Shown piece by piece: positions 1-64,000 of a stretch of 64,000 bases of DNA. The position numbers and the translations under genes were made by a program. Source of the DNA: Chloroflexota bacterium (GTDB lineage: Bacteria; Chloroflexota; Anaerolineae; JAAEKA01); contig JAYELL010000001.1 in NCBI GenBank assembly GCA_034717495.1, forward strand, positions 130,649-194,648, given 5' to 3'. Position 1 is the stretch's first letter. Every line of letters starts with the position of its first letter. The notes under the pieces are model-generated. The model had not been told where the DNA came from. It saw only the letters and a list, made by a program, of their open reading frames with translations, and searched no databases.

Positions 1-1293
1 CTCCCCGCAGTGTCCTTTGATCGATATGTCCTGATAATCGAGGAGGACCTCGATCGCCCCGTCGAAGAAATGTTCGCTTCGATCGACCCTGAGCCGTTGG
101 GATCTGCTTCACTTGCCCAGACTCACCGGGCCTGGCTAAAAACGGGCGAGGATGTGGCGCTCAAGGTGCTTAAGCCAGGTGTGCGGGAAACCGTCGAGAT
201 GGACACCAAGCTGCTGCGTTTTTATGGTTGGTGGCTTCAGTTGTTTCTTTCCCGTTTCCAACCTGCCCAGCTCATCAACGAATTCTCCCGATATACCTTG
301 CTGGAGGTCGATCTTCGCAACGAGGCGACCAATGCGGAGGTTTTTTCGGCCAACTTCAGCGAAGAGCCAGACATCCGTTTCCCCGAAATCTATCGTGAGT
401 TCAGCAACCGCGATGTGCTCTGCATGGAGTTTTTTGAGGGCCGAATGCCCAACGCCGAAACGGCTGTTCAGTTGAACGATCAGGAGAGTCGAAAGGTTGT
501 CGATCTCGGGGTCCAGGCGATCATTGAGATGATTTTCCGCGACGCCTTCTTTCATGCCGACCTGCATCCAGGCAACTTGATCATATTCGAGGACGCCTCT
601 GTTGGCTTCATCGACATGGGCATGGTGGGGCGTTTCGACAGGGCCACTCAGCGACTGATGCTTTATTACATGTACTCGTTGGCCCAGGAGAACCCTGCCG
701 ACGCCGCCAGGTACCTGACTGCCATGGCGCAAGCGGGAAGAGGGAGCGACGTTGCAGGTTTCCGCCGGGCGGTTGAGGATCTCAGCACCCGCTGGTTGCG
801 AACACCAACCTTCCACGAGTTTTCCCTGGGACAACTCATACTTGAATCGGTTCTGTTGGCAGGAAAATACCGGATTGTGTATCCGGGCGAGATCATTTTG
901 ATGGTCAAAGCGTTGATCACCGTGGAAGGTGTCGGCAATCAGCTCGTACCAGACGTCAATGTCACCGATGTTTCCAGGAAGCACGTCCGTCAAATCATCT
1001 TCCACAGGCTGAACATCGTGCAAATCGCCAAGGATAGTCTTCTGGTGCTACCGGAGTTGATCGAAGTGATGCAGCGATCACCGCTGGTAATCAACCAGGG
1101 CCTGGAGTTTCTTGAGTCCCGGTTCAAGACAAAGGAGTCCGGGCCTCTCACTGATGCGCTTGGCACGATCTTTGGCGTAGGCCTCGTGATCGCTGCAGCC
1201 ATCATGGCTCTCGGTGATGTCAGTCCCATCATTTGGGGTGGCCTCATTGTACTGGCCTTCATGTCTGCCGGCGTTGATCTCATTCGAAAGTGA
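1..1293 (+). CDS. AarF/UbiB (ABC1) family atypical kinase, 5'-truncated
   Basis: The reading frame is open to the first base of the window, so the N-terminus lies outside; about 430 residues remain of a family that is usually about 550. ABC1/UbiB kinases support quinone or lipid metabolism through an unusual ATP-binding fold. Visible are SASLAQTHRAWL (the Ala-rich loop replacing the Gly-rich loop), the ATP-site lysine in VALKVLKPGV, the catalytic loop HADLHPGNL and the metal-binding GFIDMGMVGR. Two hydrophobic helices near the C-terminus (GVGLVIAAAIMALG and a following stretch) fit the membrane anchor of bacterial family members. The GTG at 10 is internal to the domain and is not the true start. 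The family is clear; the substrate is unknown. Confidence 0.92.
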   Translation, partial: LPAVSFDRYVLIIEEDLDRPVEEMFASIDPEPLGSASLAQTHRAWLKTGEDVALKVLKPGVRETVEMDTKLLRFYGWWLQLFLSRFQPAQLINEFSRYTLLEVDLRNEATNAEVFSANFSEEPDIRFPEIYREFSNRDVLCMEFFEGRMPNAETAVQLNDQESRKVVDLGVQAIIEMIFRDAFFHADLHPGNLIIFEDASVGFIDMGMVGRFDRATQRLMLYYMYSLAQENPADAARYLTAMAQAGRGSDVAGFRRAVEDLSTRWLRTPTFHEFSLGQLILESVLLAGKYRIVYPGEIILMVKALITVEGVGNQLVPDVNVTDVSRKHVRQIIFHRLNIVQIAKDSLLVLPELIEVMQRSPLVINQGLEFLESRFKTKESGPLTDALGTIFGVGLVIAAAIMALGDVSPIIWGGLIVLAFMSAGVDLIRK

Positions 1294-1404
1294 TGACCGG
1301 ACGCCGCAAACCAGGGCAGCCACCATGCACTTCACAGACCTTTCAACCACGAGTGGTATTCCGACGCCATTTTGAGCATGATCTGAATCGAAGGAGGCGG
1401 GTGC

Positions 1405-2910
1405 ATGCAATTCGTCGGTTTGGATATCGGAACGACCGGCTGCAAGTCAGTGGTTTTTGACCAGGACGGCACCATCCTGGCGGCGGCCAGCCGCGAGTAC
1501 CCGGTGGAGTTTCCTCATCCAAACTGGGCTGAACAGGACCCTGAGTCCGTTTGGGGACTGGCTCAAGAGTCCCTGCGGGAGGCATTTTCCGCCAGCGCGA
1601 ACTATGACATCACTGCTCTGGGACTCTCGGTGCAGGGTGAAGCGGTCATGCCGGTTGACGCGGCCGGACAGGCCATGCGACCGGCCATCCTGGGCATGGA
1701 CACCCGAACCGATCCCCAGAACGACTGGTTGAGAGAGCGCTTCGGCGCGGCCTGCTTGTTCGAACGCACCGGCATGCCGATCCATACGGTCAATACGCTG
1801 CCCAAACTCCTGTGGCTGAAAGAAAATGAGCCTGAGCTTTGGGCCAAAGCGGATCGTTTTCTGCTTTACGAGGATTTCCTCATGGGCAAGATGACGGGCC
1901 AGGCAGTGATCAGTCGCTGCCTGGCAAGCCGCACTCAGCTCTTTGATATTCCGCAGGACCGTTGGAGCGAAGAGATACTGTCTGCCCTCGATCTTTCCCC
2001 CGAACGGTTGGCTACCGTGAAACCATCGGGGATTGCCGTCGGTCCTATGCGCGATAAGCTCGCGCAGGCTCTTGGTCTCCCTGCCGCTCCCCTGGTGGTG
2101 ACCGGTGGCCATGATCAGGCCTGTGGAGCGCTGGGCGTCGGCCTGATCAGGTCAGGGCTGGCCATGGATTCTACCGGGACGGCCGAGGTGGTGGAAGTTG
2201 CCATGGGGTCGCCGGTCCTGAACGACACCCTCTTGCGGGGCAACATCTCCGTGTACGCTCACACTGCTCCCGATCTCTATCTTGCCATGACGCTCAACCA
2301 CAGCGGTGGCATATTGCTTCGCTGGTTTCGTGACACGTTAGGCCAGGAAGAAATCAGGGAGGCGCAAGCGTCCGGTGGCGATGCTTACGATTTGCTCCTG
2401 CAGGCGGTATCGCCTGAGCCGACGGAGTTACTGGTGTTGCCCCATTTTGCCGGCAGCGGCACTCCCACCTTCGACACCGCGTCCAAGGGCGCAATCCTGG
2501 GCTTGACCTTCAAGACCGACAAACAGGACCTGGCGAAAGCCATCCTGGAGGGCTTGACCTACGAGCTGCGATTGAACCTCGATCTGCTCAAAGAAGGTGG
2601 CGTAGCGATCGACGAGCTGCGCGCGATCGGTGGCGGCGCCCGATCCGATCTCTGGTTGCAACTGAAGGCTGACATCACCGGTATTCCGGTCGTCGTCCCT
2701 CGAATCACGGAAGCCGCCTGTTGGGGCGCCGCGCTGCTGGCTGGGGCTGCGGTGGGTTGTTTTGCCAGCGCCGCCAGCGCATCCGAAGATCTGTTGGTAT
2801 TGGATCGCCGATTCGAGCCCGACCCGCAGATGGTTGAGCGTTACGATCGGCTTTATGCTCTCTACGGGGAAGTCTACCCGGCCGTGGCATCCATCAGCCA
2901 TCGATTGTAG
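1405..2910 (+). CDS. FGGY-family carbohydrate kinase, xylulokinase-like
   Basis: This 501-residue protein is predicted to phosphorylate a ketose or polyol with ATP. The N-terminal FGGY domain opens with VGLDIGTTGCKSVVFD (phosphate loop 1) and has the family WAEQDPESVW segment. The C-terminal domain carries GHDQACGALGVGL, MDSTGTAEVVEV (adenosine/phosphate loop) and AIGGGARSDLWLQ. Its length is normal for XylB-like kinases. The ATG is preceded by AAGGAGG at 1391-1397, ideally spaced. It heads a same-strand run with two zinc dehydrogenases, a TIM-barrel isomerase and a SIS isomerase, so its substrate is probably the sugar handled there. FGGY substrate specificity cannot be read from motifs, so I assign no symbol. 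Confidence 0.9.
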   Translation: MQFVGLDIGTTGCKSVVFDQDGTILAAASREYPVEFPHPNWAEQDPESVWGLAQESLREAFSASANYDITALGLSVQGEAVMPVDAAGQAMRPAILGMDTRTDPQNDWLRERFGAACLFERTGMPIHTVNTLPKLLWLKENEPELWAKADRFLLYEDFLMGKMTGQAVISRCLASRTQLFDIPQDRWSEEILSALDLSPERLATVKPSGIAVGPMRDKLAQALGLPAAPLVVTGGHDQACGALGVGLIRSGLAMDSTGTAEVVEVAMGSPVLNDTLLRGNISVYAHTAPDLYLAMTLNHSGGILLRWFRDTLGQEEIREAQASGGDAYDLLLQAVSPEPTELLVLPHFAGSGTPTFDTASKGAILGLTFKTDKQDLAKAILEGLTYELRLNLDLLKEGGVAIDELRAIGGGARSDLWLQLKADITGIPVVVPRITEAACWGAALLAGAAVGCFASAASASEDLLVLDRRFEPDPQMVERYDRLYALYGEVYPAVASISHRL

Positions 2911-2961
2911 AGATCATCGACCTATCTTTTCTTTTTTGTCTGGTTTTCCAGGAGTTACCCC

Positions 2962-3990
2962 ATGAAGGCAGTGAGAAAGACGGCAACTGGAGTCGGGCAG
3001 GTCGAATTGACCGATGTTCCCATGCCGGAAATCGGACCGAACGATGTTCTCATGAAGGTCTATGCTGCAGGCATCTGCGGCAGTGACCTGTTGATCGAGG
3101 AGGACAAACACTTCTACCGTGCGCCTGTCACGCAGGGGCACGAATTCTCCGGAATCGCCTATGATGTCGGCAGAAACGTCAGCCGGGTCAAGCAGGGCGA
3201 TAAGTTCGTTGCCGATATCGAGTGCGGCGACGGTGACTGGCTTGGTGTGACCATCGACGGTGCCATGGCTCCCTACATGCGAGTGCCCGAGCATGTGATC
3301 TACCGCGTGTCCGAAAATGTTGCCCTCAGAGATGCCGCGATGACCGAACTGATCGTGGCGACGCACCATCTGATTCAGGAACGAGCCCAGGTCAGGGTCG
3401 GTGATGACGTCGTGATCGTTGGCCCGGGCCCCATGGGCATTGTGGCGACCCAGTATGCCAGGATCTGCGGCGCGCGGCGGGTATTCCTGATCGGGTTGAA
3501 GAGCGATGACATGCGGCTGAATATTGGCAAACAGGTGGGGGCCGATTACACGCTCTATTCTGAGGAGAATCCCCACGAGGCCGTGATGGACATTACAGGC
3601 GGCAAGGGCGCTGAGTTTGTTCTGGAATGCTCGGCCAGTGCTACGGGCGTGCAGCATGCCATCGATTGCGCCCGCAAGGCTTACGAGGGACCGGGTGGCA
3701 AGGGTGTGGTTGTCTTTATCAGCCTGTGGGGCAGGGAGATCAATATCAACCTGGACCAGGTTAGCCTGGGGCAATTGGATATTCGCGGCAGCTGGAGCTG
3801 GAATGGCCAGGAGACCTGGGAACGGGCCGTTGACCTGCTGGAGCGCGGGCTGTTCGACTTTGAGCCAGTAATTACCGCGCACTTTGAGCTGGAGGATTGG
3901 GCGGATGCCTTCGCCAGCCTGCGGGCCAAGGAGAATCTGAAAGTTCTGTTGCATCCCAACGGAGTCGACTGGGATGGCACCGAGTCATAG
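2962..3990 (+). CDS. Zinc-binding MDR dehydrogenase lacking the structural-zinc loop
   Basis: A 342-residue medium-chain alcohol/polyol dehydrogenase. The catalytic zinc ligands are visible as C39 in GICGSD and H60-E61 in QGHEFSG, and the nucleotide-binding turn is GPGPMGIV around residue 150. The four-cysteine structural-zinc loop expected after residue 85 is absent, replaced by ECGDGDWLGVTIDG, so the enzyme has one zinc site at most. The gene follows the FGGY kinase by 51 bases and precedes the TIM-barrel isomerase by 92. It probably oxidises a sugar alcohol or related substrate with NAD(P). The function is inferred from family and context; the substrate is unknown. Confidence 0.88.
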   Translation: MKAVRKTATGVGQVELTDVPMPEIGPNDVLMKVYAAGICGSDLLIEEDKHFYRAPVTQGHEFSGIAYDVGRNVSRVKQGDKFVADIECGDGDWLGVTIDGAMAPYMRVPEHVIYRVSENVALRDAAMTELIVATHHLIQERAQVRVGDDVVIVGPGPMGIVATQYARICGARRVFLIGLKSDDMRLNIGKQVGADYTLYSEENPHEAVMDITGGKGAEFVLECSASATGVQHAIDCARKAYEGPGGKGVVVFISLWGREININLDQVSLGQLDIRGSWSWNGQETWERAVDLLERGLFDFEPVITAHFELEDWADAFASLRAKENLKVLLHPNGVDWDGTES

Positions 3991-4082
3991 AGAGCTGTGG
4001 CGGTCATTCTCGAATTAATGTTGCACCGGCTGAATTGCCCCGCTCAACCAATGATAATCGACAATAATCAAGGAAATCGATC

Positions 4083-5033
4083 ATGACAGGTCTGAAATAC
4101 AGTTACTTTCAGCTTACGTTTGGCCAGGAGGAGGCGTATCTTCATCCGGAACGGACCTATCGACGACTCCAGCGTTTGGGCTATGACGCCATCGAGATTT
4201 GTCCTCCCAAGGGCCGCTATGGGCTCGGTGTTTCCATGGAGGATTACGTTGAGACCCACAAACAGCTCAAGGCCGACTTCGGGCTACAGGTTTCCTGTAT
4301 CAACGAATGCTGGGGCGAGATGTGGGATCCCTACACGCCCAACTACAAGACGTTGACCGAAAAAAAGACGGCCGATCTGGCCGTTGCCGAGACTCGTTCG
4401 ACCATCGATTTTGCCGCAGAACTGGACGCGCCGTTCGTTACCATTGCCGTGGCCATTCACGATCAGATTACACGGGAAAACGTGACGGACGCCACGGCAA
4501 TTGCCATCGATGCGCTGCAGCGTGCCGCGGATTACGCGCGCATGCGCAATGTCAACCTGGTGTTTGAGGCTACCAACCATCTTGAGATGGGAAAGTTCGT
4601 CAATACGGCGCTGAACCACAAGCGCATGATCGCCCTGACCGGCCGCGACAACATCGGCATCCAGCTGGATTGGTTTCATGTCAATCTGGAGGAGCTGAAT
4701 CCCTACGAGGCGGTCATCGATGCCCAACCCTTGCTATGGCACATGCACTTCCGCGATTCCAACTCACTGACCCCTGGCTACGGAAAAACCGATTTCAAGG
4801 CGGTGATGCGGGCTCTGTTGAAGACAGGATATGACGGCTATTGCACCATCGAAAGCGCACCGATGATTCCTGATCCCGACACTGCTGCCAGAGATGGCAT
4901 TGAATACCTGAAGTTCGCGGAGCGTATCGCCTGTTATCAGATTAGTCCTGAGTTCCCCAACGGTTACAGTCTACCCGATAGACACTCAATCAACTTTGAA
5001 TATGGAGGAGATATTCCCAGTGGAAAGCAATGA
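4083..5033 (+). CDS. Sugar phosphate isomerase/epimerase-like TIM-barrel protein
   Basis: A 316-residue protein of the AP-endonuclease-2-like (xylose-isomerase-like) TIM-barrel superfamily, which contains metal-dependent sugar isomerases, epimerases and inosose dehydratases. Candidate metal ligands lie in [28 protein letters not shown] and CTIESAP, in the order typical of the superfamily. AAGGAAATC precedes the ATG. Its last 14 bases overlap the SIS gene start, which suggests translational coupling. With the kinase and the two dehydrogenases it probably forms one catabolic route. The reaction cannot be fixed from sequence; a myo-inositol-like or rare ketose substrate is possible. Confidence 0.82.
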
Positions 5034-5613
5034 AATCCTCGAATTGGCTCGAAATCAGGTTCGGGCCGAGGGCGAAGTATTGACCGAATTGGCCGATCAG
5101 CTTGACGAGTCCTTTGTCAAAGCCGTGGTGATGGTCGCCGAGTGCCCGGGAAACATCCTGGTCAGCGGAGCAGGTACCTCTGGTGCGATGGCCCGCCGGC
5201 TGGCACACCTGCTGGCGACTTGTGGGATGCCGGCCTTTTACCAGCATCCAGGTGAGGCGTTGCACGGTCCATCCGCCATGATCACCGATGGCGATCTGGT
5301 TATCGCCTTCTCCAAGGCTGGCAAGAGTGCCGAACTCAACGAGTTCATCCGAGTTGCCAGGGAGCGGGGAGCCAAGGCAATGGCCTGGACGTGGGAGCCC
5401 GATTCTCCATTGGGCCAAATGAGTGATCTTGTGCTGCTTGTCCGCCCCGATGAGCGAGGCGAGGGTGAAGGAGTGCTGCCCTTTGGCAGCTCTCTGGCCA
5501 ACGGTGTGGTCGGCGACGCACTGACGTTGGCGGCCAAGCGTATGCGCGATTTCGACCTGCGCACGCTGGTGCAGACTCATCCCAGTGGCGCCACTTCGGA
5601 GTTGGTTCGCTGA
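5020..5613 (+). CDS. SIS-domain sugar-phosphate isomerase (KpsF/GutQ-like, no CBS domains)
   Basis: About 197 residues forming a single SIS domain. [16 protein letters not shown] gives the phosphosugar-binding loop, [10 protein letters not shown] the second Ser/Gly loop, and [10 protein letters not shown] matches the HPxGA tail of KdsD/GutQ arabinose-5-phosphate isomerases. Those proteins carry C-terminal CBS pairs that are missing here, so this is either a stand-alone isomerase or closer to 6-phospho-3-hexuloisomerase. I chose the GTG at 5020 because GGAGGAG at 5004-5010 sits 9 bases upstream; an in-frame ATG at 5002 and TTG at 4996 lack such a site. It overlaps the preceding gene, which points to coupled expression in the catabolic cluster. 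Confidence 0.82.
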
Positions 5614-5700
5614 GCTGGTTTTACTTCCTTCATGATCATCGAGGGACAAATACCGTGATGACTGGCAGAAGGTCACAACTTGGCTGTTATTCCGTTGAGT

Positions 5701-5749
5701 ATCCCCAGGTGCGAGTGTCGATGGTCGGACCCGCTGAATGCCTGGGGAT
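5701..5749. other. Inverted repeat in the gap between the SIS and second dehydrogenase genes
   Basis: ATCCCCAGG (5701-5709) pairs perfectly with CCTGGGGAT (5741-5749) across a 31-base loop. It lies in the 179-base gap, which otherwise holds no gene. It could be an mRNA stem-loop that sets relative expression, or an operator; there is no T-tract to call it a terminator. Confidence 0.35.
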
Positions 5750-5792
5750 TCTGCTGTCAACGACCTGACGATTATTCAAGGAGTCAAAAAAG

Positions 5793-6833
5793 GTGAATGC
5801 TGCATTCTTGGTAGGAGCACGGGAGTTTGTTGTAAAGGATATCCCAGATCCCGTAGTGCCGGATGACGGGCTGCTGATGGAGGTCAAGGCGTGTGGTGTC
5901 TGCGGTTCCGATATCCGGCGATGGAAAGAAGGCCCGCCGGTCGGTGTCGATGCTATCATACCGGGACATGAGGTGGCCGGGCAGGTGCTCGCGGTTGGCA
6001 AGGATGTGCTAGGTTATACCCCGGGAGATCGACTGGCGATTGCGCCGGATATTCACTGCGATCGTTGCTACTATTGCCATCGGGGGTTGTACAACCTGTG
6101 CGACAACCTGCGGCTGGTTGGAATCACGCCCGGTTATCCAGGTGGATTCGCCGAAAAGATGGTCCTGACGGGCGAGATCCTGGCGCGGGGCATTGTACAC
6201 CACATGCCCGATGGAATGTCCTATCCCGAGGGCGCGCTGGCCGAGACGCTCTCCTCGGTTCTGGCTTCACATCACAATGCAGGTACCAGTCTGGACGATG
6301 TAGTGGTTGTCATGGGCGCCGGTCCCATCGGCTGTCTTCACATTTCGGTGGCCAAGGCGCGCGGTGCCCAGGTAGTTGTTTCCGAGCCCAGCGAGAACCG
6401 ACGGGAAATTGTACAGCGTTTCGAGCCTGATGCTGTGGTCGATCCTTTCAACGAGGACCTGGTAGCCTTTGTCAGGGACTGGACCGATGGCCTGGGAGCA
6501 AGCATCACGGTCTGTGCAAACCCTATCGCTGCGACCCAGACCCAGGCGGTAGAACTGACCCGGAAGGCTGGCCAGATCGTTCTATTCGGTGGCCTGCCCA
6601 AGGCCAATCCTATGACGACCCTGGATGGCAATAGAATCCACTATGGCGAACAGATCGTGGTGGGTGCCTTTTCCTATCATCCCACCATGCATGAGTCGGC
6701 TTTGAACTTGCTTCACCGAAAGGTCATTGCGGCCGAACGATTGATCACCCATACCATGCCGTTGGAACAGGTCGGTGAGGCTTTCGAAAAAGCAGCCAGT
6801 GGCGGGGGGCTGAAGGTTATCGTCACTCCGTAA
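5793..6833 (+). CDS. Zinc-dependent polyol/alcohol dehydrogenase (MDR family)
   Basis: A 346-residue sorbitol/threonine-dehydrogenase-like MDR enzyme with both zinc sites. Catalytic-site residues are C37 (GVCGSD) and H59-E60 (PGHEVAG). The structural zinc is bound by C89, C92, C95 and C103 in [15 protein letters not shown]. The Rossmann turn is MGAGPIGCL. The GTG start follows AAGGAG at 5778-5783. It is the second dehydrogenase of the sugar cluster, and the contrast with the loop-less enzyme at 2962 suggests two different oxidation steps or substrates. The substrate remains unknown. Confidence 0.9.
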
Positions 6834-6917
6834 CCTATGATGACAGCGGGAGTCCACGAACAGTTGTTCCCTTGACGAAACGGACCGGGCAATCAGAATT
6901 CACAATGAGGTGAGAAC

Positions 6918-8384
6918 ATGAGTGATCAAACAATTCCCCAAACCATGGGCCAGCAGTACGGCCGGCGTTCCTGGGCAGAGCCCTGGAAGATTAAAATGGT
7001 AGAGCCAATCAGCATTCCATCGCGCAGCGTTCGGCAGCAGGCCATCGAGGATGCGGGTTACAATACCTTCCTGTTGCGATCGGATCAGGTATATATCGAT
7101 TTGCTCACCGACAGCGGCACCAGTGCCATGAGTGATCGCCAGTGGGCGGGACTGATGCTGGGCGACGAGGCCTACGCCGGCAGCCGCAATTTCTATCACC
7201 TGGAAGACGCCATTCAGTCGACCTACGGGTATGCCTACATTGTGCCTACTCATCAGGGACGAGGGGCGGAGCATCTGATCAGTAAGGCGCTGATTCAACC
7301 AGGAGACTTTATTCCAGGCAACATGTATTTTACCACCACGCGCCTGCACCAGGAGTTAGCGGGAGGCACCTTCGTGGACGTCATCATCGACGAGGCCCAT
7401 GACCCGAGCAGTTTGCATCCCTTCAAGGGAAATGTTGACATGGACAAGCTCAAAGCCCTCATCGAACGAGTTGGCGCCGAGAAGATCCCCTACGTCAGTC
7501 TGGCCGGAACCGTCAATATGGCCGGGGGGCAACCGGTGAGCATGGCCAATGTGAGGGCGCTGCGCGAGCTGTGCGACAACCATGATATTCGCATCTACCT
7601 GGACGCGACGCGCATGGCCGAGAACTGCTTTTTCATCCAGGAGCGGGAATCAGGTTACTCCGACAAGCCAATCGCCGCCATCCTCAAGGAGTTTTGTAGC
7701 TTTACCGATGGCGCCTGGATGAGCGCCAAGAAGGACAACCTGGTCAACATCGGCGGCTGGCTGGCGGTCAACGATCACGAGGTCTTTGACCGGGCCCGCA
7801 ACATGGTGGTGATCTATGAGGGACTCCATACCTACGGCGGCATGGCGGGCCGCGATATGGAAGCCCTGGCGATCGGCATCCGGGAGTCGGTGCAGGATGA
7901 CCACATGCAGGCTCGCATCGGCCAGGTCCGTTATCTGGGTGGTCTTCTGATCGATTGGGGAATTCCCATCGTTCAGCCTGTTGGCGGACATGCCGTTTTT
8001 TTGGACGCTAAACGCATTTATCCCCACATTGCGCAGGATCGATTTCCCGCGCAAACCCTGGCGGCTCAGTTGTACCTCGATTCCGGTGTCAGATCGATGG
8101 AGCGGGGGAATGTTAGTGCCGGTCGCGATCCGCAGACTGGCGACCATCGCTATCCGGCGTTGGAACTGGTGCGCCTGACTATTCCTCGTCGCGTTTACAC
8201 GCAGGCACACATGGATGTAACTGCTGAGGCGGTCAAGGCAGTTTTCGATGCCCGCAAGCATACCACCGGCATGACGATGGTTTATGAACCCGAATACCTG
8301 CGCTTCTTCCAGGCCAGGTTCGAGCCCATTGCTCCGCCGACGATCCAGGCCGGCACCAAAGATGAGGTCCTGGCACCGGCTTAG
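6918..8384 (+). CDS. tpl: Tyrosine phenol-lyase-like beta-eliminating lyase (PLP)
   Basis: A 488-residue PLP enzyme of the tryptophanase/tyrosine phenol-lyase family, predicted to split L-tyrosine into phenol, pyruvate and ammonia. It follows the tyrosine phenol-lyase pattern closely: AGYNTFLL, IDLLTDSGTSAMSD, GDEAYAGSRNFYHLE, PTHQGRGAEHL and GNMYFTTTR. The PLP lysine is K272 in MSAKKDNLVN. R396 in VRSMERG aligns with the arginine (R381 of the Citrobacter enzyme) that separates tyrosine phenol-lyase from tryptophanase. It carries about 20 extra N-terminal residues. It lies 84 bases after the dehydrogenase and may or may not share its transcript. The family is certain; tyrosine specificity is likely. 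Confidence 0.88.
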   Translation: MSDQTIPQTMGQQYGRRSWAEPWKIKMVEPISIPSRSVRQQAIEDAGYNTFLLRSDQVYIDLLTDSGTSAMSDRQWAGLMLGDEAYAGSRNFYHLEDAIQSTYGYAYIVPTHQGRGAEHLISKALIQPGDFIPGNMYFTTTRLHQELAGGTFVDVIIDEAHDPSSLHPFKGNVDMDKLKALIERVGAEKIPYVSLAGTVNMAGGQPVSMANVRALRELCDNHDIRIYLDATRMAENCFFIQERESGYSDKPIAAILKEFCSFTDGAWMSAKKDNLVNIGGWLAVNDHEVFDRARNMVVIYEGLHTYGGMAGRDMEALAIGIRESVQDDHMQARIGQVRYLGGLLIDWGIPIVQPVGGHAVFLDAKRIYPHIAQDRFPAQTLAAQLYLDSGVRSMERGNVSAGRDPQTGDHRYPALELVRLTIPRRVYTQAHMDVTAEAVKAVFDARKHTTGMTMVYEPEYLRFFQARFEPIAPPTIQAGTKDEVLAPA

Positions 8385-8443
8385 CCGTCACGAAGGCCAT
8401 TGAAATCCTGCAATCCGGGCTGCGTTGCGGCTGGCGCGATGCA

Positions 8444-8482
8444 GCCCAGTCTGGTATTGGGGGGAAAGATACCAGACTGGGC
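8444..8482. terminator. Perfect 14-bp hairpin between convergent genes
   Basis: CCCAGTCTGGTAT (8445-8457) is mirrored by ATACCAGACTGGG (8469-8481), with one further G-C pair outside, around an 11-base loop. It sits in the 148-base gap between the lyase (+) and the HhH protein (-), where a bidirectional terminator would be expected. No T-tract follows on either strand, so it could also be a REP-like element. Confidence 0.5.
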
Positions 8483-8532
8483 CACAATGGGATCAAGTTT
8501 ACCACACTCTTGGCAAATTGGGAAACTCGGAG

Positions 8533-9627
8533 TCAAGCGATTCCAGAGTTTGTCGAAATGTCTCCCTCAGCCTCATCCGGTTTTCTGACGCCGCCCACCA
8601 GCTCTTCCTTCAAGGCCTGCAAGCCGGCCCAATCTCGTTTGGCTGCCAGACGGGCCTGGCGCGGCCAGCTATCGGGATTCGCCATTTGGTAGGGGGAACC
8701 GGCCTCGTTCAACAGTGCCTTCAGGTCCGTTATCTCACTGTCCGCCAACTGTTCGAAGGTCACGATGCCGCCGTCGTTCAGTAGAGCCATGATTTTGGGG
8801 CCAATCCCCTCGATCACGGCGAGGTCCTCATCCTCGACCGGGTCGCCCTCAGAGTAGCGAGCATCTGCGGCGGTTTCCAGTGCGGTAATTTGGACCACCA
8901 ATGCTTTTTTCTGCACTGTGGCGTCGCTCAACTTTTCCTGAGTCATCTCCAGGTCGACGACAGCCCTTGCCAGTTCGGCAGCCAATGTGTTCACAACGAC
9001 CTGGTAACCACGTCTGAATTCGGTCAACTGGGAATCGAGCATTGCAATATTGAGATCAGCATTGCTTAACGCACCGCTCAGATACTCGTTTTCGGCCGTG
9101 CAAGCCATCAGATCTTGCTCCCGTTTCTCCAGAAGGCTTCGCAGGGATTCCGACCGATTGGCAGCCAGCAGTTGGGAGCGAAGCGCATCGATGTCCGCTC
9201 CAGTTTTTGCCAGTTCCCCGCTCAAGCTGTCAATATTGGCAAGCTGTGTTGCCAGATCATCGTCAGGGATGGCGGTTTGGCTGGGTTTTGTTGCCTGGTC
9301 CGGTTGCGTCTTAACCGGGCTCTGGTGGGTTGCAGCAGCCGTGGCGGCAAAAGTTTCAGCTGCTGGCGGGCTCGCAACGCCTCTTGTATCGCCTTGAGGG
9401 TCAGCTGAAACGCCGCGCGTCGCCGAAAGCTGCGCCAGTTGTTGTTTCTGTTCCGCCAATTGCCCGCGCAGTATCTTGAAATCATCCTGGGCATCGGCGA
9501 TTTGTTTGCGCAGTTGCGCCTCTGTCGTCCTGGCCTGCTCCAGTTTTCCTCGCCAATAGAGCCATGCAATGATCAAACCGACGACCAGGCCAATAAAAGA
9601 GCCAATTAACAGACTTTGCCAATCCAT
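8533..9627 (-). CDS. Membrane-anchored coiled-coil protein with C-terminal helix-hairpin-helix domain
   Basis: 364 residues. One N-terminal membrane helix (about residues 5-25, ending IIAWLYW) is followed by a long Gln/Ala/Leu-rich coiled coil (about 28-265) broken by a low-complexity segment. A C-terminal domain (about 270-350) begins LAVIEGIGPKIMALLNDGGI, a helix-hairpin-helix of the kind that binds DNA or RNA. A perfect AAGGAGG precedes the ATG. The architecture would tether a nucleic-acid-binding or protein-binding HhH module to the inner membrane. It ends a reverse-strand run but is separated from the GNAT gene by 135 bases. No specific function is known to me. Confidence 0.8.
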   Translation of the reverse strand: MDWQSLLIGSFIGLVVGLIIAWLYWRGKLEQARTTEAQLRKQIADAQDDFKILRGQLAEQKQQLAQLSATRGVSADPQGDTRGVASPPAAETFAATAAATHQSPVKTQPDQATKPSQTAIPDDDLATQLANIDSLSGELAKTGADIDALRSQLLAANRSESLRSLLEKREQDLMACTAENEYLSGALSNADLNIAMLDSQLTEFRRGYQVVVNTLAAELARAVVDLEMTQEKLSDATVQKKALVVQITALETAADARYSEGDPVEDEDLAVIEGIGPKIMALLNDGGIVTFEQLADSEITDLKALLNEAGSPYQMANPDSWPRQARLAAKRDWAGLQALKEELVGGVRKPDEAEGDISTNSGIA

Positions 9628-9762
9628 CCTTTCTCCTCCTTCGTTCTACAAAAAAAGCGCCGACAAGGTAGGCGGTACAAGTTGGTGGTAAACCTGTGCC
9701 TGGCGGTTTGCTATGCGGGGCCATTCTAAACTCTGCGACCGCTCGTGTCAAGACCAGCTGAA

Positions 9763-10650
9763 TCAGGGCAGCGCAGGCCATATCGGTTCGGTCAGCAGGA
9801 ACAGCTTGAACCAACCCGTTTGGCGAAAGCCCAGAGCCTCGTAAGCGCGCCGGGCAGCTCGATTTTCGTTGCCCGTGAAAAGAATCGCTTGCGGTACGCC
9901 CTGCTGCCGGGCTTCCAGGAGAGAAGCCGCCACGACCGCTCTGGCATAGCCCCGACAACGTAACGGCGGTGGGGTGAAAACGCCACCAATCTGAACGGCC
10001 TCGTTGATGGACGCGTTGAACGCCGAGCAGGAGACTGGCTCGCCATCGACCTGCAGAACCCATAGTTGCCGTGATAGTATGTAGTGCTGAATGGACTGCC
10101 GGCAGGCTTCCCTCAGTTCCGGTGTATCGCTGTCGCCAAGATTCTCCAGCGAATAGGCGATACGCCAGCGGGTCATCAGCTCTTCATCGCCGGGCTCGAT
10201 CCGCCGCGCGACGACTTCTGGCTGCTTGAGTCCTTGAGGCAGCACCAGGTCCGACAAGGAGAGGTGATAGAGAGATTCTGTTTCGTGAAGCTTGGCCAGG
10301 GTCGGGTCGATACTCAATGTCTCAACTATCATGTCGACCTGGCCAGCTGGTCCCAGCACACCGTACACCGGCCGGCCGCTCGCTCTTAACAGCGTTTCGA
10401 GTAATGGTTCCAGGTGGGAGGGCGCCTGGGGAATGATATTGCCATTCCAGTAGTGGGCGATGACACCGGTCAAGGTATCATCTTTGAAGACGCCGGCGTA
10501 GGTTCCACTGAAACGACTTCCGTCGTCCTTCAGCCCGCTGGACCTGGCATTTCCGATTAGAAACATGGAGGAAGCAAGGTGGGAAGCCAGAAACCGCTCC
10601 AGCGCCTGATAGTCATTTTGGCCGAGAAGTCGAATGCCCGGGTCTGTCAT
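9763..10650 (-). CDS. GNAT-family N-acetyltransferase
   Basis: 295 residues. The C-terminal half (about 150-290) is a GNAT domain: the beta4/motif A region reads IGGVFTPPPLRCRGYARAV with the acetyl-CoA-binding turn, followed by TGNENRAARRAYEALGF, the usual motif B signature. The N-terminal half resembles the GNAT-like extension found in two-domain acetyltransferases of this size. It lies 33 bases downstream of the ankyrin gene in a same-strand run with plsC and the hydrolase. The acceptor substrate is unknown. Confidence 0.82.
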   Translation of the reverse strand: MTDPGIRLLGQNDYQALERFLASHLASSMFLIGNARSSGLKDDGSRFSGTYAGVFKDDTLTGVIAHYWNGNIIPQAPSHLEPLLETLLRASGRPVYGVLGPAGQVDMIVETLSIDPTLAKLHETESLYHLSLSDLVLPQGLKQPEVVARRIEPGDEELMTRWRIAYSLENLGDSDTPELREACRQSIQHYILSRQLWVLQVDGEPVSCSAFNASINEAVQIGGVFTPPPLRCRGYARAVVAASLLEARQQGVPQAILFTGNENRAARRAYEALGFRQTGWFKLFLLTEPIWPALP

Positions 10651-10683
10651 GTAGCAATTCTCAATATGCCTGGAAGTGCCCTG

Positions 10684-11241
10684 TCATTGGTATTGCTGTA
10701 GAATGGCCACGACCTCTGCATGGCCTTTCTCCCGGGCTATTGCCAGTGGTGTGTTCCCACCAAAGTCCTGCACTTCCGCCAGGGCGCCGCTCGATAGCAG
10801 CCAGCGCGCCATTTCCGGCTGGTCGAACAGGGCAGTGCCATGAAGTGCAGTTAAGGTGCCGTTCCCGGCATTTGGATCAGCGCCCTTTTCCAGGAGCAAC
10901 TCCGCTACGCCCGTCTCGGCATGGATCATGGGATAGTAGAGAACAGGAATCCCGTGGGCACCGGTTGCCTGAACGAGTCCGGGATCAGCTTCAAGAGCCT
11001 TTTTGATATCGTCGACGCGGCCCAGCATAGCAGCCGTGCAGATGTCGAGGTGTGCGCCTTTCTTTCTCAGATAGTCGACGATATCGCGCCGGCCCATCTG
11101 GGCAGCCGCTTCGATCGGCGTCTCACCCCAACGGGCACTGGCATTGACCAGTTCGGGGTGGTCGGTCAACATTCGCTCGACTCTTTCGAAATTGCCGTGG
11201 GCAGCACCGACGAGTTCGTCGATCAGTTCCTGTTCAGCCAT
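10684..11241 (-). CDS. Ankyrin-repeat protein
   Basis: 185 residues, made almost wholly of ankyrin repeats of about 33 residues. Recognisable cores are GETPIEAAAQMGRRDIVDYL, AMLGRVDDIKKAL, HAETGVAELLLEKGADPNA, LTALHGTALFDQPEMARWLL and GGNTPLAIAREKGHAEVV. There is no signal peptide or membrane segment, so it is probably a cytoplasmic protein-binding scaffold. Its start overlaps the end of plsC by 19 bases, which implies co-transcription. No partner can be named. Confidence 0.88.
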   Translation of the reverse strand: MAEQELIDELVGAAHGNFERVERMLTDHPELVNASARWGETPIEAAAQMGRRDIVDYLRKKGAHLDICTAAMLGRVDDIKKALEADPGLVQATGAHGIPVLYYPMIHAETGVAELLLEKGADPNAGNGTLTALHGTALFDQPEMARWLLSSGALAEVQDFGGNTPLAIAREKGHAEVVAILQQYQ

Positions 11242-12011
11242 TGGGGATCAAGTCCTTCCACTCTGATCCTGTTTAACGCGTTGCCGACGACTTCCCGGGC
11301 TTCCGCCGCCAGCTGGATCGGATCATCATCGGGTTTCGGTTGGATTTCCGCTAACGGAATGAGCCACACCCGGCTGGTATCTTGCTCGACGATGCGCCGT
11401 ATGGTTGTCATCAGGCTTTCATCCCGGCTGTGCCAGGTCATCGCCTCCGTATCTTCGTAGTGGATTGCGCATAACAGATAGGGCGCGCCGGAATCGATGG
11501 CGATCTCGAAAACGCCGTAGCGAAAGGGCAACAGGGTGTCTTCAGGATTGCGGGTTCCTTCGGGGAAGATGACGAGCGGGGGATACTGTTTGTCCCGGAT
11601 TTTTGCTGCGATCGTGCGGCGAACATTCGCCCGCTGGGACTTGTCGCTTCGATCCAGGAAAATGGTTCCTGTAGCCGTCGCGATCCGGCCGATGAGAGGA
11701 TACTTTCGCACCTCAGCTTTTGACAGAAAACGCGTCGGCAGCAAGTAGCTCATCACCAGGGTGTCGAAAAAGGAAATATGGTTCGGAAAGATAAATCCGT
11801 GATGTTCGATAACCCTTTGGGGGTCGTCGCAAACAAACCGAATTCCCAGGGCACGCATCAATGGGCGAACACCCAGGGAGAAACACCAGGCAGAGACAGG
11901 GATTCCACGAATCTCGATGGGAACCCATGCCAGAAGCGTTGTTCCAAGAGCGATTCCCATCACCATAGTGGCTGCTGCCGCCATGCGCAGCAATCCGCGC
12001 AGGGTTTTCAT
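11223..12011 (-). CDS. plsC: 1-acyl-sn-glycerol-3-phosphate acyltransferase (PlsC family)
   Basis: A 262-residue membrane-associated acyltransferase predicted to acylate lysophosphatidic acid at position 2 in phospholipid synthesis. The N-terminus has a hydrophobic helix (about residues 10-35). The catalytic motif HX4D is present as NHISFFD (77-83), and the glycerophosphate-binding motif as FPEGTR (149-154). Its first 4 bases overlap the hydrolase gene and its end overlaps the ankyrin gene, so the three are probably one transcript. A paralogue acting on another lysolipid cannot be excluded. Confidence 0.88.
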   Translation of the reverse strand: MKTLRGLLRMAAAATMVMGIALGTTLLAWVPIEIRGIPVSAWCFSLGVRPLMRALGIRFVCDDPQRVIEHHGFIFPNHISFFDTLVMSYLLPTRFLSKAEVRKYPLIGRIATATGTIFLDRSDKSQRANVRRTIAAKIRDKQYPPLVIFPEGTRNPEDTLLPFRYGVFEIAIDSGAPYLLCAIHYEDTEAMTWHSRDESLMTTIRRIVEQDTSRVWLIPLAEIQPKPDDDPIQLAAEAREVVGNALNRIRVEGLDPQWLNRN

Positions 12012-12505
12012 GATTCCGACCTGGCAAGCAGGGCGAGCCAGTCGAGGTTCTCGACCGTTTTGCCCATTCCATGATCGTCGTCGACGATGTTGAAGCTCAG
12101 ATTCTCAAAGATCTGTCGCGCGATCTCCTGGGTCGACTGTAGCGGAACGACCTCATCCTGCCGGCCGTGAAAAATGATAGTGGGGATCTCCACTGAATGG
12201 CGGTGCCCGTTGGGAAGCCAGGGAAGCGCGGGGGCGAACAAAACCAGTTTTTCTACCTGCCTGGATTGGTGAATGGCGTACTCCGTTGCCATGAGGCCGC
12301 CAAGGCTCGATCCTATCAGGGTCCAGCCGGTGGTTGTGCCGATGACCTGGCTCAATTTGACCATTCGTTGGTCGAATTCTCCCGGGAAGTCGGGAATGAG
12401 CATGTCAGGAAACGCTTGCCGCAACAACGTGGCTTTGTAGCCCTGGCTGCTGCCCATCAAGCCATGGATAAAAAGAAGGCGGGATTGATCGATCATTGTT
12501 GTCAT
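12008..12505 (-). CDS. Small alpha/beta-hydrolase (YqiA/RBBP9-like esterase)
   Basis: 165 residues, short for an alpha/beta hydrolase and close to the compact YqiA/RBBP9 type. LLFIHGLMGSSQGY forms the oxyanion region, S67 in IGSSLGG is the nucleophile, the acid is probably the Asp of FHGRQDEVVP, and the histidine lies in DDDHGM. It is cytoplasmic, with no signal peptide. It overlaps plsC by 4 bases, hinting at a lipid- or ester-related role. The substrate is unknown. Confidence 0.82.
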   Translation of the reverse strand: MTTMIDQSRLLFIHGLMGSSQGYKATLLRQAFPDMLIPDFPGEFDQRMVKLSQVIGTTTGWTLIGSSLGGLMATEYAIHQSRQVEKLVLFAPALPWLPNGHRHSVEIPTIIFHGRQDEVVPLQSTQEIARQIFENLSFNIVDDDHGMGKTVENLDWLALLARSES

Positions 12506-12650
12506 AGTTCAAATAGGAGCGTTAGGACCTGGAGCGGCGGGAAGGTCGTCAGCACGGGTCCAGCGGAAAGTATAACACGTGAACGTATGTCATACAAACC
12601 GAATGGCAAAGACTTTCGAAAAACTCAAAAAAGCACCTGGGAGATGTTGA

Positions 12651-13760
12651 TCAATCGCTGTCCTCAGCGAAAAGCGCAAGTTGTCCCGTCGGTTTGCCGA
12701 GCTGTTGGGCGCCAACGCCGAGCAGACGAACCGGACGGCCAATCTGCCAATTGCGTTCCAGCAACACAAGGGCGACCCGGTAGATCTCCCGCGCATCGCT
12801 GGTTGGCACCTCAAGACTCATCTGACGGGTAAGGGTGGTGAAGTCGCTGTAACGGATCTTGATGGCAATGGTGCCGGCGGCCGTGCTCTTCTTCTGCAAA
12901 TAGCTTGCCACCCTTTGGCTCATGCGCCATAACTGTCGTTTGAGGTCGATCAACTCCACCAGGTCTTTTGAGAAGGTTCGCTCCTGGCTGATCGATTTTC
13001 GCTCCCGGGCGGTGATCACCTGTCGGGTGTCGATTCCCTGAGCGCGGCGAAGCATTTCGGGACCATGTTTGCCAAATGCTGTCTGCAACGCGGCTTCCGG
13101 CTGTATCGCCAGCTCACCCACTGTTGTCACGCCCATGGCCTCCAGGCGCTCTGTCGTTACTGGACCGATACCCCAGAGGGCTCGCACGTGCAGGGGCGCC
13201 AGGAACGCAGGCTCATCGCCAGGGCGCACGACGGTCAACCCGCCCGGTTTTTCGTAATCGGAAGCGACTTTGGCAACCTGTTTGTTGCTGGCTACGCCCA
13301 AAGAGGCCGACAGGCCAATGTCGTTCTGGACCTGTCGCTGCAATTGCCGGGCGACCTGGATAGCTTCGTTCCAGTGCTGGAGTTGGTCGCTGATGTCAAG
13401 GAAAGCTTCGTCGATGCTAAGCTGTTCTACCTCGGGGGTGATTTCGTAGATGAGGGCCATGACCTTCGCCGAGTAGGTCCGATACAGGTTGTGCCGCGGC
13501 GGGAGCACGACGGCCTGTGGACACAGGGTGAGGGCGCGCGCCATGGGCATGGCTGAGCGGCAACCATGTGCCCGGGCCGGGTAGGAGGCTGCCGCCACCA
13601 CGCCCCGCTGTTCCGGCCTGCCGCCCACCAGCACCGGCTTGCCTTCCAGCAATGGGTCTTCCAATATCTCGACGGCGGCAAAAAAGGCGTCGAGGTCGAG
13701 GTGCAAGATAGCGCGTGCCGTGTCGGTCAAAGATTCCTGTGATGCTCGCTGCTTGTTCAT
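12651..13760 (-). CDS. dinB: DNA polymerase IV (Y-family translesion polymerase)
   Basis: About 369 residues. Y-family polymerases copy damaged templates with low fidelity. The catalytic motifs are HLDLDAFFAAVE (metal-binding Asp) and LSIDEAFLD (Asp-Glu). ASYPARAHGCRSAMPMARA is the conserved fingers segment, GIGPVTTERLEAMGVTTVG the thumb HhH, and the C-terminal little-finger domain follows. I chose the ATG at 13760 (protein start MNKQRAS); an in-frame start at 13799 would add 13 residues of poor conservation. It stands 145 bases upstream of the hydrolase gene. The C-terminus ends in LALFAEDSD, close to a beta-clamp-binding consensus. Confidence 0.92.
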   Translation of the reverse strand: MNKQRASQESLTDTARAILHLDLDAFFAAVEILEDPLLEGKPVLVGGRPEQRGVVAAASYPARAHGCRSAMPMARALTLCPQAVVLPPRHNLYRTYSAKVMALIYEITPEVEQLSIDEAFLDISDQLQHWNEAIQVARQLQRQVQNDIGLSASLGVASNKQVAKVASDYEKPGGLTVVRPGDEPAFLAPLHVRALWGIGPVTTERLEAMGVTTVGELAIQPEAALQTAFGKHGPEMLRRAQGIDTRQVITARERKSISQERTFSKDLVELIDLKRQLWRMSQRVASYLQKKSTAAGTIAIKIRYSDFTTLTRQMSLEVPTSDAREIYRVALVLLERNWQIGRPVRLLGVGAQQLGKPTGQLALFAEDSD

Positions 13761-13852
13761 GCCGGATTGAATTCTAACGCCTTTTTGACTAACTCGCAAT
13801 TGGCGTCAAGGCAGGGGAAGCACAACAGAAGGTTTTCTCGCGAATCCCGGCA

Positions 13853-13882
13853 CTGGCACGATCGCTGGTTTTTTGGTAGAAT
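13853..13882 (+). promoter_or_regulatory. Possible sigma-70-type promoter upstream of the M28 peptidase
   Basis: CTGGCA (13853-13858) and TAGAAT (13877-13882) are separated by 18 bases in the divergent gap between dinB and the peptidase. The -10 is good and the -35 is weak (4 of 6). Chloroflexota promoter consensus is not well known, so this is tentative. Confidence 0.25.
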
Positions 13883-13993
13883 GGCCCGGGAAAGGTAGTT
13901 TGCATTTACGAGAGCGTTTTAGATTTTGTAGACGCATTACCGTGCCTGGCAAAGTGAATCAATATCCACATTTTCCTGTCCGGAGGAGTTGTT

Positions 13994-15559
13994 ATGGGTC
14001 CTGGCTTTCGGTTGCTTCTTGCAGTCATTTTGATCGCCCTGATCGGCTCGGTGTCTGTCGTTCAAGCGGGACCGAACCCTGTCGAGCCCGAGGATCAACT
14101 GCTGATACAGATATGGCTGCCCGATCCGGTCAAAGATGTCGTGGTTATGGCTGAGGGGCCTTTACTACCCCTGGCCCACGAGCCGGGTGAGCCCTCCTAC
14201 CTTCTGGCGCGCATGTCGCCCGGAGATATTGACTGGTTAAAAGGGTCAGGTTATTCGTTTGAGGTGATTGACAGGGACGCTGCCGGAGCAAGCTATTGTA
14301 TGGAAGATATGCGCGCTCCTGGCCGGGTTGTGCTGGAAGCAGCGCGTGAAGTGCTGCGAACCGATGATCGGGTGTTGTGGCGCCTGCCGGCCGAAACTGG
14401 CCCTTCCGATTGCACAGGTTGGGCATGGATGCTGCATCCCATTCGCCTGATTCCGCGTCGCGCGCCGGAGATTCCCTCCGATATCGGTCCTTTGCCCTTT
14501 GTCCAGGATATCCTCGGGATGATCGATCTTCCTCACATGATGGCCTATGCAGAGGAACTCAGCGGCGCGGCACCTGCCATAATTTACGGCGATCCCTACA
14601 CCATCACGACACGGTACACCACCTCAGGCGTACCCATCGCCAAGGCCATCGATTACATGATCGAACGCCTGGAACGATTGGATCTGCCAGTGTCAACCCA
14701 TACCTGGGATGTGACGAAACCCCCCAACATCATTGCCGAGAAGGCAGGTCGATCGCAAGAGGCAGGAATTTACATAATCTGTGCCCATCTCGACTCGAGA
14801 GCGCGGGGCTATCCCCACGACCCCGCCCCAGGCGCCGATGACAACGGCAGCGGTTCGGTTGCCGTTCTGGCTGCCGCCGAGGTGTTGGCTCCCTACACCT
14901 TCGATGCCACCATTCGTTTCATTTTGTTCACAGGGGAAGAGCAGGGATTGTATGGAAGCCGAGCCTATGCTAACATGGTACAGGATGAGGATATTCGCGC
15001 CGTGCTCAATATGGACATGATCGCATGGGACTCGGTTGGCGGACCCGAGATGGATCTCCATGCCCGAGACACCGTGCCTGGCAGCCTCGATATGGCCACA
15101 TTGTTTGCAGATGTGGTAAGTGCTTATGGCCTGAACTTGACGCCGCAAATTATTCCCAACGGCGTCCCGGCCAGTGACCATTCGCCATTCTGGGATGAAG
15201 GTTTCCCGGCGATTCTGGCAATCGAGGATTATTTTGGTACCGGCGATTTCAATGCCTACTACCACACGGTGAATGATAAAACGATCTATTACAACCAGGC
15301 GTTTTTTGACCAGATGGTGAAGGGTTCAATTGCCACGTTCGGGCATCTGGTTGGCCCGCCCGTGGCCAGTTATTGGGCAGATCTTAGCTACGACGGCAAA
15401 GTGACCGTAGAAGATATAATGATGACTTCGAGGCGTTGGGGGGCAGAGATGGGCCAGTGGAACTACCATGTTGTGTATGACATCGATCGCAATGGTGTCG
15501 TGGACGCTGTCGATATCCAACTGATTGCGACCGAGTGGGGCTGGACGGAGAATCCATAA
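13994..15559 (+). CDS. Secreted M28-family metallopeptidase with dockerin-like C-terminus
   Basis: 521 residues. A signal peptide (about 1-26, cleavage near VVQA) leads an N-terminal domain and an M28 aminopeptidase domain (about 190-445). Its zinc ligands lie in AHLDSRARG, PGADDNGSG, FTGEEQGLYGS, NMDMIAWDSVG and SDHSPFWDEG, so the co-catalytic site looks complete. The last 65 residues hold two dockerin-type-I-like calcium loops, DLSYDGKVTVEDI and DIDRNGVVDAVDI. The ATG follows CGGAGGAG. It is probably an extracellular exopeptidase. The lipoprotein gene starts 17 bases later, so the two may be co-expressed. The dockerin-like tail does not imply a cellulosome. Confidence 0.88.
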   Translation: MGPGFRLLLAVILIALIGSVSVVQAGPNPVEPEDQLLIQIWLPDPVKDVVVMAEGPLLPLAHEPGEPSYLLARMSPGDIDWLKGSGYSFEVIDRDAAGASYCMEDMRAPGRVVLEAAREVLRTDDRVLWRLPAETGPSDCTGWAWMLHPIRLIPRRAPEIPSDIGPLPFVQDILGMIDLPHMMAYAEELSGAAPAIIYGDPYTITTRYTTSGVPIAKAIDYMIERLERLDLPVSTHTWDVTKPPNIIAEKAGRSQEAGIYIICAHLDSRARGYPHDPAPGADDNGSGSVAVLAAAEVLAPYTFDATIRFILFTGEEQGLYGSRAYANMVQDEDIRAVLNMDMIAWDSVGGPEMDLHARDTVPGSLDMATLFADVVSAYGLNLTPQIIPNGVPASDHSPFWDEGFPAILAIEDYFGTGDFNAYYHTVNDKTIYYNQAFFDQMVKGSIATFGHLVGPPVASYWADLSYDGKVTVEDIMMTSRRWGAEMGQWNYHVVYDIDRNGVVDAVDIQLIATEWGWTENP

Positions 15560-15576
15560 AAAGGGGGAACTATTCG

Positions 15577-17955
15577 ATGAAGACCCATGCAAGGCTGGCA
15601 CGGTGGAAGGCTGTGCTGGCAATCTCGCTATTGGTTGTTTTGGCGGTTGCGGGCTGCGGATCAAACCAGGACGTGACCGATGAGCCTGCCGGACAGGCAG
15701 CTCGAACCGATTACGGTTTTCCGGTGGCACAGTCCAGGGTTTCTGTTTCTGCGCTGCCCGATGAGGGGATGGATCCGTTTCTTGAGGCCATCGATGGCGC
15801 GCGGGATAATATCCGCCTCAAGGTTTATCTGATCACCGAAGATCGCGTCATAGACGCTCTTAGACGGGCCGCCTCGCGCGGCGTTGATACACGGGTGATG
15901 ATCGAGCCAGAACCCCAGGGCGGCGGCGACAGCAACCGCGCGGCAAAAAACGAACTCGAGTCTGCCGGCGTCTATGTAAAGGATGCTCCCTCGACCTTTC
16001 GCATGTCCCATGAGAAGAGTCTGGTGTTAGATGGCAGCCGTGCCTGGATCATGACGCACAACCTGACCCATTCCTCGTTTTCGAAGAATCGAGAATACCA
16101 GGTGGTAGTAGATGATCCAACTCTGGTTGACGAAGTCAGCCGGGTCTTCGATGCCGACTGGGACCGGAAACGGGTGGATCTCGACCAGTCGCCACTGGTC
16201 TGGAGTCCTGATAACAGCCGCCAACGGCTCCGGGCCCTGATCGAAGGTGCCGAAAAGAGCCTGGACCTGGAGCAAACATCGGTACTGGATAACGACGTGG
16301 TGGCGTGGCTCATTGCCGCGGCCGAGCGGGGCGTGCGGGTCCGGTTGATCACGCCAGCCGTCACGGATCCTGACGACTGGGAATATGAGGATCTCAGCCG
16401 TCTCGCCGGCAATGGGGTGGCAGTCCGTTTTCTGGATGATCCCTACGTTCACGCCAAGACGATGGTGGCAGACGGCGCCGTTGCCTTCGTGGGCTCACAG
16501 AATCTGAGCGATTCTTCCCTGGATCAGAATCGCGAGTTGGGCATCATGTTTGACGATGCGGCGGCGGTCAACCGCCTTGCCAGCTATTTCGGACAGGACT
16601 GGAACCGGGCAGAGCCAATGGCAGGGTCCAGGTTGGACGTCCCTGAACCCAAGGCAGTCCTCCCACCCGCCAGCGGTGTTGTACCCTGGCGCGAGGCGGG
16701 AGACTATGTTGGCCAGACGATTACCGTGGCAGGGGTTGTTGTCGATGCCTACGACGCCGGGACGATCACTTTTCTGAATTTCGACCGGGACCGCACCTTC
16801 ACCGTCGTAATCTTTGATGAAAATTATGATCGATTCCCCGCGCCACCCGCTGAACTTTATTTCGAGCAGCGCGTACTGGTAACCGGTGAGGTGGAATTGC
16901 ATGACGGAGACCCGCAGATCGAGGTGAAACACCCGGACCAGATCGAAATTGAGGGTGGTTCATCCCAGGACAGGGCCAAGCCCAAGCCTGCGGCCACCAA
17001 ACCCTCCAATGGAGCCATTCCGTGGCAGGAAGCAGGAGACCATGTTGGCCAGAAGATTTCGGTCGAAGGCGTTGTGGTAGATTCCTACGACGCCGGGACG
17101 ATCACCTTCCTGAACTTCGATGAGGATCGCACCTTCACTGTTGTGATCTTTGACGATAATTACGATCGATTCCCTGAATCACCTGAAGACCTTTACTATA
17201 AGAAGCGCATCCTGGTGACGGGTGAGGTCGAGCTACACGATGGAGACCCGCAGATCGAGGTCGAACATCCGGACCAGATCGAAATCCTGGAAGACTTATC
17301 CCGCGACGGAGACAAACCGGCCGCGACGATCCCCTCCAATGGGCTCGTTTCGTGGAAGGACGCAACCAACTATATCGGCCGCAGGGTGACCCTGGAGGGC
17401 GAGGTAGTTCGTAGCTACAATAGTGGAAAGGTCGCTTTTCTCAACTTCGCCGAAAACTATAAGGACACGTTATCCGTAGTGATATTTGCCAGCGACTTCG
17501 CAAAGTGGCCTGAAGCGCCGGAGGACTTTTACCTGGGAAAGCATATCCACGTGCAGGGCAAGGTCAAGGAATACCGCGGTGCGCCTGAGGTGATCGTTGA
17601 AGCGCCAGGACAGATCGAGGTGATCGGCACATCACAGTCAGCAGATTCGGCAACGCCTGCGACCGGCCCGCCAATTTCATGGGAGCAGGCGGGTGCCCAC
17701 GATGGCGAGCAAGTCACCGTTGCAGGCACGGTGATTGACAGCTACAAGTCGGATACCGTTATACTGCTCAATTTCAGCCCGAGCCGGGAGGCGTTCAAAG
17801 CCGTGATTTTTGAACGCAACTGGCATAAATGGGGTGAAACCCCGGATCGAGCATTGCTTGGGCGGGACGTTCTGGTATCTGGCAAGATTCAGCTGTATAA
17901 AGGGGTTCCGGAGATTGTCGTGAATAGTCCCTATCAACTGGAGATACTCGATTAG
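15577..17955 (+). CDS. Lipoprotein: two-HKD phospholipase-D/nuclease module plus four OB-fold-like repeats
   Basis: 792 residues from the ATG at 15577 (AAGGGGG upstream). A lipoprotein signal ends VAGC with C27 as the lipidated residue. Two PLD half-sites follow: HEKSLVLDG with THNLTHSSF near residue 146, and HAKTMVADG with GSQNLSDSS near 290. This arrangement is typical of PLD-type nucleases and phospholipases. From about 365 to the end there are four repeats of about 90 residues, each starting like [20 protein letters not shown] and ending in HPDQIEI or similar, which look like OB folds. Repeats 1 and 2 are very close in DNA sequence. The protein would sit outside the cytoplasmic membrane. 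Its substrate (nucleic acid or lipid) is unknown. Confidence 0.8.
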
Positions 17956-17999
17956 ATGGCCAACCAGAAAGCGGTTTTTTTCGGCCTGAGGGAGGGCAT

Positions 18000-19349
18000 T
18001 TGACAGGTGTGATACCGATCATTGACGACATCTCAGTTGCTGAAGAATCGATCCTCCGGCGCGCCGGCTGGGATGAGCAAAAACTGCCCCCGGCGTTGCT
18101 TGACGGGATTGAAAGCATCTTTGGGGAAAGGTTGACACCGGAAGAAGCAGTGGACCGCGTTCTGGCCGACGTGCGCCTTCGGGGTGACGCGGCGTTGCGT
18201 GATTGGTCTCAACGAATCGATGGTGCAAGCCCGGAGGAGTTCTCGGTGCCGGAGGTTGAGATCGAGCATGCCGTGGCTGGTCTGGCACCCGATATGCTTG
18301 AGGCTTTGACTATCGCGGCGGATCGCGTCGAGGCCTTTCACAGGAAGCAACCGATTGGATCGTGGATGGACGTCACGCCCGGCGGCACATTGGGTCAGCT
18401 CGTGCGGCCGCTTCGCCGTGTTGGCGTCTACGTTCCGGCCGGCACGGCGCCGCTGCCGTCGTCTCTACTGCATACGGCGATTCCGGCTCGGGTGGCCGGC
18501 GTGCCTGAGATCATCGTATGTACCCCTCTTGACCGCGCTACGGGCAAGGTTGCTCCGTTGACCCTGGCGGCGGCCCACATTGTGGGCGCCCAGGCTATCT
18601 ATCGCCTGGGGGGTGCCCAGGCAATAGGCGCCATGGCCTATGGCACCGAATCGCTGCCCCGGGTGGATAAAGTGGTTGGACCCGGCGGGCTGTTCGTTAC
18701 ACTGGCCAAACGTCAGGTGTTTGGCCAGGTCGGTATCGACGGTCTGCCCGGACCCACGGAGACCCTGGTGATCGCCGATGAGACGGCCAGCCCTGCTCTG
18801 GTGGCGGCCGATCTGCTGGCGCAGGCGGAGCATGATGTCATCGCTTCCGCGATTTTGCTCACGCCGTCAAAGGACCTTGCTGCTCGTGTCCAGGTGGAAG
18901 TATCCCGGCAGCTGGACAATCTAAGCCGCGCCGACATCGCTGCTGCTTCGCTGGCGGCCCGCGGTGGCATCGTGATAACGGGCGATCTGACTCAGGCTAT
19001 TGATCTCGCCAACGATTTCGCGCCCGAGCACCTCTGTCTGCTGGTCGCAGACCCCTGGGCGCTGGTCGGCAGGATCGAAAACGCGGGTGGTATTTTCGTC
19101 GGCGAACACAGTTTTGAGGTCCTGGGTGATTATGTGGCAGGTCCCAGTCATGTGATGCCCACCGAGGGCACGGCTCGCTTCGCCAGCCCGGTCAGCGTCG
19201 CTGATTTCGTCAAGCGCATCAGTCTGATTGCCCTGGAGCCGGCGGAAGGGCAGCGCCTCAGCGGTCCGGCGGCGCTGTTGGCGGACGGTGAGGGTCTGAC
19301 CGCCCATGCTGCGGCCGCCCGGGCGCGCATGACGGGTCTGGATGCCTGA
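18000..19349 (+). CDS. hisD: Histidinol dehydrogenase
   Basis: 449 residues. HisD oxidises L-histidinol to histidine in two NAD-dependent steps, the last of histidine synthesis. Conserved segments are [68 protein letters not shown] and the C-terminal zinc/substrate region [20 protein letters not shown]. The TTG at 18000 follows GAGGGAGGG closely; a GTG at 18009 in the same frame is an alternative. It opens a same-strand his cluster, 44 bases after the PLD lipoprotein gene. Confidence 0.95.
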
Positions 19350-19384
19350 GTGCCGGACGAGAACCTTTTCGAGGAGTAGATACC

Positions 19385-20512
19385 TTGACCAGGATTACCA
19401 AAGCTGAAATTGACAGCCTCATGCGGCCCGAACTGGCTGCCCTGGAGCCGTATGTTCCCATCCATCCTTTCGAGGTGCTCAGCGGTCGGCTGGGCCGCGC
19501 GCCAGAGGATATCACCAAACTGGATGCCAACGAGAATCCATACGGCCCTTCGCCCCGCGTGATCGAGGCCCTGGCAAGCTATCGGTGGTATCAGGTGTAT
19601 CCCGATTCCCAGAGTACCGCGCTTCGGACGGCGCTTTCCAGCACGCTGGATTTGCCCGTCGAAACCCTCATGGTTGGACACGGCGCCGATGAATTGGTCG
19701 ATCTCGTTTGTCGGCTTTTCCTGTCACCGGGCGATTCGCTGCTCGATTGCCCGCCGACCTTTGGCATGTACCGCTTTGACGCGGCCATCAACGGCGCTCA
19801 GATCGTCGACGTGCCCCGCAAGGCTGATTTCAGCCTGAATGTGAAAGACATCGTCGATGCCATCGCAGCGAAGCGGCCCAAGCTGCTTTTTCTTTGTTCA
19901 CCCAACAATCCGGACGGCGGTGTATTGGATCAGGATATCCTGGATACTTTGCTTGAACTGCCTATTGTGGTCATCGTCGACGAAGCCTATGTTGACTTTT
20001 CAGACCTGGATGCCAGCTACATCCACCAGGTATCGAATCACAACAATCTGGTCGTGCTTCGAACTTTCAGCAAATGGGCAGGACTGGGCGGCCTGCGAGT
20101 CGGGTTCGGGGTTTTCCCGGAGGGGATCATCCGGCAGCTTTGGAAGATAAAACAGCCCTACAACGTCAATGTTGCTGGGACCCAGGCTGCCCTGGCGTCG
20201 CTGGAGGACAGGGTGGCTTTGTTGGAGAATGTAGCCCGTCTCGTGGCTCAGCGCCAAAGACTGGTCGTGGAATTGGACCGCTTCACATTCCTGGAAACCC
20301 ATCCGGGCAGTCAGTCCAATTTTGTTCTCTGTCGGGTGATGGGTCGGGACGCCCGCCAACTCAAGCTCGATCTGGAACGGCAGGGTGTACTGGTCCGCTA
20401 TTTTGCCCGGCCGGGCCTGGAAAACTGTATCAGGGTTTCGGCGGGTCGGCCATTGGATACAGATCGACTGCTCGCTGCATTGAACACTCTATCCCAGACC
20501 GCGCTATATTGA
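19385..20512 (+). CDS. hisC: Histidinol-phosphate aminotransferase
   Basis: A 375-residue class I/II PLP aminotransferase that converts imidazole-acetol phosphate to histidinol phosphate. LDANENPYGPSPRV is the HisC N-terminal hallmark. GHGADELVDLVCRLF, CSPNNPDGGVL and VDEAYVDFS are PLP-site segments, and the Schiff-base lysine is K230 in RTFSKWAGLGGLRVG. The TTG start has GAGGAG at 19371-19376. It lies between hisD and hisB in pathway-consistent order. Confidence 0.95.
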   Translation: MTRITKAEIDSLMRPELAALEPYVPIHPFEVLSGRLGRAPEDITKLDANENPYGPSPRVIEALASYRWYQVYPDSQSTALRTALSSTLDLPVETLMVGHGADELVDLVCRLFLSPGDSLLDCPPTFGMYRFDAAINGAQIVDVPRKADFSLNVKDIVDAIAAKRPKLLFLCSPNNPDGGVLDQDILDTLLELPIVVIVDEAYVDFSDLDASYIHQVSNHNNLVVLRTFSKWAGLGGLRVGFGVFPEGIIRQLWKIKQPYNVNVAGTQAALASLEDRVALLENVARLVAQRQRLVVELDRFTFLETHPGSQSNFVLCRVMGRDARQLKLDLERQGVLVRYFARPGLENCIRVSAGRPLDTDRLLAALNTLSQTALY

Positions 20513-20568
20513 CATAATGATATAGCGGCATAATGACATCGATATCCCTTCCTCCTGGAGTATAACCT

Positions 20569-21153
20569 ATGCGAAACGCCGCGATCGAACGCATTACGGC
20601 AGAGACATCTATCGAGCTTGAGCTAACCATCGATGGCACTGGTGAGGCCGACATCAAAACGGGAATCGGCTTCTACGACCACATGTTGACCCTTTTTGCC
20701 TCCCATGGACTCTTTGACCTTCAAGTGCGTGCCGATGGCGATCTCCAAGTGGATGAACACCATACAGCCGAAGATGTAGCGATCTGTTTAGGTATGGCAT
20801 TGGATGAAGCGCTGGCAGACCGCGCCGGAATCGTACGCACAGCACATGCCTATGTGCCTATGGACGAGGCTCTGGGATTCGTCGCCCTCGACCTGGGTGG
20901 ACGTCCCTACTGCGTCTTTGAGGCGGATTGGCGGACGCCGAGATTGGGCTCGTTGGGTACCGACATGATCGGGCATATCATGGAGTCCTTTGCGATTCAT
21001 GGACGTCTGAACCTGCATGCCCAGCTGTTATATGCCAGGAACGACCATCATGCCTGCGAGGCGCTTTTCAAAGCGCTGGGCCGTGCGCTCGACGCGGCAA
21101 CACAGGTTGATCCCAGGCGGCAGGGCGTTCCATCCACGAAGGGTGTGTTGTAG
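20569..21153 (+). CDS. hisB: Imidazoleglycerol-phosphate dehydratase
   Basis: 194 residues, the monofunctional HisB type without the phosphatase domain. It dehydrates imidazole glycerol phosphate using two manganese ions. Metal-binding motifs are [17 protein letters not shown] and the C-terminal [18 protein letters not shown]. The TAG stop is followed directly by the GTG of the DUF402 gene. Confidence 0.95.
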
Positions 21154-21735
21154 GTGAAGACGGAAATAAATCGGGCTATCGAGCCGGCTGGCACGGCATC
21201 TTCTGAGGGGGAAATCTGTACAATCACCAGCGGCGAGTGGGCCCGCTGGGCCGGTGCGGTGGGCTATCGTGCCGACGTGCTGTCCGATATCCTGGTGGAG
21301 CGCCTGGTGTGGGGCCCGGAGATCGAGGCCGATTCGGGCGACTTCCAAGGCCTGAAGGGCCCGGGTTTCGTATGGTTTCGCTTTTGGGTACCTCGGGATC
21401 AACAGATTGTCGAGCGCTATTTCGACAACGAGGGCCGTTTGCTTGGCACCCGGGTAGACGTGTGCACACCGTTCACGGAGGATGCTGGAAACTGGGTTAC
21501 CAGGGACCTTCAGCTTGACATATGGATCGACCCCGGGGGACGGGTCACGATGCGAAACGAGGTTGCTTTCGAAGAAACAACTACAGGTGGTAGTCTGTTG
21601 CCTGAGGAGGCAGATCAAGCTGAAGAGCACGTCAGGCGTCTCACGACCGGGATATTCCAGGGAAATTTCCCGCCGGCGCTGGTGCGCAACTGGCAGCTTG
21701 ATCTCAAGAGCCTGATGGAGTCCATTAAACCATGA
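21154..21735 (+). CDS. DUF402-domain protein (FomD-like) within the his operon
   Basis: 193 residues. The core YFDNEGRLLGTRVDVCTPF, LDIWIDPGGRVTMRNEVAF and LLPEEADQAEEHVRRL matches DUF402, a fold whose characterised members (FomD, Ntdp) hydrolyse nucleoside di- or triphosphates or CMP-linked phosphonates using Mg or Mn. The acidic residues of the LDIWIDPGG strand fit the metal site. The GTG start abuts the hisB stop, and its final bases overlap hisH (ATGA), so it is translated as part of the his transcript. A role in histidine synthesis is not established; a nucleotide-phosphatase housekeeping role is a guess. Confidence 0.78.
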   Translation: MKTEINRAIEPAGTASSEGEICTITSGEWARWAGAVGYRADVLSDILVERLVWGPEIEADSGDFQGLKGPGFVWFRFWVPRDQQIVERYFDNEGRLLGTRVDVCTPFTEDAGNWVTRDLQLDIWIDPGGRVTMRNEVAFEETTTGGSLLPEEADQAEEHVRRLTTGIFQGNFPPALVRNWQLDLKSLMESIKP

Positions 21736-22394
21736 TCGCCATCATTGACTATGGCATTGGCAACCTGCGCAGTGTCGAGAAGGCTCTCCATTTTGTGGGC
21801 GCGTCTGCGATCTTGACCAGTGACAGCGAACAGGTTCGGCAGGCATCCGGTGTAATCCTGCCTGGTGTTGGCGCCTTTGGCGCGTGTGCATCGGGCCTCG
21901 AGAATGCCGGTTTTGTCCCCATCGTCAAGGAATTAGCCGCCTTGGGCCGTCCCTTGCTCGGTATCTGCGTCGGCATGCAGTTGCTTTTTGACGACAGTGA
22001 GGAGATGGGTTATCATTCCGGCCTTGGTTTATTGCCGGGCAGTGTACGTCGTTTCAACGATGATTTTGAGGGCCCGGATGGACACATCTTAAAGGTGCCG
22101 CAGATTGGTTGGAACCAGCTCTGGCATAATGATACAGATGCGCTTTTGAAGGGTGTGGCGAGCGGTAGCTATGCTTACTTTGTGCACTCGTATTACTGCG
22201 ACCCCCGAGATTCCTCGGCCATCATCGCCCGGACCGATTATGGCATCGATTACGCTTCTGTGGTCAGGAAGCCGGCTGGCGACGTCTGGGGAGTGCAGTT
22301 CCATCCTGAGAAGAGCCACGACGTTGGACTTCAGATCCTGCGTAATTTCGTAGATATTGTGGAGATAGGAGAATCGACAGGTGACGGCAACTGA
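21732..22394 (+). CDS. hisH: Imidazole glycerol phosphate synthase, glutaminase subunit
   Basis: 220 residues. HisH hydrolyses glutamine and passes ammonia to HisF for closure of the imidazole ring. It is a class I glutamine amidotransferase: the nucleophile is C79 in GICVGMQLL, and the His-Glu pair is in GVQFHPEKSH. The start begins IIDYGIGNLRSVEKAL as in the family. It overlaps the DUF402 gene by 4 bases and the downstream ygbA-like gene by 14. hisF, hisA and hisI are not in this window. Confidence 0.95.
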   Translation: MIAIIDYGIGNLRSVEKALHFVGASAILTSDSEQVRQASGVILPGVGAFGACASGLENAGFVPIVKELAALGRPLLGICVGMQLLFDDSEEMGYHSGLGLLPGSVRRFNDDFEGPDGHILKVPQIGWNQLWHNDTDALLKGVASGSYAYFVHSYYCDPRDSSAIIARTDYGIDYASVVRKPAGDVWGVQFHPEKSHDVGLQILRNFVDIVEIGESTGDGN

Positions 22395-22746
22395 GCACCC
22401 TCGCATGAAACGGGAACGGCGAACCATTGGGGTGATGGTCGCCATTTACTGCCGCCAAAACCACGGGAACAAGGGGCAATTATGCGCTGAGTGCTCTGAA
22501 CTCCAGGAGTACGCATTGCTGCGGCTCGACAAATGTCCCTTTCAGGAGGAGAAAACGACCTGTGCCAACTGCGCGGTGCATTGTTACAAACCTGAGCGGC
22601 GGGAGCAGATTCGTGAGGTCATGCGCTTCGCTGGGCCCCGCATGATCTGGCGACACCCCTACCTGGCGATGATGCATATTCTTGACGGGCGAAAGAAAGA
22701 GGCGGAACTACCGGCCCGCGCCAAAAAGCCGGCTTTAAAAGGTTGA
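22381..22746 (+). CDS. YgbA_NO family cysteine-rich protein (nitrous-oxide-stimulated promoter protein)
   Basis: 121 residues, clearly like E. coli YgbA, a small protein reported to be induced by nitrosative stress and linked to recovery from nitric oxide. Conserved pieces are MKRERRTIGVMVAIYCR, HHG-like NHGNKG, LCAECSELQEYALLRLDKCP, TTCANCAVHCYKPERREQ and FAGPRMIWRHPYLA. The seven conserved cysteines could bind a metal or Fe-S cluster. The GTG at 22381 overlaps hisH; the conserved part begins at MKRERR a few residues later. The placement after hisH is notable because NO damages several amino-acid synthesis enzymes. No mechanism is known. Confidence 0.85.
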   Translation: MTATEHPRMKRERRTIGVMVAIYCRQNHGNKGQLCAECSELQEYALLRLDKCPFQEEKTTCANCAVHCYKPERREQIREVMRFAGPRMIWRHPYLAMMHILDGRKKEAELPARAKKPALKG

Positions 22747-22919
22747 TCCCCAAATTTTTACGCGGCATCATGGAGACAGAGGATCAGGGGGTCAGAGTGG
22801 CAGAGGATCAGAATGTCTGAGAGTCAGAAAGGACCTGATACGGTTCCTCCGAGACTCTGAAACTCCGAGACTCCGCCCTGTGCCCATCCGAACAACCGGG
22901 CTTTTTGCCGGTCGGTGAT
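22747..22919. repeat. Spacer with short imperfect repeats after the his cluster
   Basis: The gap between the ygbA-like gene and the M24 peptidase holds short reiterated words: AGAGGATCAG occurs twice (near 22780 and 22802), and CTCCGAGACTC occurs twice (near 22847 and 22863). A looser relative, GGGTCAGAATATCAAAGAGTCGGAGTC-like sequence, occurs at 41869-41895. I see no gene in it. Confidence 0.4.
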
Positions 22920-22948
22920 TTGCTGCCTGGCTGGGATCGGGTTATACT
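22920..22948 (+). promoter_or_regulatory. Candidate promoter for the M24 peptidase
   Basis: TTGCTG (22920-22925) and TATACT (22943-22948) are spaced by 17 bases and end 45 bases upstream of the ATG at 22993. The -10 matches 5 of 6 consensus positions and the -35 keeps TTG. This is one of the better sigma-70-like sites in the window. Confidence 0.45.
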
Positions 22949-22992
22949 GCGATGCTAAGGCTGGTAATCCATCAGGTAAGGACAGGTGTACA

Positions 22993-24225
22993 ATGCGACA
23001 GAACATCGGCAGGTTGATGGAGGAGCGAAACCTTGACGCCGCAGTCGTGATGGGATCGACTGTCGAGAGTCCCACTGTGTATTATCTCACCGGTGGAGTC
23101 AAGCTGGAAGGCGTCATGTTGATCTTCCAGAAGGATGCACCATCTCTCTTGATCCACCACCCTATCGAACGGGATAATGCCGCCGAGACAGGCTACGACT
23201 GTCTGCCGTACACCCATTGGGATATTGGCAAGATCTTCCAGGCCGTTGAAGGCAACGCACTCATGGCCCGTGCCGAGCTGATTCGACAGATACTTGCCGA
23301 GTCAGGCGTGCGCGGCCAGGTGGGGTTCTACGGGCACGGGGAGATCGGTTCGGCCCATACCTTGCTTTCTGCTCTGCAAACAAGGCTACACGCGAGCGAA
23401 ATCGTCACCGAATATGACCGGGACCTCTTTTCCCGCGCTCGGGAAACAAAGGATCAGGCTGAAATCGATGTGATGAAGGACTTGGGGCGGAGAACCTGTC
23501 AAGTGGTGGGGGCAGTTGCCGATCTTCTGACGAGCCGGCCTGTCTCGAACAACCATCTGGTGGCCAGCGATGGCGAGCCGATGACCATCGGCCATGTCAA
23601 GGATTTTATTCGTGGCCAACTGGCCAATCTGGGTTTGGAAGAGCCTGCCGAGAATATCTTCGCTACAGGCGCAGATGCGGGTGTTCCCCACAACCACGGT
23701 GATCCCAATGATGTCCTGGAACTGGGCAAGTCGATTATCTTTGATATCTTTCCCAGGCCGCAGGGTGGCGGCTACTACCACGATATGACGCGCACCTGGT
23801 GCCTTGGATATGCTCCGCCTGAGGTTGAACAGGCGTACGAGGATGTCATGACAAGCTTTGATCTGGCGGTGGCAGCTCTCAAGGTAGGGCGGCTGACCGC
23901 GGAGTATCAGGTGCTGACTTGTGAGTACTTCGAATCTCAAGGCCATCCAACGTCGATGACGGATTTTGCTTCGCAGTCGGGATATGTGCATAGCCTTGGC
24001 CATGGCCTGGGCCTTCAGGTACATGAGGCGCCAGGGTTCTCCCATCTGCCGGGGAATACCGCTACCCTTGAACCGGGGACTGTGTTTACGATTGAGCCCG
24101 GCCTCTATTATCCCGAACTGGGCTATGGTGTTCGGGTTGAGGATACCTACATTTGTGACCACGATGGCGTGTTTCATAGCATTACGCCATTCGCCAAAGA
24201 CCTGGTTCTGCCAGTTGGCAGATGA
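22993..24225 (+). CDS. M24-family Xaa-Pro aminopeptidase
   Basis: About 410 residues, predicted to remove N-terminal residues before proline. The N-terminal creatinase-like domain begins MRQNIGRLMEERNLDA. The C-terminal pita-bread domain carries the five metal ligands: two Asp in FDIFPRPQGGGYYHDMTRTW, His in HSLGHGLGLQVHE, and Glu in TIEPGLYY and VRVEDTYI. The ATG at 22993 fits the domain start; upstream in-frame codons lie in the promoter region. There is no signal peptide, so it is cytoplasmic. It is followed at 20 bases by the redoxin gene. Confidence 0.9.
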   Translation: MRQNIGRLMEERNLDAAVVMGSTVESPTVYYLTGGVKLEGVMLIFQKDAPSLLIHHPIERDNAAETGYDCLPYTHWDIGKIFQAVEGNALMARAELIRQILAESGVRGQVGFYGHGEIGSAHTLLSALQTRLHASEIVTEYDRDLFSRARETKDQAEIDVMKDLGRRTCQVVGAVADLLTSRPVSNNHLVASDGEPMTIGHVKDFIRGQLANLGLEEPAENIFATGADAGVPHNHGDPNDVLELGKSIIFDIFPRPQGGGYYHDMTRTWCLGYAPPEVEQAYEDVMTSFDLAVAALKVGRLTAEYQVLTCEYFESQGHPTSMTDFASQSGYVHSLGHGLGLQVHEAPGFSHLPGNTATLEPGTVFTIEPGLYYPELGYGVRVEDTYICDHDGVFHSITPFAKDLVLPVGR

Positions 24226-24245
24226 TCTGATTGGAGGATTTGTCC

Positions 24246-24779
24246 ATGCAAGTATTGACTCCCGGGGGTCGCGCTCCCGATTTTGAATTGGTCGACATCA
24301 CGGGCCAGCCGGTTCGCTTGTCGCAGGTTCTTGAGGTCGCCAGTGTGGCCGTTGTATTGGATTTCTGGTCCGTCGAGTGTTCCTGGAGCACCGAATACGA
24401 TGAGTGGTTTGCCGAAGTGAGCGAGGATTGGGTCGGCGATGGAATCGTGTTCCTGGCAATCGCGTCCAATAGTAACGAGACCTTTCCGATGATCGCAGCT
24501 GCGGCCAAGGAGCGGAAGCTTGGATTTCCTATATTGCACGACAAGGGCGCAGTTGTCGCTGATATGTATGGCGCTTTGACCACGCCTCACATCTTCGTGG
24601 TTGATGCGAACGGTTTTCTTGCCTATAGCGGCGCAATCGATGATCGGACCCTTGACAGTCCGCAGGCAACGGTCAACTATCTTGAATCGGCGCTCGATGC
24701 GCTCATTCGCCGGCATCGCCCCGAGCCGGCCACTACGGAACCCTTCGGGTGTGTATTGGTGCGAACAGAGGTTGATTGA
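24246..24779 (+). CDS. Redoxin (AhpC/TSA-thioredoxin fold) with single active-site Cys
   Basis: About 177 residues. PDFELVDITGQPVRLSQV is the redoxin N-terminal strand, and LGFPILHDKGAVVADMYGA and TPHIFVVDANGFLAYSGAID are TlpA/AhpC-like core segments. At the active site the sequence reads VECSWSTEYD, so only the first cysteine of a CXXC is present. A second cysteine sits near the C-terminus in EPFGCVLVR and could serve as the resolving residue. GGAGG at 24233-24237 supports the ATG at 24246. There is no signal peptide, so a cytoplasmic peroxidase-type role is more likely than cytochrome maturation. Confidence 0.8.
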   Translation: MQVLTPGGRAPDFELVDITGQPVRLSQVLEVASVAVVLDFWSVECSWSTEYDEWFAEVSEDWVGDGIVFLAIASNSNETFPMIAAAAKERKLGFPILHDKGAVVADMYGALTTPHIFVVDANGFLAYSGAIDDRTLDSPQATVNYLESALDALIRRHRPEPATTEPFGCVLVRTEVD

Positions 24780-24804
24780 TTAAATCGATTGATAGATTAG
24801 ATCT

Positions 24805-26370
24805 ATGGCGGTAGCTGAACCCACCCTTTCTCCAGAAGCCAAACCCGAATCCGGATCGCGGGAATGGAACCAGCCAATTGAGGTTCCATTCCTCTCCGTA
24901 GTTGTCACCCTCGTTCTGGCGGTTGCCATTCTTGGTGCGCTCGTTTGGGGATACTTTTCCACCGCTGCACCGGTTACCATCTCGATCGATGGTCTGACCG
25001 CGCGCGTTAACAGCCATCAGAGCACGGTGGGCGATCTCCTGGGCGAATTGCAGGTTACGCTGACACCGGAGGATCGAATCACGACCCCCCTGGGAAAGGG
25101 GCTCCTACCGGGATTGGTGATAGAGATCGTGCGGGCCAGGCCTGTGGTTGTACAGGGCGACAGCCGGGAACGCCATCTACGAACCCACCTGACTACGGTG
25201 GGCGGCGTCTTGAACGAGGCAGGTATCACCACGGGCCCCCACGATGAACTGACGCTGGCCGGACAACCTGCCAATGTCGATACGCTGTTACCCCTGCCCG
25301 AGTTGCTGGGTGGGCGCCAGTTCTCCGGGATTCCCGAGCCCTTGCCCTGGCAGGGCACAGAGCTTTCCGCGGTCGAAATTGCAATCGTGCGCGCCGTGCC
25401 GTTGGTGCTTCACGATGAAGGTCCCTCGGTCACCCTCTGGACGACGGCATCGACCATTGGGGAAGCGTTGACGGAACATGGCCTGCAGTTTTTCATCGGC
25501 GATCGAGTTCGGCCGGGGCTGGGGACACCCGCGAGCGCCGGTGCTCAGATATTCCTGGATCGTTCCAAGCCTGTCAGCGTCCGTTCCGGGGATGGAATCT
25601 GGCGTACCAGGACCCGGGCGGCAACGGTCTCTGATCTCCTGACCGAGAATGGACTGGTATTGGCTGGGTTGGATCGGGTAGAACCATCGCTGGAGACTGT
25701 CGTGACCGATGATCTGGAGGTCACCATCACCCAGGTTGAACATCGCTTTGACGTGGAGGAAGAAGTCACGCCATATTCGACGATCTGGCAGGCTGATCCT
25801 GAGCTGGAAATCGACCAGCGCCGCATGGAAAACGAGGGGGTTCGGGGTATCCAGCGCTGGCGTTACCGGACTGTCCTGGAGGATGATGAGCCTGTCGATC
25901 GTTTTCTTGAGGACCATTGGCTGGCCCAACAGCCAATTACCCGCGTGCTCAAGTACGGCACAGATATCATCCCTCGGGAACTGGAGACCACGGAAGGCAC
26001 TCTAACCTATTGGCGCAAGGTACGCATGTTTGCTACCTCCTATTCCGCGGATGAAGCGGGAACCCCGGTGGACGCGCCCTATTATGGTCTCACCCGGTCA
26101 GGAACCCCGGTTGGCTACGGGGTGGCGGCCGTGGATCCAAGCGTGGTGAAACTTGGCAGCAAGGTTTATGTGCCCGGGTACGGGGTTGCCGATGCCCTCG
26201 ACACAGGCAGCGCTATCAAGGGCCGGTGGATCGATCTGGCCTACGAAGAGGGTCAGTTGGTGCCCTGGAGCCGTTGTGTCGACGTGTATCTGTTGACGCC
26301 GGAGCCACCCTCCTATCAGATCGAGTATTTTTTGCCCGACCGGCCCAGGGTGCGTTGTTTGCAGCAGTAA
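24805..26370 (+). CDS. Membrane-anchored DUF348/G5/3D-domain cell-wall protein
   Basis: 521 residues. One membrane helix (about 28-51) anchors an extracellular chain with three DUF348 repeats (each with a T-V-G-D/E-L-L/L-T motif, starting near 57, 112 and 205), then a G5 domain (about 305-385, EEEVTPYSTIWQADPEL onward). A C-terminal 3D domain follows (about 390-490), with YGLTRSGTPVGYGVAAVDP, LGSKVYVPGYG and ALDTGSAIKGRWIDL. This resembles YabE and resuscitation-promoting-factor-type proteins of Gram-positive bacteria. The 3D domain is double-psi beta-barrel-like and includes lytic-transglycosylase relatives. A role in peptidoglycan turnover is likely. It stands 25 bases after the redoxin gene. 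Confidence 0.85.
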   Translation: MAVAEPTLSPEAKPESGSREWNQPIEVPFLSVVVTLVLAVAILGALVWGYFSTAAPVTISIDGLTARVNSHQSTVGDLLGELQVTLTPEDRITTPLGKGLLPGLVIEIVRARPVVVQGDSRERHLRTHLTTVGGVLNEAGITTGPHDELTLAGQPANVDTLLPLPELLGGRQFSGIPEPLPWQGTELSAVEIAIVRAVPLVLHDEGPSVTLWTTASTIGEALTEHGLQFFIGDRVRPGLGTPASAGAQIFLDRSKPVSVRSGDGIWRTRTRAATVSDLLTENGLVLAGLDRVEPSLETVVTDDLEVTITQVEHRFDVEEEVTPYSTIWQADPELEIDQRRMENEGVRGIQRWRYRTVLEDDEPVDRFLEDHWLAQQPITRVLKYGTDIIPRELETTEGTLTYWRKVRMFATSYSADEAGTPVDAPYYGLTRSGTPVGYGVAAVDPSVVKLGSKVYVPGYGVADALDTGSAIKGRWIDLAYEEGQLVPWSRCVDVYLLTPEPPSYQIEYFLPDRPRVRCLQQ

Positions 26371-26470
26371 CAGGATCGCATAGAGGGGAAGCATGCTTGT
26401 CCTGATTCCCTCCAGGGGTGGGCATCTGCTTCCTTTCGACTGAGCGATCTCAAAATGATCGAAGTTGCGT

Positions 26471-29400
26471 ATGTCGCAAGCCGAAAAGCCGAAGAAGCGC
26501 ACGAGCGGTTGGTGGGTCGGTGCGTACCTTGTACTGATTCTACTGACCGCATTTTTTTTGCGCGTCTTTCACATTGATTGGGCAGATGGTCACCTTCCTC
26601 ATCCGGACGAACGCTCGACCGTCGCTTTTTACGCGCCTTCAATTCACCTGCCACCTGACGGCATTAGCCTGCTTGACACGCGCCAGTCTCCCCTGAATCC
26701 TCTGTGGGATGTCAATAAACAGAGCCGGCGCAGCTATACCTACGGGCACTTTCCCCTTTACCTGGTAGTTCTTGCTGCTAACGGTCTTCACGAACTGGCA
26801 CCACTGGCCGAAGGGCTGGGATTGCCAGGTGAGCTGGTCGAGACCTTGCGAACAGCCAATGGCGTGCCTGGATTTGCCCTGGTCGGCCGCCTGATCACAG
26901 CTATTGCCGATACCTTCACCGTGTTGTTGGTCTTTTTACTGGCTCAGCATATCTACGGGCGGCGGCGCTGGTGGGTGGGATTGCTGGCGGCGGGTTTTTC
27001 TGCCTTTACCGTGCTTCAGATCCAGCTCAGTCACTTCTTCGCCGTCGATCCCATCAGTACTGCGTTTACCCTGCTGGCGCTCTACGGCGCGCTTCGCCTC
27101 GTGGAATTGGCCCAGCGCGGTCGCGTCTCGTGGATATGGGCGGTCATAACTGGTATCGGCGCGGGTCTGGCCATCGCATCAAAGTTCAGTGCTTTGCCGG
27201 TATTGGCTGCACCTGTAGTAGCAGGCTTGATGATGCTGTGGCGGGGGCGTGGCTTCGAAGCAACAGATCTGGCCGGCGAACGACCTTCGTCTTCCCAGAT
27301 TGCCCTTTTGGTAATCCTTGCCTTGCTCGTCGCTGTAGCGACCTTCGCTGTGACTTCCCCCTTTGTATTGCTCGATTGGGAAAACTTCAATCGGGCGGTG
27401 CTTATCGAGCAGGGCGCTATGGTACGCGGCGAGGCGGATTTCCCCTTTACTCGCCAGTATCGAGGCAGCGTGCCGTACCTCTATTTCCTGGAACAGCAGG
27501 TCAAGTGGGGAATCGGCTGGCCCCTGGGACTGCTTTGCATGGTTGCCCTGATGTGGGTGTTGGTCAAAGTGCTGCGTGGCCGTTCCCTGGCGGGCGAGCT
27601 GATCATCCTGAGTTGGGTCATACCCTATTTTGGCATGACCGGCCTCTTCCTGGCCAAGTTCAATCGCTACATGGTGCCCATTGTGCCCTTGCTCATGGTG
27701 TTCGCCGCGGGCCTGGTTGCTGCCATCGCAGGTGAGGTGCCTCGCAGGGCAAATTCGCCTGAACCCAGCGTCGTCGCTGAAGATGACGCGATTGTCCGGC
27801 AGTCGTCAAGCCGGCGATGGATGGCTGCTATTGTCGGTGGAGCTGCACTCCTGGGAGCTGTTCTCTGGTCCGTTGCTTTTGTCAATGGCGTCTACGGGCA
27901 GGAACATCCCTTCATCCGGGCCTCTCGTTGGATGTACGATACCATTCCTGACAACAGTGTCTGGATTACGGAACATTGGGAGGAGGGCTTACCCCTCTCG
28001 CTGCCCGAAGACGACGGCAATCCAGGCGCTCATGGCTGGCGTAATCTGACTATGCCCATGTACGAGGAGGATACGGAGCGAAAGTTCGAGACACTGAGGG
28101 ATAACCTGCGCGAAGGAGATACCTACGTGCTGGCAACCAAGCGTCTATACGGCGCTCTGCCGAACTTGCCCGAGCGTTATCCCATGAGCAATCGGTTTTA
28201 CGAGTTGCTCTTTGCCGGCCAGCTGGGATATGAGTTGGCAGCCGAATTCACCAGCTTTCCAGGTCTGTTCGGTGTGGAGATCGACGATCAAAGTGCCGAT
28301 GAAAGCTTTTGGGTTTACGATCATCCCCGAACTCTCATCTTTCGCAAGGTCAGGGATCTGAGCGACGCCGAGTGGAATGCGTTGCTGGGCAACAGCTGGG
28401 CCGGCGCCAGGGCATGGCACGTAGGTGAGCCCACCTTGATTCAGCGCATATGGTCGGTGTTCGATGGCCAGGGAGTCAGCCGGCAACCACAGGAACTCGA
28501 GGAAAGTCCTGATCTCCTTCTGGATCAACCGCTGGACGAACTTCCGGTAGTTCAGGATTTCCGTTGGAATACTGCGGCCAGCAGGTCGGTGCCCCTGGCG
28601 GTGATCAGCTGGTGGCTCGCTCTTTTTTTCATCGGCTTGCTGGTATGGCCCTTTGCCTTCTCACTTTTCAGGAATCTGCGGGATCGTGGTTATCTGTTCT
28701 CCCGATCCTTGGGCTGGCTCACGGTCGGATATGGCGTGTGGCTTGCAGCCAGTCTGCGAATAGGCCAGAATTCGCTCGCTTTTATCCTGGTGGTAGCGCT
28801 GGGAGTTGCTGCAGTATCCTTCTGGTTTGCCTGGCGAAATCGAGAGGAGATGGCGGCCTTCTGGCGTTCGCGAAAGGGTATCCTGATTTTCGGTGAGGCG
28901 CTGTTCGGAGTCGCCTATCTACTGTTTGTTGTCGTTCGGCTCCTGAATCCCGACCTGTGGCAACCCTGGAATGGCGGCGAGAAGTTCATGGAGTTCGCTT
29001 TCCTGAACGCAATCCTGCGCAGTGCCAATTTCCCCCCGATTGATCCCTATTTCGCCGGCGGCACAATCAACTATTACTACTACGGCCATTACCTGGTGGC
29101 CCTGTTGGCCAAGCTCACGGGAATCTGGTCGTCGGTGGCCTTTAACCTGGCCGTTCCGACCCTGTTTGCCCTGACGATTGTCAACGTGGTCAGCCTGGGC
29201 TACACGCTGGCCGGAAGGCTGTCATGGAGGGGAACCGCCGAGCCTGTTGAACAGGATTCGACTGTGACGAAGGAGCAAGGAATTCCGTCGCCAGGGTCGG
29301 GCCGCCGGCTCGATAGCTTTTCCGGGCAGCCAGTCTCGTACGGGATTGGGTCTGGACTGTTGGCAGCTTTCTTCGTCGCGCTTCTTGGCAATGTCGATGG

Positions 29401-31189
29401 TGGTGGTCAGATGGTGCGCAACCTGGCGCTGGCTGCGGGCACCGGGTTCGAGAGTCGATTACCCGGTGTGCAGACGGCCGTTGGCGCCGTCGATGGACTG
29501 GTGCAGGTCGCCAACGGCACCGCTCGTGTGCGGGGTTACTGGTATTGGGATCCCAGCCGGGTGATTCCCTATACCATTAACGAGTTTCCCTATTGGAGTT
29601 TTCTATTTGCCGATCTTCACCCCCACATGATCGGCATCCCCTTTACCGTGCTTTTCCTTGCCATGGCCTACAGCATGTTAGTTGAGACCTCGCCAAAGGT
29701 CCTGACCATGGGAGCTACAGGACGGCAATGGTTGACATATGGCATTCGTTCGCTCACCGGCGACGGGCTTTTTCCGGCAATGGCGCTGGTTCTGGGTGCC
29801 CTGGCCGTTCTGAATACCTGGGACCTGCCGACCTACTTTGGTCTGGCTGTCCTGGTTTGGTTGGTGCGGGAGTGGCGCAGCGGCCGTCTCTATCGATCTC
29901 CCGGCAGGTCGCTGCTACGAACGGTGCTATTTGCCATCCTGTTGTTGGTACTGGCAATTGGGCTCTATCTACCCTTTTTCCTGAATTATAAGGCCATCGC
30001 GGCCAGTGGTGTGGGAATCGTTACCACGCCGACCGAACTGGGATTGTGGCTCAATATATGGGGCTTCCTCGGGTTTTTGCTTGTTACCTACATTCTTGTG
30101 GAACTTCGACGAAAACCTGGTGTTGGCCGCGCTCGCGAGCTGCCGATTCTCCGTTGGCTTGGCATCTCCCTCGACAGCCTCCCGGGGGTGCCCCGTCTCA
30201 CAAAATTGACGCCTCGCCTGAGTACCAGCATATATCTCATACTTGCCCTGATTGTAGCTTTGGCGGTGTTGCTCTGGAGCGTCGATTGGCGGGTGCCTGC
30301 AGTACTGCTGTTACCGTTGTTTGGTGTTTCCCTCTTGCTTTTGCGCCGCCAGGTTAGCGCCGCCCGGGTCTTTTTGTCAGTACTGGTCTTCACGGCCCTG
30401 CTGGTTCTGTTCGGGGTCGAGATATTCTACTTGAAGGACCATCTTCAGGGTGGCGATTACCGGCGGATGAATACGCTTTTCAAGTTCTATATCCAGGTTT
30501 GGGTCATGCTCGGGCTGGCCCTTGGGGTAGCACTTCCCGGGATATGGCGCTTTATACACGAGCGCTGGCGCCTGGGCTGGCGAATCCTGTGGACAATCGT
30601 TTTTTTCTACCTGCTGCTTCTGTCACTGGTTTTCCTCTTTCTGGGCACTTCGTCGCGCGTCAACGACCGATTTCCGCAGCAGAATGGCGTGCCGTCCATT
30701 GGTACGCTGGATGGCATGGCCTACATGCAATCGGGAACGTACACCTGGCATCCCGATCCTGGCCAGGCGCCCAATTCGGTCATCGAGCTGGGATATGACT
30801 ACCAGGCCCTGCGTTGGATGTTGGAAAACCTGGAGGGTACGCCCCTGGTTGCCGAGGCGCCCATTGGCTATTATCGAGAAGGAGGCCTGCGCGTCTCCAG
30901 TTTCACCGGTTTTCCCACCTTCCTGGGCTTTCATCAGGAGGGGGAACAGCGCTACGGCACTCAAACCGGTGCCCGCCGCTCCCTGGCAGAGGAATTCTGG
31001 CGTACGACCGATCTGGCGCGGGCAAGACAACTTATCGATGAATTGAAGGTTGATTACATCTATGTTGGCCAGCTCGAAGAGATTGTTGTACCACCGGAGG
31101 GGCTGGCCAAGTTCGGGCAGCTTGCCGAACAAGGCGACCTGGAGGTGGTGTTCCAGAACGATAAGGTAACCATCTTTCGGGTGGTGTAA
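26471..31189 (+). CDS. Giant membrane protein: GT-C (PMT-like) domain fused to DUF2298 (Chlor_Arch_YYY)
   Basis: About 1572 residues with more than 20 predicted membrane helices. The N-terminal third (about 1-430) is a GT-C-type glycosyltransferase: an acidic HPDER motif (D46-E47) in the first loop, RSYTYGHFPLYL and repeated hydrophobic spans. A hydrophilic segment (about 440-690) follows. The C-terminal half is a complete DUF2298/TIGR03662 domain: NGGEKFMEFAFLNAILRS, GTINYYYYGHYLVALLAKL, INEFPYWSFLFADLHPHM, RRMNTLFKFYIQVW and the end VDYIYVGQLE. The same domain stands alone in the next-but-two gene. I used the ATG at 26471; TTG at 26465 is possible, and neither has a good ribosome site. It probably transfers or processes lipid-linked sugars; no activity is proven. 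Confidence 0.85.
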   Translation: MSQAEKPKKRTSGWWVGAYLVLILLTAFFLRVFHIDWADGHLPHPDERSTVAFYAPSIHLPPDGISLLDTRQSPLNPLWDVNKQSRRSYTYGHFPLYLVVLAANGLHELAPLAEGLGLPGELVETLRTANGVPGFALVGRLITAIADTFTVLLVFLLAQHIYGRRRWWVGLLAAGFSAFTVLQIQLSHFFAVDPISTAFTLLALYGALRLVELAQRGRVSWIWAVITGIGAGLAIASKFSALPVLAAPVVAGLMMLWRGRGFEATDLAGERPSSSQIALLVILALLVAVATFAVTSPFVLLDWENFNRAVLIEQGAMVRGEADFPFTRQYRGSVPYLYFLEQQVKWGIGWPLGLLCMVALMWVLVKVLRGRSLAGELIILSWVIPYFGMTGLFLAKFNRYMVPIVPLLMVFAAGLVAAIAGEVPRRANSPEPSVVAEDDAIVRQSSSRRWMAAIVGGAALLGAVLWSVAFVNGVYGQEHPFIRASRWMYDTIPDNSVWITEHWEEGLPLSLPEDDGNPGAHGWRNLTMPMYEEDTERKFETLRDNLREGDTYVLATKRLYGALPNLPERYPMSNRFYELLFAGQLGYELAAEFTSFPGLFGVEIDDQSADESFWVYDHPRTLIFRKVRDLSDAEWNALLGNSWAGARAWHVGEPTLIQRIWSVFDGQGVSRQPQELEESPDLLLDQPLDELPVVQDFRWNTAASRSVPLAVISWWLALFFIGLLVWPFAFSLFRNLRDRGYLFSRSLGWLTVGYGVWLAASLRIGQNSLAFILVVALGVAAVSFWFAWRNREEMAAFWRSRKGILIFGEALFGVAYLLFVVVRLLNPDLWQPWNGGEKFMEFAFLNAILRSANFPPIDPYFAGGTINYYYYGHYLVALLAKLTGIWSSVAFNLAVPTLFALTIVNVVSLGYTLAGRLSWRGTAEPVEQDSTVTKEQGIPSPGSGRRLDSFSGQPVSYGIGSGLLAAFFVALLGNVDGGGQMVRNLALAAGTGFESRLPGVQTAVGAVDGLVQVANGTARVRGYWYWDPSRVIPYTINEFPYWSFLFADLHPHMIGIPFTVLFLAMAYSMLVETSPKVLTMGATGRQWLTYGIRSLTGDGLFPAMALVLGALAVLNTWDLPTYFGLAVLVWLVREWRSGRLYRSPGRSLLRTVLFAILLLVLAIGLYLPFFLNYKAIAASGVGIVTTPTELGLWLNIWGFLGFLLVTYILVELRRKPGVGRARELPILRWLGISLDSLPGVPRLTKLTPRLSTSIYLILALIVALAVLLWSVDWRVPAVLLLPLFGVSLLLLRRQVSAARVFLSVLVFTALLVLFGVEIFYLKDHLQGGDYRRMNTLFKFYIQVWVMLGLALGVALPGIWRFIHERWRLGWRILWTIVFFYLLLLSLVFLFLGTSSRVNDRFPQQNGVPSIGTLDGMAYMQSGTYTWHPDPGQAPNSVIELGYDYQALRWMLENLEGTPLVAEAPIGYYREGGLRVSSFTGFPTFLGFHQEGEQRYGTQTGARRSLAEEFWRTTDLARARQLIDELKVDYIYVGQLEEIVVPPEGLAKFGQLAEQGDLEVVFQNDKVTIFRVV

Positions 31190-31249
31190 TGACAGCAATC
31201 CACGTGCATCATTACCAACGAAGGTGGAAGTGTAGCGAGGAGAGCAGGA

Positions 31250-31747
31250 CTGATTGACGCCCACCAGTTTGCTGCCCGTTATCGGGAGTATCTGCCGCGG
31301 GTCCTGAATTTCATCAGGCTGCGCGTGCCTGACGACTCCCTGGCGCAGGATTTAACGGCGACCACCTTCGAACAGGCGTTTCGCAAGATTGATCAACTGC
31401 GCAACCCGGAAGCCTTCGGTGGGTGGGTGTTCCGAATCGCCCGAAATGAAGTTGGCCAATACTACCGGAGGCGGCGGGATCAGGTCAGCCTGGATGCGTT
31501 GCTCGAGCTTCCGGCGCGCGGCGAGACACCCCATCAAACAGCTGCCCGTCGAGAGGATCTATCGGAGGTATTGGCGGCGATCGACACCCTGTCTCTGCGG
31601 GAGCAGGAGATCGTTGCCCTGAAATTCGCTGGTGGTCTCTCAAATCGGGAAATTGCCCAGGCGATGGACTTGAGCGACAGCAACGTCGGCGTGATCCTGT
31701 TTCGCTCGATTCGCAAGGTCCGGGACCGGCTGGGCATTGAAGGTTGA
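31250..31747 (+). CDS. ECF-type RNA polymerase sigma factor, apparently with a non-canonical start
   Basis: About 165 residues. Region 2 reads FAARYREYLPRVLNFIRLRV through TTFEQAFRKIDQLRN and GWVFRIARNEVGQYYRRRR. Region 4 reads LREQEIVALKFAGGLSNREI with the helix-turn-helix and SDSNVGVILFRSIRKVRDRL. The first standard start codon in frame, GTG at 31325, would remove the first 25 residues of region 2. Region 2 homology extends back to about 31268. GAGGAG at 31237-31242 is spaced 7 bases from CTG 31250 and 10 from ATT 31253, so I place the start at CTG. It ends just before the DUF4367-like gene, a typical sigma/partner pair. Confidence 0.85.
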   Translation: MIDAHQFAARYREYLPRVLNFIRLRVPDDSLAQDLTATTFEQAFRKIDQLRNPEAFGGWVFRIARNEVGQYYRRRRDQVSLDALLELPARGETPHQTAARREDLSEVLAAIDTLSLREQEIVALKFAGGLSNREIAQAMDLSDSNVGVILFRSIRKVRDRLGIEG

Positions 31748-31757
31748 GGAATTGCAG

Positions 31758-32618
31758 GTGGATGAGAAAGAACTTGCAGGGCAATTGAGCGACTTCCTGG
31801 ATGACTCACCAGATTGGCCGCTGCCGGTCGGCCTGGATGCCGGCACGGTAGAGACTGCCGCCCGATTGGCAGCGCTGCCGACCTTGCTTCCCGACGCTGA
31901 CCCAGTGTTCGGGCAGCGTGTCTGGGCCCGTCTGCAGGCCATCGAAACGCAGGCAGAGTCGTCTCAGCGTAAACTGGCGTGGTCATGGCCCGGTGGCTTC
32001 AACCTGCGATGGTTGGCACCGGTTGCAGCATTATTGCTTGTGATCGTTCTGGTGCTGCCCGGCCCGCGTCAGGCTCTGGGTAACTGGATGGCGCGTTTCT
32101 CCCTGGGCAGTGTCGACGTTGCTGTGGCTCCCGAGGAGACAGTTCGTCCAGCACTTGCCGCCACGGAGATGGCTTTCGATACATTGGCCGCAGCAGAGGA
32201 GAGGAGTGGCTTTGAGCTGCGGGCGCCCTCTTTCCTGCCCCATGGTTACCGCCTGACAGGTGTGGACATGGTGACATACGGTGCATTGCCGTTATCGTTG
32301 CAGCCGTTGTATGTTGAAAGCAGGTACGAGCCTGACTATCCTGCTGGTGATGTCGGTTTTTACGCTGTGTTGAGGCAGTTCAACGGGCGGCTCCCGTCGG
32401 GCGACTCGCCGTCGAGAATTGAATTCCAATCGCAGGATGTGCATTCAGTCAACGAGATTGTGATTGGCGAGGGGTTGCCCGCCGTAATGTTGGAAGTTGG
32501 GCCGCCGTCGCAGGTTCTCAGGCAGCTTGTTTGGCAACACGATGGTGTGACATTGGAGCTATGGAGTCAGGTGCTGACGCAAGAGGAGATGCTTCGCATA
32601 GCCGAATCGCTGCAATAG
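31758..32618 (+). CDS. Membrane-anchored DUF4367-like protein, probable sigma-factor partner
   Basis: About 286 residues from the GTG at 31758 (GAGGA 7 bases upstream). An N-terminal cytoplasmic part of about 80 residues precedes one membrane helix (about 85-102, LAPVAALLLVIVLVLPG). An extracytoplasmic DUF4367-like domain follows, with PSFLPHGYRLTGVDMV, and ends MLRIAESLQ, as in proteins that pair with ECF sigma factors. The cytoplasmic segment (DPVFGQRVWARLQAIE) would be the anti-sigma part, although the HXXXCXXC zinc motif is absent. Position directly after the sigma gene supports an anti-sigma or sensor role, but this is inferred. Confidence 0.72.
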   Translation: MDEKELAGQLSDFLDDSPDWPLPVGLDAGTVETAARLAALPTLLPDADPVFGQRVWARLQAIETQAESSQRKLAWSWPGGFNLRWLAPVAALLLVIVLVLPGPRQALGNWMARFSLGSVDVAVAPEETVRPALAATEMAFDTLAAAEERSGFELRAPSFLPHGYRLTGVDMVTYGALPLSLQPLYVESRYEPDYPAGDVGFYAVLRQFNGRLPSGDSPSRIEFQSQDVHSVNEIVIGEGLPAVMLEVGPPSQVLRQLVWQHDGVTLELWSQVLTQEEMLRIAESLQ

Positions 32619-32619
32619 T

Positions 32620-35265
32620 ATGGTTGATGTAATTCGCTTCTGGCTCGCCATTCAATTCATTGCCGTGGCAGCGCTGCCATTCGCCTGGCGTATCCTGGGG
32701 GTGCTTCCAAGCCGGGGCTACTTTCTCGCCAAACCCATCGGGCTTCTGGCCGTTACCTGGGTCCTGTGGATGGGCGCCAGTTTAGGATTCCTTCGCAACA
32801 ACCTGGGCGGCATTTTTTTCAGTTGGGCTGTTGTTGCTGCCCTTTCATTGGTTGTGGGGCGCAGCGGTTTTGCGCGGGCCGCCAATGGCAGCCGGCCGTT
32901 TTTCGTGTGGCTGCGTGGCCATCTGAGCTTGCTGCTGGTAGGCGAGATTCTCTTTCTGGCCGGCATGATGATTTGGGCGTGGGTACGAAGCTATAGCCCC
33001 GATATTGCGACGGCAGGCGGCGAGAAGTTTATGGAGATCACCTTCCTGAACGGCATCCTGCGCAGCCAGCAGTTCCCGCCCCAGGATCCCTGGCTATCGG
33101 GGTATGGTATCAGCTATTATTACTTCGGCTACGTGATGCTGGCCTTGTTGACCCGACTCTCCGGTCTCGCTCCAGGCGTTGCATTCAACGTTGGTTTGGG
33201 AACATGGTTTGGGTTAACCCTTGTCACAGCCTTTTCTGTGGCTTATGACATGGTGGCAGTATTATTCCGGTCTCCATTCGATGAGACCGGCAGTGGATCG
33301 TCGTCTGTGTCGCCCGCAGCTGTGGGAGGCGGTTTGCTGGGCGCGCTTTTCGTTGCCGTGCTGAGTAACCTGGAGGGGTTCCTGGAGTCCATGCAGGGGA
33401 TGAGCATTGGTTCTCTTGCCTTTTGGCGATGGTTGGATGTCAAAGATCTAAACTGCATGCGGGGACCTAATTTTGTGGAGGCACTGTCCAATTGCCCGAC
33501 GGCAACCGGTATCGCTCCGGAGCGCTTTTTCTGGTGGTGGCGGGCCAGCCGGGTGATCAACGACCGCGACCTGCTTGGGAACTCGGTCGAGGTTATCGAC
33601 GAGTTTCCTTTCTTCAGCTTTCTGTTGGGAGATATGCATCCCCATGTCCTTGGTTTGCCCTTTGTCCTGCTGGCGATCGGACTGGCACTGGCAATTGTGA
33701 TGTTGGGCGCCCCGAGGATTCCATCTGGCGGAAAAGAGTCCAACGGTATTCCACCCTCTTTTTTTCATCGTATCATGGGCCTGTTTCCTGGTGGTAGCAT
33801 CGGCTTCTTGCTCTATGCCTTGACTTTGGGTGGTCTGGCGTTTCTCAACACCTGGGATTTTCCCATCTATCTTTTTCTGACCATGTTGGCAGTCGCGGCC
33901 GTGTTGGCCTGGCAGTCGGGGGGCGCGACCGGGCGCGCTGTGGTTGACACCTTGTTGGTTGGTCTGGGATTGGCGATTACCGGTGTGCTGCTCTATCTGC
34001 CCTTCTATTTTGGGTTTCAATCTCAGGCAGGGGGCATTCTGCCCAACTTTATTTTTCCGACCCGGCTGTCCCAATTCCTGGTGATGTTTGCTCCTTTGCT
34101 TTTTGCCGCGATTTTGCTGCTGCTGGCGTTAAGCGGGAATGGCCGCAAAACCTTCAGAGATTTCCTGCATTTTCTGCCCTGGACCTTTCTGGCACCCATT
34201 CTTTTCCTGTTGACCATGCTGGCTGTGGGTCTTTGGACCGATGCCGGACAGGATTTCGTGCAGCGCCTGATGCAGCTTCCTGTTGTTCGGGAGCAGGTGG
34301 GCGAGGCATCGCTGCTCCAGCTGCTGCAGGGTGTGGTCGCCATACGAATTGGCTCACCCTGGACCTACCTGGTGCTGGCGGTGTTGCTGGCCTGGGTGCT
34401 TGGCCTGTTATGGAGCCGTCTCAGGATCACTGTCGGCTACGAAACCGATATTGACATTACTGAAAGTGCGGAGCAGGCCACCGTTGAGCCGGGACATTCC
34501 ATCCTGATGACGGGAAGCTCCGATACCCTGGCTGTAACAACCTTCGCTCTGCTGGCGTTGGTGACTGCTTTCCTCCTGGTGTTCGGCGTCGAATTCGTCT
34601 ACTTGCGTGATCTCTTTTCTACTCGAATGAACACCGTATTTAAGTTCTACTTTCAGGCCTGGATACTGATGGCGGTGGTCGCTGCTTTTGCCGTGATTTA
34701 TGTGGCTCGGTATGGCAGGCCGTTGCTGCGTTACGGTGGCCTCGGGTTGCTGGCGTTGCTGGTAGTCGCAGGACTTTTTTATCCGGTCTTTGGCACGTAT
34801 ACGCGTGCTGGAAAGTTTGCCGGCGAACCCACTCTGGACGGCCTGAAGTATATCGAACGAAACAACCCAGGCGATGTGGCAGCAGCTCAATGGCTGCGGG
34901 ACAACGTGCCCGGACAGGCCAACATTCTCGAAGCCACAGGTGGATCTTACACCTATTCCGGGCGCATGGCCGCCATGACCGGGTTGCCCACCTTGCTCGG
35001 GTGGGACTTCCATGAATTCCAATGGCGTGGCACCAGGGACGAGCAGAATCTCCGGCGACCAGATATCGACCGTATCTATCGCGATGCGGCCAATGCCGAG
35101 CTTGAGGCCCTGATCGATCAATGGAACATCGATTTCGTCATCGTCGGAGAGTTGGAGCGCAGCACTTATCAGGTGACCCCTCAGTCGGAAGCCCGGTTGG
35201 CGGCTCTGCTCGATCTGGTCTACGATCTGGATGGTGTGCGTATCTACAGGCGGCGAGGATCGTGA
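32620..35265 (+). CDS. DUF2298 (Chlor_Arch_YYY, TIGR03662) multi-spanning membrane protein
   Basis: 881 residues with many membrane helices. It shares the full set of DUF2298 landmarks with the C-terminal half of the giant protein at 26471: TAGGEKFMEITFLNGILRS, QDPWLSGYGISYYYFGYVML, IDEFPFFSFLLGDMHPHVLG, TRMNTVFKFYFQAW and IDFVIVGELE. The reiterated acidic, His and aromatic loop motifs suggest an active site facing the outside, as in GT-C enzymes. The ATG lies one base after the previous stop, so it is co-translated. Biochemical function is unknown; TIGR03662 and TIGR03663 genes are known to co-occur in genomes. Confidence 0.88.
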   Translation: MVDVIRFWLAIQFIAVAALPFAWRILGVLPSRGYFLAKPIGLLAVTWVLWMGASLGFLRNNLGGIFFSWAVVAALSLVVGRSGFARAANGSRPFFVWLRGHLSLLLVGEILFLAGMMIWAWVRSYSPDIATAGGEKFMEITFLNGILRSQQFPPQDPWLSGYGISYYYFGYVMLALLTRLSGLAPGVAFNVGLGTWFGLTLVTAFSVAYDMVAVLFRSPFDETGSGSSSVSPAAVGGGLLGALFVAVLSNLEGFLESMQGMSIGSLAFWRWLDVKDLNCMRGPNFVEALSNCPTATGIAPERFFWWWRASRVINDRDLLGNSVEVIDEFPFFSFLLGDMHPHVLGLPFVLLAIGLALAIVMLGAPRIPSGGKESNGIPPSFFHRIMGLFPGGSIGFLLYALTLGGLAFLNTWDFPIYLFLTMLAVAAVLAWQSGGATGRAVVDTLLVGLGLAITGVLLYLPFYFGFQSQAGGILPNFIFPTRLSQFLVMFAPLLFAAILLLLALSGNGRKTFRDFLHFLPWTFLAPILFLLTMLAVGLWTDAGQDFVQRLMQLPVVREQVGEASLLQLLQGVVAIRIGSPWTYLVLAVLLAWVLGLLWSRLRITVGYETDIDITESAEQATVEPGHSILMTGSSDTLAVTTFALLALVTAFLLVFGVEFVYLRDLFSTRMNTVFKFYFQAWILMAVVAAFAVIYVARYGRPLLRYGGLGLLALLVVAGLFYPVFGTYTRAGKFAGEPTLDGLKYIERNNPGDVAAAQWLRDNVPGQANILEATGGSYTYSGRMAAMTGLPTLLGWDFHEFQWRGTRDEQNLRRPDIDRIYRDAANAELEALIDQWNIDFVIVGELERSTYQVTPQSEARLAALLDLVYDLDGVRIYRRRGS

Positions 35266-35266
35266 T

Positions 35267-37027
35267 ATGGCAGTGAGCGACTCCCTGGCTTCTGACCCGC
35301 GAGGTATGGACCAACCATCCATTCGCATGGGGTCCTGGTTCACAATAGAAAAGGCTGCTTACGCGGCGATCGCGTTATTAGCCCTGGTGGTCCGTTTCGC
35401 TGGACTCGGCCAGCGGCCAATGGGCCTTGAGGAGGCTGTCCAGGCCGCGGCGGCTCTCGATCTGGTCCAGGGCAGCCAACTCGATCCAGTCACCGCTATC
35501 AGCCCACTGCTGTTGAACCTGCAATACCTTGGCTTCGGTATCATGGAAGCCTCTGAGGGCCTGGCCAGATTCTGGCCGGCCTTGGTGGGGACCCTGCTCG
35601 TGCTGCTTCCCTATGGCCTGCGCCGCGAACTGGGCCGTACCGGTGCGCTTGTTTCATCCCTGCTGTTGGCGTTCTCCTCTTCCCTGGTCTTTTGGAGCCG
35701 GAGCGGTACGGGAGTTAGTGTTGCTCTTTTTGCTGCAATGGCCCTGATCGTCGGCCTGGCAGGATGGCGGCGGGATCGGGCACGCCACTGGATGGTGTGG
35801 AATGCAGCGGCTCTGGCATTGATGCTTCTCTCCGCGCCCGTTGGCTACGCAGCCCTGTTCTTGATCCTTCCCTACGCCCTCCTTGCTCTTGGCCGTTCTG
35901 ACGGGCGAAAGCCTGGAGACTCTCTCTTTGGTCCAGGGCTCTCCACGGCCGTTTTGGTCGGGGTTTTAATCCTTTTCCTGGGGGCGACCGGGCTCTTTTT
36001 CAATCCCGCTGGTCTGGGTATCCTGGCTGACCTGCCGGTTGGGTTTTTGCAGGGATTTGTGGAGCCGGGCGGGTATCATCCGCTCTGGTTGCTGGTTCAG
36101 TGGATCAAGATGGAGCCGCTGGTCGTGCTGCTTGGATTGGCCGGGCTTGTTTTCGGTCTTCGTAAGCGCAATTGGATTGCCGTTGGGCTTGGTCTTTGGC
36201 TGGCGTTGGGCCTGATGTTGGTGTTGGTTCGTCCCGGTCGGGGACCGGCCGACCTGGCGCTGCTGTCGCTGGTTCTGGCTTTGCTGGGCGGCCCGGCCGT
36301 TGCTGCCTTTTTCCGTTCGCTGAATGTCGAGGACTTGACCGTGGAGGCCGGGGTGGGATTAGCGGCCGGTATCGCCATCCTGGGGTCACTGGCCATCTGG
36401 GTGGCAGAATTTTCCTCTGTGGGCGGACCGTCGCTTCAGGCAAATCCCTACCTGCTGAGCGCTATCGCTGCCGTTGGCATGCTGGCAGCCCTCCTGATGG
36501 CCTATCTGGTACTTTACGGCCAGGAGGTTGCGAAGAAGCTGGGCATTTCACTGGTACTGTTCGCCTTGATGTTGCTGAGCCTGCGAGGTACCTTCGAGAT
36601 GAACCATAGCCAGCCGGGTGCCCGCTGGGGCTCCTATGAGCACACAGTTGGTACGACAGACGGTCGCAACCTGACCGAGTATTTATTTCGTTTGGCGTCG
36701 CAGCGCGGCGGCGACCTGCGCGATCTTCCCGTGGGCCTCGTGGTTATGCCTGGCAATGAAGCGCCGGCGTTGCTCCGGTGGCATGTGCGGACCGCAGATG
36801 TCCAGGAAACAACGGGCGTTACCGGACGGAATGGTGAAGTGCTTGTCAGCCTGGACGACCAGGCAATGATGACAGGGCAATCCCTGGCGGGCAGAAGCTA
36901 TCGGGTTTCACAAACCTGGCGACTGGATGGGATAGACGATCAGGGATTCTGGAAGTGGTTGCTTTTCGGTCAGTCTGGGCCGATTCAGGACGAGCAGCGC
37001 GGGATTGTCTGGATCCCGGGCAAATAA
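35267..37027 (+). CDS. PMT-like GT-C family membrane protein
   Basis: About 586 residues. A cytoplasmic N-terminus of about 28 residues is followed by 12 or more membrane helices over about 30-450. A C-terminal soluble domain (about 460-586) is predicted outside. The first extracytoplasmic loop reads GLGQRPMGLEEAVQAAAAL, where GT-C glycosyltransferases usually have an Asp-Glu pair; here it is E55-E56. The ATG starts one base after the upstream stop, which implies co-translation with the DUF2298 gene. It could be a glycosyltransferase with an altered motif or an accessory subunit. Assignment to PMT_2-like proteins rests on topology and position. Confidence 0.72.
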   Translation: MAVSDSLASDPRGMDQPSIRMGSWFTIEKAAYAAIALLALVVRFAGLGQRPMGLEEAVQAAAALDLVQGSQLDPVTAISPLLLNLQYLGFGIMEASEGLARFWPALVGTLLVLLPYGLRRELGRTGALVSSLLLAFSSSLVFWSRSGTGVSVALFAAMALIVGLAGWRRDRARHWMVWNAAALALMLLSAPVGYAALFLILPYALLALGRSDGRKPGDSLFGPGLSTAVLVGVLILFLGATGLFFNPAGLGILADLPVGFLQGFVEPGGYHPLWLLVQWIKMEPLVVLLGLAGLVFGLRKRNWIAVGLGLWLALGLMLVLVRPGRGPADLALLSLVLALLGGPAVAAFFRSLNVEDLTVEAGVGLAAGIAILGSLAIWVAEFSSVGGPSLQANPYLLSAIAAVGMLAALLMAYLVLYGQEVAKKLGISLVLFALMLLSLRGTFEMNHSQPGARWGSYEHTVGTTDGRNLTEYLFRLASQRGGDLRDLPVGLVVMPGNEAPALLRWHVRTADVQETTGVTGRNGEVLVSLDDQAMMTGQSLAGRSYRVSQTWRLDGIDDQGFWKWLLFGQSGPIQDEQRGIVWIPGK

Positions 37028-37061
37028 ATCAGAGAGATATGTATAGTCATTTAATATCATT

Positions 37062-40000
37062 ATGAATGAATACCCTCAAGAAATTCCAATTGAAGAGATT
37101 CAGACCGAAGAGCCCCAGATCGCGGCAGCAGCCGATGAAACACTTTCTACTTCCTGGCTCGATCGTTCGGCAGCATCTATATTGGCCTGGGATTGGGAAA
37201 AGATAGCCTGGGCAGGTCTGCTGATCGTGGCGGTAGTTGTCCGCCTTGTCGCGTTGGACAACCGCAGCATGAGCCACGACGAAAGCGAACACGCCTGGTT
37301 TTCCTATAATCTTTATGCAGGCAAAGGCTACGAACACAGTCCCGTCTATCACGGGCCCTTTGCCTATCACGTGTTGGCGTTGTTTTATCTCATGTTTGGC
37401 GACAGTACCATAATAGCAAGGGTGCCGACGGCCCTGTTTGGCGTCGGTGTTGTCGGGCTCATCTGGCTGTTGCGATCCTGGCTTGGCAAGAGCGGCGCCT
37501 GGCTGGCTGCGCTGTTCGTCACCTTTTCGCCGGCCCTTCTTCACTACTCTCGTCACATCCGGCACGACATCTTCGAGATTTTCTGGGCGCTGCTTTTTAT
37601 TATCGCGGTCTTTCGTTACATCGCTGCACCGGCCGGCGAGCACCGTTCCAGCAAGTGGCTTTACATCACTTCGGCGTCACTGGTGTTGATGCTGGCGACC
37701 AAGGAAGTGGCGTTTATCTACGGAGCCGTCGTAGGTGTTTTTGTGCTCGCCATCATTCTCTACCAGTGGCAGGGATGGCGTCTTGAGCCAGACATACCAG
37801 AGGAGGACCGGCAGGTACCCCTGCGGGTCTCGCGCGGGGACTGGCTCGTTCTGGCGTCGGCCGTCGTCGTGGCTTCTCTCGGTGCCCTCATCTTCCGGCT
37901 CTTCAATTTGGCCGACACGGTGGGAACGACGAGCAGTAACATCCTGGCGGTATTCGTGGTCGTGCTTCCAGCCCTGGCGGCTGTTGCTCTGGCGGCCTGG
38001 CACGTTCGGGGCCGAAGTCGCTCGGATACCGCGGTACAACCCTGGTTCAGCCCCGCCACTGACATCGCGATTCTGTTGGGCACGCTAATTCTTCCCTGGC
38101 TGGCACCCTTTGTCATCGACGCGCTGGGATACGATCCGCTGAACTATAACTTCCCGGGCGGAATTTTGCCTACGCTGTCAGTGCTGATCGGTATGATCGG
38201 CATGGCGATTGCTATTGGTATTCTCTGGGACTCTCGCCGCTGGCTGATTGCAGCCGGAATCTTCACTGGCCTGTTTGCCCTCTTATTCACGACCTTCTTC
38301 ACCAATGGCAAGGGCCTTGCCACCGGCGTGGTTGGTTCCCTGGGCTACTGGCTTTCCCAGCAGGAGGTGGCCCGCGGAAGCCAACCCTGGTACTATTATT
38401 TCATCGTCACGCCCCTGTACGAGTTCCTGCCCTTACTACTCAGTATCCCGGTTATTCTTGGCGCGTTTTTCCGCCGCAGCCGCGTTTCTGTGATTCTACT
38501 GATGCTGGTGATCCTCTCGATTGCACTGTGGCTTGCTGTGATCACAATGGCCGGGGACGATCCGGGCGGCCTGGGATTGGTGGGTACGATAGCTGGTGCG
38601 CTGGCGCTTGGCAGTGTCCTTCTCGCCGCCATTTGGGGTGGGCTGAGCAGATTCCCACAGAGCGATCGTTACTTCCTGGCCTTTCTGCCTTTCTGGGTTC
38701 TCTTCACCTGGGTGGGCTACACCGTCGCCGGCGAAAAAATGCCCTGGCTGACAACACATATCGCATTGCCCATGTGTATTGCTGGCGGCTGGTGGTTGGG
38801 CCAGGTCGTTGAACGGGTCGACTGGAGGGCTTTCTGGCAGCGGGGTGGTATCTGGTTAGCGATCCTGGTCATACCCTTGGTGGCGGCTGTAGCCTCGTTG
38901 TTGGGCACTGAGCCCTTCCGCAACCGGACCATAACCGGCCTTAGCGACACGACCCAGTGGTTGGCAGCGGCGATCGTAATCGGCGTGATTCTCTACCTGA
39001 TGTCCAAACAGATTAATCGCCTCGGTTGGAGCCAGGCCCGCAAGATTATCGGATTGACGATCGTGTTCATTCTGGGACTCTGGACGATTCGCACTACCTA
39101 TATGCTGAACTTCATCAACCAGGATTACGTCAGCGAGTACCTGTTCTACGCTCACGCTTCGCCCGATCCCCGCCAGGACATGGCGGATATCGAGCGACTC
39201 AGCCAGCGGATGGCCGGGGATCAACAGCTCAAGGTGGCGTACGACGACGATTCCGGGTGGCCTTTCAACTGGTATCTGCGCGATTGGCCCAATGCAACCT
39301 ATTTCGGCGCCAATCCCAGTCGGGACAACATGCTCGATGCACCGGTTGTGCTGGTAGGCAACAAGAACCTGGACAAAGCGCGTCCCTATCTGCGCCGAGA
39401 CTATCAGGAATTCAGCCGCCGGCTCATCTGGTGGCCTGACGAGGGCTACAAGGGCACCAGCTTGCAGAAGATATGGCAGGGTATCAAGGATCCGGAGAAA
39501 CGCCAGGCCTTTCTGGATGTGGTGATCTGGCGAAAGTATCCGAATCCTATGGCTCAATGGCCGCTGGTGCATCGCTATAGCCTTTTCGTGCAGAAGGACG
39601 CCGCCGCTCAGATGTGGGACTTTGGCGCTCAGCCCCAGGTTTTGGCAGCGATCACCGATCCCTACGAAGAAGGCTTCCGCGAGATCGCCAGTGCCCAGAT
39701 GATCGGTTCCGGACCGGGATCTGAACCGGGCCGGTTGCAGAATCCTCGCAATGTCGCCGTTTCGGCCGATGGCGAGATATTTGTGGCCGACAGTGGCAAC
39801 CATCGCATTCAGGTTTTTTCCTCCGAAGGTTTCCTTCAACGGCAGTGGGGAAGCCAGTGTGAACTGTACGCCGAAGGGCAGCCCGGCTGTATCGATCCAG
39901 ACGGCAATGAGCCGCTGCAATTGGGTGATGGTCAGTTCATGGAGCCATGGGGCATCGCCATCGGACCCGACGGCAATGTTTACGTTGCCGACACGTGGAA

Positions 40001-40682
40001 TCATCGCATTCAGGTCTTCGACACCCTGGGCAATTTTGTGACCAAGTGGGGCAACTTCGATACCACCGGCGGTGAGGCATTCGAAAAACCGGGCGCTTTC
40101 TGGGGCCCGAGAGCGATCGCCATCGATGGTGCCGGCAATCTGTTTGTGACCGATACCGGCAATAAACGCATCCTGGTGTTCGGTTCCAGCGGTGAATTCC
40201 TGGGCCAGTATGGTGGTGGTGGTGCTATCGAGGGACGGTTTGAGGAGCCTGTCGGTCTTGACATCTTCTCCCCAGGCGAGGGTCAGGCTGGCGGCGAACT
40301 GTTTGTAGCCGACACCTGGAATCGGCGCATTCAGAAGTTCAATGTGAGTTTCCAGGATGAGCTGTCCGGTTCTGGCGCGCCGCCCCAACCGATCTTCGTT
40401 TTTGAGAGGGAATGGCCGGTTGAAGGGTGGCTCGATCAGGGGATCGCCAACAAGCCCTACCTGGCCGTTGATTCCGAGGGCACCGTCTACGCTACCGACC
40501 CTGAGACCTGGCGGGTGCTGGTCTTCGACTCGGACGGAAACTTTGTCGCGACCTTCGGCAACTTCGGCACCGACGCACTCAGCTTCAAACAGCCCATCGG
40601 TATCGCTACCGATATGGATGATCGGGTCTTCGTGGCCGATGCCGAGAACCATCGTATCATGGCTTTCCCGCCGATCAGGTGA
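37062..40682 (+). CDS. TIGR03663/Agl23-like membrane glycosyltransferase with C-terminal NHL propeller
   Basis: 1206 residues. The membrane part (about 45-690) has the TIGR03663 opening: NRSMSHDESEHAWFSYNLYA with the GT-C Asp-Glu pair D73-E74, then EHSPVYHGPFAYHVLALFYL and YSRHIRHDIFEIFWALLFI. A soluble region follows. From about 890 to the end there are at least five NHL-type blades, each with a variant of ADSGNHRIQVF, ADTWNHRIQVFD, TDTGNKRILVF, ADTWNRRIQKF or ADAENHRIMAF. TIGR03663 proteins occur almost only in genomes with TIGR03662; some annotations call them flippase-associated. The propeller is an unusual extension that could bind a glycan or protein outside the membrane. It begins 34 bases after the PMT-like gene. 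Confidence 0.87.
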   Translation: MNEYPQEIPIEEIQTEEPQIAAAADETLSTSWLDRSAASILAWDWEKIAWAGLLIVAVVVRLVALDNRSMSHDESEHAWFSYNLYAGKGYEHSPVYHGPFAYHVLALFYLMFGDSTIIARVPTALFGVGVVGLIWLLRSWLGKSGAWLAALFVTFSPALLHYSRHIRHDIFEIFWALLFIIAVFRYIAAPAGEHRSSKWLYITSASLVLMLATKEVAFIYGAVVGVFVLAIILYQWQGWRLEPDIPEEDRQVPLRVSRGDWLVLASAVVVASLGALIFRLFNLADTVGTTSSNILAVFVVVLPALAAVALAAWHVRGRSRSDTAVQPWFSPATDIAILLGTLILPWLAPFVIDALGYDPLNYNFPGGILPTLSVLIGMIGMAIAIGILWDSRRWLIAAGIFTGLFALLFTTFFTNGKGLATGVVGSLGYWLSQQEVARGSQPWYYYFIVTPLYEFLPLLLSIPVILGAFFRRSRVSVILLMLVILSIALWLAVITMAGDDPGGLGLVGTIAGALALGSVLLAAIWGGLSRFPQSDRYFLAFLPFWVLFTWVGYTVAGEKMPWLTTHIALPMCIAGGWWLGQVVERVDWRAFWQRGGIWLAILVIPLVAAVASLLGTEPFRNRTITGLSDTTQWLAAAIVIGVILYLMSKQINRLGWSQARKIIGLTIVFILGLWTIRTTYMLNFINQDYVSEYLFYAHASPDPRQDMADIERLSQRMAGDQQLKVAYDDDSGWPFNWYLRDWPNATYFGANPSRDNMLDAPVVLVGNKNLDKARPYLRRDYQEFSRRLIWWPDEGYKGTSLQKIWQGIKDPEKRQAFLDVVIWRKYPNPMAQWPLVHRYSLFVQKDAAAQMWDFGAQPQVLAAITDPYEEGFREIASAQMIGSGPGSEPGRLQNPRNVAVSADGEIFVADSGNHRIQVFSSEGFLQRQWGSQCELYAEGQPGCIDPDGNEPLQLGDGQFMEPWGIAIGPDGNVYVADTWNHRIQVFDTLGNFVTKWGNFDTTGGEAFEKPGAFWGPRAIAIDGAGNLFVTDTGNKRILVFGSSGEFLGQYGGGGAIEGRFEEPVGLDIFSPGEGQAGGELFVADTWNRRIQKFNVSFQDELSGSGAPPQPIFVFEREWPVEGWLDQGIANKPYLAVDSEGTVYATDPETWRVLVFDSDGNFVATFGNFGTDALSFKQPIGIATDMDDRVFVADAENHRIMAFPPIR

Positions 40683-40717
40683 TGCGGGAATGTCAGCATA
40701 TCAAAATGTCATAAAGC

Positions 40718-41803
40718 TCAATCCATGATCTTCATCCGGAACACATTGCCATAATCTCCACCCATGGCAACGTTTATCTCGCCGTTCGATATCCCGTAAA
40801 CGATGGACCATTGGGTGTTGGGCTGAGCCACATCGGCCAATAGGGCCATGGCTTCTGTTTCGGACAGGGCGCCATCGGAAGTCTGTAACTGGCTGCTGAT
40901 GGTGTCATGGCGCCGGCACTGGACCTCGGCTGTGGCGCCGGCTGCGCTGCGCAGGAAGTTGGTGGCCGCCTGCCAGAGCTCGTCGTTGGGTATGACCACC
41001 ATGTCTCCCCGGTAATACTCCACGAGCACCGACCTGCCTGCAGCATCGGCGATCAGGTAGTGAACCGACGGGCCACCGCCGAAGTCGATGTTAACCCCTT
41101 CCATGATCGCGACCGCCTCGCCCACTGTGGCGGCACCATCCAGAATTTTCCGCATGATGCCCAGAGATCCCACGGTGTCCTTTGCCGGGTCTGGCGATTT
41201 ATTGCCCGGTGGCACGGCCGCCATGCCGACAACCAGACCTCTCTCGTTCATGCCGTCGAAGGGCAAAAAGGGAGCCCTCAGCAATGACCTTCGTTCATTC
41301 AGGGGCAGATCAAGCAAGTCGCGGGCGTTTTCACCGGCAAATCCCAGGTAGGCAATGTCCACCATGGAGACGGAACGGTGGCCCTCGGAGGGATCGGTGA
41401 AGAGCAGCAGGGCCGGGCTATACTGCCAATCGAAGTTGCGTCCGAAGAGCATGTTGTCGCGATCGCCCAGCACCGCAAAGAGCGAACAGGCCCAGTCGGT
41501 AGAAAACAGTGAGTCCCTTTCGGGTGCACATGCCGTCTCATTCCGAACATAATCACCGTGGTATTGCATGGTGTAGAGGGGATATGCATCGACCTTCTCC
41601 AGACTTGCCAATGTGGCTGCTTCCGAGGAGGTCAACCCGGTGGTGCCGGCAACAAGCGCATCACCAGGTGGCTGATCGCGCTGAGCTGGAGCAATATTGT
41701 CTACCGGTGCAAGGACGGGGACAGGCAACGTGCAACTGGCAGCAAGAGCGCACATCAAGAGGAGCAGGGTGATTCGTTTCGGCCTGATAGGGATTTGGGT
41801 CAT
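40718..41803 (-). CDS. Lipoprotein of the C45/choloylglycine-hydrolase Ntn superfamily
   Basis: 361 residues. The N-terminus (hydrophobic stretch ending LAASC, C24) looks like a lipoprotein signal. The Ntn-hydrolase core shows the probable nucleophile C106 in DWACSLFAV, then LFGRNFDWQY, FDGMNERGLVVGMA (second conserved Asn region) and YLIADAAGRSVLVEY. These proteins cleave linear C-N amide bonds such as bile-salt or N-acyl-amino-acid amides. In the classical mechanism the Cys becomes N-terminal by autocleavage, so a long propeptide before C106 fits. It converges on the TIGR03663 gene with a 35-base gap. The substrate is unknown. Confidence 0.82.
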   Translation of the reverse strand: MTQIPIRPKRITLLLLMCALAASCTLPVPVLAPVDNIAPAQRDQPPGDALVAGTTGLTSSEAATLASLEKVDAYPLYTMQYHGDYVRNETACAPERDSLFSTDWACSLFAVLGDRDNMLFGRNFDWQYSPALLLFTDPSEGHRSVSMVDIAYLGFAGENARDLLDLPLNERRSLLRAPFLPFDGMNERGLVVGMAAVPPGNKSPDPAKDTVGSLGIMRKILDGAATVGEAVAIMEGVNIDFGGGPSVHYLIADAAGRSVLVEYYRGDMVVIPNDELWQAATNFLRSAAGATAEVQCRRHDTISSQLQTSDGALSETEAMALLADVAQPNTQWSIVYGISNGEINVAMGGDYGNVFRMKIMD

Positions 41804-41951
41804 ACTACTATCACAATCCTATCGGGCGCTGCGTTCAATTCCTATCAGAGTGCCGGAGGGTCAAAGGGTCAGAATATCAAAGAGTCGGAGTCGCGGCATG
41901 GGCGCCGTTCGTGTATTCCTGGATCTATCCGCGGATGGCCCGGGCAGCACA

Positions 41952-42674
41952 TCACCCCATGCCGCGCGCCCGCGCTTCGGCCAAAATCGCCTCCGTCGCC
42001 GTCGCGCCGACGCGGGTCACGCCGAGCGTCCGGACTCTCAGCAGATCATCCAGGGTACGGACACCGCCTGCAGCCTTGACCCTCACCTCGGGGGCGCTTT
42101 CCCTGCGCATGAGAGCCAGGTCGTGATCGGTCGCACCCTGATAGCTGTAGCGCCCATCGTCACCTTTGACGAACCCGTACCCGGTCGAGGTCTTGACGAA
42201 AGCTACTCCGTGTTCGCTGCAGAGATGGCAGAGATGGACCTTGAACTCATCCTGGGGAAGAAAGTCGTTTTCGAAGATGACCTTGAGCAGCGCGCCGTTG
42301 CTGGTGACCAATTCGTTGATCAGGCGAATCTCCCCGGAGACGGCGTTCCAGTCGCTGCTGAGAACTTTCCCGATGTTCACCACCATATCCAGTTCGGTGG
42401 CGCCATCCGACAGGGCTCTTTCCGCCTCCAGCAGTTTCACGGCGGGTTGACTGTTGCCATGGGGAAACCCGATCACGGTACCCACGGCAACATCGCTTCC
42501 CTTCAGCAGGTTGCTGGCAAGGGGAACGGCATAGGGTTTGATGCAGACCGAGGCCACATTGTGGTGCAGCGCTAATCGGCAGCCCGCGGTCAGTTCCTGG
42601 TCGGTCATGGTAGGGTGCAAGAGGGAGTGATCGATCATCTTGGCGATGGAGTGGAGGGTTGGTTTATTGGTCAT
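41952..42674 (-). CDS. deoC: Deoxyribose-phosphate aldolase
   Basis: 240 residues, starting MTNKPTLHSIAKMIDHSLL. DeoC cleaves 2-deoxyribose 5-phosphate to glyceraldehyde 3-phosphate and acetaldehyde. Conserved parts are SVCIKPYAVPLA, VGTVIGFPHG, ELDMVVNIGKVLS, the Schiff-base lysine in AFVKTSTGYGF, and the phosphate-binding VKAAGGVRTLDDLL. I placed the start at the ATG at 42674 because homology begins there; the frame stays open further upstream into the next gene. It lies 35 bases downstream of the dehalogenase-like gene. A nucleoside phosphorylase that could feed it is encoded at 53966. Confidence 0.95.
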   Translation of the reverse strand: MTNKPTLHSIAKMIDHSLLHPTMTDQELTAGCRLALHHNVASVCIKPYAVPLASNLLKGSDVAVGTVIGFPHGNSQPAVKLLEAERALSDGATELDMVVNIGKVLSSDWNAVSGEIRLINELVTSNGALLKVIFENDFLPQDEFKVHLCHLCSEHGVAFVKTSTGYGFVKGDDGRYSYQGATDHDLALMRRESAPEVRVKAAGGVRTLDDLLRVRTLGVTRVGATATEAILAEARARGMG

Positions 42675-42709
42675 GGAACTTTTTTGGCGCTTTTCGGGTA
42701 GGCGCTTAG

Positions 42710-44089
42710 CTAAACTTCCGGAGTCTTGTCTGACTCGACTATCAGCCAGGGCTGAACTGGCGCCGGTTCCGGAGTCCGGCCGTAGAAAAAATCGTCCAGC
42801 ATCAACGCGGTAGATCGAAAGGGCCCGGACCGCTTTATGCCCCAGCGTACCAAGTTGTGGGCCAGGTTGTCCGGGTGGGAATAGGGGCACACGCTCATGC
42901 ACCGGCCGCAATCGGTGCCAATGGTGCACCAGTAGGTGAAACAGCTCTGCGAGTCGATCTGCCAGCGCAGGGCGCCGTCGATCTCGCTGGCCTCGCCGAA
43001 GGGAATAGAACGACTCGGGCACGCATCGGCGCATTTATTGCAACGGGCGCAGAAATCCAGCATGGTCAGGTCGCGGGGACCATCACCGGTCTGCAGCGCC
43101 ACGTCGGTCGTCACCACTGCCAGTCGCACACGCGGGCCCAGCTCTGGCGTCATCAGCAATCCCATGCGTCCGATTTCGCCCAGTCCGGCATCGCGGGCAA
43201 CCAGGGGACAGATGACCCGGTAGTTGCCATCGATATGTGCCCGGGCCGAATAGCCGAGCTTCTTGATGAACTCAGCCAATTGCACGGCAATGGCACCCGA
43301 TTCGAGATACTGGTGCGTTGATTCCATCACAATCGGCCCGAACGGGGCCCGATCGACCATCTCCTTGTCCATCTCTACCGTCAGTGCGATAGCAAACGGG
43401 TGGTCCAGGGTCACAGGTTCGCCGTAGCCGCGACCCCGGCCGATATGGCTGTAGAGATGGTAATCTCGCAGCAGAGTGATTCCAACCGACATGGCGCCCA
43501 GTTTCCTGGCCCACCATTTGACGAGGACTGACATCTGTTCAGGGTCGATGGCAATTTGCTGTTCTTGTGCCGCGTCATTCTCCAGGATGGGATGAAACGC
43601 GGCCACTGCGGCGAAGCTGGCTTCTGCCGCAGCAGCAGTGATGGGGTCGTAGTAAAGGGCGCCCGGTGCCAGGAGTCCAGGCCTGCGGCGAAACTTGTCA
43701 TCCGGGGCAAGCCTGTCAGGGTGCTCGGCGTAGTAACGCTTGAAGCGTTCGCTGCCCGGTTGCAACAACCGGCGAGAGAACATGATATCCCGCTCGTCAA
43801 ACCTTTTCCTGGGAGTGTCCTGTGGCTTGGCAAGATCGTTGCCAATGGGTAACAGAAAGAAGAGACCGGCTCCCAGGGTAAGACCGACCAGCAACCAGGC
43901 GATGATGTTCTGTACCGGCGAAGGTACGAGCAGAACTGCCAGATAGGGCAGGGGCAGCAGGAAAGCAAGCAGCAAAGCCCGGCCGGCTGCGCGTGGTTCG
44001 GCCTCGCTCCAGGAAACAATGGCAAAAAGGACCATAGCACACGCCAGGCCAAGACCAGTAAGTATCGAAAGCAGAACGGGGATCGGCAT
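42710..44089 (-). CDS. Membrane-anchored reductive-dehalogenase-like iron-sulfur protein
   Basis: About 459 residues. Three N-terminal membrane helices (about 4-26, 36-56, 59-82) are followed by a soluble domain with RdhA/QueG-like features. One cluster motif is C347-X2-C-X2-C-X3-CP (FCARCNKCADACPS). A second comprises C383, C388, C394, C397 and C401 (WCTIGTDCGRCMSVCPYSH). Between helices and clusters lie segments of the cobalamin-binding type, such as YSARAHIDGNYRVICPLVARDAGLGEIGRMGL. There is no Tat signal. I took the ATG at 44089 (AGGAG upstream); a TTG at 44122 is also in frame. Organohalide reduction is possible but unproven; some family members do not dehalogenate. Confidence 0.75.
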   Translation of the reverse strand: MPIPVLLSILTGLGLACAMVLFAIVSWSEAEPRAAGRALLLAFLLPLPYLAVLLVPSPVQNIIAWLLVGLTLGAGLFFLLPIGNDLAKPQDTPRKRFDERDIMFSRRLLQPGSERFKRYYAEHPDRLAPDDKFRRRPGLLAPGALYYDPITAAAAEASFAAVAAFHPILENDAAQEQQIAIDPEQMSVLVKWWARKLGAMSVGITLLRDYHLYSHIGRGRGYGEPVTLDHPFAIALTVEMDKEMVDRAPFGPIVMESTHQYLESGAIAVQLAEFIKKLGYSARAHIDGNYRVICPLVARDAGLGEIGRMGLLMTPELGPRVRLAVVTTDVALQTGDGPRDLTMLDFCARCNKCADACPSRSIPFGEASEIDGALRWQIDSQSCFTYWCTIGTDCGRCMSVCPYSHPDNLAHNLVRWGIKRSGPFRSTALMLDDFFYGRTPEPAPVQPWLIVESDKTPEV

Positions 44090-44118
44090 CCTGGCGTACT
44101 CCTGACGGAATGGTGAGG

Positions 44119-44733
44119 TCAATTGACGGCGATTCGAACGTCTTCGAAGCCGCGTGAGCGCAGGTAGTTTTCAAAGCTAAGCTGCCCGTAGCGAGCAGCC
44201 CATTCCAGCAGTCCCGCCTCCACCGCCGCCTGTCTGATGGCATCCTCGGCAGACTCGAGTGCCTCTTCCTGGAATGTCGGGTCGGCGTTGAGAAAGGGTG
44301 ATTTGTGGTGAAAAACGATATGGGACCGTTCCGAATCGACCTGGGCATCCAGAAGGACCGGGGCAGGCAAATGCAACTGCACCCGGTTGCCGTCGAACCA
44401 GAAGTCAGACGCCTCCAGGTCGGCCGGGTCGAATCCTGCCTTGACATCGCCATACACCAGCAGTATGAGTTCTTCCCGAGCGCCCAACTGGCCCCAGATG
44501 TCGTCGGGAAATCGGTCACTGCGCACCTCGGCCACGGTCTGCTGGGAAACCATAGCCTGGTCGGCGACCTTCCTAAGCTCTTGAAGACTTACTGAAGGAG
44601 TTGACGTTGACGGCTCAGAACTCGGTGGCGGCGAGGATGCCAGAGATGACACCAGACCACGTCCGAGCAATGCGAGAACGATCAGGAGGAGAAGCAGGAC
44701 CAGGAAGAAGGCGTTTTGTCGCACCCAGTGCAT
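44119..44733 (-). CDS. DUF4230-domain membrane protein (second of a tandem pair)
   Basis: 204 residues. An N-terminal helix (about 9-32) anchors a Ser/Pro-rich linker and an extracytoplasmic DUF4230 domain. The domain shows EELILLVYGDVKAGFDPADL, then the strand FDGNRVQLHLPAPVLLDAQV, and a helical C-terminus ending GFEDVRIAVN. The neighbouring gene at 44744 has the same fold and order. AGGTGAG precedes the ATG. The function of DUF4230 is unknown; the domain is common in small anchored bacterial proteins. It overlaps the dehalogenase-like TTG candidate by 4 bases, so the three may be co-transcribed. Confidence 0.78.
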   Translation of the reverse strand: MHWVRQNAFFLVLLLLLIVLALLGRGLVSSLASSPPPSSEPSTSTPSVSLQELRKVADQAMVSQQTVAEVRSDRFPDDIWGQLGAREELILLVYGDVKAGFDPADLEASDFWFDGNRVQLHLPAPVLLDAQVDSERSHIVFHHKSPFLNADPTFQEEALESAEDAIRQAAVEAGLLEWAARYGQLSFENYLRSRGFEDVRIAVN

Positions 44734-44743
44734 GATATCTCAC

Positions 44744-45520
44744 CTATGGGGTTTCTGTGAACTTCGACTCGACCAGGACTGTGGCGTCGGTGAAACCCAG
44801 GGCTTTCAGGAAGGAGAGCAGGACCATCTGGCCAGTCTGCTCGGCCCTCTCCAGGATCCCCTGAGCCTGCGCCCAATCCCGCAGTTGTGATTCGGCAATC
44901 TGCCTTGCTTCTCCTTCCAGGTCCACGTCTGGTTTCAGCAGGAAGCCTGTCCGGCGTTCCTGGACGTAGGTTCTGTCGTTGTCCAACCGGCTGTAAAGGA
45001 TCTGGGGAGGGGGCAGGGTAAGCTGCACCCGGTCACCTTCGACCACGATATTTCCAGGATCGATATCGGTCAGGTCGAAGCCTGCAACAACCTCGCCCCC
45101 GGCAACCAGCAGGATGGCATCGTAGCCCACCATCTGCTCCCAGGGCGTGCGAGGCTCGCTTTCCAGTGGGACCACCACTTGCACCACGTATTCCATGGTT
45201 TCAAGGCGGCCCAGCGACCTGACATCCTCCAGGATGATGCGAGGTGTCGGCGTTGGTGTGGGTGTTGCAGTTGGTGTGGCGGTGGCGGTTGGTGTCGCCG
45301 TCGGTGTTGAACTCGGTCCCGGTGTTTGGGTGGCAGGCACCGTTGCCGTTGGCGTTCTGGTCTTGATAGCCGTGGGCCAGAGTTCTGTGGGCGCCAGTGC
45401 CATTTCGTCAGTCGCTTGCCTGGCATTGCCAAACAGGGCCGACAGGATGAAAATCGCGGCACCGATGGCCACGATTGCCAACAGGATAACCTGCCACAGC
45501 TTCAATCCTTTGATTTCCAT
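44744..45520 (-). CDS. DUF4230-domain membrane protein with Pro/Thr-rich linker (first of a tandem pair)
   Basis: 258 residues. A membrane helix (about 9-29) is followed by a Thr/Pro/Ala-rich linker of about 45 residues (PTATPTATATPTATPTPTP type), then the DUF4230 domain. It shares ILLVAGGEVVAGFDLTDIDP, VEGDRVQLTLPPPQILYSRL and a C-terminus with LKALGFTDATVLVESKF with its downstream neighbour, which lies 10 bases away, so the pair arose by duplication. The linker is typical of extracellular proteins in Chloroflexota. Its DNA is a low-complexity GGTGTTGGTGT tract at about 45240-45310. The function is unknown. Confidence 0.78.
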   Translation of the reverse strand: MEIKGLKLWQVILLAIVAIGAAIFILSALFGNARQATDEMALAPTELWPTAIKTRTPTATVPATQTPGPSSTPTATPTATATPTATPTPTPTPRIILEDVRSLGRLETMEYVVQVVVPLESEPRTPWEQMVGYDAILLVAGGEVVAGFDLTDIDPGNIVVEGDRVQLTLPPPQILYSRLDNDRTYVQERRTGFLLKPDVDLEGEARQIAESQLRDWAQAQGILERAEQTGQMVLLSFLKALGFTDATVLVESKFTETP

Positions 45521-45609
45521 GCGATTAGCCTATTTCGACACTATTCCTTCCGTATGAACAAATGCCATTAAACTCCCACGAGCTCCTAACCTGGACAGGC
45601 CAGAGGAAC

Positions 45610-45658
45610 GCAGATTTACGCAGACCTCCGGCGCAGATTCTCGCCGATCTTCTCTGAT
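45610..45658 (+). repeat. 49-base intergenic repeat, copy 1
   Basis: It begins GCAGATTTACGCAGACC and ends GATCTTCTCTGAT. It differs from copy 2 at 45716 at one position only (C or T in the TCTCGCYGATC segment). It lies in the spacer between the DUF4230 pair and the YpdA-like gene. Confidence 0.85.
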
Positions 45659-45715
45659 GTCTGATCAGCGTTTATCGGCGGTTATCTGCGGTTATGATTT
45701 TTCTCTGATTTCACC

Positions 45716-45764
45716 GCAGATTTACGCAGACCTCCGGCGCAGATTCTCGCTGATCTTCTCTGAT
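45716..45764 (+). repeat. 49-base intergenic repeat, copy 2
   Basis: This is a direct repeat of 45610-45658, 106 bases downstream. Its extension to about 45781 (TTTTTTGATTGATCTGCG) is also matched by the inverted copy at 54813-54870. Confidence 0.85.
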
Positions 45765-45967
45765 CTTTTTTGATTGATCTGCGTCCATCTGCGTTGACCC
45801 TTCGACTACGCCCCTCGACAAGCTCGGGACAGCGCAGCGGTCATGTTTTTTTCTTTTCAGGTCCCTTCGACTGTGCTCAGGACAGCGCTGCGGTATATGC
45901 TTGTCTGGTTCGCCGATAATCTCCTTGCTCAGTGTGCAAGAATCTGACTCGAAAGGTAATAAGGTCC

Positions 45968-47065
45968 TCAATTCGCCTGTATCGCCTCCAGCGGCAATTC
46001 GTAGCTCCGCTTTGGCACCGCGCCCAGGTCTTCGGGCCAGCTACCCGTCAATTCCTGCACGATTCGACCCACATGGACGTGGGTGTTCTCGATGAACAAC
46101 CGGTATTTCTCCTGGCGGCGGCCTGCAGCAGCGGTTCCCGCCAGATACAGCCCAGGCACGTTTGTCTCCATGGTTTCCGGGTTATACAGCGGTGTTTGCT
46201 CGGGGCCCTCCAACTCAATGCCCGCCGTCTCAAAAAGACTCATGTCAGCCTCAAAACCGGTAAGAAGAAGCACGAAATCGGCCGGTTGGGACAGGTATTC
46301 CCCGCTCGGCTGCAAGCCCTCGTCCACCTGGGCCAACACGACATCCCGGGGCGTTATCTCAACCGGTATTGTCGATTCGTGGAAGGCGATGTTGCCCAGA
46401 TCGATCTGCGTCTCAAGGTCGGGCAGTATCCAGTGTTTGATGATCTTAGAATTGAAGCTGGGGCGCCTGTAGCTGATCGCAACCTCAGCGCCGGCTCTCC
46501 AGCAACGCAGGGCTGCCTCGACTGCGGAATTGCGGCCGCCCACGATCAATAACCGCTGGCGAAAATAGGGGTGCACGTCATGGAAATAGTGGCTGACGTG
46601 GGGCAAATCTTCGCCAGGTATGCCCAGCCGATTGGGTCCGTGCATGTCTCCGGTAGCAAGGACCAGTTTTCGGCAGGACCAATGGCGCTCGCCGCTGGCA
46701 GGCCGGGTTGTCAGCTTGAATCCGGATGCCCGGCTTTCGATGTTGATCAGCGGCTCATAGGCATTGACCTGGAGATCGAGTTGCTCGATCACGCTGCGAA
46801 GATAGACCAGGTATTCCTCACCGGTGGTACGCTGTTGGGCGGGATTCTGGATCGGTATGCCGGCGATCTCGATTCGCTCCGTCGTACTGAAAAACGTGGT
46901 GTTGCGCGGCCACCAGGAGATGGTGTCCCCGATCTGTTTTGCCTCGATATGTACATAGTCGACCCCCGCGCGTTTCAGGCAGGCGGCCAGCTCGATCCCG
47001 ATCGGACCGGCGCCGACGATGGCCACCTCCGCTTCACTTTTCCGCGTGTTTTCGTTTTCTTGCAT
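45968..47065 (-). CDS. YpdA-like FAD/NAD(P)-dependent reductase (putative bacillithiol-disulfide-reductase family)
   Basis: About 365 residues from the ATG at 47065 (a GTG at 47077 is also in frame). The FAD-binding motif [14 protein letters not shown] is near the N-terminus; [19 protein letters not shown] and the second Rossmann motif [15 protein letters not shown] bind NAD(P)H. The C-terminal [20 protein letters not shown] is characteristic of the YpdA type. There is no CXXC redox motif, unlike thioredoxin reductase, which also fits YpdA. Whether this organism makes bacillithiol is not visible here. It stands alone on the reverse strand between repeats and the zinc-ribbon pair. Confidence 0.8.
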
Positions 47066-47163
47066 GGTATCTCTCACAGTATGTTTCCACTCTTTCTGTC
47101 GGACTTGAAATGGCCGAAGGGCTTGTCCTGAGCAGCGTCTTTTCCGGTGTTAAGTGTTTTCGG

Positions 47164-48288
47164 CTACTCGTCTATCACGCTCAACATATCAGGCGCGCTG
47201 TTGACTTGCCAGACGTAAATGAGCGGAAGGAATGCCAGAAATCCAAGGATGACAGATGCCAGGATGCTGAACACGCCGAAAACGACCAGTATCAACCTCA
47301 CATCGGGCCAGCCTTCCGGAGGGGTCAAACGGGTCAGAAGAAAGAACAGCAAGCCCAGGATAAACGAGGCGGTCGCCAGGCCGCCAAGGACCGCTGTCCA
47401 CGGCAATGCCCGCTGGATGGAAGCCCGTCGCACGCCATAGAGACGGCCCGATCGTCCATTGATTAGCACGGTTCTGGCTACCTCTCCATCGTGGTAATGG
47501 GTCAGGTAAACCGGGAATAACACCATGCTCCAGTTCATATCCCCGAACTCCGGTGACCAGTCGAATTCACGCCAGTGATCAGCCTGGCAGGCCTTTTGGC
47601 AATCTTCAGATGCCCTGGCGCGGATAATGGGCTCAGCATCGGACCAGGCGTCATCCGGCAAACGATCAGGCAGGCGCGTTACGGTATCTCTTGAATTGTC
47701 GGACAACGTTTCCGCTTGCTGGGTTGCGAACGGGCCGATCGTCGCGTCCAGCCAAGTGTCTTCCTCCAGCGCGGGCGCCTCGACATTGTGGTAGATTCGA
47801 TCAAGGCGTCCGGCGCGAGGCTCCCAACGAATGCGGGTCTCCGTGATCTGCTGGGATCGCCATCCCGATGCATTGTCGCTATAGTCGTCCTGGTGGCTGA
47901 CAACCTGGTAGTCGAAACCGGCATCGCCGTTCCATGTGCTGGACACACTGGTGTCCACCAGCCAGCGGGGAAGGAAAATCTTTTCCGCGCGATCGACAAG
48001 ATTCTGCCAGTTCAGATCGCCCGGCGCGAACCACAGGCCGGAAACGAAGGACTTCAGGCTGGCTGATACCTGCTCGTCGGTCACTGAGAACGGGACCACC
48101 GACTCCACCGGATAACGAGCGGCCAGTGGCACGGGCCCATCCGCAGGCACCAGGTTGTCACTTCCGCATCTGGGACATGAATGCAGTTCGATGGTCTCCG
48201 GGAGCAGAAAACGCCACTGGCATCGCATACACTCGACGGTGGCTGATTCTGGCTGTGGTTGCGAAAAAGAACTGGTCTCGCTGTCCAT
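47164..48288 (-). CDS. Zinc-ribbon membrane protein, paralogue B
   Basis: About 374 residues. A C-terminal pair of membrane helices (about 300-355) follows a long soluble domain and an N-terminal CxxC...CxxC ribbon (VECMRCQWRF and SCPRCGSDNLV). The mid-section matches its neighbour at 48294 in order and motifs: FLPRWLVDTSVSSTW against YLPAWTFDSTLAARW, MVLFPVYLTHYHDGE against YVLLPFYLGAYNYDD, and VLINGRSGRLYG against VLVNGETGTITG. The ATG at 48288 lies 5 bases after the neighbour's stop; a TTG at 48297 would overlap it. Such proteins are often mis-annotated as primosomal helicase-like. The function is unknown. Confidence 0.75.
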   Translation of the reverse strand: MDSETSSFSQPQPESATVECMRCQWRFLLPETIELHSCPRCGSDNLVPADGPVPLAARYPVESVVPFSVTDEQVSASLKSFVSGLWFAPGDLNWQNLVDRAEKIFLPRWLVDTSVSSTWNGDAGFDYQVVSHQDDYSDNASGWRSQQITETRIRWEPRAGRLDRIYHNVEAPALEEDTWLDATIGPFATQQAETLSDNSRDTVTRLPDRLPDDAWSDAEPIIRARASEDCQKACQADHWREFDWSPEFGDMNWSMVLFPVYLTHYHDGEVARTVLINGRSGRLYGVRRASIQRALPWTAVLGGLATASFILGLLFFLLTRLTPPEGWPDVRLILVVFGVFSILASVILGFLAFLPLIYVWQVNSAPDMLSVIDE

Positions 48289-48293
48289 TTGTT

Positions 48294-49655
48294 TCAACGG
48301 GCCTGGCTGAGGAAATTCTCAACGGATTCGACAGTCTGGTTGGCAACACCCGTGGTGTTGAGAGCGATGGCTCGGCGCAGGAGTTGGAGAGCTCGAATGC
48401 CGCCCACGATCAAGCCAACAAATGCCAGCAGGCCAAGCACCCCGGAAAGGCTCCCGTCGACGCGGCCGCGTGCAACTGCTGCAACGACAATCAGCAGTAG
48501 AGGCACGAGAATCCAGGCCGCAGTTACTGCCAGAACCCTGCGCCAGTCTACCGGTCGGGAACCTGTGATTGTCCCGGTCTCTCCGTTGACCAGCACCTGG
48601 TAGGTCTTGTCGTCGTAATTGTAGGCCCCCAGGTAAAAGGGCAGTAAAACGTAGCGCCAGGTCTCGTCGGCAAAATCGAGGCTCATGCTGAAGTTGCGGA
48701 TCTGGCCCGAGCTTGGCTTGTCTTTGCAGACCCGGCGAATCTGTTCGCGCATCTCGTGCCGGGCGGTGGACCAGGCTTTTTCCAGCGATACTCCGTAGGC
48801 CTGGGCATTAATCCCTGCCAGGAAGGAGGGTTCGTAAGGCACCAGGCTATCCAGTTCGAAGTCCTTCAGGCGTGCCAACAGGGACGGTTCCACGTGCTGG
48901 CTGCCGTGGACCAGCAAATCATCAACGACCGATCTCTCCGTGCCATCTTCCCAACGCCACTCCTTTTCATCCTTTTTCGGGCGTTTTCTGAACTCAAAGC
49001 TACCCAGATCGAAATAAGTTTCCTCTTTATGGACGTAGACTTCCGCTTTCCATCGGGCAGCCAGCGTCGAGTCGAAAGTCCAGGCCGGCAGGTAGATGGC
49101 CTTGAGCGTCGCGCGACTGGCCACCCCTCGTAGCGCTCGCGGCAGCATCCAGCTATTTCCCAACCATTTCCTGGCGATGTCACGGACGGCATCTTGCTCC
49201 AGTTGAAAGGGGATCAGACACCTGGGCCGCAGTTCATCGCTCGGCGCCCTCCGTTGCACGACCTGATTGGAGGCGCAGAACGGGCATGTGTGGGAAAGGG
49301 CATTGGGGGGAATGGACGTTTCTGCGCCGCAATTCTGGCAACTCAGTTCCTTGCGCTCAATTCCCCAGCCAATTGCGGCCCGATTGACTACGTCGACAGT
49401 GAATTCGAAATCGGGCGCTGCCCGCCCCACAGTTTCCTTTTCGGGTCCCTGGTAAAATCCGCAATAGGTGCAGGCCAAGCCTCCCTGTGAGATGGCATAG
49501 GCTGTGCCACTGCCACACTGAGGGCAATCAAATGTGGTGATTCCGTGCGAGTCTCCCCAGCCGGACAGCGCAGGCAGAGCCGGGCAGAAGACTTCGATTC
49601 CTTCCACGGCCGAGTCGATGGAGACGTAACCTTCGGGGGGGAATTGGGCGGTCAT
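48294..49655 (-). CDS. Zinc-ribbon membrane protein, paralogue A
   Basis: 453 residues. Two N-terminal zinc ribbons (FDCPQCGSG with ACTYCGFY, and LSCQNCGAE with TCPFCASNQVV) precede a soluble domain of about 240 residues and two C-terminal membrane helices (about 375-425). The shared motif VLVNGETGTITGSRPVDWRR lies just before the helices. With the downstream paralogue it forms a co-transcribed pair, so the proteins may act as a hetero-oligomer at the membrane. No enzyme motif was recognised. Confidence 0.75.
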   Translation of the reverse strand: MTAQFPPEGYVSIDSAVEGIEVFCPALPALSGWGDSHGITTFDCPQCGSGTAYAISQGGLACTYCGFYQGPEKETVGRAAPDFEFTVDVVNRAAIGWGIERKELSCQNCGAETSIPPNALSHTCPFCASNQVVQRRAPSDELRPRCLIPFQLEQDAVRDIARKWLGNSWMLPRALRGVASRATLKAIYLPAWTFDSTLAARWKAEVYVHKEETYFDLGSFEFRKRPKKDEKEWRWEDGTERSVVDDLLVHGSQHVEPSLLARLKDFELDSLVPYEPSFLAGINAQAYGVSLEKAWSTARHEMREQIRRVCKDKPSSGQIRNFSMSLDFADETWRYVLLPFYLGAYNYDDKTYQVLVNGETGTITGSRPVDWRRVLAVTAAWILVPLLLIVVAAVARGRVDGSLSGVLGLLAFVGLIVGGIRALQLLRRAIALNTTGVANQTVESVENFLSQAR

Positions 49656-49823
49656 GAGTCGTTCTCTTGTGAGTAGCGCACTTCGAAGTGTATTATACAG
49701 CCCTTTGCGGTGACCGGGAAGTCCGGAAGTGAATCGTCGGGGAAAACGGTTACTCAGGCGGGGCCAAGCCCTGCCCCTGCGAGTCGTGACGAAAAAAAAG
49801 TGCGCGGCATGGCATAACCATAA

Positions 49824-52800
49824 TTAACCCAGCACTTGCCACGAGCTCACCTGCAGCCACTCGCTGTCCCATTGATCCCTCATCCAGCGGCCGGTGACCA
49901 GCAGGGGTTGCCACGGTCTTGGGTTGTCAATTCCCTTGGGCGGCATGGCAAGCACGTATCGGTTCCCGTTGGACAGGAAAAAGCCCTGCCCGCCGGTCCA
50001 GCCGGGTATACGATAACCTGCCGCAGTGATCCGGTGACCTGCATGCCCGCGCAGCATATCGAGTGGTGTACTGTCGGCCGGCAGATCGGTGACCAGGTCC
50101 AGCGGGTTAACGCCAATGGGGTCGCCCAGGAGATGTTTTTCCCAGTCGAATTGCTGCTGTGCTGACTCCGTTGGCACGTCAGGTGTCGGGAAGTCGAAGG
50201 CCAGTTGGGTCGCGCTGCCCGCCCGGCGGATCTCCCGCAACTCGGCCAGCAGCCCGTTGCGACTGGATGCCAACCCGTCCAGCGCGCCACACTGGATGAG
50301 ATGGGTGATTTCCTTTTCCTGAAAGCAGACACGCTGCAACAGGTCCCGCAAGCTGCCGAACTTCCCGGCGCGACCGGTTTTCACGATGGCGGACACGGTC
50401 GCCCGTCGCAGGTCCCTCACCTGGCCCAGTCCCATCCATAACACCGGCTGTGCTTCCCGGTCCGAAGAGGCTTCGAAAGCCAGGGTGAACTCGCGTCCGC
50501 TTTGGTTGACATGGGGCGGCCACACATCGATTCCCAGCTGGCGCGCCTCCGCCATGTAGACGGCGGGATGGTGGAATCCTCCCCTTTCCGCCAGGCGGGC
50601 GCAGAGGAACTGGGCGGGGTAGTGGGTCTTCAAATAGGCAGAACGGTAGCTGACGTCGGCATAGGCGGTGGCGTGGCCCTGGTTGAAGCCATATCCGGCG
50701 AAGGGAATGATCTGGTCCCACAGCCTGTTGGCCTGCTGTTCGCTGAAACCAGACTCCTGGCAGCCCCGGATGAACACGTCCTGCGTTTTTTTCATCTCCT
50801 CCGGCTGGAACTTGCTCATGCCGCGGCGCAGGCGGTCAGCCTGCTGCCAGTCGAGGCCGGCGATCTCCGTCGCCACCCGCAGAATCTGTTCCTGGAAGAT
50901 CAGTACGCCCTTGGTGTTGCCAAGAATCGGTTCCAATGTTGGGTGCAGGTACTCGACAGGTGCTTCGCCCCGGTAGCGCTGGATGAAGACCTGGGCCATG
51001 CCTCCGGCGGCAGGACCTGGTTTGAAAAAGGCGTTGGCCACGGCCAGATCTGCCAGAGTGCGCGCCCTGAGCTGGCGCAGGGTTCGCTGGGCGCCCGACG
51101 AATCGCATTGGAAGACGCCGATGGTGTTTCCCGCTTCCAGCATGGCAGCGGTGGAGGGATCATCCAACGGAATGTCGGCCAGGCGAAAGTTGGGATCGAC
51201 ATCGCGCTGCACCAGTTCCACCGTGTCGGCCAGCACGGTCAGGGCCCGAATCCCCAGCAGATCGATCTTGGGCAGGCCGATGGCTTCCACGTCCCGGTGG
51301 TCGAACTGGGTGATCAGGAAACCCTTGGCGGTCCACTGCACCGGCACGGTATCCGCCAGGGGCCCGGGTGTGATCACGATGCCGCCGGGATGCACGCTGA
51401 GATGGTGCGGCTGGCCTTCCAGCGCGTACGCGTTGGTCACGACCTGGCGCAGCTTTTCGGACATCCCGGGATCGTTGGTCAGCTTCTGCGCCTCGGCCAG
51501 CACCTCCTCCGCCGATTTCTTCGAGCGGCGCCGCGGATCGGGATGGCGCCGCCCTGGTAGCAGCCTGATCACCTGACCGGTCAGGTGATCGTCCAGGCCG
51601 TAGGCTTTGGCAGTCTCGCGGATGGCCGACTTCAGGCGCATGGTGCTGATGGTGCCCACCAGGGCGACCCTTTCCTCTCCGGGTGTTGTATTGGTCGCGG
51701 GCAGATCGTACGTTTCTCGTACATACTCCAGCACCTGGTCCCGGCGCCGGCTGCAGAAATCCAGGTCGATATCGGGGGGATCCAGGCGAGCCGGGCTGAG
51801 GAATCTTTCGAAGAGCAGGTTATGGGCAACGGGATCTACCGTAGAGATGCCGGTGCAGAAGGCTACCAGCGAGTTGGCAACGCTGCCGCGGGTGCTAACC
51901 GGAATATCCTGGCTACGGGCGAAACGCACAACATCGGCTACCAGCAGAAACAGGGGAGCGTAGCCGTGGTGGTCGATGCTGTCCAGTTCCCTGGTCAACC
52001 GTTCCTGAATATCGCCGGCCGGATTTGGCCCGTAGTGGCGAATCAGTCCCTCGCTTGCCAGGTCGCGGAGGGCAGCCCTGGACGTTTTCCCAGGGGGTAG
52101 CTTCAGGGCCGGCCAGATGGGACTGCCATCGGGCAAAGCTGGCTGGCATTGGTGGGCGACGTGCATGGTCGTTGTCAACGCCTCTGGGAAGGCCTCGAAC
52201 CGCTCTGTCATTTCGGCTGGCGACAGCCAATGAAGATCGATCTGGCCGTCACCGAGATTTGGCAAAACGGCGGGTGGCACATCCTTGAGTTGCAGATTGT
52301 GATCGATGGCAGCCAGCAGACGAAGACGCGGGGTTTCTCTTCGGCTGAGCGTGTAAACCGGTTGGACGGCGACGGTTGCGATTCCGAAGCGATTGGCCAG
52401 CTCGACCATTTCCTGGTTGACCGGCAGGCTCTCGCGGCCATGGTTTTCCAGCGCCAGGTAGAGCCTGTCGTCGAACAGCCCGGCCAGCCGGCCCAGGATG
52501 GCCACAGCTGCCTGTCGGTTGCCCAATCGCAGGCTGCGTTCGATCCAACTGCGCCTCCCGCCGGCGATGCAGATCAGACCATCGCGCCAGTCCTTGAGGG
52601 TGTCCCAGCCGAGGCCGTGCCTGGCTCGGTCCAGCCGGTCGGGATGGCCCTGGATGGCCGTGGATAGCCGGCAGAGGGACCGAAAGCCGGCCGGTCCCGT
52701 GGCCAGCAGCACCAGGAGGTCGGGGCCCAGCTCGTCGACAGGGAGGAGGCCGGGTAGTGGTGCCAGGGAAAGAAGAAGGCCGGTGATGGGTTGGATATCG

Positions 52801-52994
52801 GCCTGTTGGCAGGCCTTGTTGAAGGCCACCGTCCCGACCAGACTGTTGGTGTCGGTCAGTGCCAGGTGACTCAAGCCATCGGCCACCGCCCGTTGGACCA
52901 GGGATTCTACCGAGGCAGTACTGCCCAGCAGGCTGTACTGGGAATGGACGTGCAGATGGGTGATGGGCGAAGGGGGTGGGCTGTTGGCGCTCAT
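49824..52994 (-). CDS. DNA polymerase III alpha subunit, DnaE2/ImuC-like
   Basis: About 1056 residues, the length of error-prone DnaE2 and shorter than most replicative DnaE. The polymerase acids are in PPDIDLDFCSRRR and PKIDLLGIRALTVL. Further landmarks are SVHPGGIVITPGPL, FFKPGPAAGG, GVLIFQEQILRV, GYGFNQGHATAYADVSY and a C-terminal OB-like segment (GYRIPGWTGGQGFFLSNGNR). The N-terminal PHP domain has HLHVHSQYSLL, but the usual TDH of the metal site reads LTDTNSL, so the site is altered. The ATG at 52994 (MSANSPPP) fits the domain start; in-frame starts at 53012 and 53042 lack a ribosome site. No imuA or imuB is adjacent. A translesion role is likely. Confidence 0.82.
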   Translation of the reverse strand: MSANSPPPSPITHLHVHSQYSLLGSTASVESLVQRAVADGLSHLALTDTNSLVGTVAFNKACQQADIQPITGLLLSLAPLPGLLPVDELGPDLLVLLATGPAGFRSLCRLSTAIQGHPDRLDRARHGLGWDTLKDWRDGLICIAGGRRSWIERSLRLGNRQAAVAILGRLAGLFDDRLYLALENHGRESLPVNQEMVELANRFGIATVAVQPVYTLSRRETPRLRLLAAIDHNLQLKDVPPAVLPNLGDGQIDLHWLSPAEMTERFEAFPEALTTTMHVAHQCQPALPDGSPIWPALKLPPGKTSRAALRDLASEGLIRHYGPNPAGDIQERLTRELDSIDHHGYAPLFLLVADVVRFARSQDIPVSTRGSVANSLVAFCTGISTVDPVAHNLLFERFLSPARLDPPDIDLDFCSRRRDQVLEYVRETYDLPATNTTPGEERVALVGTISTMRLKSAIRETAKAYGLDDHLTGQVIRLLPGRRHPDPRRRSKKSAEEVLAEAQKLTNDPGMSEKLRQVVTNAYALEGQPHHLSVHPGGIVITPGPLADTVPVQWTAKGFLITQFDHRDVEAIGLPKIDLLGIRALTVLADTVELVQRDVDPNFRLADIPLDDPSTAAMLEAGNTIGVFQCDSSGAQRTLRQLRARTLADLAVANAFFKPGPAAGGMAQVFIQRYRGEAPVEYLHPTLEPILGNTKGVLIFQEQILRVATEIAGLDWQQADRLRRGMSKFQPEEMKKTQDVFIRGCQESGFSEQQANRLWDQIIPFAGYGFNQGHATAYADVSYRSAYLKTHYPAQFLCARLAERGGFHHPAVYMAEARQLGIDVWPPHVNQSGREFTLAFEASSDREAQPVLWMGLGQVRDLRRATVSAIVKTGRAGKFGSLRDLLQRVCFQEKEITHLIQCGALDGLASSRNGLLAELREIRRAGSATQLAFDFPTPDVPTESAQQQFDWEKHLLGDPIGVNPLDLVTDLPADSTPLDMLRGHAGHRITAAGYRIPGWTGGQGFFLSNGNRYVLAMPPKGIDNPRPWQPLLVTGRWMRDQWDSEWLQVSSWQVLG

Positions 52995-53331
52995 GCCGTC
53001 ATTGTAGCGCATGAGGGGAAAGGGGCCAAGGTGTTGTCGCAAGAACCGATCACTGGTCTATCGAATTGACCGAGATAAGGTTCCAGCAACAAAAAGACAC
53101 CGGCGGCAAACAATAGTATATGAGTACATGTATGCTTTGATCAACCTCGACGACCTGAGACATTGGGGAATTGTACCGCATATGATCCGGATCATATTCA
53201 ACGTTGGGGAGGTGTGGTAGAGTCAGGACAGACAGAACAGGGTTCGAAGAAGGAACCGAGGGGTCGCCTGGCGGGGCCTGTGGGGTTTTGACGGCCAGGG
53301 GCAACCGGGGAACAGCGAACGGAAGGACGTC
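52995..53331. promoter_or_regulatory. Divergent intergenic region between dnaE2-like and PD40 genes
   Basis: This 337-base divergent spacer has no gene. It contains a perfect 18-bp palindrome (53180-53197, listed separately) and an AT-rich stretch GTATATGAGTACATGTATGC (53117-53136), itself a loose dyad. Promoters for both flanking genes should lie here. GGAAGGA just before 53332 is the ribosome site of the PD40 gene. Confidence 0.45.
53180..53197. promoter_or_regulatory. Perfect 18-bp palindrome, candidate operator
   Basis: ATATGATCCGGATCATAT reads the same on both strands. It lies in a divergent promoter region, 183 bases from the dnaE2-like start and 135 bases from the PD40 gene start. The length and symmetry suit a dimeric HTH repressor. 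No regulator gene is next to it, so the binding protein is unknown. Confidence 0.45.
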
Positions 53332-53897
53332 ATGTCATCGCTGAAGGAACGGATGCTTCGATTTGTGATCTGCCTGGCACTGGTGATACCGGGTGCGCTG
53401 GTGGGACCTGGGGCAGCGGTAGTGGGACAGCCGACACCGAAAAGCCTGCTGGGTTCACCGACCCGCTTCAATAGGGCACTTCTCGAATCGAATCTCAGCG
53501 AGACAGTCGCGGTGCCGGAAAACCCGGTGACATCGGAACTGGTCGCTTCAATTGCTCAAACTTCGATCAAAGGGTTCGAGCCAATCAGCGGAACGATCGC
53601 ATTTGTGTCAAAGAGGCGGAATTTCCGGGACCTCGACATCTGGCTGATAGATCCTGTTTCGGGAGAATTATTCCCAATCACTTCAGATGAGGCCCATGAT
53701 ACCCAACCACGTTGGTCGTCGGATGGTCGGCTGCTAGCGTTTCGGTCCCAATGGCCTGATTATCATTCGACTATTTGGGTTTTAGATGTGACCACTGGTC
53801 AGATGATCGAGATGGAAGCAACTTGCGAATATTGACTGATGAGCCCGGATATGATGGCGATGCAGCTTGGCAACCACCGCTTATTCAGGACAAGTAA
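53332..53897 (+). pseudogene. Secreted PD40/TolB-like beta-propeller fragment with a probable one-base frameshift
   Basis: The open frame to 53835 gives 167 residues: a signal peptide (about 1-32), a linker, and a PD40 repeat pair with GTIAFVSKRRNFRDLDIWLI and TQPRWSSDGRLLAFRS. It ends abruptly after DVTTGQMIEMEA. Adding one base near 53820 lets it continue as NLRILTDEPGYDGDAAWQPP to a stop at 53897, and LTDEPGYDGDAAW is exactly the next PD40 motif. The result is still under 190 residues, too short for a closed propeller. It is either a decayed gene or a sequencing error in a short gene. GGAAGGA supports the ATG. Confidence 0.6.
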
Positions 53898-53965
53898 TAG
53901 GAGGTCAACGCCTCTTCGCTGAGCCCTTCTCTACCAACCCACCAGTCTCCCTGACAGGGAGGGCA

Positions 53966-54721
53966 TCACCCGGCAGCGATGGCCCGTTTCACCACCCGCC
54001 ATGCCCTGGCAGTGGCCTGCTGCAACTCCTCGGTACCGAAGGCTGGATTCCATGCCTGCCACAGCTCATCGCTGACGACCAGCAGGTTCGCCACCGACAC
54101 GCCGCGAAAGCGCCCCAGCGCATACATTGCCGAGGTTTCCATATCAACGCCCAACACGCCTCGCGCGGCATACCCCTCGATGGTGCTGACCAGCTCGCGA
54201 TAGGGCGCGTCGGTGGTCCACTGGGAACCCCGGTGGGTAACGCAACCTTCCCGCTCGGCAGCCGTTTCCAATCGATCCACCAGCGCTGGATCGGGCGCCA
54301 ACGGCGTCCCTGGTGTCACGTAGTGCAGGGAGGTGCCTTCCTCGCTGAGGCAACTGGTGGGCAGCAAAATGTGGCCCACCGGCGCCGTTGGCTGCAGGCT
54401 GCCGGCCCATCCCAGGCCGAAGAAAGTTCGCGCGCCGCAGACAATCATCTCCTCCATGACCATGATTGTGCCTGGTGCGCCCACGGGCAGGTGGGCGATG
54501 GAAACCGGCCGGCCGTCGATCTGGCCCACGTAGAGCGGATTGCGCGCCTTGTAGGTCCAGTGTTCCGATGGCCGGGCGCTGATGTCGCCGGCAAAAAACT
54601 CAACAGCCTTGCGGCCCCAACAGACAACCACCGTGGGCGCGACGCCCAGGTCTTCGATCGAGATTCCGCGCCGATTCAGCGAGTATCTCACTGACATTTC
54701 GGGGGTAAAGCGTTCGGTCAT
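53966..54721 (-). CDS. Nucleoside phosphorylase (purine/uridine phosphorylase family)
   Basis: About 251 residues. PNP/UDP-family enzymes cleave nucleosides with phosphate to a base and (deoxy)ribose 1-phosphate. Family landmarks are HLPVGAPGTIMVMEEMI, LGWAGSLQPTAPVG, GVDMETSAMYALGR (the ribose-binding Met-Glu) and VSDELWQ. I chose the ATG at 54721, which has AAGGA 7 bases upstream, over the GTG at 54736. It faces the PD40 fragment convergently. The product could feed phosphopentomutase and the DeoC encoded at 41952. Purine versus uridine preference is not decided by what I can see. Confidence 0.88.
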   Translation of the reverse strand: MTERFTPEMSVRYSLNRRGISIEDLGVAPTVVVCWGRKAVEFFAGDISARPSEHWTYKARNPLYVGQIDGRPVSIAHLPVGAPGTIMVMEEMIVCGARTFFGLGWAGSLQPTAPVGHILLPTSCLSEEGTSLHYVTPGTPLAPDPALVDRLETAAEREGCVTHRGSQWTTDAPYRELVSTIEGYAARGVLGVDMETSAMYALGRFRGVSVANLLVVSDELWQAWNPAFGTEELQQATARAWRVVKRAIAAG

Positions 54722-54812
54722 GCTGTTTTCCTTCACGGTGAAATTTCCTGACCAGACCTGGTATGGATCGCAGACCTGTGCTGAACGTAGCCGAAGTGTG
54801 ACGCCGATAAGC

Positions 54813-54870
54813 GCTGATCAATCAAACAGGATCAGAGAAGATCAGCGAGAATCTGCGCCGAAGGTCTGCG
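54813..54870 (-). repeat. Inverted, diverged copy of the 49-base intergenic repeat
   Basis: The segment ATCAGAGAAGATCAGCGAGA through AGGTCTGCG (54831-54870) is the reverse complement of the repeat at 45716-45764 over 40 bases with one mismatch. CGCTGATCAATCAAACAGG before it matches the extension of copy 2 loosely. It lies between the nucleoside phosphorylase and the penicillin-binding protein. Confidence 0.75.
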
Positions 54871-54927
54871 AAAACAGCGGCCCTCTGCCCAGGTCTGCGG
54901 TTTCTTTGGGTCAGTGCTCGGCGGCGT

Positions 54928-57828
54928 CTAGTTTTCGCGCCAGACTACTGTATGGCAAGGGGGATCGCCATCGTTTCCCGGAAGGTGATCGATGACGACC
55001 GCAGCGCTTGTCTGGTTTCCTGATGCATCGACGATGGTCAGTGTGTAGCGATTGGAAAAGTGGTTGAGGGGAAAGTCGAAGTGACCGAAATCGTCGCCAC
55101 CGCTCTTGCTGACTGCGTCCGCCCGGTTGCCCCACTGGTCTTCCATGACGACGTGCACCCCTGCCACGGGGCCGCCCGCCGCGTTGAGCACCTGGCCGAG
55201 GATATAGTTGCCCGGGCACGAATGGTGGTGCTCAATCGGCTGGGCGAGAGAGTAGCTGCCCGAACCCGATCCAGACCAGATCGAAGCCACAGGAATAGCG
55301 TCTCCTCCAGGCAGAACGCCCACATTTGGATCCATTGCCGCTGCCATGTCAACCAACACCTGGATCGAGGGCTCACCCTTCGCAAGCATGAGGGCGAGGG
55401 CCCTGGGTGCGACCTCTCCCAACGCGTCGCAGGGGCCAAGATCCACCGCCGTGGGGTTGCGCAGGCTCCAGGCGGTGGCGTGCAGTCGCTCCCGGGCCAG
55501 ATCCTCATCTACCTCAGACTGATTGCCATCGACCGATCCTGCTGTCGGAATTGGCAACCCCGGCGCGTTGGGAAGGGTGAGCACCGCACGTGCAACTGCA
55601 GGTTCCGCCTGGCAGAAGGCAGTCCACCGGGAGCCTTCGCCCTGGTCGGCAAACACGGGTGCCGTTGGCACCAGGTCTACGCTGTCCGCCAGGGGACCCA
55701 GTTCAGACCCGGCCAGTTCGGCGATCTCCAACCACTCCCGGGTGAACAGCTCGCCTCCCTCGCGGCAGGCTGCCCCCGGCGGGCATGCCGTGATCGCCGG
55801 TTCCGTTGGTTCATGCGGGTCAGGCCAGACCAGCACATCCTCCGGTTGGTTGAACTGCCAGCCCGTTTCGTCGAATGGTGCACCGATCCGCGCCATAAGA
55901 GCGGGGTCATCGACAACCCCCTCCATGAAATCATGCCAGATGGGGGCCGCGCCTGTCAGGCCACTGGTGTCTTTCATGGGATGCCCATCGCTGTTACCGG
56001 CCCATACGCCGGCAACCAGATAGGGGGTGTATCCCAGCGTCCAATTGTCTCGCCAGTCGCTGGTCGTGCCTGTTTTGGCAGCCGCAGGTTTGCTCAATTT
56101 GAGGGGGCTATTGTCGCTGAATGCCGGGGTGCGCGCAACATTGTCGCTGAGGATATCGGTCACCAGAAACGCGGCTGCCGGCGAGACCACCTGCTTCGGC
56201 TCGGTGGGCCCGTAGAGATCGACCACCTTTCCCTGGCTGTTGCGCATCGAGAGGACCGGTCTTGGCTCGACATAACGTCCACGGTTGGCCAGGGTTGAAT
56301 AGGTCTTGGTCAGGTCCAACAAGGTCAACTCACCGCCGCCCAGGGTGAGGCTGAGCCCATACCACTCGCTATCGCGTGTCAAACTGTCTGCACCCATGGC
56401 GCGGGCGTTTTCCAGCATGTTCTCCACGCCCGCCATGTCCAGCAGTTTCACCGCCGGGATGTTGTAGCTGTTGGCCAGGGCGCTGCGGGCGGTCACCGGG
56501 CCGTGGAAGATCTCGTCGTAGTTGGTCGGGGTGTAGACGTCGGTAGCGCTGACGGTGAAGGTAACCGGAATATCCCACAAGATCGTTGCCGGACTGATCA
56601 GGTTTTCGTCGAAGGCTGTAGCATAGAGGATAGGTTTGATGGCGCTGCCTGGCTGGCGCGGGCTGATTGCCACGTTGACCTGTCCGTCGATCTCCTTGTC
56701 GTCGAAGTCCGCGCTGCCCACCATGGCCAGGATCTCGCCGGTTTGCGGCCGCGTGGCAACCAATGCACCGTTGGTCAGGTCGTGGCGAGGCTTCAGTTCG
56801 GCCACATTCTCCGCCACCACCGTCTGGGCCAGATCCTGGAGTTTCAAATCGAGGGTCGTGGTGATCTGATAGCCACCGCGGCGGACAGCACCGTCGCCCA
56901 GCCGTTCATCCAGGGCTGTTTCCAGGTAGTGCAGGAAGTGGGGCGCACGATCCTCACCAGGGCCAGTATCGTCAATCAGATGGACTGGTTCATCGTAGGC
57001 GGGATTGGCCTCACTGGGCGTGAGGTAACCGTGGCGGACCATCAGATCGAGCACAACCCGCTGGCGCGCCCGGGCGCCGTCCAGGCTCTTAAAGAGATCG
57101 AAGTTGGCAGGCTGCTGCGGTATTCCCGCGAGCAGGGTTGCCTCGGCCAGTGTCAGATCTTTGGCCGGCTTTCCAAAATAGACTTGGGCGGCCGCCTCGG
57201 GACCATAGGCCAGGTGACCGTAGTTGGCCAGGTTCAGGTACATTTCCAGCACTTCATCCTTGCCGAAAAGCAGGCTCAGTTCCTGGGCAAGCCCCGCCTC
57301 CAGCATCTTGCGGTCCATCGTCTGGTCGTAGCGGTCGTCGGCGCCGAGGAAGAGGTTGCGCGCCAGTTGCATGGTAATGGTGGAGGCGCCCGAAACGATC
57401 TCACCTTCCTGGACATTTTGCATTGCAGCGCCGGCGATGCGGGCCGGATCGATACCGGCGTTGTTGTAGAAGGATGCATCCTCGGTGGCAATGGTCGCAT
57501 CGATTAGGTCCTGAGATATCCTGTCAAGCGGAAGCCAGGTGCGGCGACCCTCCTCCCAGAACTCGCCCAACAGGTCACCGTGCCGGTCGGTGACGCGGGT
57601 GGTCTGAAACACCCGCGGTTCTGGCCCTGGCTGGTAACGCTGCAAATAGATTTCGACGGAACCAAGCACATCGGGCGCGGGCCGTTCCCCCAGCTGATTG
57701 GTCTGGACGCAAGCAGCCGCGAGTAGTGATATCGACAGAATCCCCAACAGCAGCGACACCAGTCTTCTGGTTGTCAACTGTTTTCGCTCACGCCTGCTGT
57801 TTTTGCATTGCGTGTTATGGGAATCCAT
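54928..57828 (-). CDS. Class A penicillin-binding protein, PBP1C-like lipoprotein
   Basis: About 966 residues from the ATG at 57828; the frame runs further upstream but only into mltG. A signal with lipobox-like LLAAAC leads the GT51 transglycosylase domain: catalytic Glu in TEDASFYNNAGIDPARI near residue 115, GASTITMQLARNLFL (the TMQ form is seen in PBP1C) and LNLANYGHLAYGPEAA. The usual His of EDXXFXXHXG is Asn. The transpeptidase has SAIK near 395, SYN in ANSYNIPAV and KTGTTSDW near 584. A Cys-containing C-terminal region (about 690-966) is unusual. It makes and crosslinks glycan outside the membrane. mltG is encoded 70 bases upstream on the same strand. Confidence 0.88.
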   Translation of the reverse strand: MDSHNTQCKNSRRERKQLTTRRLVSLLLGILSISLLAAACVQTNQLGERPAPDVLGSVEIYLQRYQPGPEPRVFQTTRVTDRHGDLLGEFWEEGRRTWLPLDRISQDLIDATIATEDASFYNNAGIDPARIAGAAMQNVQEGEIVSGASTITMQLARNLFLGADDRYDQTMDRKMLEAGLAQELSLLFGKDEVLEMYLNLANYGHLAYGPEAAAQVYFGKPAKDLTLAEATLLAGIPQQPANFDLFKSLDGARARQRVVLDLMVRHGYLTPSEANPAYDEPVHLIDDTGPGEDRAPHFLHYLETALDERLGDGAVRRGGYQITTTLDLKLQDLAQTVVAENVAELKPRHDLTNGALVATRPQTGEILAMVGSADFDDKEIDGQVNVAISPRQPGSAIKPILYATAFDENLISPATILWDIPVTFTVSATDVYTPTNYDEIFHGPVTARSALANSYNIPAVKLLDMAGVENMLENARAMGADSLTRDSEWYGLSLTLGGGELTLLDLTKTYSTLANRGRYVEPRPVLSMRNSQGKVVDLYGPTEPKQVVSPAAAFLVTDILSDNVARTPAFSDNSPLKLSKPAAAKTGTTSDWRDNWTLGYTPYLVAGVWAGNSDGHPMKDTSGLTGAAPIWHDFMEGVVDDPALMARIGAPFDETGWQFNQPEDVLVWPDPHEPTEPAITACPPGAACREGGELFTREWLEIAELAGSELGPLADSVDLVPTAPVFADQGEGSRWTAFCQAEPAVARAVLTLPNAPGLPIPTAGSVDGNQSEVDEDLARERLHATAWSLRNPTAVDLGPCDALGEVAPRALALMLAKGEPSIQVLVDMAAAMDPNVGVLPGGDAIPVASIWSGSGSGSYSLAQPIEHHHSCPGNYILGQVLNAAGGPVAGVHVVMEDQWGNRADAVSKSGGDDFGHFDFPLNHFSNRYTLTIVDASGNQTSAAVVIDHLPGNDGDPPCHTVVWREN

Positions 57829-57898
57829 TCGGGTGCTCTTCCCTTCTGCCGTTAACAATTGATCGTTGACCACTGACAATTGACCATTAGCAAGTTCG

Positions 57899-59047
57899 TT
57901 ACTGACTTTGATAGCGGCGAACGTTTTCCAGATGATCGTCATAGGTGCGGCTGAACACATGCCGGCCAGTGCCGCCCGGTTCGGCGACGAAGAAGAGAAA
58001 ATCATGCTCCTCGGGATGGAGCACCGCCTCGATGCTGGCCAGACCCGGTGCCGCGATGGGACCTGGCGGCAGCCCTTCGTAGAGGTAGGTGTTGTATTGG
58101 CTGTCAACCCCTTTGTATTCGGAGAGGTAGACCGGCGTTTTCCACCACTGGCCCGAATCTGGCTGGTAGCCCATCGCATACTGTACGGTAGGATCCGCCT
58201 CAAGCCGCTTTCCAATGTCCAGTCGGTTGAGATAGACGCCGGCAATCGCGGGGCGTTCCTCATCCAGGACCGCCTCTCGCTCGACGATGCTTGCCAGGGT
58301 CAATACGTCGTGCAGTTCCATGGCCGTCGCTCCTGAGGCCACGGCGTCCCAATAAACCGGCATCACCCGCGCGCCGAATTCGTCCAGTTGGCGGCCCAAC
58401 AGATCGGCCACCGTGGCGTTTTCGGCAAAAATTTCGTAAGAACTGGGGAAGAGATAGCCTTCCAGGCTGGCTCCGGCCGGCAGGAAAGCAAGGAAATCGT
58501 AGCTGCCTCGCCGATTGTCGTCAAGGATACTCAGGTCGGCGGCGCTGGCTGCCCGCCGGTACTCGGCACCATTCATGCCACCTCGTTGACTGAGATAATC
58601 GGCGGCCTGCTCCAGCCGCCAGCCTTCAGGAATCCTGACGGTAATGCCAGGCGCAAGGGCCTCTTGCAGGGCCTCAGCGATCTCTACCGGGGTCATGTGG
58701 GGGCTCAACAGGAACGATCCCGCCTCCAGTTTCCTTGCCAGCCCCGTCGAACGTACGTAGGCCTCAAAAAGCAGGGCATCGTTGATCAGGCCTTCTTCCT
58801 GCAGTTTCTGCGCGATGGCTTTGGCTGGCGTACCCGGTTCGATCAAAAAGGTCTGCGGGGCTGCTTGCTCGCTCCTGGCCCGGTGTAGATGTTCCTGGTT
58901 GGCCTCCAGGTAGACTCCCAAGGCGGAATCGCTGGAACACCCCATCAACGCGAGTCCCAGCAGAATCACCACGAGAAGGAGGGTGATCGATCTGGTCCGA
59001 CTATCCAGTGCGCGCATATCCTGCAGTGATGTGTTCGTTGTTATCAT
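57899..59047 (-). CDS. mltG: Endolytic murein transglycosylase MltG
   Basis: About 382 residues. MltG cuts nascent glycan strands at the membrane and sets their length. An N-terminal helix or lipoprotein-like signal ends ALMGCSS. A LysM-like part ([20 protein letters not shown]) precedes the YceG catalytic domain: [20 protein letters not shown], the catalytic Glu in [36 protein letters not shown] and the end [19 protein letters not shown]. The ATG at 59047 fits the signal; the frame remains open upstream without homology. It precedes the PBP gene, so a synthase and its glycan terminator are paired. Confidence 0.93.
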
Positions 59048-59313
59048 CGATATCACGCTGCTTCCATGAAAAATGTTCAGGATAACGAAAAGACAATGAC
59101 CTGGCCTGGTACCGGCATTATACCCGATTGCAGCCCTGGAGGAAACTTGAATCTTCCCTGCGCGCATGGTCCTTTGTCCCGAGGCTCGAAGGAACATCGA
59201 CACCAGATTATCGAGGCATGAGGCCTGGCGCTGCTTGCTGGTAAACGGGACCTGTGCTACCCTTGCCCAAGAGGGAACTGACAGGTGCATGCACGTATGA
59301 AGGAGGTGAAGTC

Positions 59314-59853
59314 GTGGCCGAACTTTCAAATCTGAAGATGCGATCGGAACTCTATTACTATGTTGCAAACGTTACCGCCGTTTATGACGGCGATACTGTT
59401 ACCGTCGACCTGGACTTGGGGCTGGGTGTCTGGCGAAAGAACCAGAAGATCCGCCTTTGGAAGATCAATGCCCCGGAAGTACGAGGGCCGGAACGTACGG
59501 AGGGCCTGGTGGTCCGCGATTATGTGCGTGGGCTTGTCCACGGCAAGACCCTTCTGTTGCGAACGATTCTGGACAAGCGAGGCGCGGATAAGACGGGCAA
59601 GTTTGGGCGCCTGCTGGGCGAAATCCTTGTCGACACAGGCGATGATGAGTCGCTCAACGTGAATCAGCATCTTCTGGATGAAGGCATGGTCCTGCCCATG
59701 ACCGAAGGCGGGGCTGCGGCCGCTGCGCCGGGTCTGACCAGAGCCCCCGAGGCTATTGCCTGTCCCTACTGCGGGGAGATCCGGGCGGTCGATCCAGCCA
59801 CACGCCTGGTCGAGGTTTGCCCCAACTGTCTCGACGGACCCTACGAGTACTAA
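59314..59853 (+). CDS. Thermonuclease (SNase-like) with C-terminal zinc ribbon
   Basis: About 179 residues from the GTG at 59314, which is preceded by a perfect AAGGAGGTGA (59300-59309). The SNase OB fold shows calcium/active-site residues in [31 protein letters not shown] (catalytic Arg) and [13 protein letters not shown] (second Arg). A C-terminal ribbon has CPYCGEI and CPNC. There is no signal peptide, which is unusual for this family, so it is either cytoplasmic or exported by another route. The strong ribosome site suggests good translation. It stands divergent from mltG. Substrate is presumably DNA or RNA. Confidence 0.85.
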
Positions 59854-59996
59854 TTCGGTTGACATAAAACGTGCCTGGTTGCGGCGAATCTCCACACGGC
59901 ACTTGCGGCGGGCTCAGTCATGAGACCGGCCCCAGCAGGGTAGACAAGACTTTCTTCGGTTTGATTCGCGGAATGCTCCCACGTTCAGGGTGTCCC

Positions 59997-61415
59997 ATGC
60001 GGAACCTTCACCGACTGCTGTCAGGGCTTGTTCTGGTGGCTCTGACTCTGGTATTGACGGGGATGATGGCGGGACCTGCCTCCGCGGCCGGCGTCGTGGG
60101 GAACGGCACGCCCGGCAGCTGCACGGCTAGTGCGCTAGAGTCTGCCCTCACAGGTGGCGGCCTGGTCACATTCGACTGTGGTCCTGCTCCTCACACCATC
60201 ACAGCGTGGAATCTATTGATTTCGGATGACACGACAATCGACGGCGGGGGGCTGATCACCATCGATGGCGGTGGATTCGGGGGCGTACTGTTTGTTGGAC
60301 AAGGCACAACCCTGAACCTGCAGAACATCACGATAAGCGGAGGTTCTGGCTCGGTTTCAGGTGGCGTTTACAACGACTCTGGGACGGTTACTGTTCAAAG
60401 CAGCAGGATTACTGGCAATACAGCCAGCCATGACACCTTTGGGGGTGGCGGTATTACCAGCGCCGGCGAGGCGTCCATGCTGACGGTGCAGAACAGCACC
60501 ATCTCCGGCAATTCAGGGGGCAACAGCGGGGGCATCTTCAACCAGGGCACGCTGACGGTGATCAACAGTGTGCTTTCGGGCAATACCGGCGGTTTTCGCG
60601 GTGGGGCGATCTTCAATAGTAGGACCGCACTGGTCGAGGCCAGTACCCTGGCCGGCAACACGAACGACCTGGGTGGCGGCATTTTCAACCAGGGCACGCT
60701 GACGGTGATAAACAGCACTTTGTTTGGCAACAGCGGTTCCAGCGGTGGCGGCGCTCTGTTCGAGGTGGGAGGCGGGGCGATGATCAGTAACAGCACTGTC
60801 TCGGCCAATACGGGCGGCGGTATCTCTAATCAGTTTGGCGTGGTGACTGTCAGGAACAGCATCGTTGCGCAGCAGGCCAGCGAAGTGGATTGCTTCAACG
60901 ACTCCGGCGCTATTGTCTCAGAGGGTTACAATATCGAGAGCGCCATCAGTTGCAGTTTCACCAGCACGGGGGATCAACAGGGGGTGCTGGCCAGCGACCT
61001 GAAACTGGGCACCCTGGCGGACAACGGCGGCCCGACCCAAACCCAGGCGCTCGCCGAAGGCAGTGTGGCAATCGACCACATTCCGGCTGACGTTTCGGAG
61101 GCAAACGGTTGCGGTAGCACCGTCGTGGTCGACCAGCGGGGCGAACCGCGGCCGGCCAATGGCGACGGAAACGCCGGGGCAGCCTGCGATGTCGGCGCCT
61201 TCGAGGTGCAACCTCCCTGCAACGGCTCAACTGATGTCAATGGCGACGGTGTCGTCGATATCGTGGATGTACAGCGGGTGGCAGGCGACTGGAACAATCC
61301 CGCTTTCAATCCCTGCCACGATGTTTCTGAGGATGGCCAGGTGACCACCGACGATATCATCATGGTAGCCCTCGACTGGGGCAGTGTTTTCCTTGATTCT
61401 CGCACGGAAAAATGA
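59997..61415 (+). CDS. Secreted right-handed beta-helix protein (choice-of-anchor Q) with dockerin-like tail
   Basis: About 472 residues. A signal peptide (about 1-30, ending ASAAG) precedes a right-handed parallel beta-helix built of imperfect repeats such as FNQGTLTVINS and NSTISGNSGGNSGG (about 70-290). A choice-of-anchor-Q segment follows, marked by NGGPTQTQALAEGSVAID and GACDVGAF-type ending CDVGAFEVQP. The last 55 residues hold two EF-like dockerin loops, DVNGDGVVDIVDV and DVSEDGQVTTDDI. I used the ATG at 59997; one at 59973 would lengthen the signal. It is probably a surface or extracellular polysaccharide-binding or adhesive protein; no catalytic motif is evident. Confidence 0.82.
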   Translation: MRNLHRLLSGLVLVALTLVLTGMMAGPASAAGVVGNGTPGSCTASALESALTGGGLVTFDCGPAPHTITAWNLLISDDTTIDGGGLITIDGGGFGGVLFVGQGTTLNLQNITISGGSGSVSGGVYNDSGTVTVQSSRITGNTASHDTFGGGGITSAGEASMLTVQNSTISGNSGGNSGGIFNQGTLTVINSVLSGNTGGFRGGAIFNSRTALVEASTLAGNTNDLGGGIFNQGTLTVINSTLFGNSGSSGGGALFEVGGGAMISNSTVSANTGGGISNQFGVVTVRNSIVAQQASEVDCFNDSGAIVSEGYNIESAISCSFTSTGDQQGVLASDLKLGTLADNGGPTQTQALAEGSVAIDHIPADVSEANGCGSTVVVDQRGEPRPANGDGNAGAACDVGAFEVQPPCNGSTDVNGDGVVDIVDVQRVAGDWNNPAFNPCHDVSEDGQVTTDDIIMVALDWGSVFLDSRTEK

Positions 61416-61479
61416 TAAAATGGGGATAGGCCTGTGGGCGCCTGTTCACAGGGACCAACTGCACTGCAGGAGGTGTATC

Positions 61480-61671
61480 ATGACACGCGTTGCCAATACC
61501 AACCTGGTCGTCTGCGACGGTTGCGGAGTCGAGATCACCTGGGCACCGGTGGTCGTCGAAGGCCAGACCTATTGTTGTCGCGACTGTGCCGAGGGCCGTG
61601 TCTGCCAGTGCGACTATCCGCCCGAGGAACGATCCAAGACAGAGCCTGAGGCGAGCCACGCGCCTCAGTAG
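61480..61671 (+). CDS. Small cysteine-rich metal-binding protein
   Basis: 63 residues. Six cysteines lie in CDGCGVEI, YCCRDCAEGR and CQCDY, which suggests one zinc ribbon or a metallothionein-like site. The C-terminus is charged and probably disordered. CAGGAGGTG at 61468-61476 gives a strong ribosome site for the ATG. It may bind zinc or other metals; no function is assigned. It follows the beta-helix gene by 64 bases. Confidence 0.75.
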   Translation: MTRVANTNLVVCDGCGVEITWAPVVVEGQTYCCRDCAEGRVCQCDYPPEERSKTEPEASHAPQ

Positions 61672-61753
61672 GAATAAGTCAGTTGACAATGATCGGGGGT
61701 TGTGATCTCGCGCCTGCCCACGGCGTGTCGAGGGGCGAAGTCGAACCTGTTGT

Positions 61754-62626
61754 CTAGCGGCCGCCCATGCCGGAAAGGGTAATTCCCTGTACAAACCATT
61801 TCTGCGCCAGGATGTAGATCGCCAGCACCGGCAATAACGCGATCACCGAACCGGCCATGAGCAGGTGCCACTCAGTGCTGTATTGTCCCTGGAACGAGCT
61901 AAGGCCGACCGGGATAGTGCGCATCGATTCACTGTTGGTGATCACCAATGGCCACAGAAAGTCATTCCAACTGGCCAGAAAGTTGAAAATTGCCAGCGTC
62001 GCCAGAACCGGCCCGCTCAGGGGAACGATGATTTGCAGCCAGATGCGAAACGAGGAGGCGCCATCCATGCGGGCCGCTTCATCCAATTCCTTGGGAATAC
62101 CAAGATAATACTGCCGTAATAGAAAGGTGCTGAAGGCACTGAAAGCGCCTGGCAGGATCAGAGCCAGATAGCTGTTGTACCAGCCCAACTCCCGCACCAG
62201 GATGAAATTGGGGATCATGGTGACTTGAAAGGGGATCATCAGGGTGGCAAGGTAGATCAGGAAGAGAGGGTCGCGACCCTTGAAGCGTAGCCGGGCGAAG
62301 GCGAAGGCTGCCAGCGAGGCTGTCAATATCTGGATGAAGGTCGTGCTGATCGCGACAACGAGGCTGTTGAAGTAAAAACGTGCAAAAGGCACCGCCGTGA
62401 AGGTGTCGAAATAGTTCTGCAGCGAGACCTCATTCAGATCAAAGGAGCGCTGGAAGAAAGCTTCTTTGGGAAAGAGAGACACCAGCAACATAACGGCGAA
62501 TGGCGCCAGCATGATGAAGCTGCCGGCGATCAGGAGGATATGCAGCCCAATGTTCCTGAGCCGTTTCTTTCCGGCAGCCCGACGCCTGCTCTGCGCCACA
62601 CCGGTTGATTGGCTGGTTGTCACCAT
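61754..62626 (-). CDS. Carbohydrate ABC transporter permease, MalG/UgpE type
   Basis: A 290-residue inner-membrane protein with six helices. The EAA loop that contacts the ATPase reads DEAARMDGASSFRIWLQIIV, typical of the MalG-type subunit. The N-terminus is a short basic cytoplasmic tail followed by ILLIAGSFIMLAPFAVMLLV. It is the second permease gene of the operon, 40 bases after the MalF-type gene. The transported sugar is unknown; the binding protein is probably encoded upstream, beyond the right edge. Confidence 0.92.
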   Translation of the reverse strand: MVTTSQSTGVAQSRRRAAGKKRLRNIGLHILLIAGSFIMLAPFAVMLLVSLFPKEAFFQRSFDLNEVSLQNYFDTFTAVPFARFYFNSLVVAISTTFIQILTASLAAFAFARLRFKGRDPLFLIYLATLMIPFQVTMIPNFILVRELGWYNSYLALILPGAFSAFSTFLLRQYYLGIPKELDEAARMDGASSFRIWLQIIVPLSGPVLATLAIFNFLASWNDFLWPLVITNSESMRTIPVGLSSFQGQYSTEWHLLMAGSVIALLPVLAIYILAQKWFVQGITLSGMGGR

Positions 62627-62666
62627 GATCAGTAGATCGCGCCCGCGACCGTCGGCCGCGGCTGCT

Positions 62667-63605
62667 CTAGTCCATTTCCTGATGAACCCAGCGGTTTTGA
62701 AGCCGGGTCTGTATCAGCGTGAAGATGAAGATGAAAGCGAAGAGGAACCAGGCAACGGCCGATGCCTTGCCCATGCGTCCCCATTCGAAGGCGTTCTGAA
62801 AAATGTAGTAGACCACGGTCAAGGAGGACTGAGCAGGCCCACCCCGGGTCATGGTGTAGGGCTCGGCGAAGAGCTGAAAGGCCCCGATCATCTGGAAGAT
62901 GAAGAGGAAAAAGGTCGTTGGACTCACCATGGGGATGGTCACATGGCGGAAGCGTTGCCAGGCACTGGCGCCGTCCACGCTGGCCGCGTCATAGAGGGAT
63001 TGGGGCACACCCTGCAGGGCCGCCAGATAGACGACCATCGTAAAACCGGTGTTCTTCCAGAGGGTCAACAGCACGACGGCAGGTTTCGACCATCTGGTGC
63101 TGGTGAGCCAGTCAGGTGGCTGGATCGGTAGGCCGGTTACCTCCGCCATTTTCCAGATGAGGGCAGCCAGCGGTCCAAAATTCCGGTTAAGGACGAAGGT
63201 GAAGACGATGGCCCCGGCGACGATTGTGGTGACCACAGGCATGAAGTAGATGACGCGATAGGCCAACACTCCCCGGATTGCCTGGTTCAACGCGACGGCC
63301 AGTAGCAACCCCAACGCCAACTGTAAGGGCACGATGGTGACCATGAAGAACAAGGTGTTTACCAGCACCTTGCGGAAAACTCGGTCGGTCGTAATCAACT
63401 GGATATAGTTGGCTAACCCGACAAACTCGGGCGGGCGCAACAGGTTCCACTTGACAAAACTTAGGCCGAAGGAGGAAACTACCGCCAGCACGACGAATAC
63501 CAGGAATCCGACGAAACTGGGCAGCAAAAAAAGATAGCCCTCCCATTGCTGGTCGGGCTTCCAGCGAAACCAACGACGTTTTTTAGGTGCTTGTATTGTC
63601 GTCAA
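62667..63605 (-). CDS. Carbohydrate ABC transporter permease, MalF/UgpA type
   Basis: 312 residues with six helices. The EAA loop reads YDAASVDGASAWQRFRHVTI, and the C-terminus ends in a helix plus RLQNRWVHQEMD. The start is TTG at 63605, with no strong ribosome site visible. It is translated before the MalG-type gene. The upstream spacer to the window edge has no gene, so the operon may start here or the solute-binding gene may lie beyond the repeats. Confidence 0.92.
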   Translation of the reverse strand: MTTIQAPKKRRWFRWKPDQQWEGYLFLLPSFVGFLVFVVLAVVSSFGLSFVKWNLLRPPEFVGLANYIQLITTDRVFRKVLVNTLFFMVTIVPLQLALGLLLAVALNQAIRGVLAYRVIYFMPVVTTIVAGAIVFTFVLNRNFGPLAALIWKMAEVTGLPIQPPDWLTSTRWSKPAVVLLTLWKNTGFTMVVYLAALQGVPQSLYDAASVDGASAWQRFRHVTIPMVSPTTFFLFIFQMIGAFQLFAEPYTMTRGGPAQSSLTVVYYIFQNAFEWGRMGKASAVAWFLFAFIFIFTLIQTRLQNRWVHQEMD

Positions 63606-64000
63606 CGTGTATTCGCCTTCATGCTGATGGGTTCAGGCCGCACCCTTCGACAAGCTCAGGATGCATGCTTCTCTTTCGGGCATTCAGTGACAGGAAAATG
63701 TGCCTTGGTCGGCACCCTTCGATACGGCCTGGCTCGTGCCTCGCGGCGGCCTACTCAGGATGCACGTTCTTGGGACAGACCTGTGCGCCGTTCGTTCTTT
63801 CAGGCCGCACCCTTCGATAGGGCCTGGCTGGCTAGCTCTCGCACCGTCTGCTACCTCACGGTACGCCTGTTGGCGTGACGTCACGCACAGCCCGCTGGCG
63901 TCGTGCCTCGCGGCGGCCTGCTCAGGATGCAGGTTTCTCTTTCGGGCATTCAGTGCCTTGGTCTGCATCCTGAGCAGGTCACGAGCTGCCCGAAAGGGCC
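63606..64000. repeat. Repeat-rich spacer at the right edge
   Basis: There is no gene. Direct repeats include TTCTCTTTCGGGCATTCAGTG (63670-63690 and 63935-63955), CGTGCCTCGCGGCGGCCT (63735-63752 and 63902-63919) and CCGCACCCTTCGATA-like sequence (near 63708 and 63802). CCTTCGACAAGCTCAGGATG at 63645 resembles elements in the spacer near 45815. The region looks like several fused copies of one intergenic element. Confidence 0.6.
63915..63980. repeat. 18-bp stem-loop in the right-edge repeat region
   Basis: GGCCTGCTCAGGATGCAG (63915-63932) is complementary to CTGCATCCTGAGCAGGTC (63963-63980), with one G-U wobble and a 30-base loop. The arms use the same CTCAGGATGCA word that is repeated elsewhere in the spacer. 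Confidence 0.6.

Follow-up and report, generated by a model that had tools for sequence, protein, structure and literature searches.

The window analyzed here, a stretch of 64,000 nucleotides, comes from a 5.0-Mb, Anaerolineae-like Chloroflexota assembly. Six genes follow one another on its forward strand at 26471-40682 in the order FUS, ECF sigma factor, anti-sigma factor, YYY2, PMT3 and AGL. All six are present and tightly packed, with gaps of 1 to 34 bases among YYY2, PMT3 and AGL, and the coordinates and gaps given for this run in the original prediction are correct. By profile matches, FUS (26471..31189) combines an N-terminal GT-C domain, which is PMT-like with a PDER motif (PMT, 37 bits, aa 140-294), with a TIGR03662/DUF2298 domain (530 bits, aa 710-1571, above the curated cut-off of 300). 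YYY2 (32620..35265) is a second TIGR03662/DUF2298 membrane protein (504 bits, above the same cut-off of 300). PMT3 (35267..37027) is a PMT_2/remote TIGR03663 membrane protein in which the DE motif reads EE; it scores 70 bits against TIGR03663, below the curated cut-off of 126, and starts at 35231 or, likelier, at 35267. AGL (37062..40682) joins a TIGR03663 (Agl23-type) membrane domain (253 bits, above the cut-off of 126) to a C-terminal NHL propeller (143 bits). Between FUS and YYY2 lie the genes for the sigma factor (31250..31747) and for a single-TM anti-sigma factor with a DUF4367-like ectodomain (31758..32618). They are preceded at 31185..31210 on the same strand by a predicted sigma promoter, TGTAAT-N15-GCATC, which carries a motif shared with other loci and whose -35 box overlaps with the stop codon of FUS. 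Upstream of FUS, at 24805-26370, is a gene for a G5/3D/DUF348 wall protein, and such a gene adjoins FUS in several relatives too (e.g., L036, L039, L101, L157 and L178). Elsewhere in the window, two DUF4230 genes lie side by side on the reverse strand (44119-45520).

Conservation of the FUS-YYY2-PMT3-AGL Operon

FUS homologues were found in 98 of 100 related genomes and, at E 1e-200, a YYY2 profile has matches in 251 of the 396 genomes of the class. The order FUS-YYY2-PMT3-AGL, or whatever portion of it a contig covers, is found again in many Anaerolineae families. The gene run is thus not a product of chance and, judged by its gene content and order, FUS-YYY2-PMT3-AGL is an old, conserved, class-wide Anaerolineae operon. 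The original prediction had proposed a search for this order in other Chloroflexota and had named an order conserved in no relative as the observation that would speak against it; the order is kept in many Anaerolineae families. An assembly chimera was considered and rejected, as the identical order occurs in many independent assemblies. Two loci, L053 and L105, have two FUS-type genes in tandem, with YYY2 next. FUS is near-universal in related genomes, yet its family is hardly present in the literature that we found: TIGR03662 was named in no paper found, and DUF2298 was scarcely named, partly as a gene label.

The Sigma Factor and Anti-Sigma Factor of the Window

The sigma reading frame is open from 31193 and has no ATG, GTG or TTG start that fits the N-terminus of its relatives. 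The CTG at 31250 lines up with the ATG start of the closest homologues and has AGGAGA upstream; an ATT at 31253 is the alternative. The gene therefore probably starts at one of these two codons and extends over 31250-31747. Automatic gene callers would choose the GTG at 31325, truncating region 2. The protein contains regions 2 and 4 only, with an anti-sigma gene adjacent, as is typical of ECF sigma factors. The anti-sigma gene runs from 31737 (TTG) or 31758 (GTG) to 32618 and encodes one TM helix. Its score against DUF4367 (PF14285) is 17.9 bits, under the cut-off of 22.1, and five of five aligned members of the same anti-sigma kind match this family (best E 8e-7). The ECF sigma factor and the one-helix, DUF4367-like partner that had been proposed are thus both found. 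We also rejected the idea that the pair is a remnant; apart from the unusual start codon, both genes are intact.

Among solved structures, sigma-BldN (6dxo) is closest to the sigma factor (E 8e-24), and in the sigma-BldN/RsbN system of Streptomyces, as in the window, the gene for a membrane anti-sigma factor lies beside the sigma gene. Unlike in that system, the window sigma factor scores far under the BldN equivalog cut-off (TIGR02952, 99 bits against 206), the anti-sigma factor is not recognizably RsbN, and there are no developmental targets. A comparison of the anti-sigma sequence with PDB chains gave chance-level matches only. We built a structure model of the anti-sigma factor from four sequences; its quality is modest (pLDDT 69), its N-terminal part is of low confidence, and its ectodomain weakly resembles RseB (probability 0.97-0.99, E no better than 0.05), a match that we treat as a lead only.

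A profile of the window's anti-sigma kind has strong matches in 9 of the 396 class genomes and, in all nine, the gene lies between FUS and YYY2. In genome G023, a pair of this kind is present with FUS on a different contig, and in G034 the pair appears frame-shifted or broken. Two loci of the window's own family in which the junction is visible, L039 and L047, lack the pair. The accompanying sigma factors form a single clade (support 100/98) and are scattered on the YYY2 tree, where their distribution takes seven changes for eight rows; this figure is an upper estimate because, in some rows scored as lacking the pair, the contig stops short of the junction. The scatter is consistent with an old element that was often lost or with exchange at the site. 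Accordingly, the description of this pair as dedicated holds in that it is tied to the operon at one and the same junction in nine of nine cases, but not in the sense of a fixed part, as most relatives lack it.

Recurrent Insertion of ECF Pairs into the Operon

We used an ECF profile to scan 164 distinct loci of the operon; this sample is phylogenetically clustered, includes L084-L086 because of their anti-sigma matches, and contains 73 loci in which all three junctions are visible. ECF genes were found at all three junctions, i.e., FUS|YYY2, YYY2|PMT3 and PMT3|AGL, and 26 of the 73 fully visible loci have one inside the operon. Nearly every one is followed downstream by a one-helix protein of anti-sigma design. 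The anti-sigma kinds differ, being zinc-finger, DUF4367-like, or short without a motif, and the sigma factors form several separate clades with different anti-sigma types. Altogether, the sequences show that unrelated ECF/anti-sigma pairs have been built repeatedly into one operon across lineages. While ECF-controlled envelope operons are known, it is surprising that unrelated sigma cassettes have been exchanged repeatedly, and their occurrence at three junctions offers an unusual natural experiment on how ECF circuits attach to targets.

PF04542 matches number 13 in the 5.0-Mb genome of the window, from which ∼0.33 ECF genes would be expected in all 127 kb of operon spacer; we found ∼32. The Poisson tail is ∼3e-9 when just eight independent events are counted, a figure that ignores shared ancestry and the tolerance of the junctions for inserts. 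In ∼982 kb of flanking DNA, no ECF gene was detected at E<1e-15, with the contig-end cases L084 and L242 set aside. At this threshold, the profile recovered 8 of the 12 other PF04542 places in the window's own genome; of the four missed, two are RpoD-like and two had E values of 2e-14 and 2e-10.

The FUS|YYY2 junction also holds inserts of other kinds, judged from their sequences to be NUDIX-like, DUF952-like, MFS and further ORFs. A small DUF952-like ORF lies there in many Anaerolineales (L154, L156, L160, L167-L170 and L176), and a NUDIX-like ORF in the Caldilineaceae-like loci L151, L157 and L175. Because unrelated ORFs have been inserted as well, this junction is permissive, and the main rival explanation is therefore that the sigma pairs, as selfish or neutral passengers, sit in a permissive spacer and control mainly themselves or unrelated genes. 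The absence of the pair from the two genomes of the window's family and the many label changes on the YYY2 tree also fit this explanation; moreover, most operons lack a pair, so the pair is dispensable for operon function. By contrast, the excess of ECF genes in the operon over expectation, with flanks devoid of them, and the arrangement of the pairs, which lie on the operon strand and are tightly packed at three junctions, argue against mere passengers, as does the promoter motif described below, which points into the core genes and has no other intergenic strict copy in the window's genome. On balance, we consider passenger status unlikely.

A Predicted Internal Promoter Element

The pattern GTAAT-N15/16-GC[AG]TC is present upstream of the sigma gene in all nine loci with the window's kind of pair, and their spacers are dissimilar except for those of L035 and L043. 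It lies 29-54 bases before the inferred sigma start in eight of the nine loci and 134 bases before it in L086. In a shuffle test on eight loci, with the near-duplicate removed, the best common 5+4-mer pair occurred in six of the eight dissimilar spacers as compared to ≤3 in 200 dinucleotide shuffles. Among 117 junctions without a sigma factor of this kind, the pattern was found in one, deep in a 4-kb insert. The strict motif occurs twice in the window's 5.0-Mb assembly, at 31185-31210 and inside a helicase-like ORF, so that there is no second intergenic copy. In a second sigma kind, the box is GTGTATA, present in six of six upstream regions (≤3 in 300 shuffles), and further kinds have conserved boxes of their own upstream, as judged by eye.

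A test for a shared sigma-type promoter motif upstream of 26471 had been suggested. We looked for the motif there and it is absent; the element is instead internal, at 31185-31210. The predicted target is therefore sigma, anti-sigma, YYY2, PMT3 and AGL, but not FUS. The element upstream of the sigma gene itself in all nine loci predicts autoregulation, a feature of ECF sigma factors. This reading is mechanistically ordinary, since many ECF sigma factors are autoregulated together with their anti-sigma factor (PMC8103513, review).

That we are dealing merely with the known TIGR03662/TIGR03663 family pair next to a chance sigma neighbor is very unlikely. NCBIfam indeed already lists the two families (TIGR03662/PF10060 (DUF2298) and TIGR03663) and the name Agl23 for the latter, and FUS, YYY2 and AGL belong to them by score. 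However, the site and motif of the window's kind of pair are conserved, unrelated ECF pairs recur far in excess of chance, and the density of ECF genes in the operon relative to expectation already disfavors this explanation. We found no described regulatory switch for these families; here, their genes lie together with PMT3 in a single operon that has an ECF pair inside.

Predicted Fold and Chemistry of the Membrane Proteins

A structure model of YYY2, built from 55 sequences (pLDDT 90), was compared with the PDB using Foldseek. The only significant matches were DPY19 and AglB (probability 1.00, E 2e-5 to 4e-5), with TM-scores of just 0.30-0.42, and the weaker matches include the C-terminal AglB domain. 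By this structure comparison, YYY2 has a GT-C fold. Five residues of YYY2, E135, D156, D338, H340 and H342, are invariant and, by analogy with Glu71, the base of DPY19 (PMC10154233), are compatible with a predicted outer-face active site. The C-mannosyltransferase DPY19 and the archaeal oligosaccharyltransferase AglB/STT3 share with YYY2 the GT-C fold and an acidic residue that is conserved in an early outer loop. YYY2 differs from both in the low TM-scores, and its sequence matched no PDB chain.

AGL belongs to TIGR03663, which is named after Agl23 of Haloarcula hispanica. Haloarcula Agl23 has been reported to suppress the rft1 defect of yeast and, in liposomes, to flip lipid-linked oligosaccharide, and the purified protein to flip M5GN2-PP-Dol (PMC11182771). 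While Agl23, with its reported flipping activity, is archaeal, AGL is bacterial and known here from its sequence. To our knowledge, Haloarcula Agl23 has no NHL propeller attached, whereas AGL has one. The statement in the original prediction that the chemistry of these families is undefined thus no longer applies in full, given the reported flipping by Agl23 and the GT-C fold of YYY2; for the operon, we infer the role in glycosylation or lipid-linked-sugar metabolism that had been proposed. The archaellum of the Chloroflexota bacterium Litorilinea aerophila bears likely O-glycans (PMC12488501), and a protein is therefore plausible as the sugar acceptor.

The score of AGL, the activity reported for Agl23 and the weakly RseB-like ectodomain model would also fit a scheme in which the four proteins are mainly Agl23-type flippases or scramblases rather than glycosyltransferases, and in which the sigma pair answers stalled lipid-linked intermediates. 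We regard this scheme as improbable: YYY2 matches transferases and retains all five invariant residues, and four large GT-C proteins are hardly needed for a single flippase.

A Proposed Model for Envelope-Responsive Control of the Operon

The explanation that we favor, and think probably correct, is that the window contains a class-wide GT-C/Agl23 operon in which this lineage's ECF pair drives an internal promoter in response to an envelope signal. The operon, the switch and the internal promoter element are solid as features of the sequence. The four polytopic GT-C/Agl23-type proteins would act on polyprenyl-linked sugars on the outer side of the cytoplasmic membrane, by transfer and perhaps flipping. 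The one-helix anti-sigma factor would keep the sigma factor at the membrane until an extracytoplasmic signal acting on the DUF4367-like ectodomain frees it. The freed sigma factor would then start transcription at 31185-31210 and raise the output of sigma, anti-sigma, YYY2, PMT3 and AGL, while FUS would remain on an upstream promoter. In other lineages, different ECF pairs have been built in. It is likely that the switch drives YYY2, PMT3 and AGL; promoter use, signal release and the sugar chemistry are what we infer. More speculatively, operon throughput may be fed back via exchangeable ECF/anti-sigma cassettes, with the weakly RseB-like ectodomain reading a lipid-linked intermediate or product and lineages swapping the sensor to match their envelope; we consider this extension doubtful.

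In operons of the sigV-rsiV-oatA type in Bacillus subtilis, an ECF sigma factor, its anti-sigma factor and an envelope-modifying target are likewise encoded in one autoregulated unit. There, the sigma gene leads the operon, whereas in the Anaerolineae operon it lies inside and is exchanged between lineages. A literature search for an ECF/glycosyltransferase operon found nothing.

With their precisely placed predicted promoter, few predicted targets and predicted extracytoplasmic input, the pairs offer a way to approach the function of the operon via its regulation, and cell-surface sugar work under the control of an envelope signal is directly testable in Anaerolineae that carry embedded switches. 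We used the strict motif to look for a larger regulon in the nine genomes and obtained few sites, mostly within ORFs. One further promoter-like occurrence of the motif (TGTAATATTCGGGCC...GCATC), at G053:C54:8879-8904 (L261), lies upstream of a 124-aa uncharacterized ORF, which is a candidate further target.
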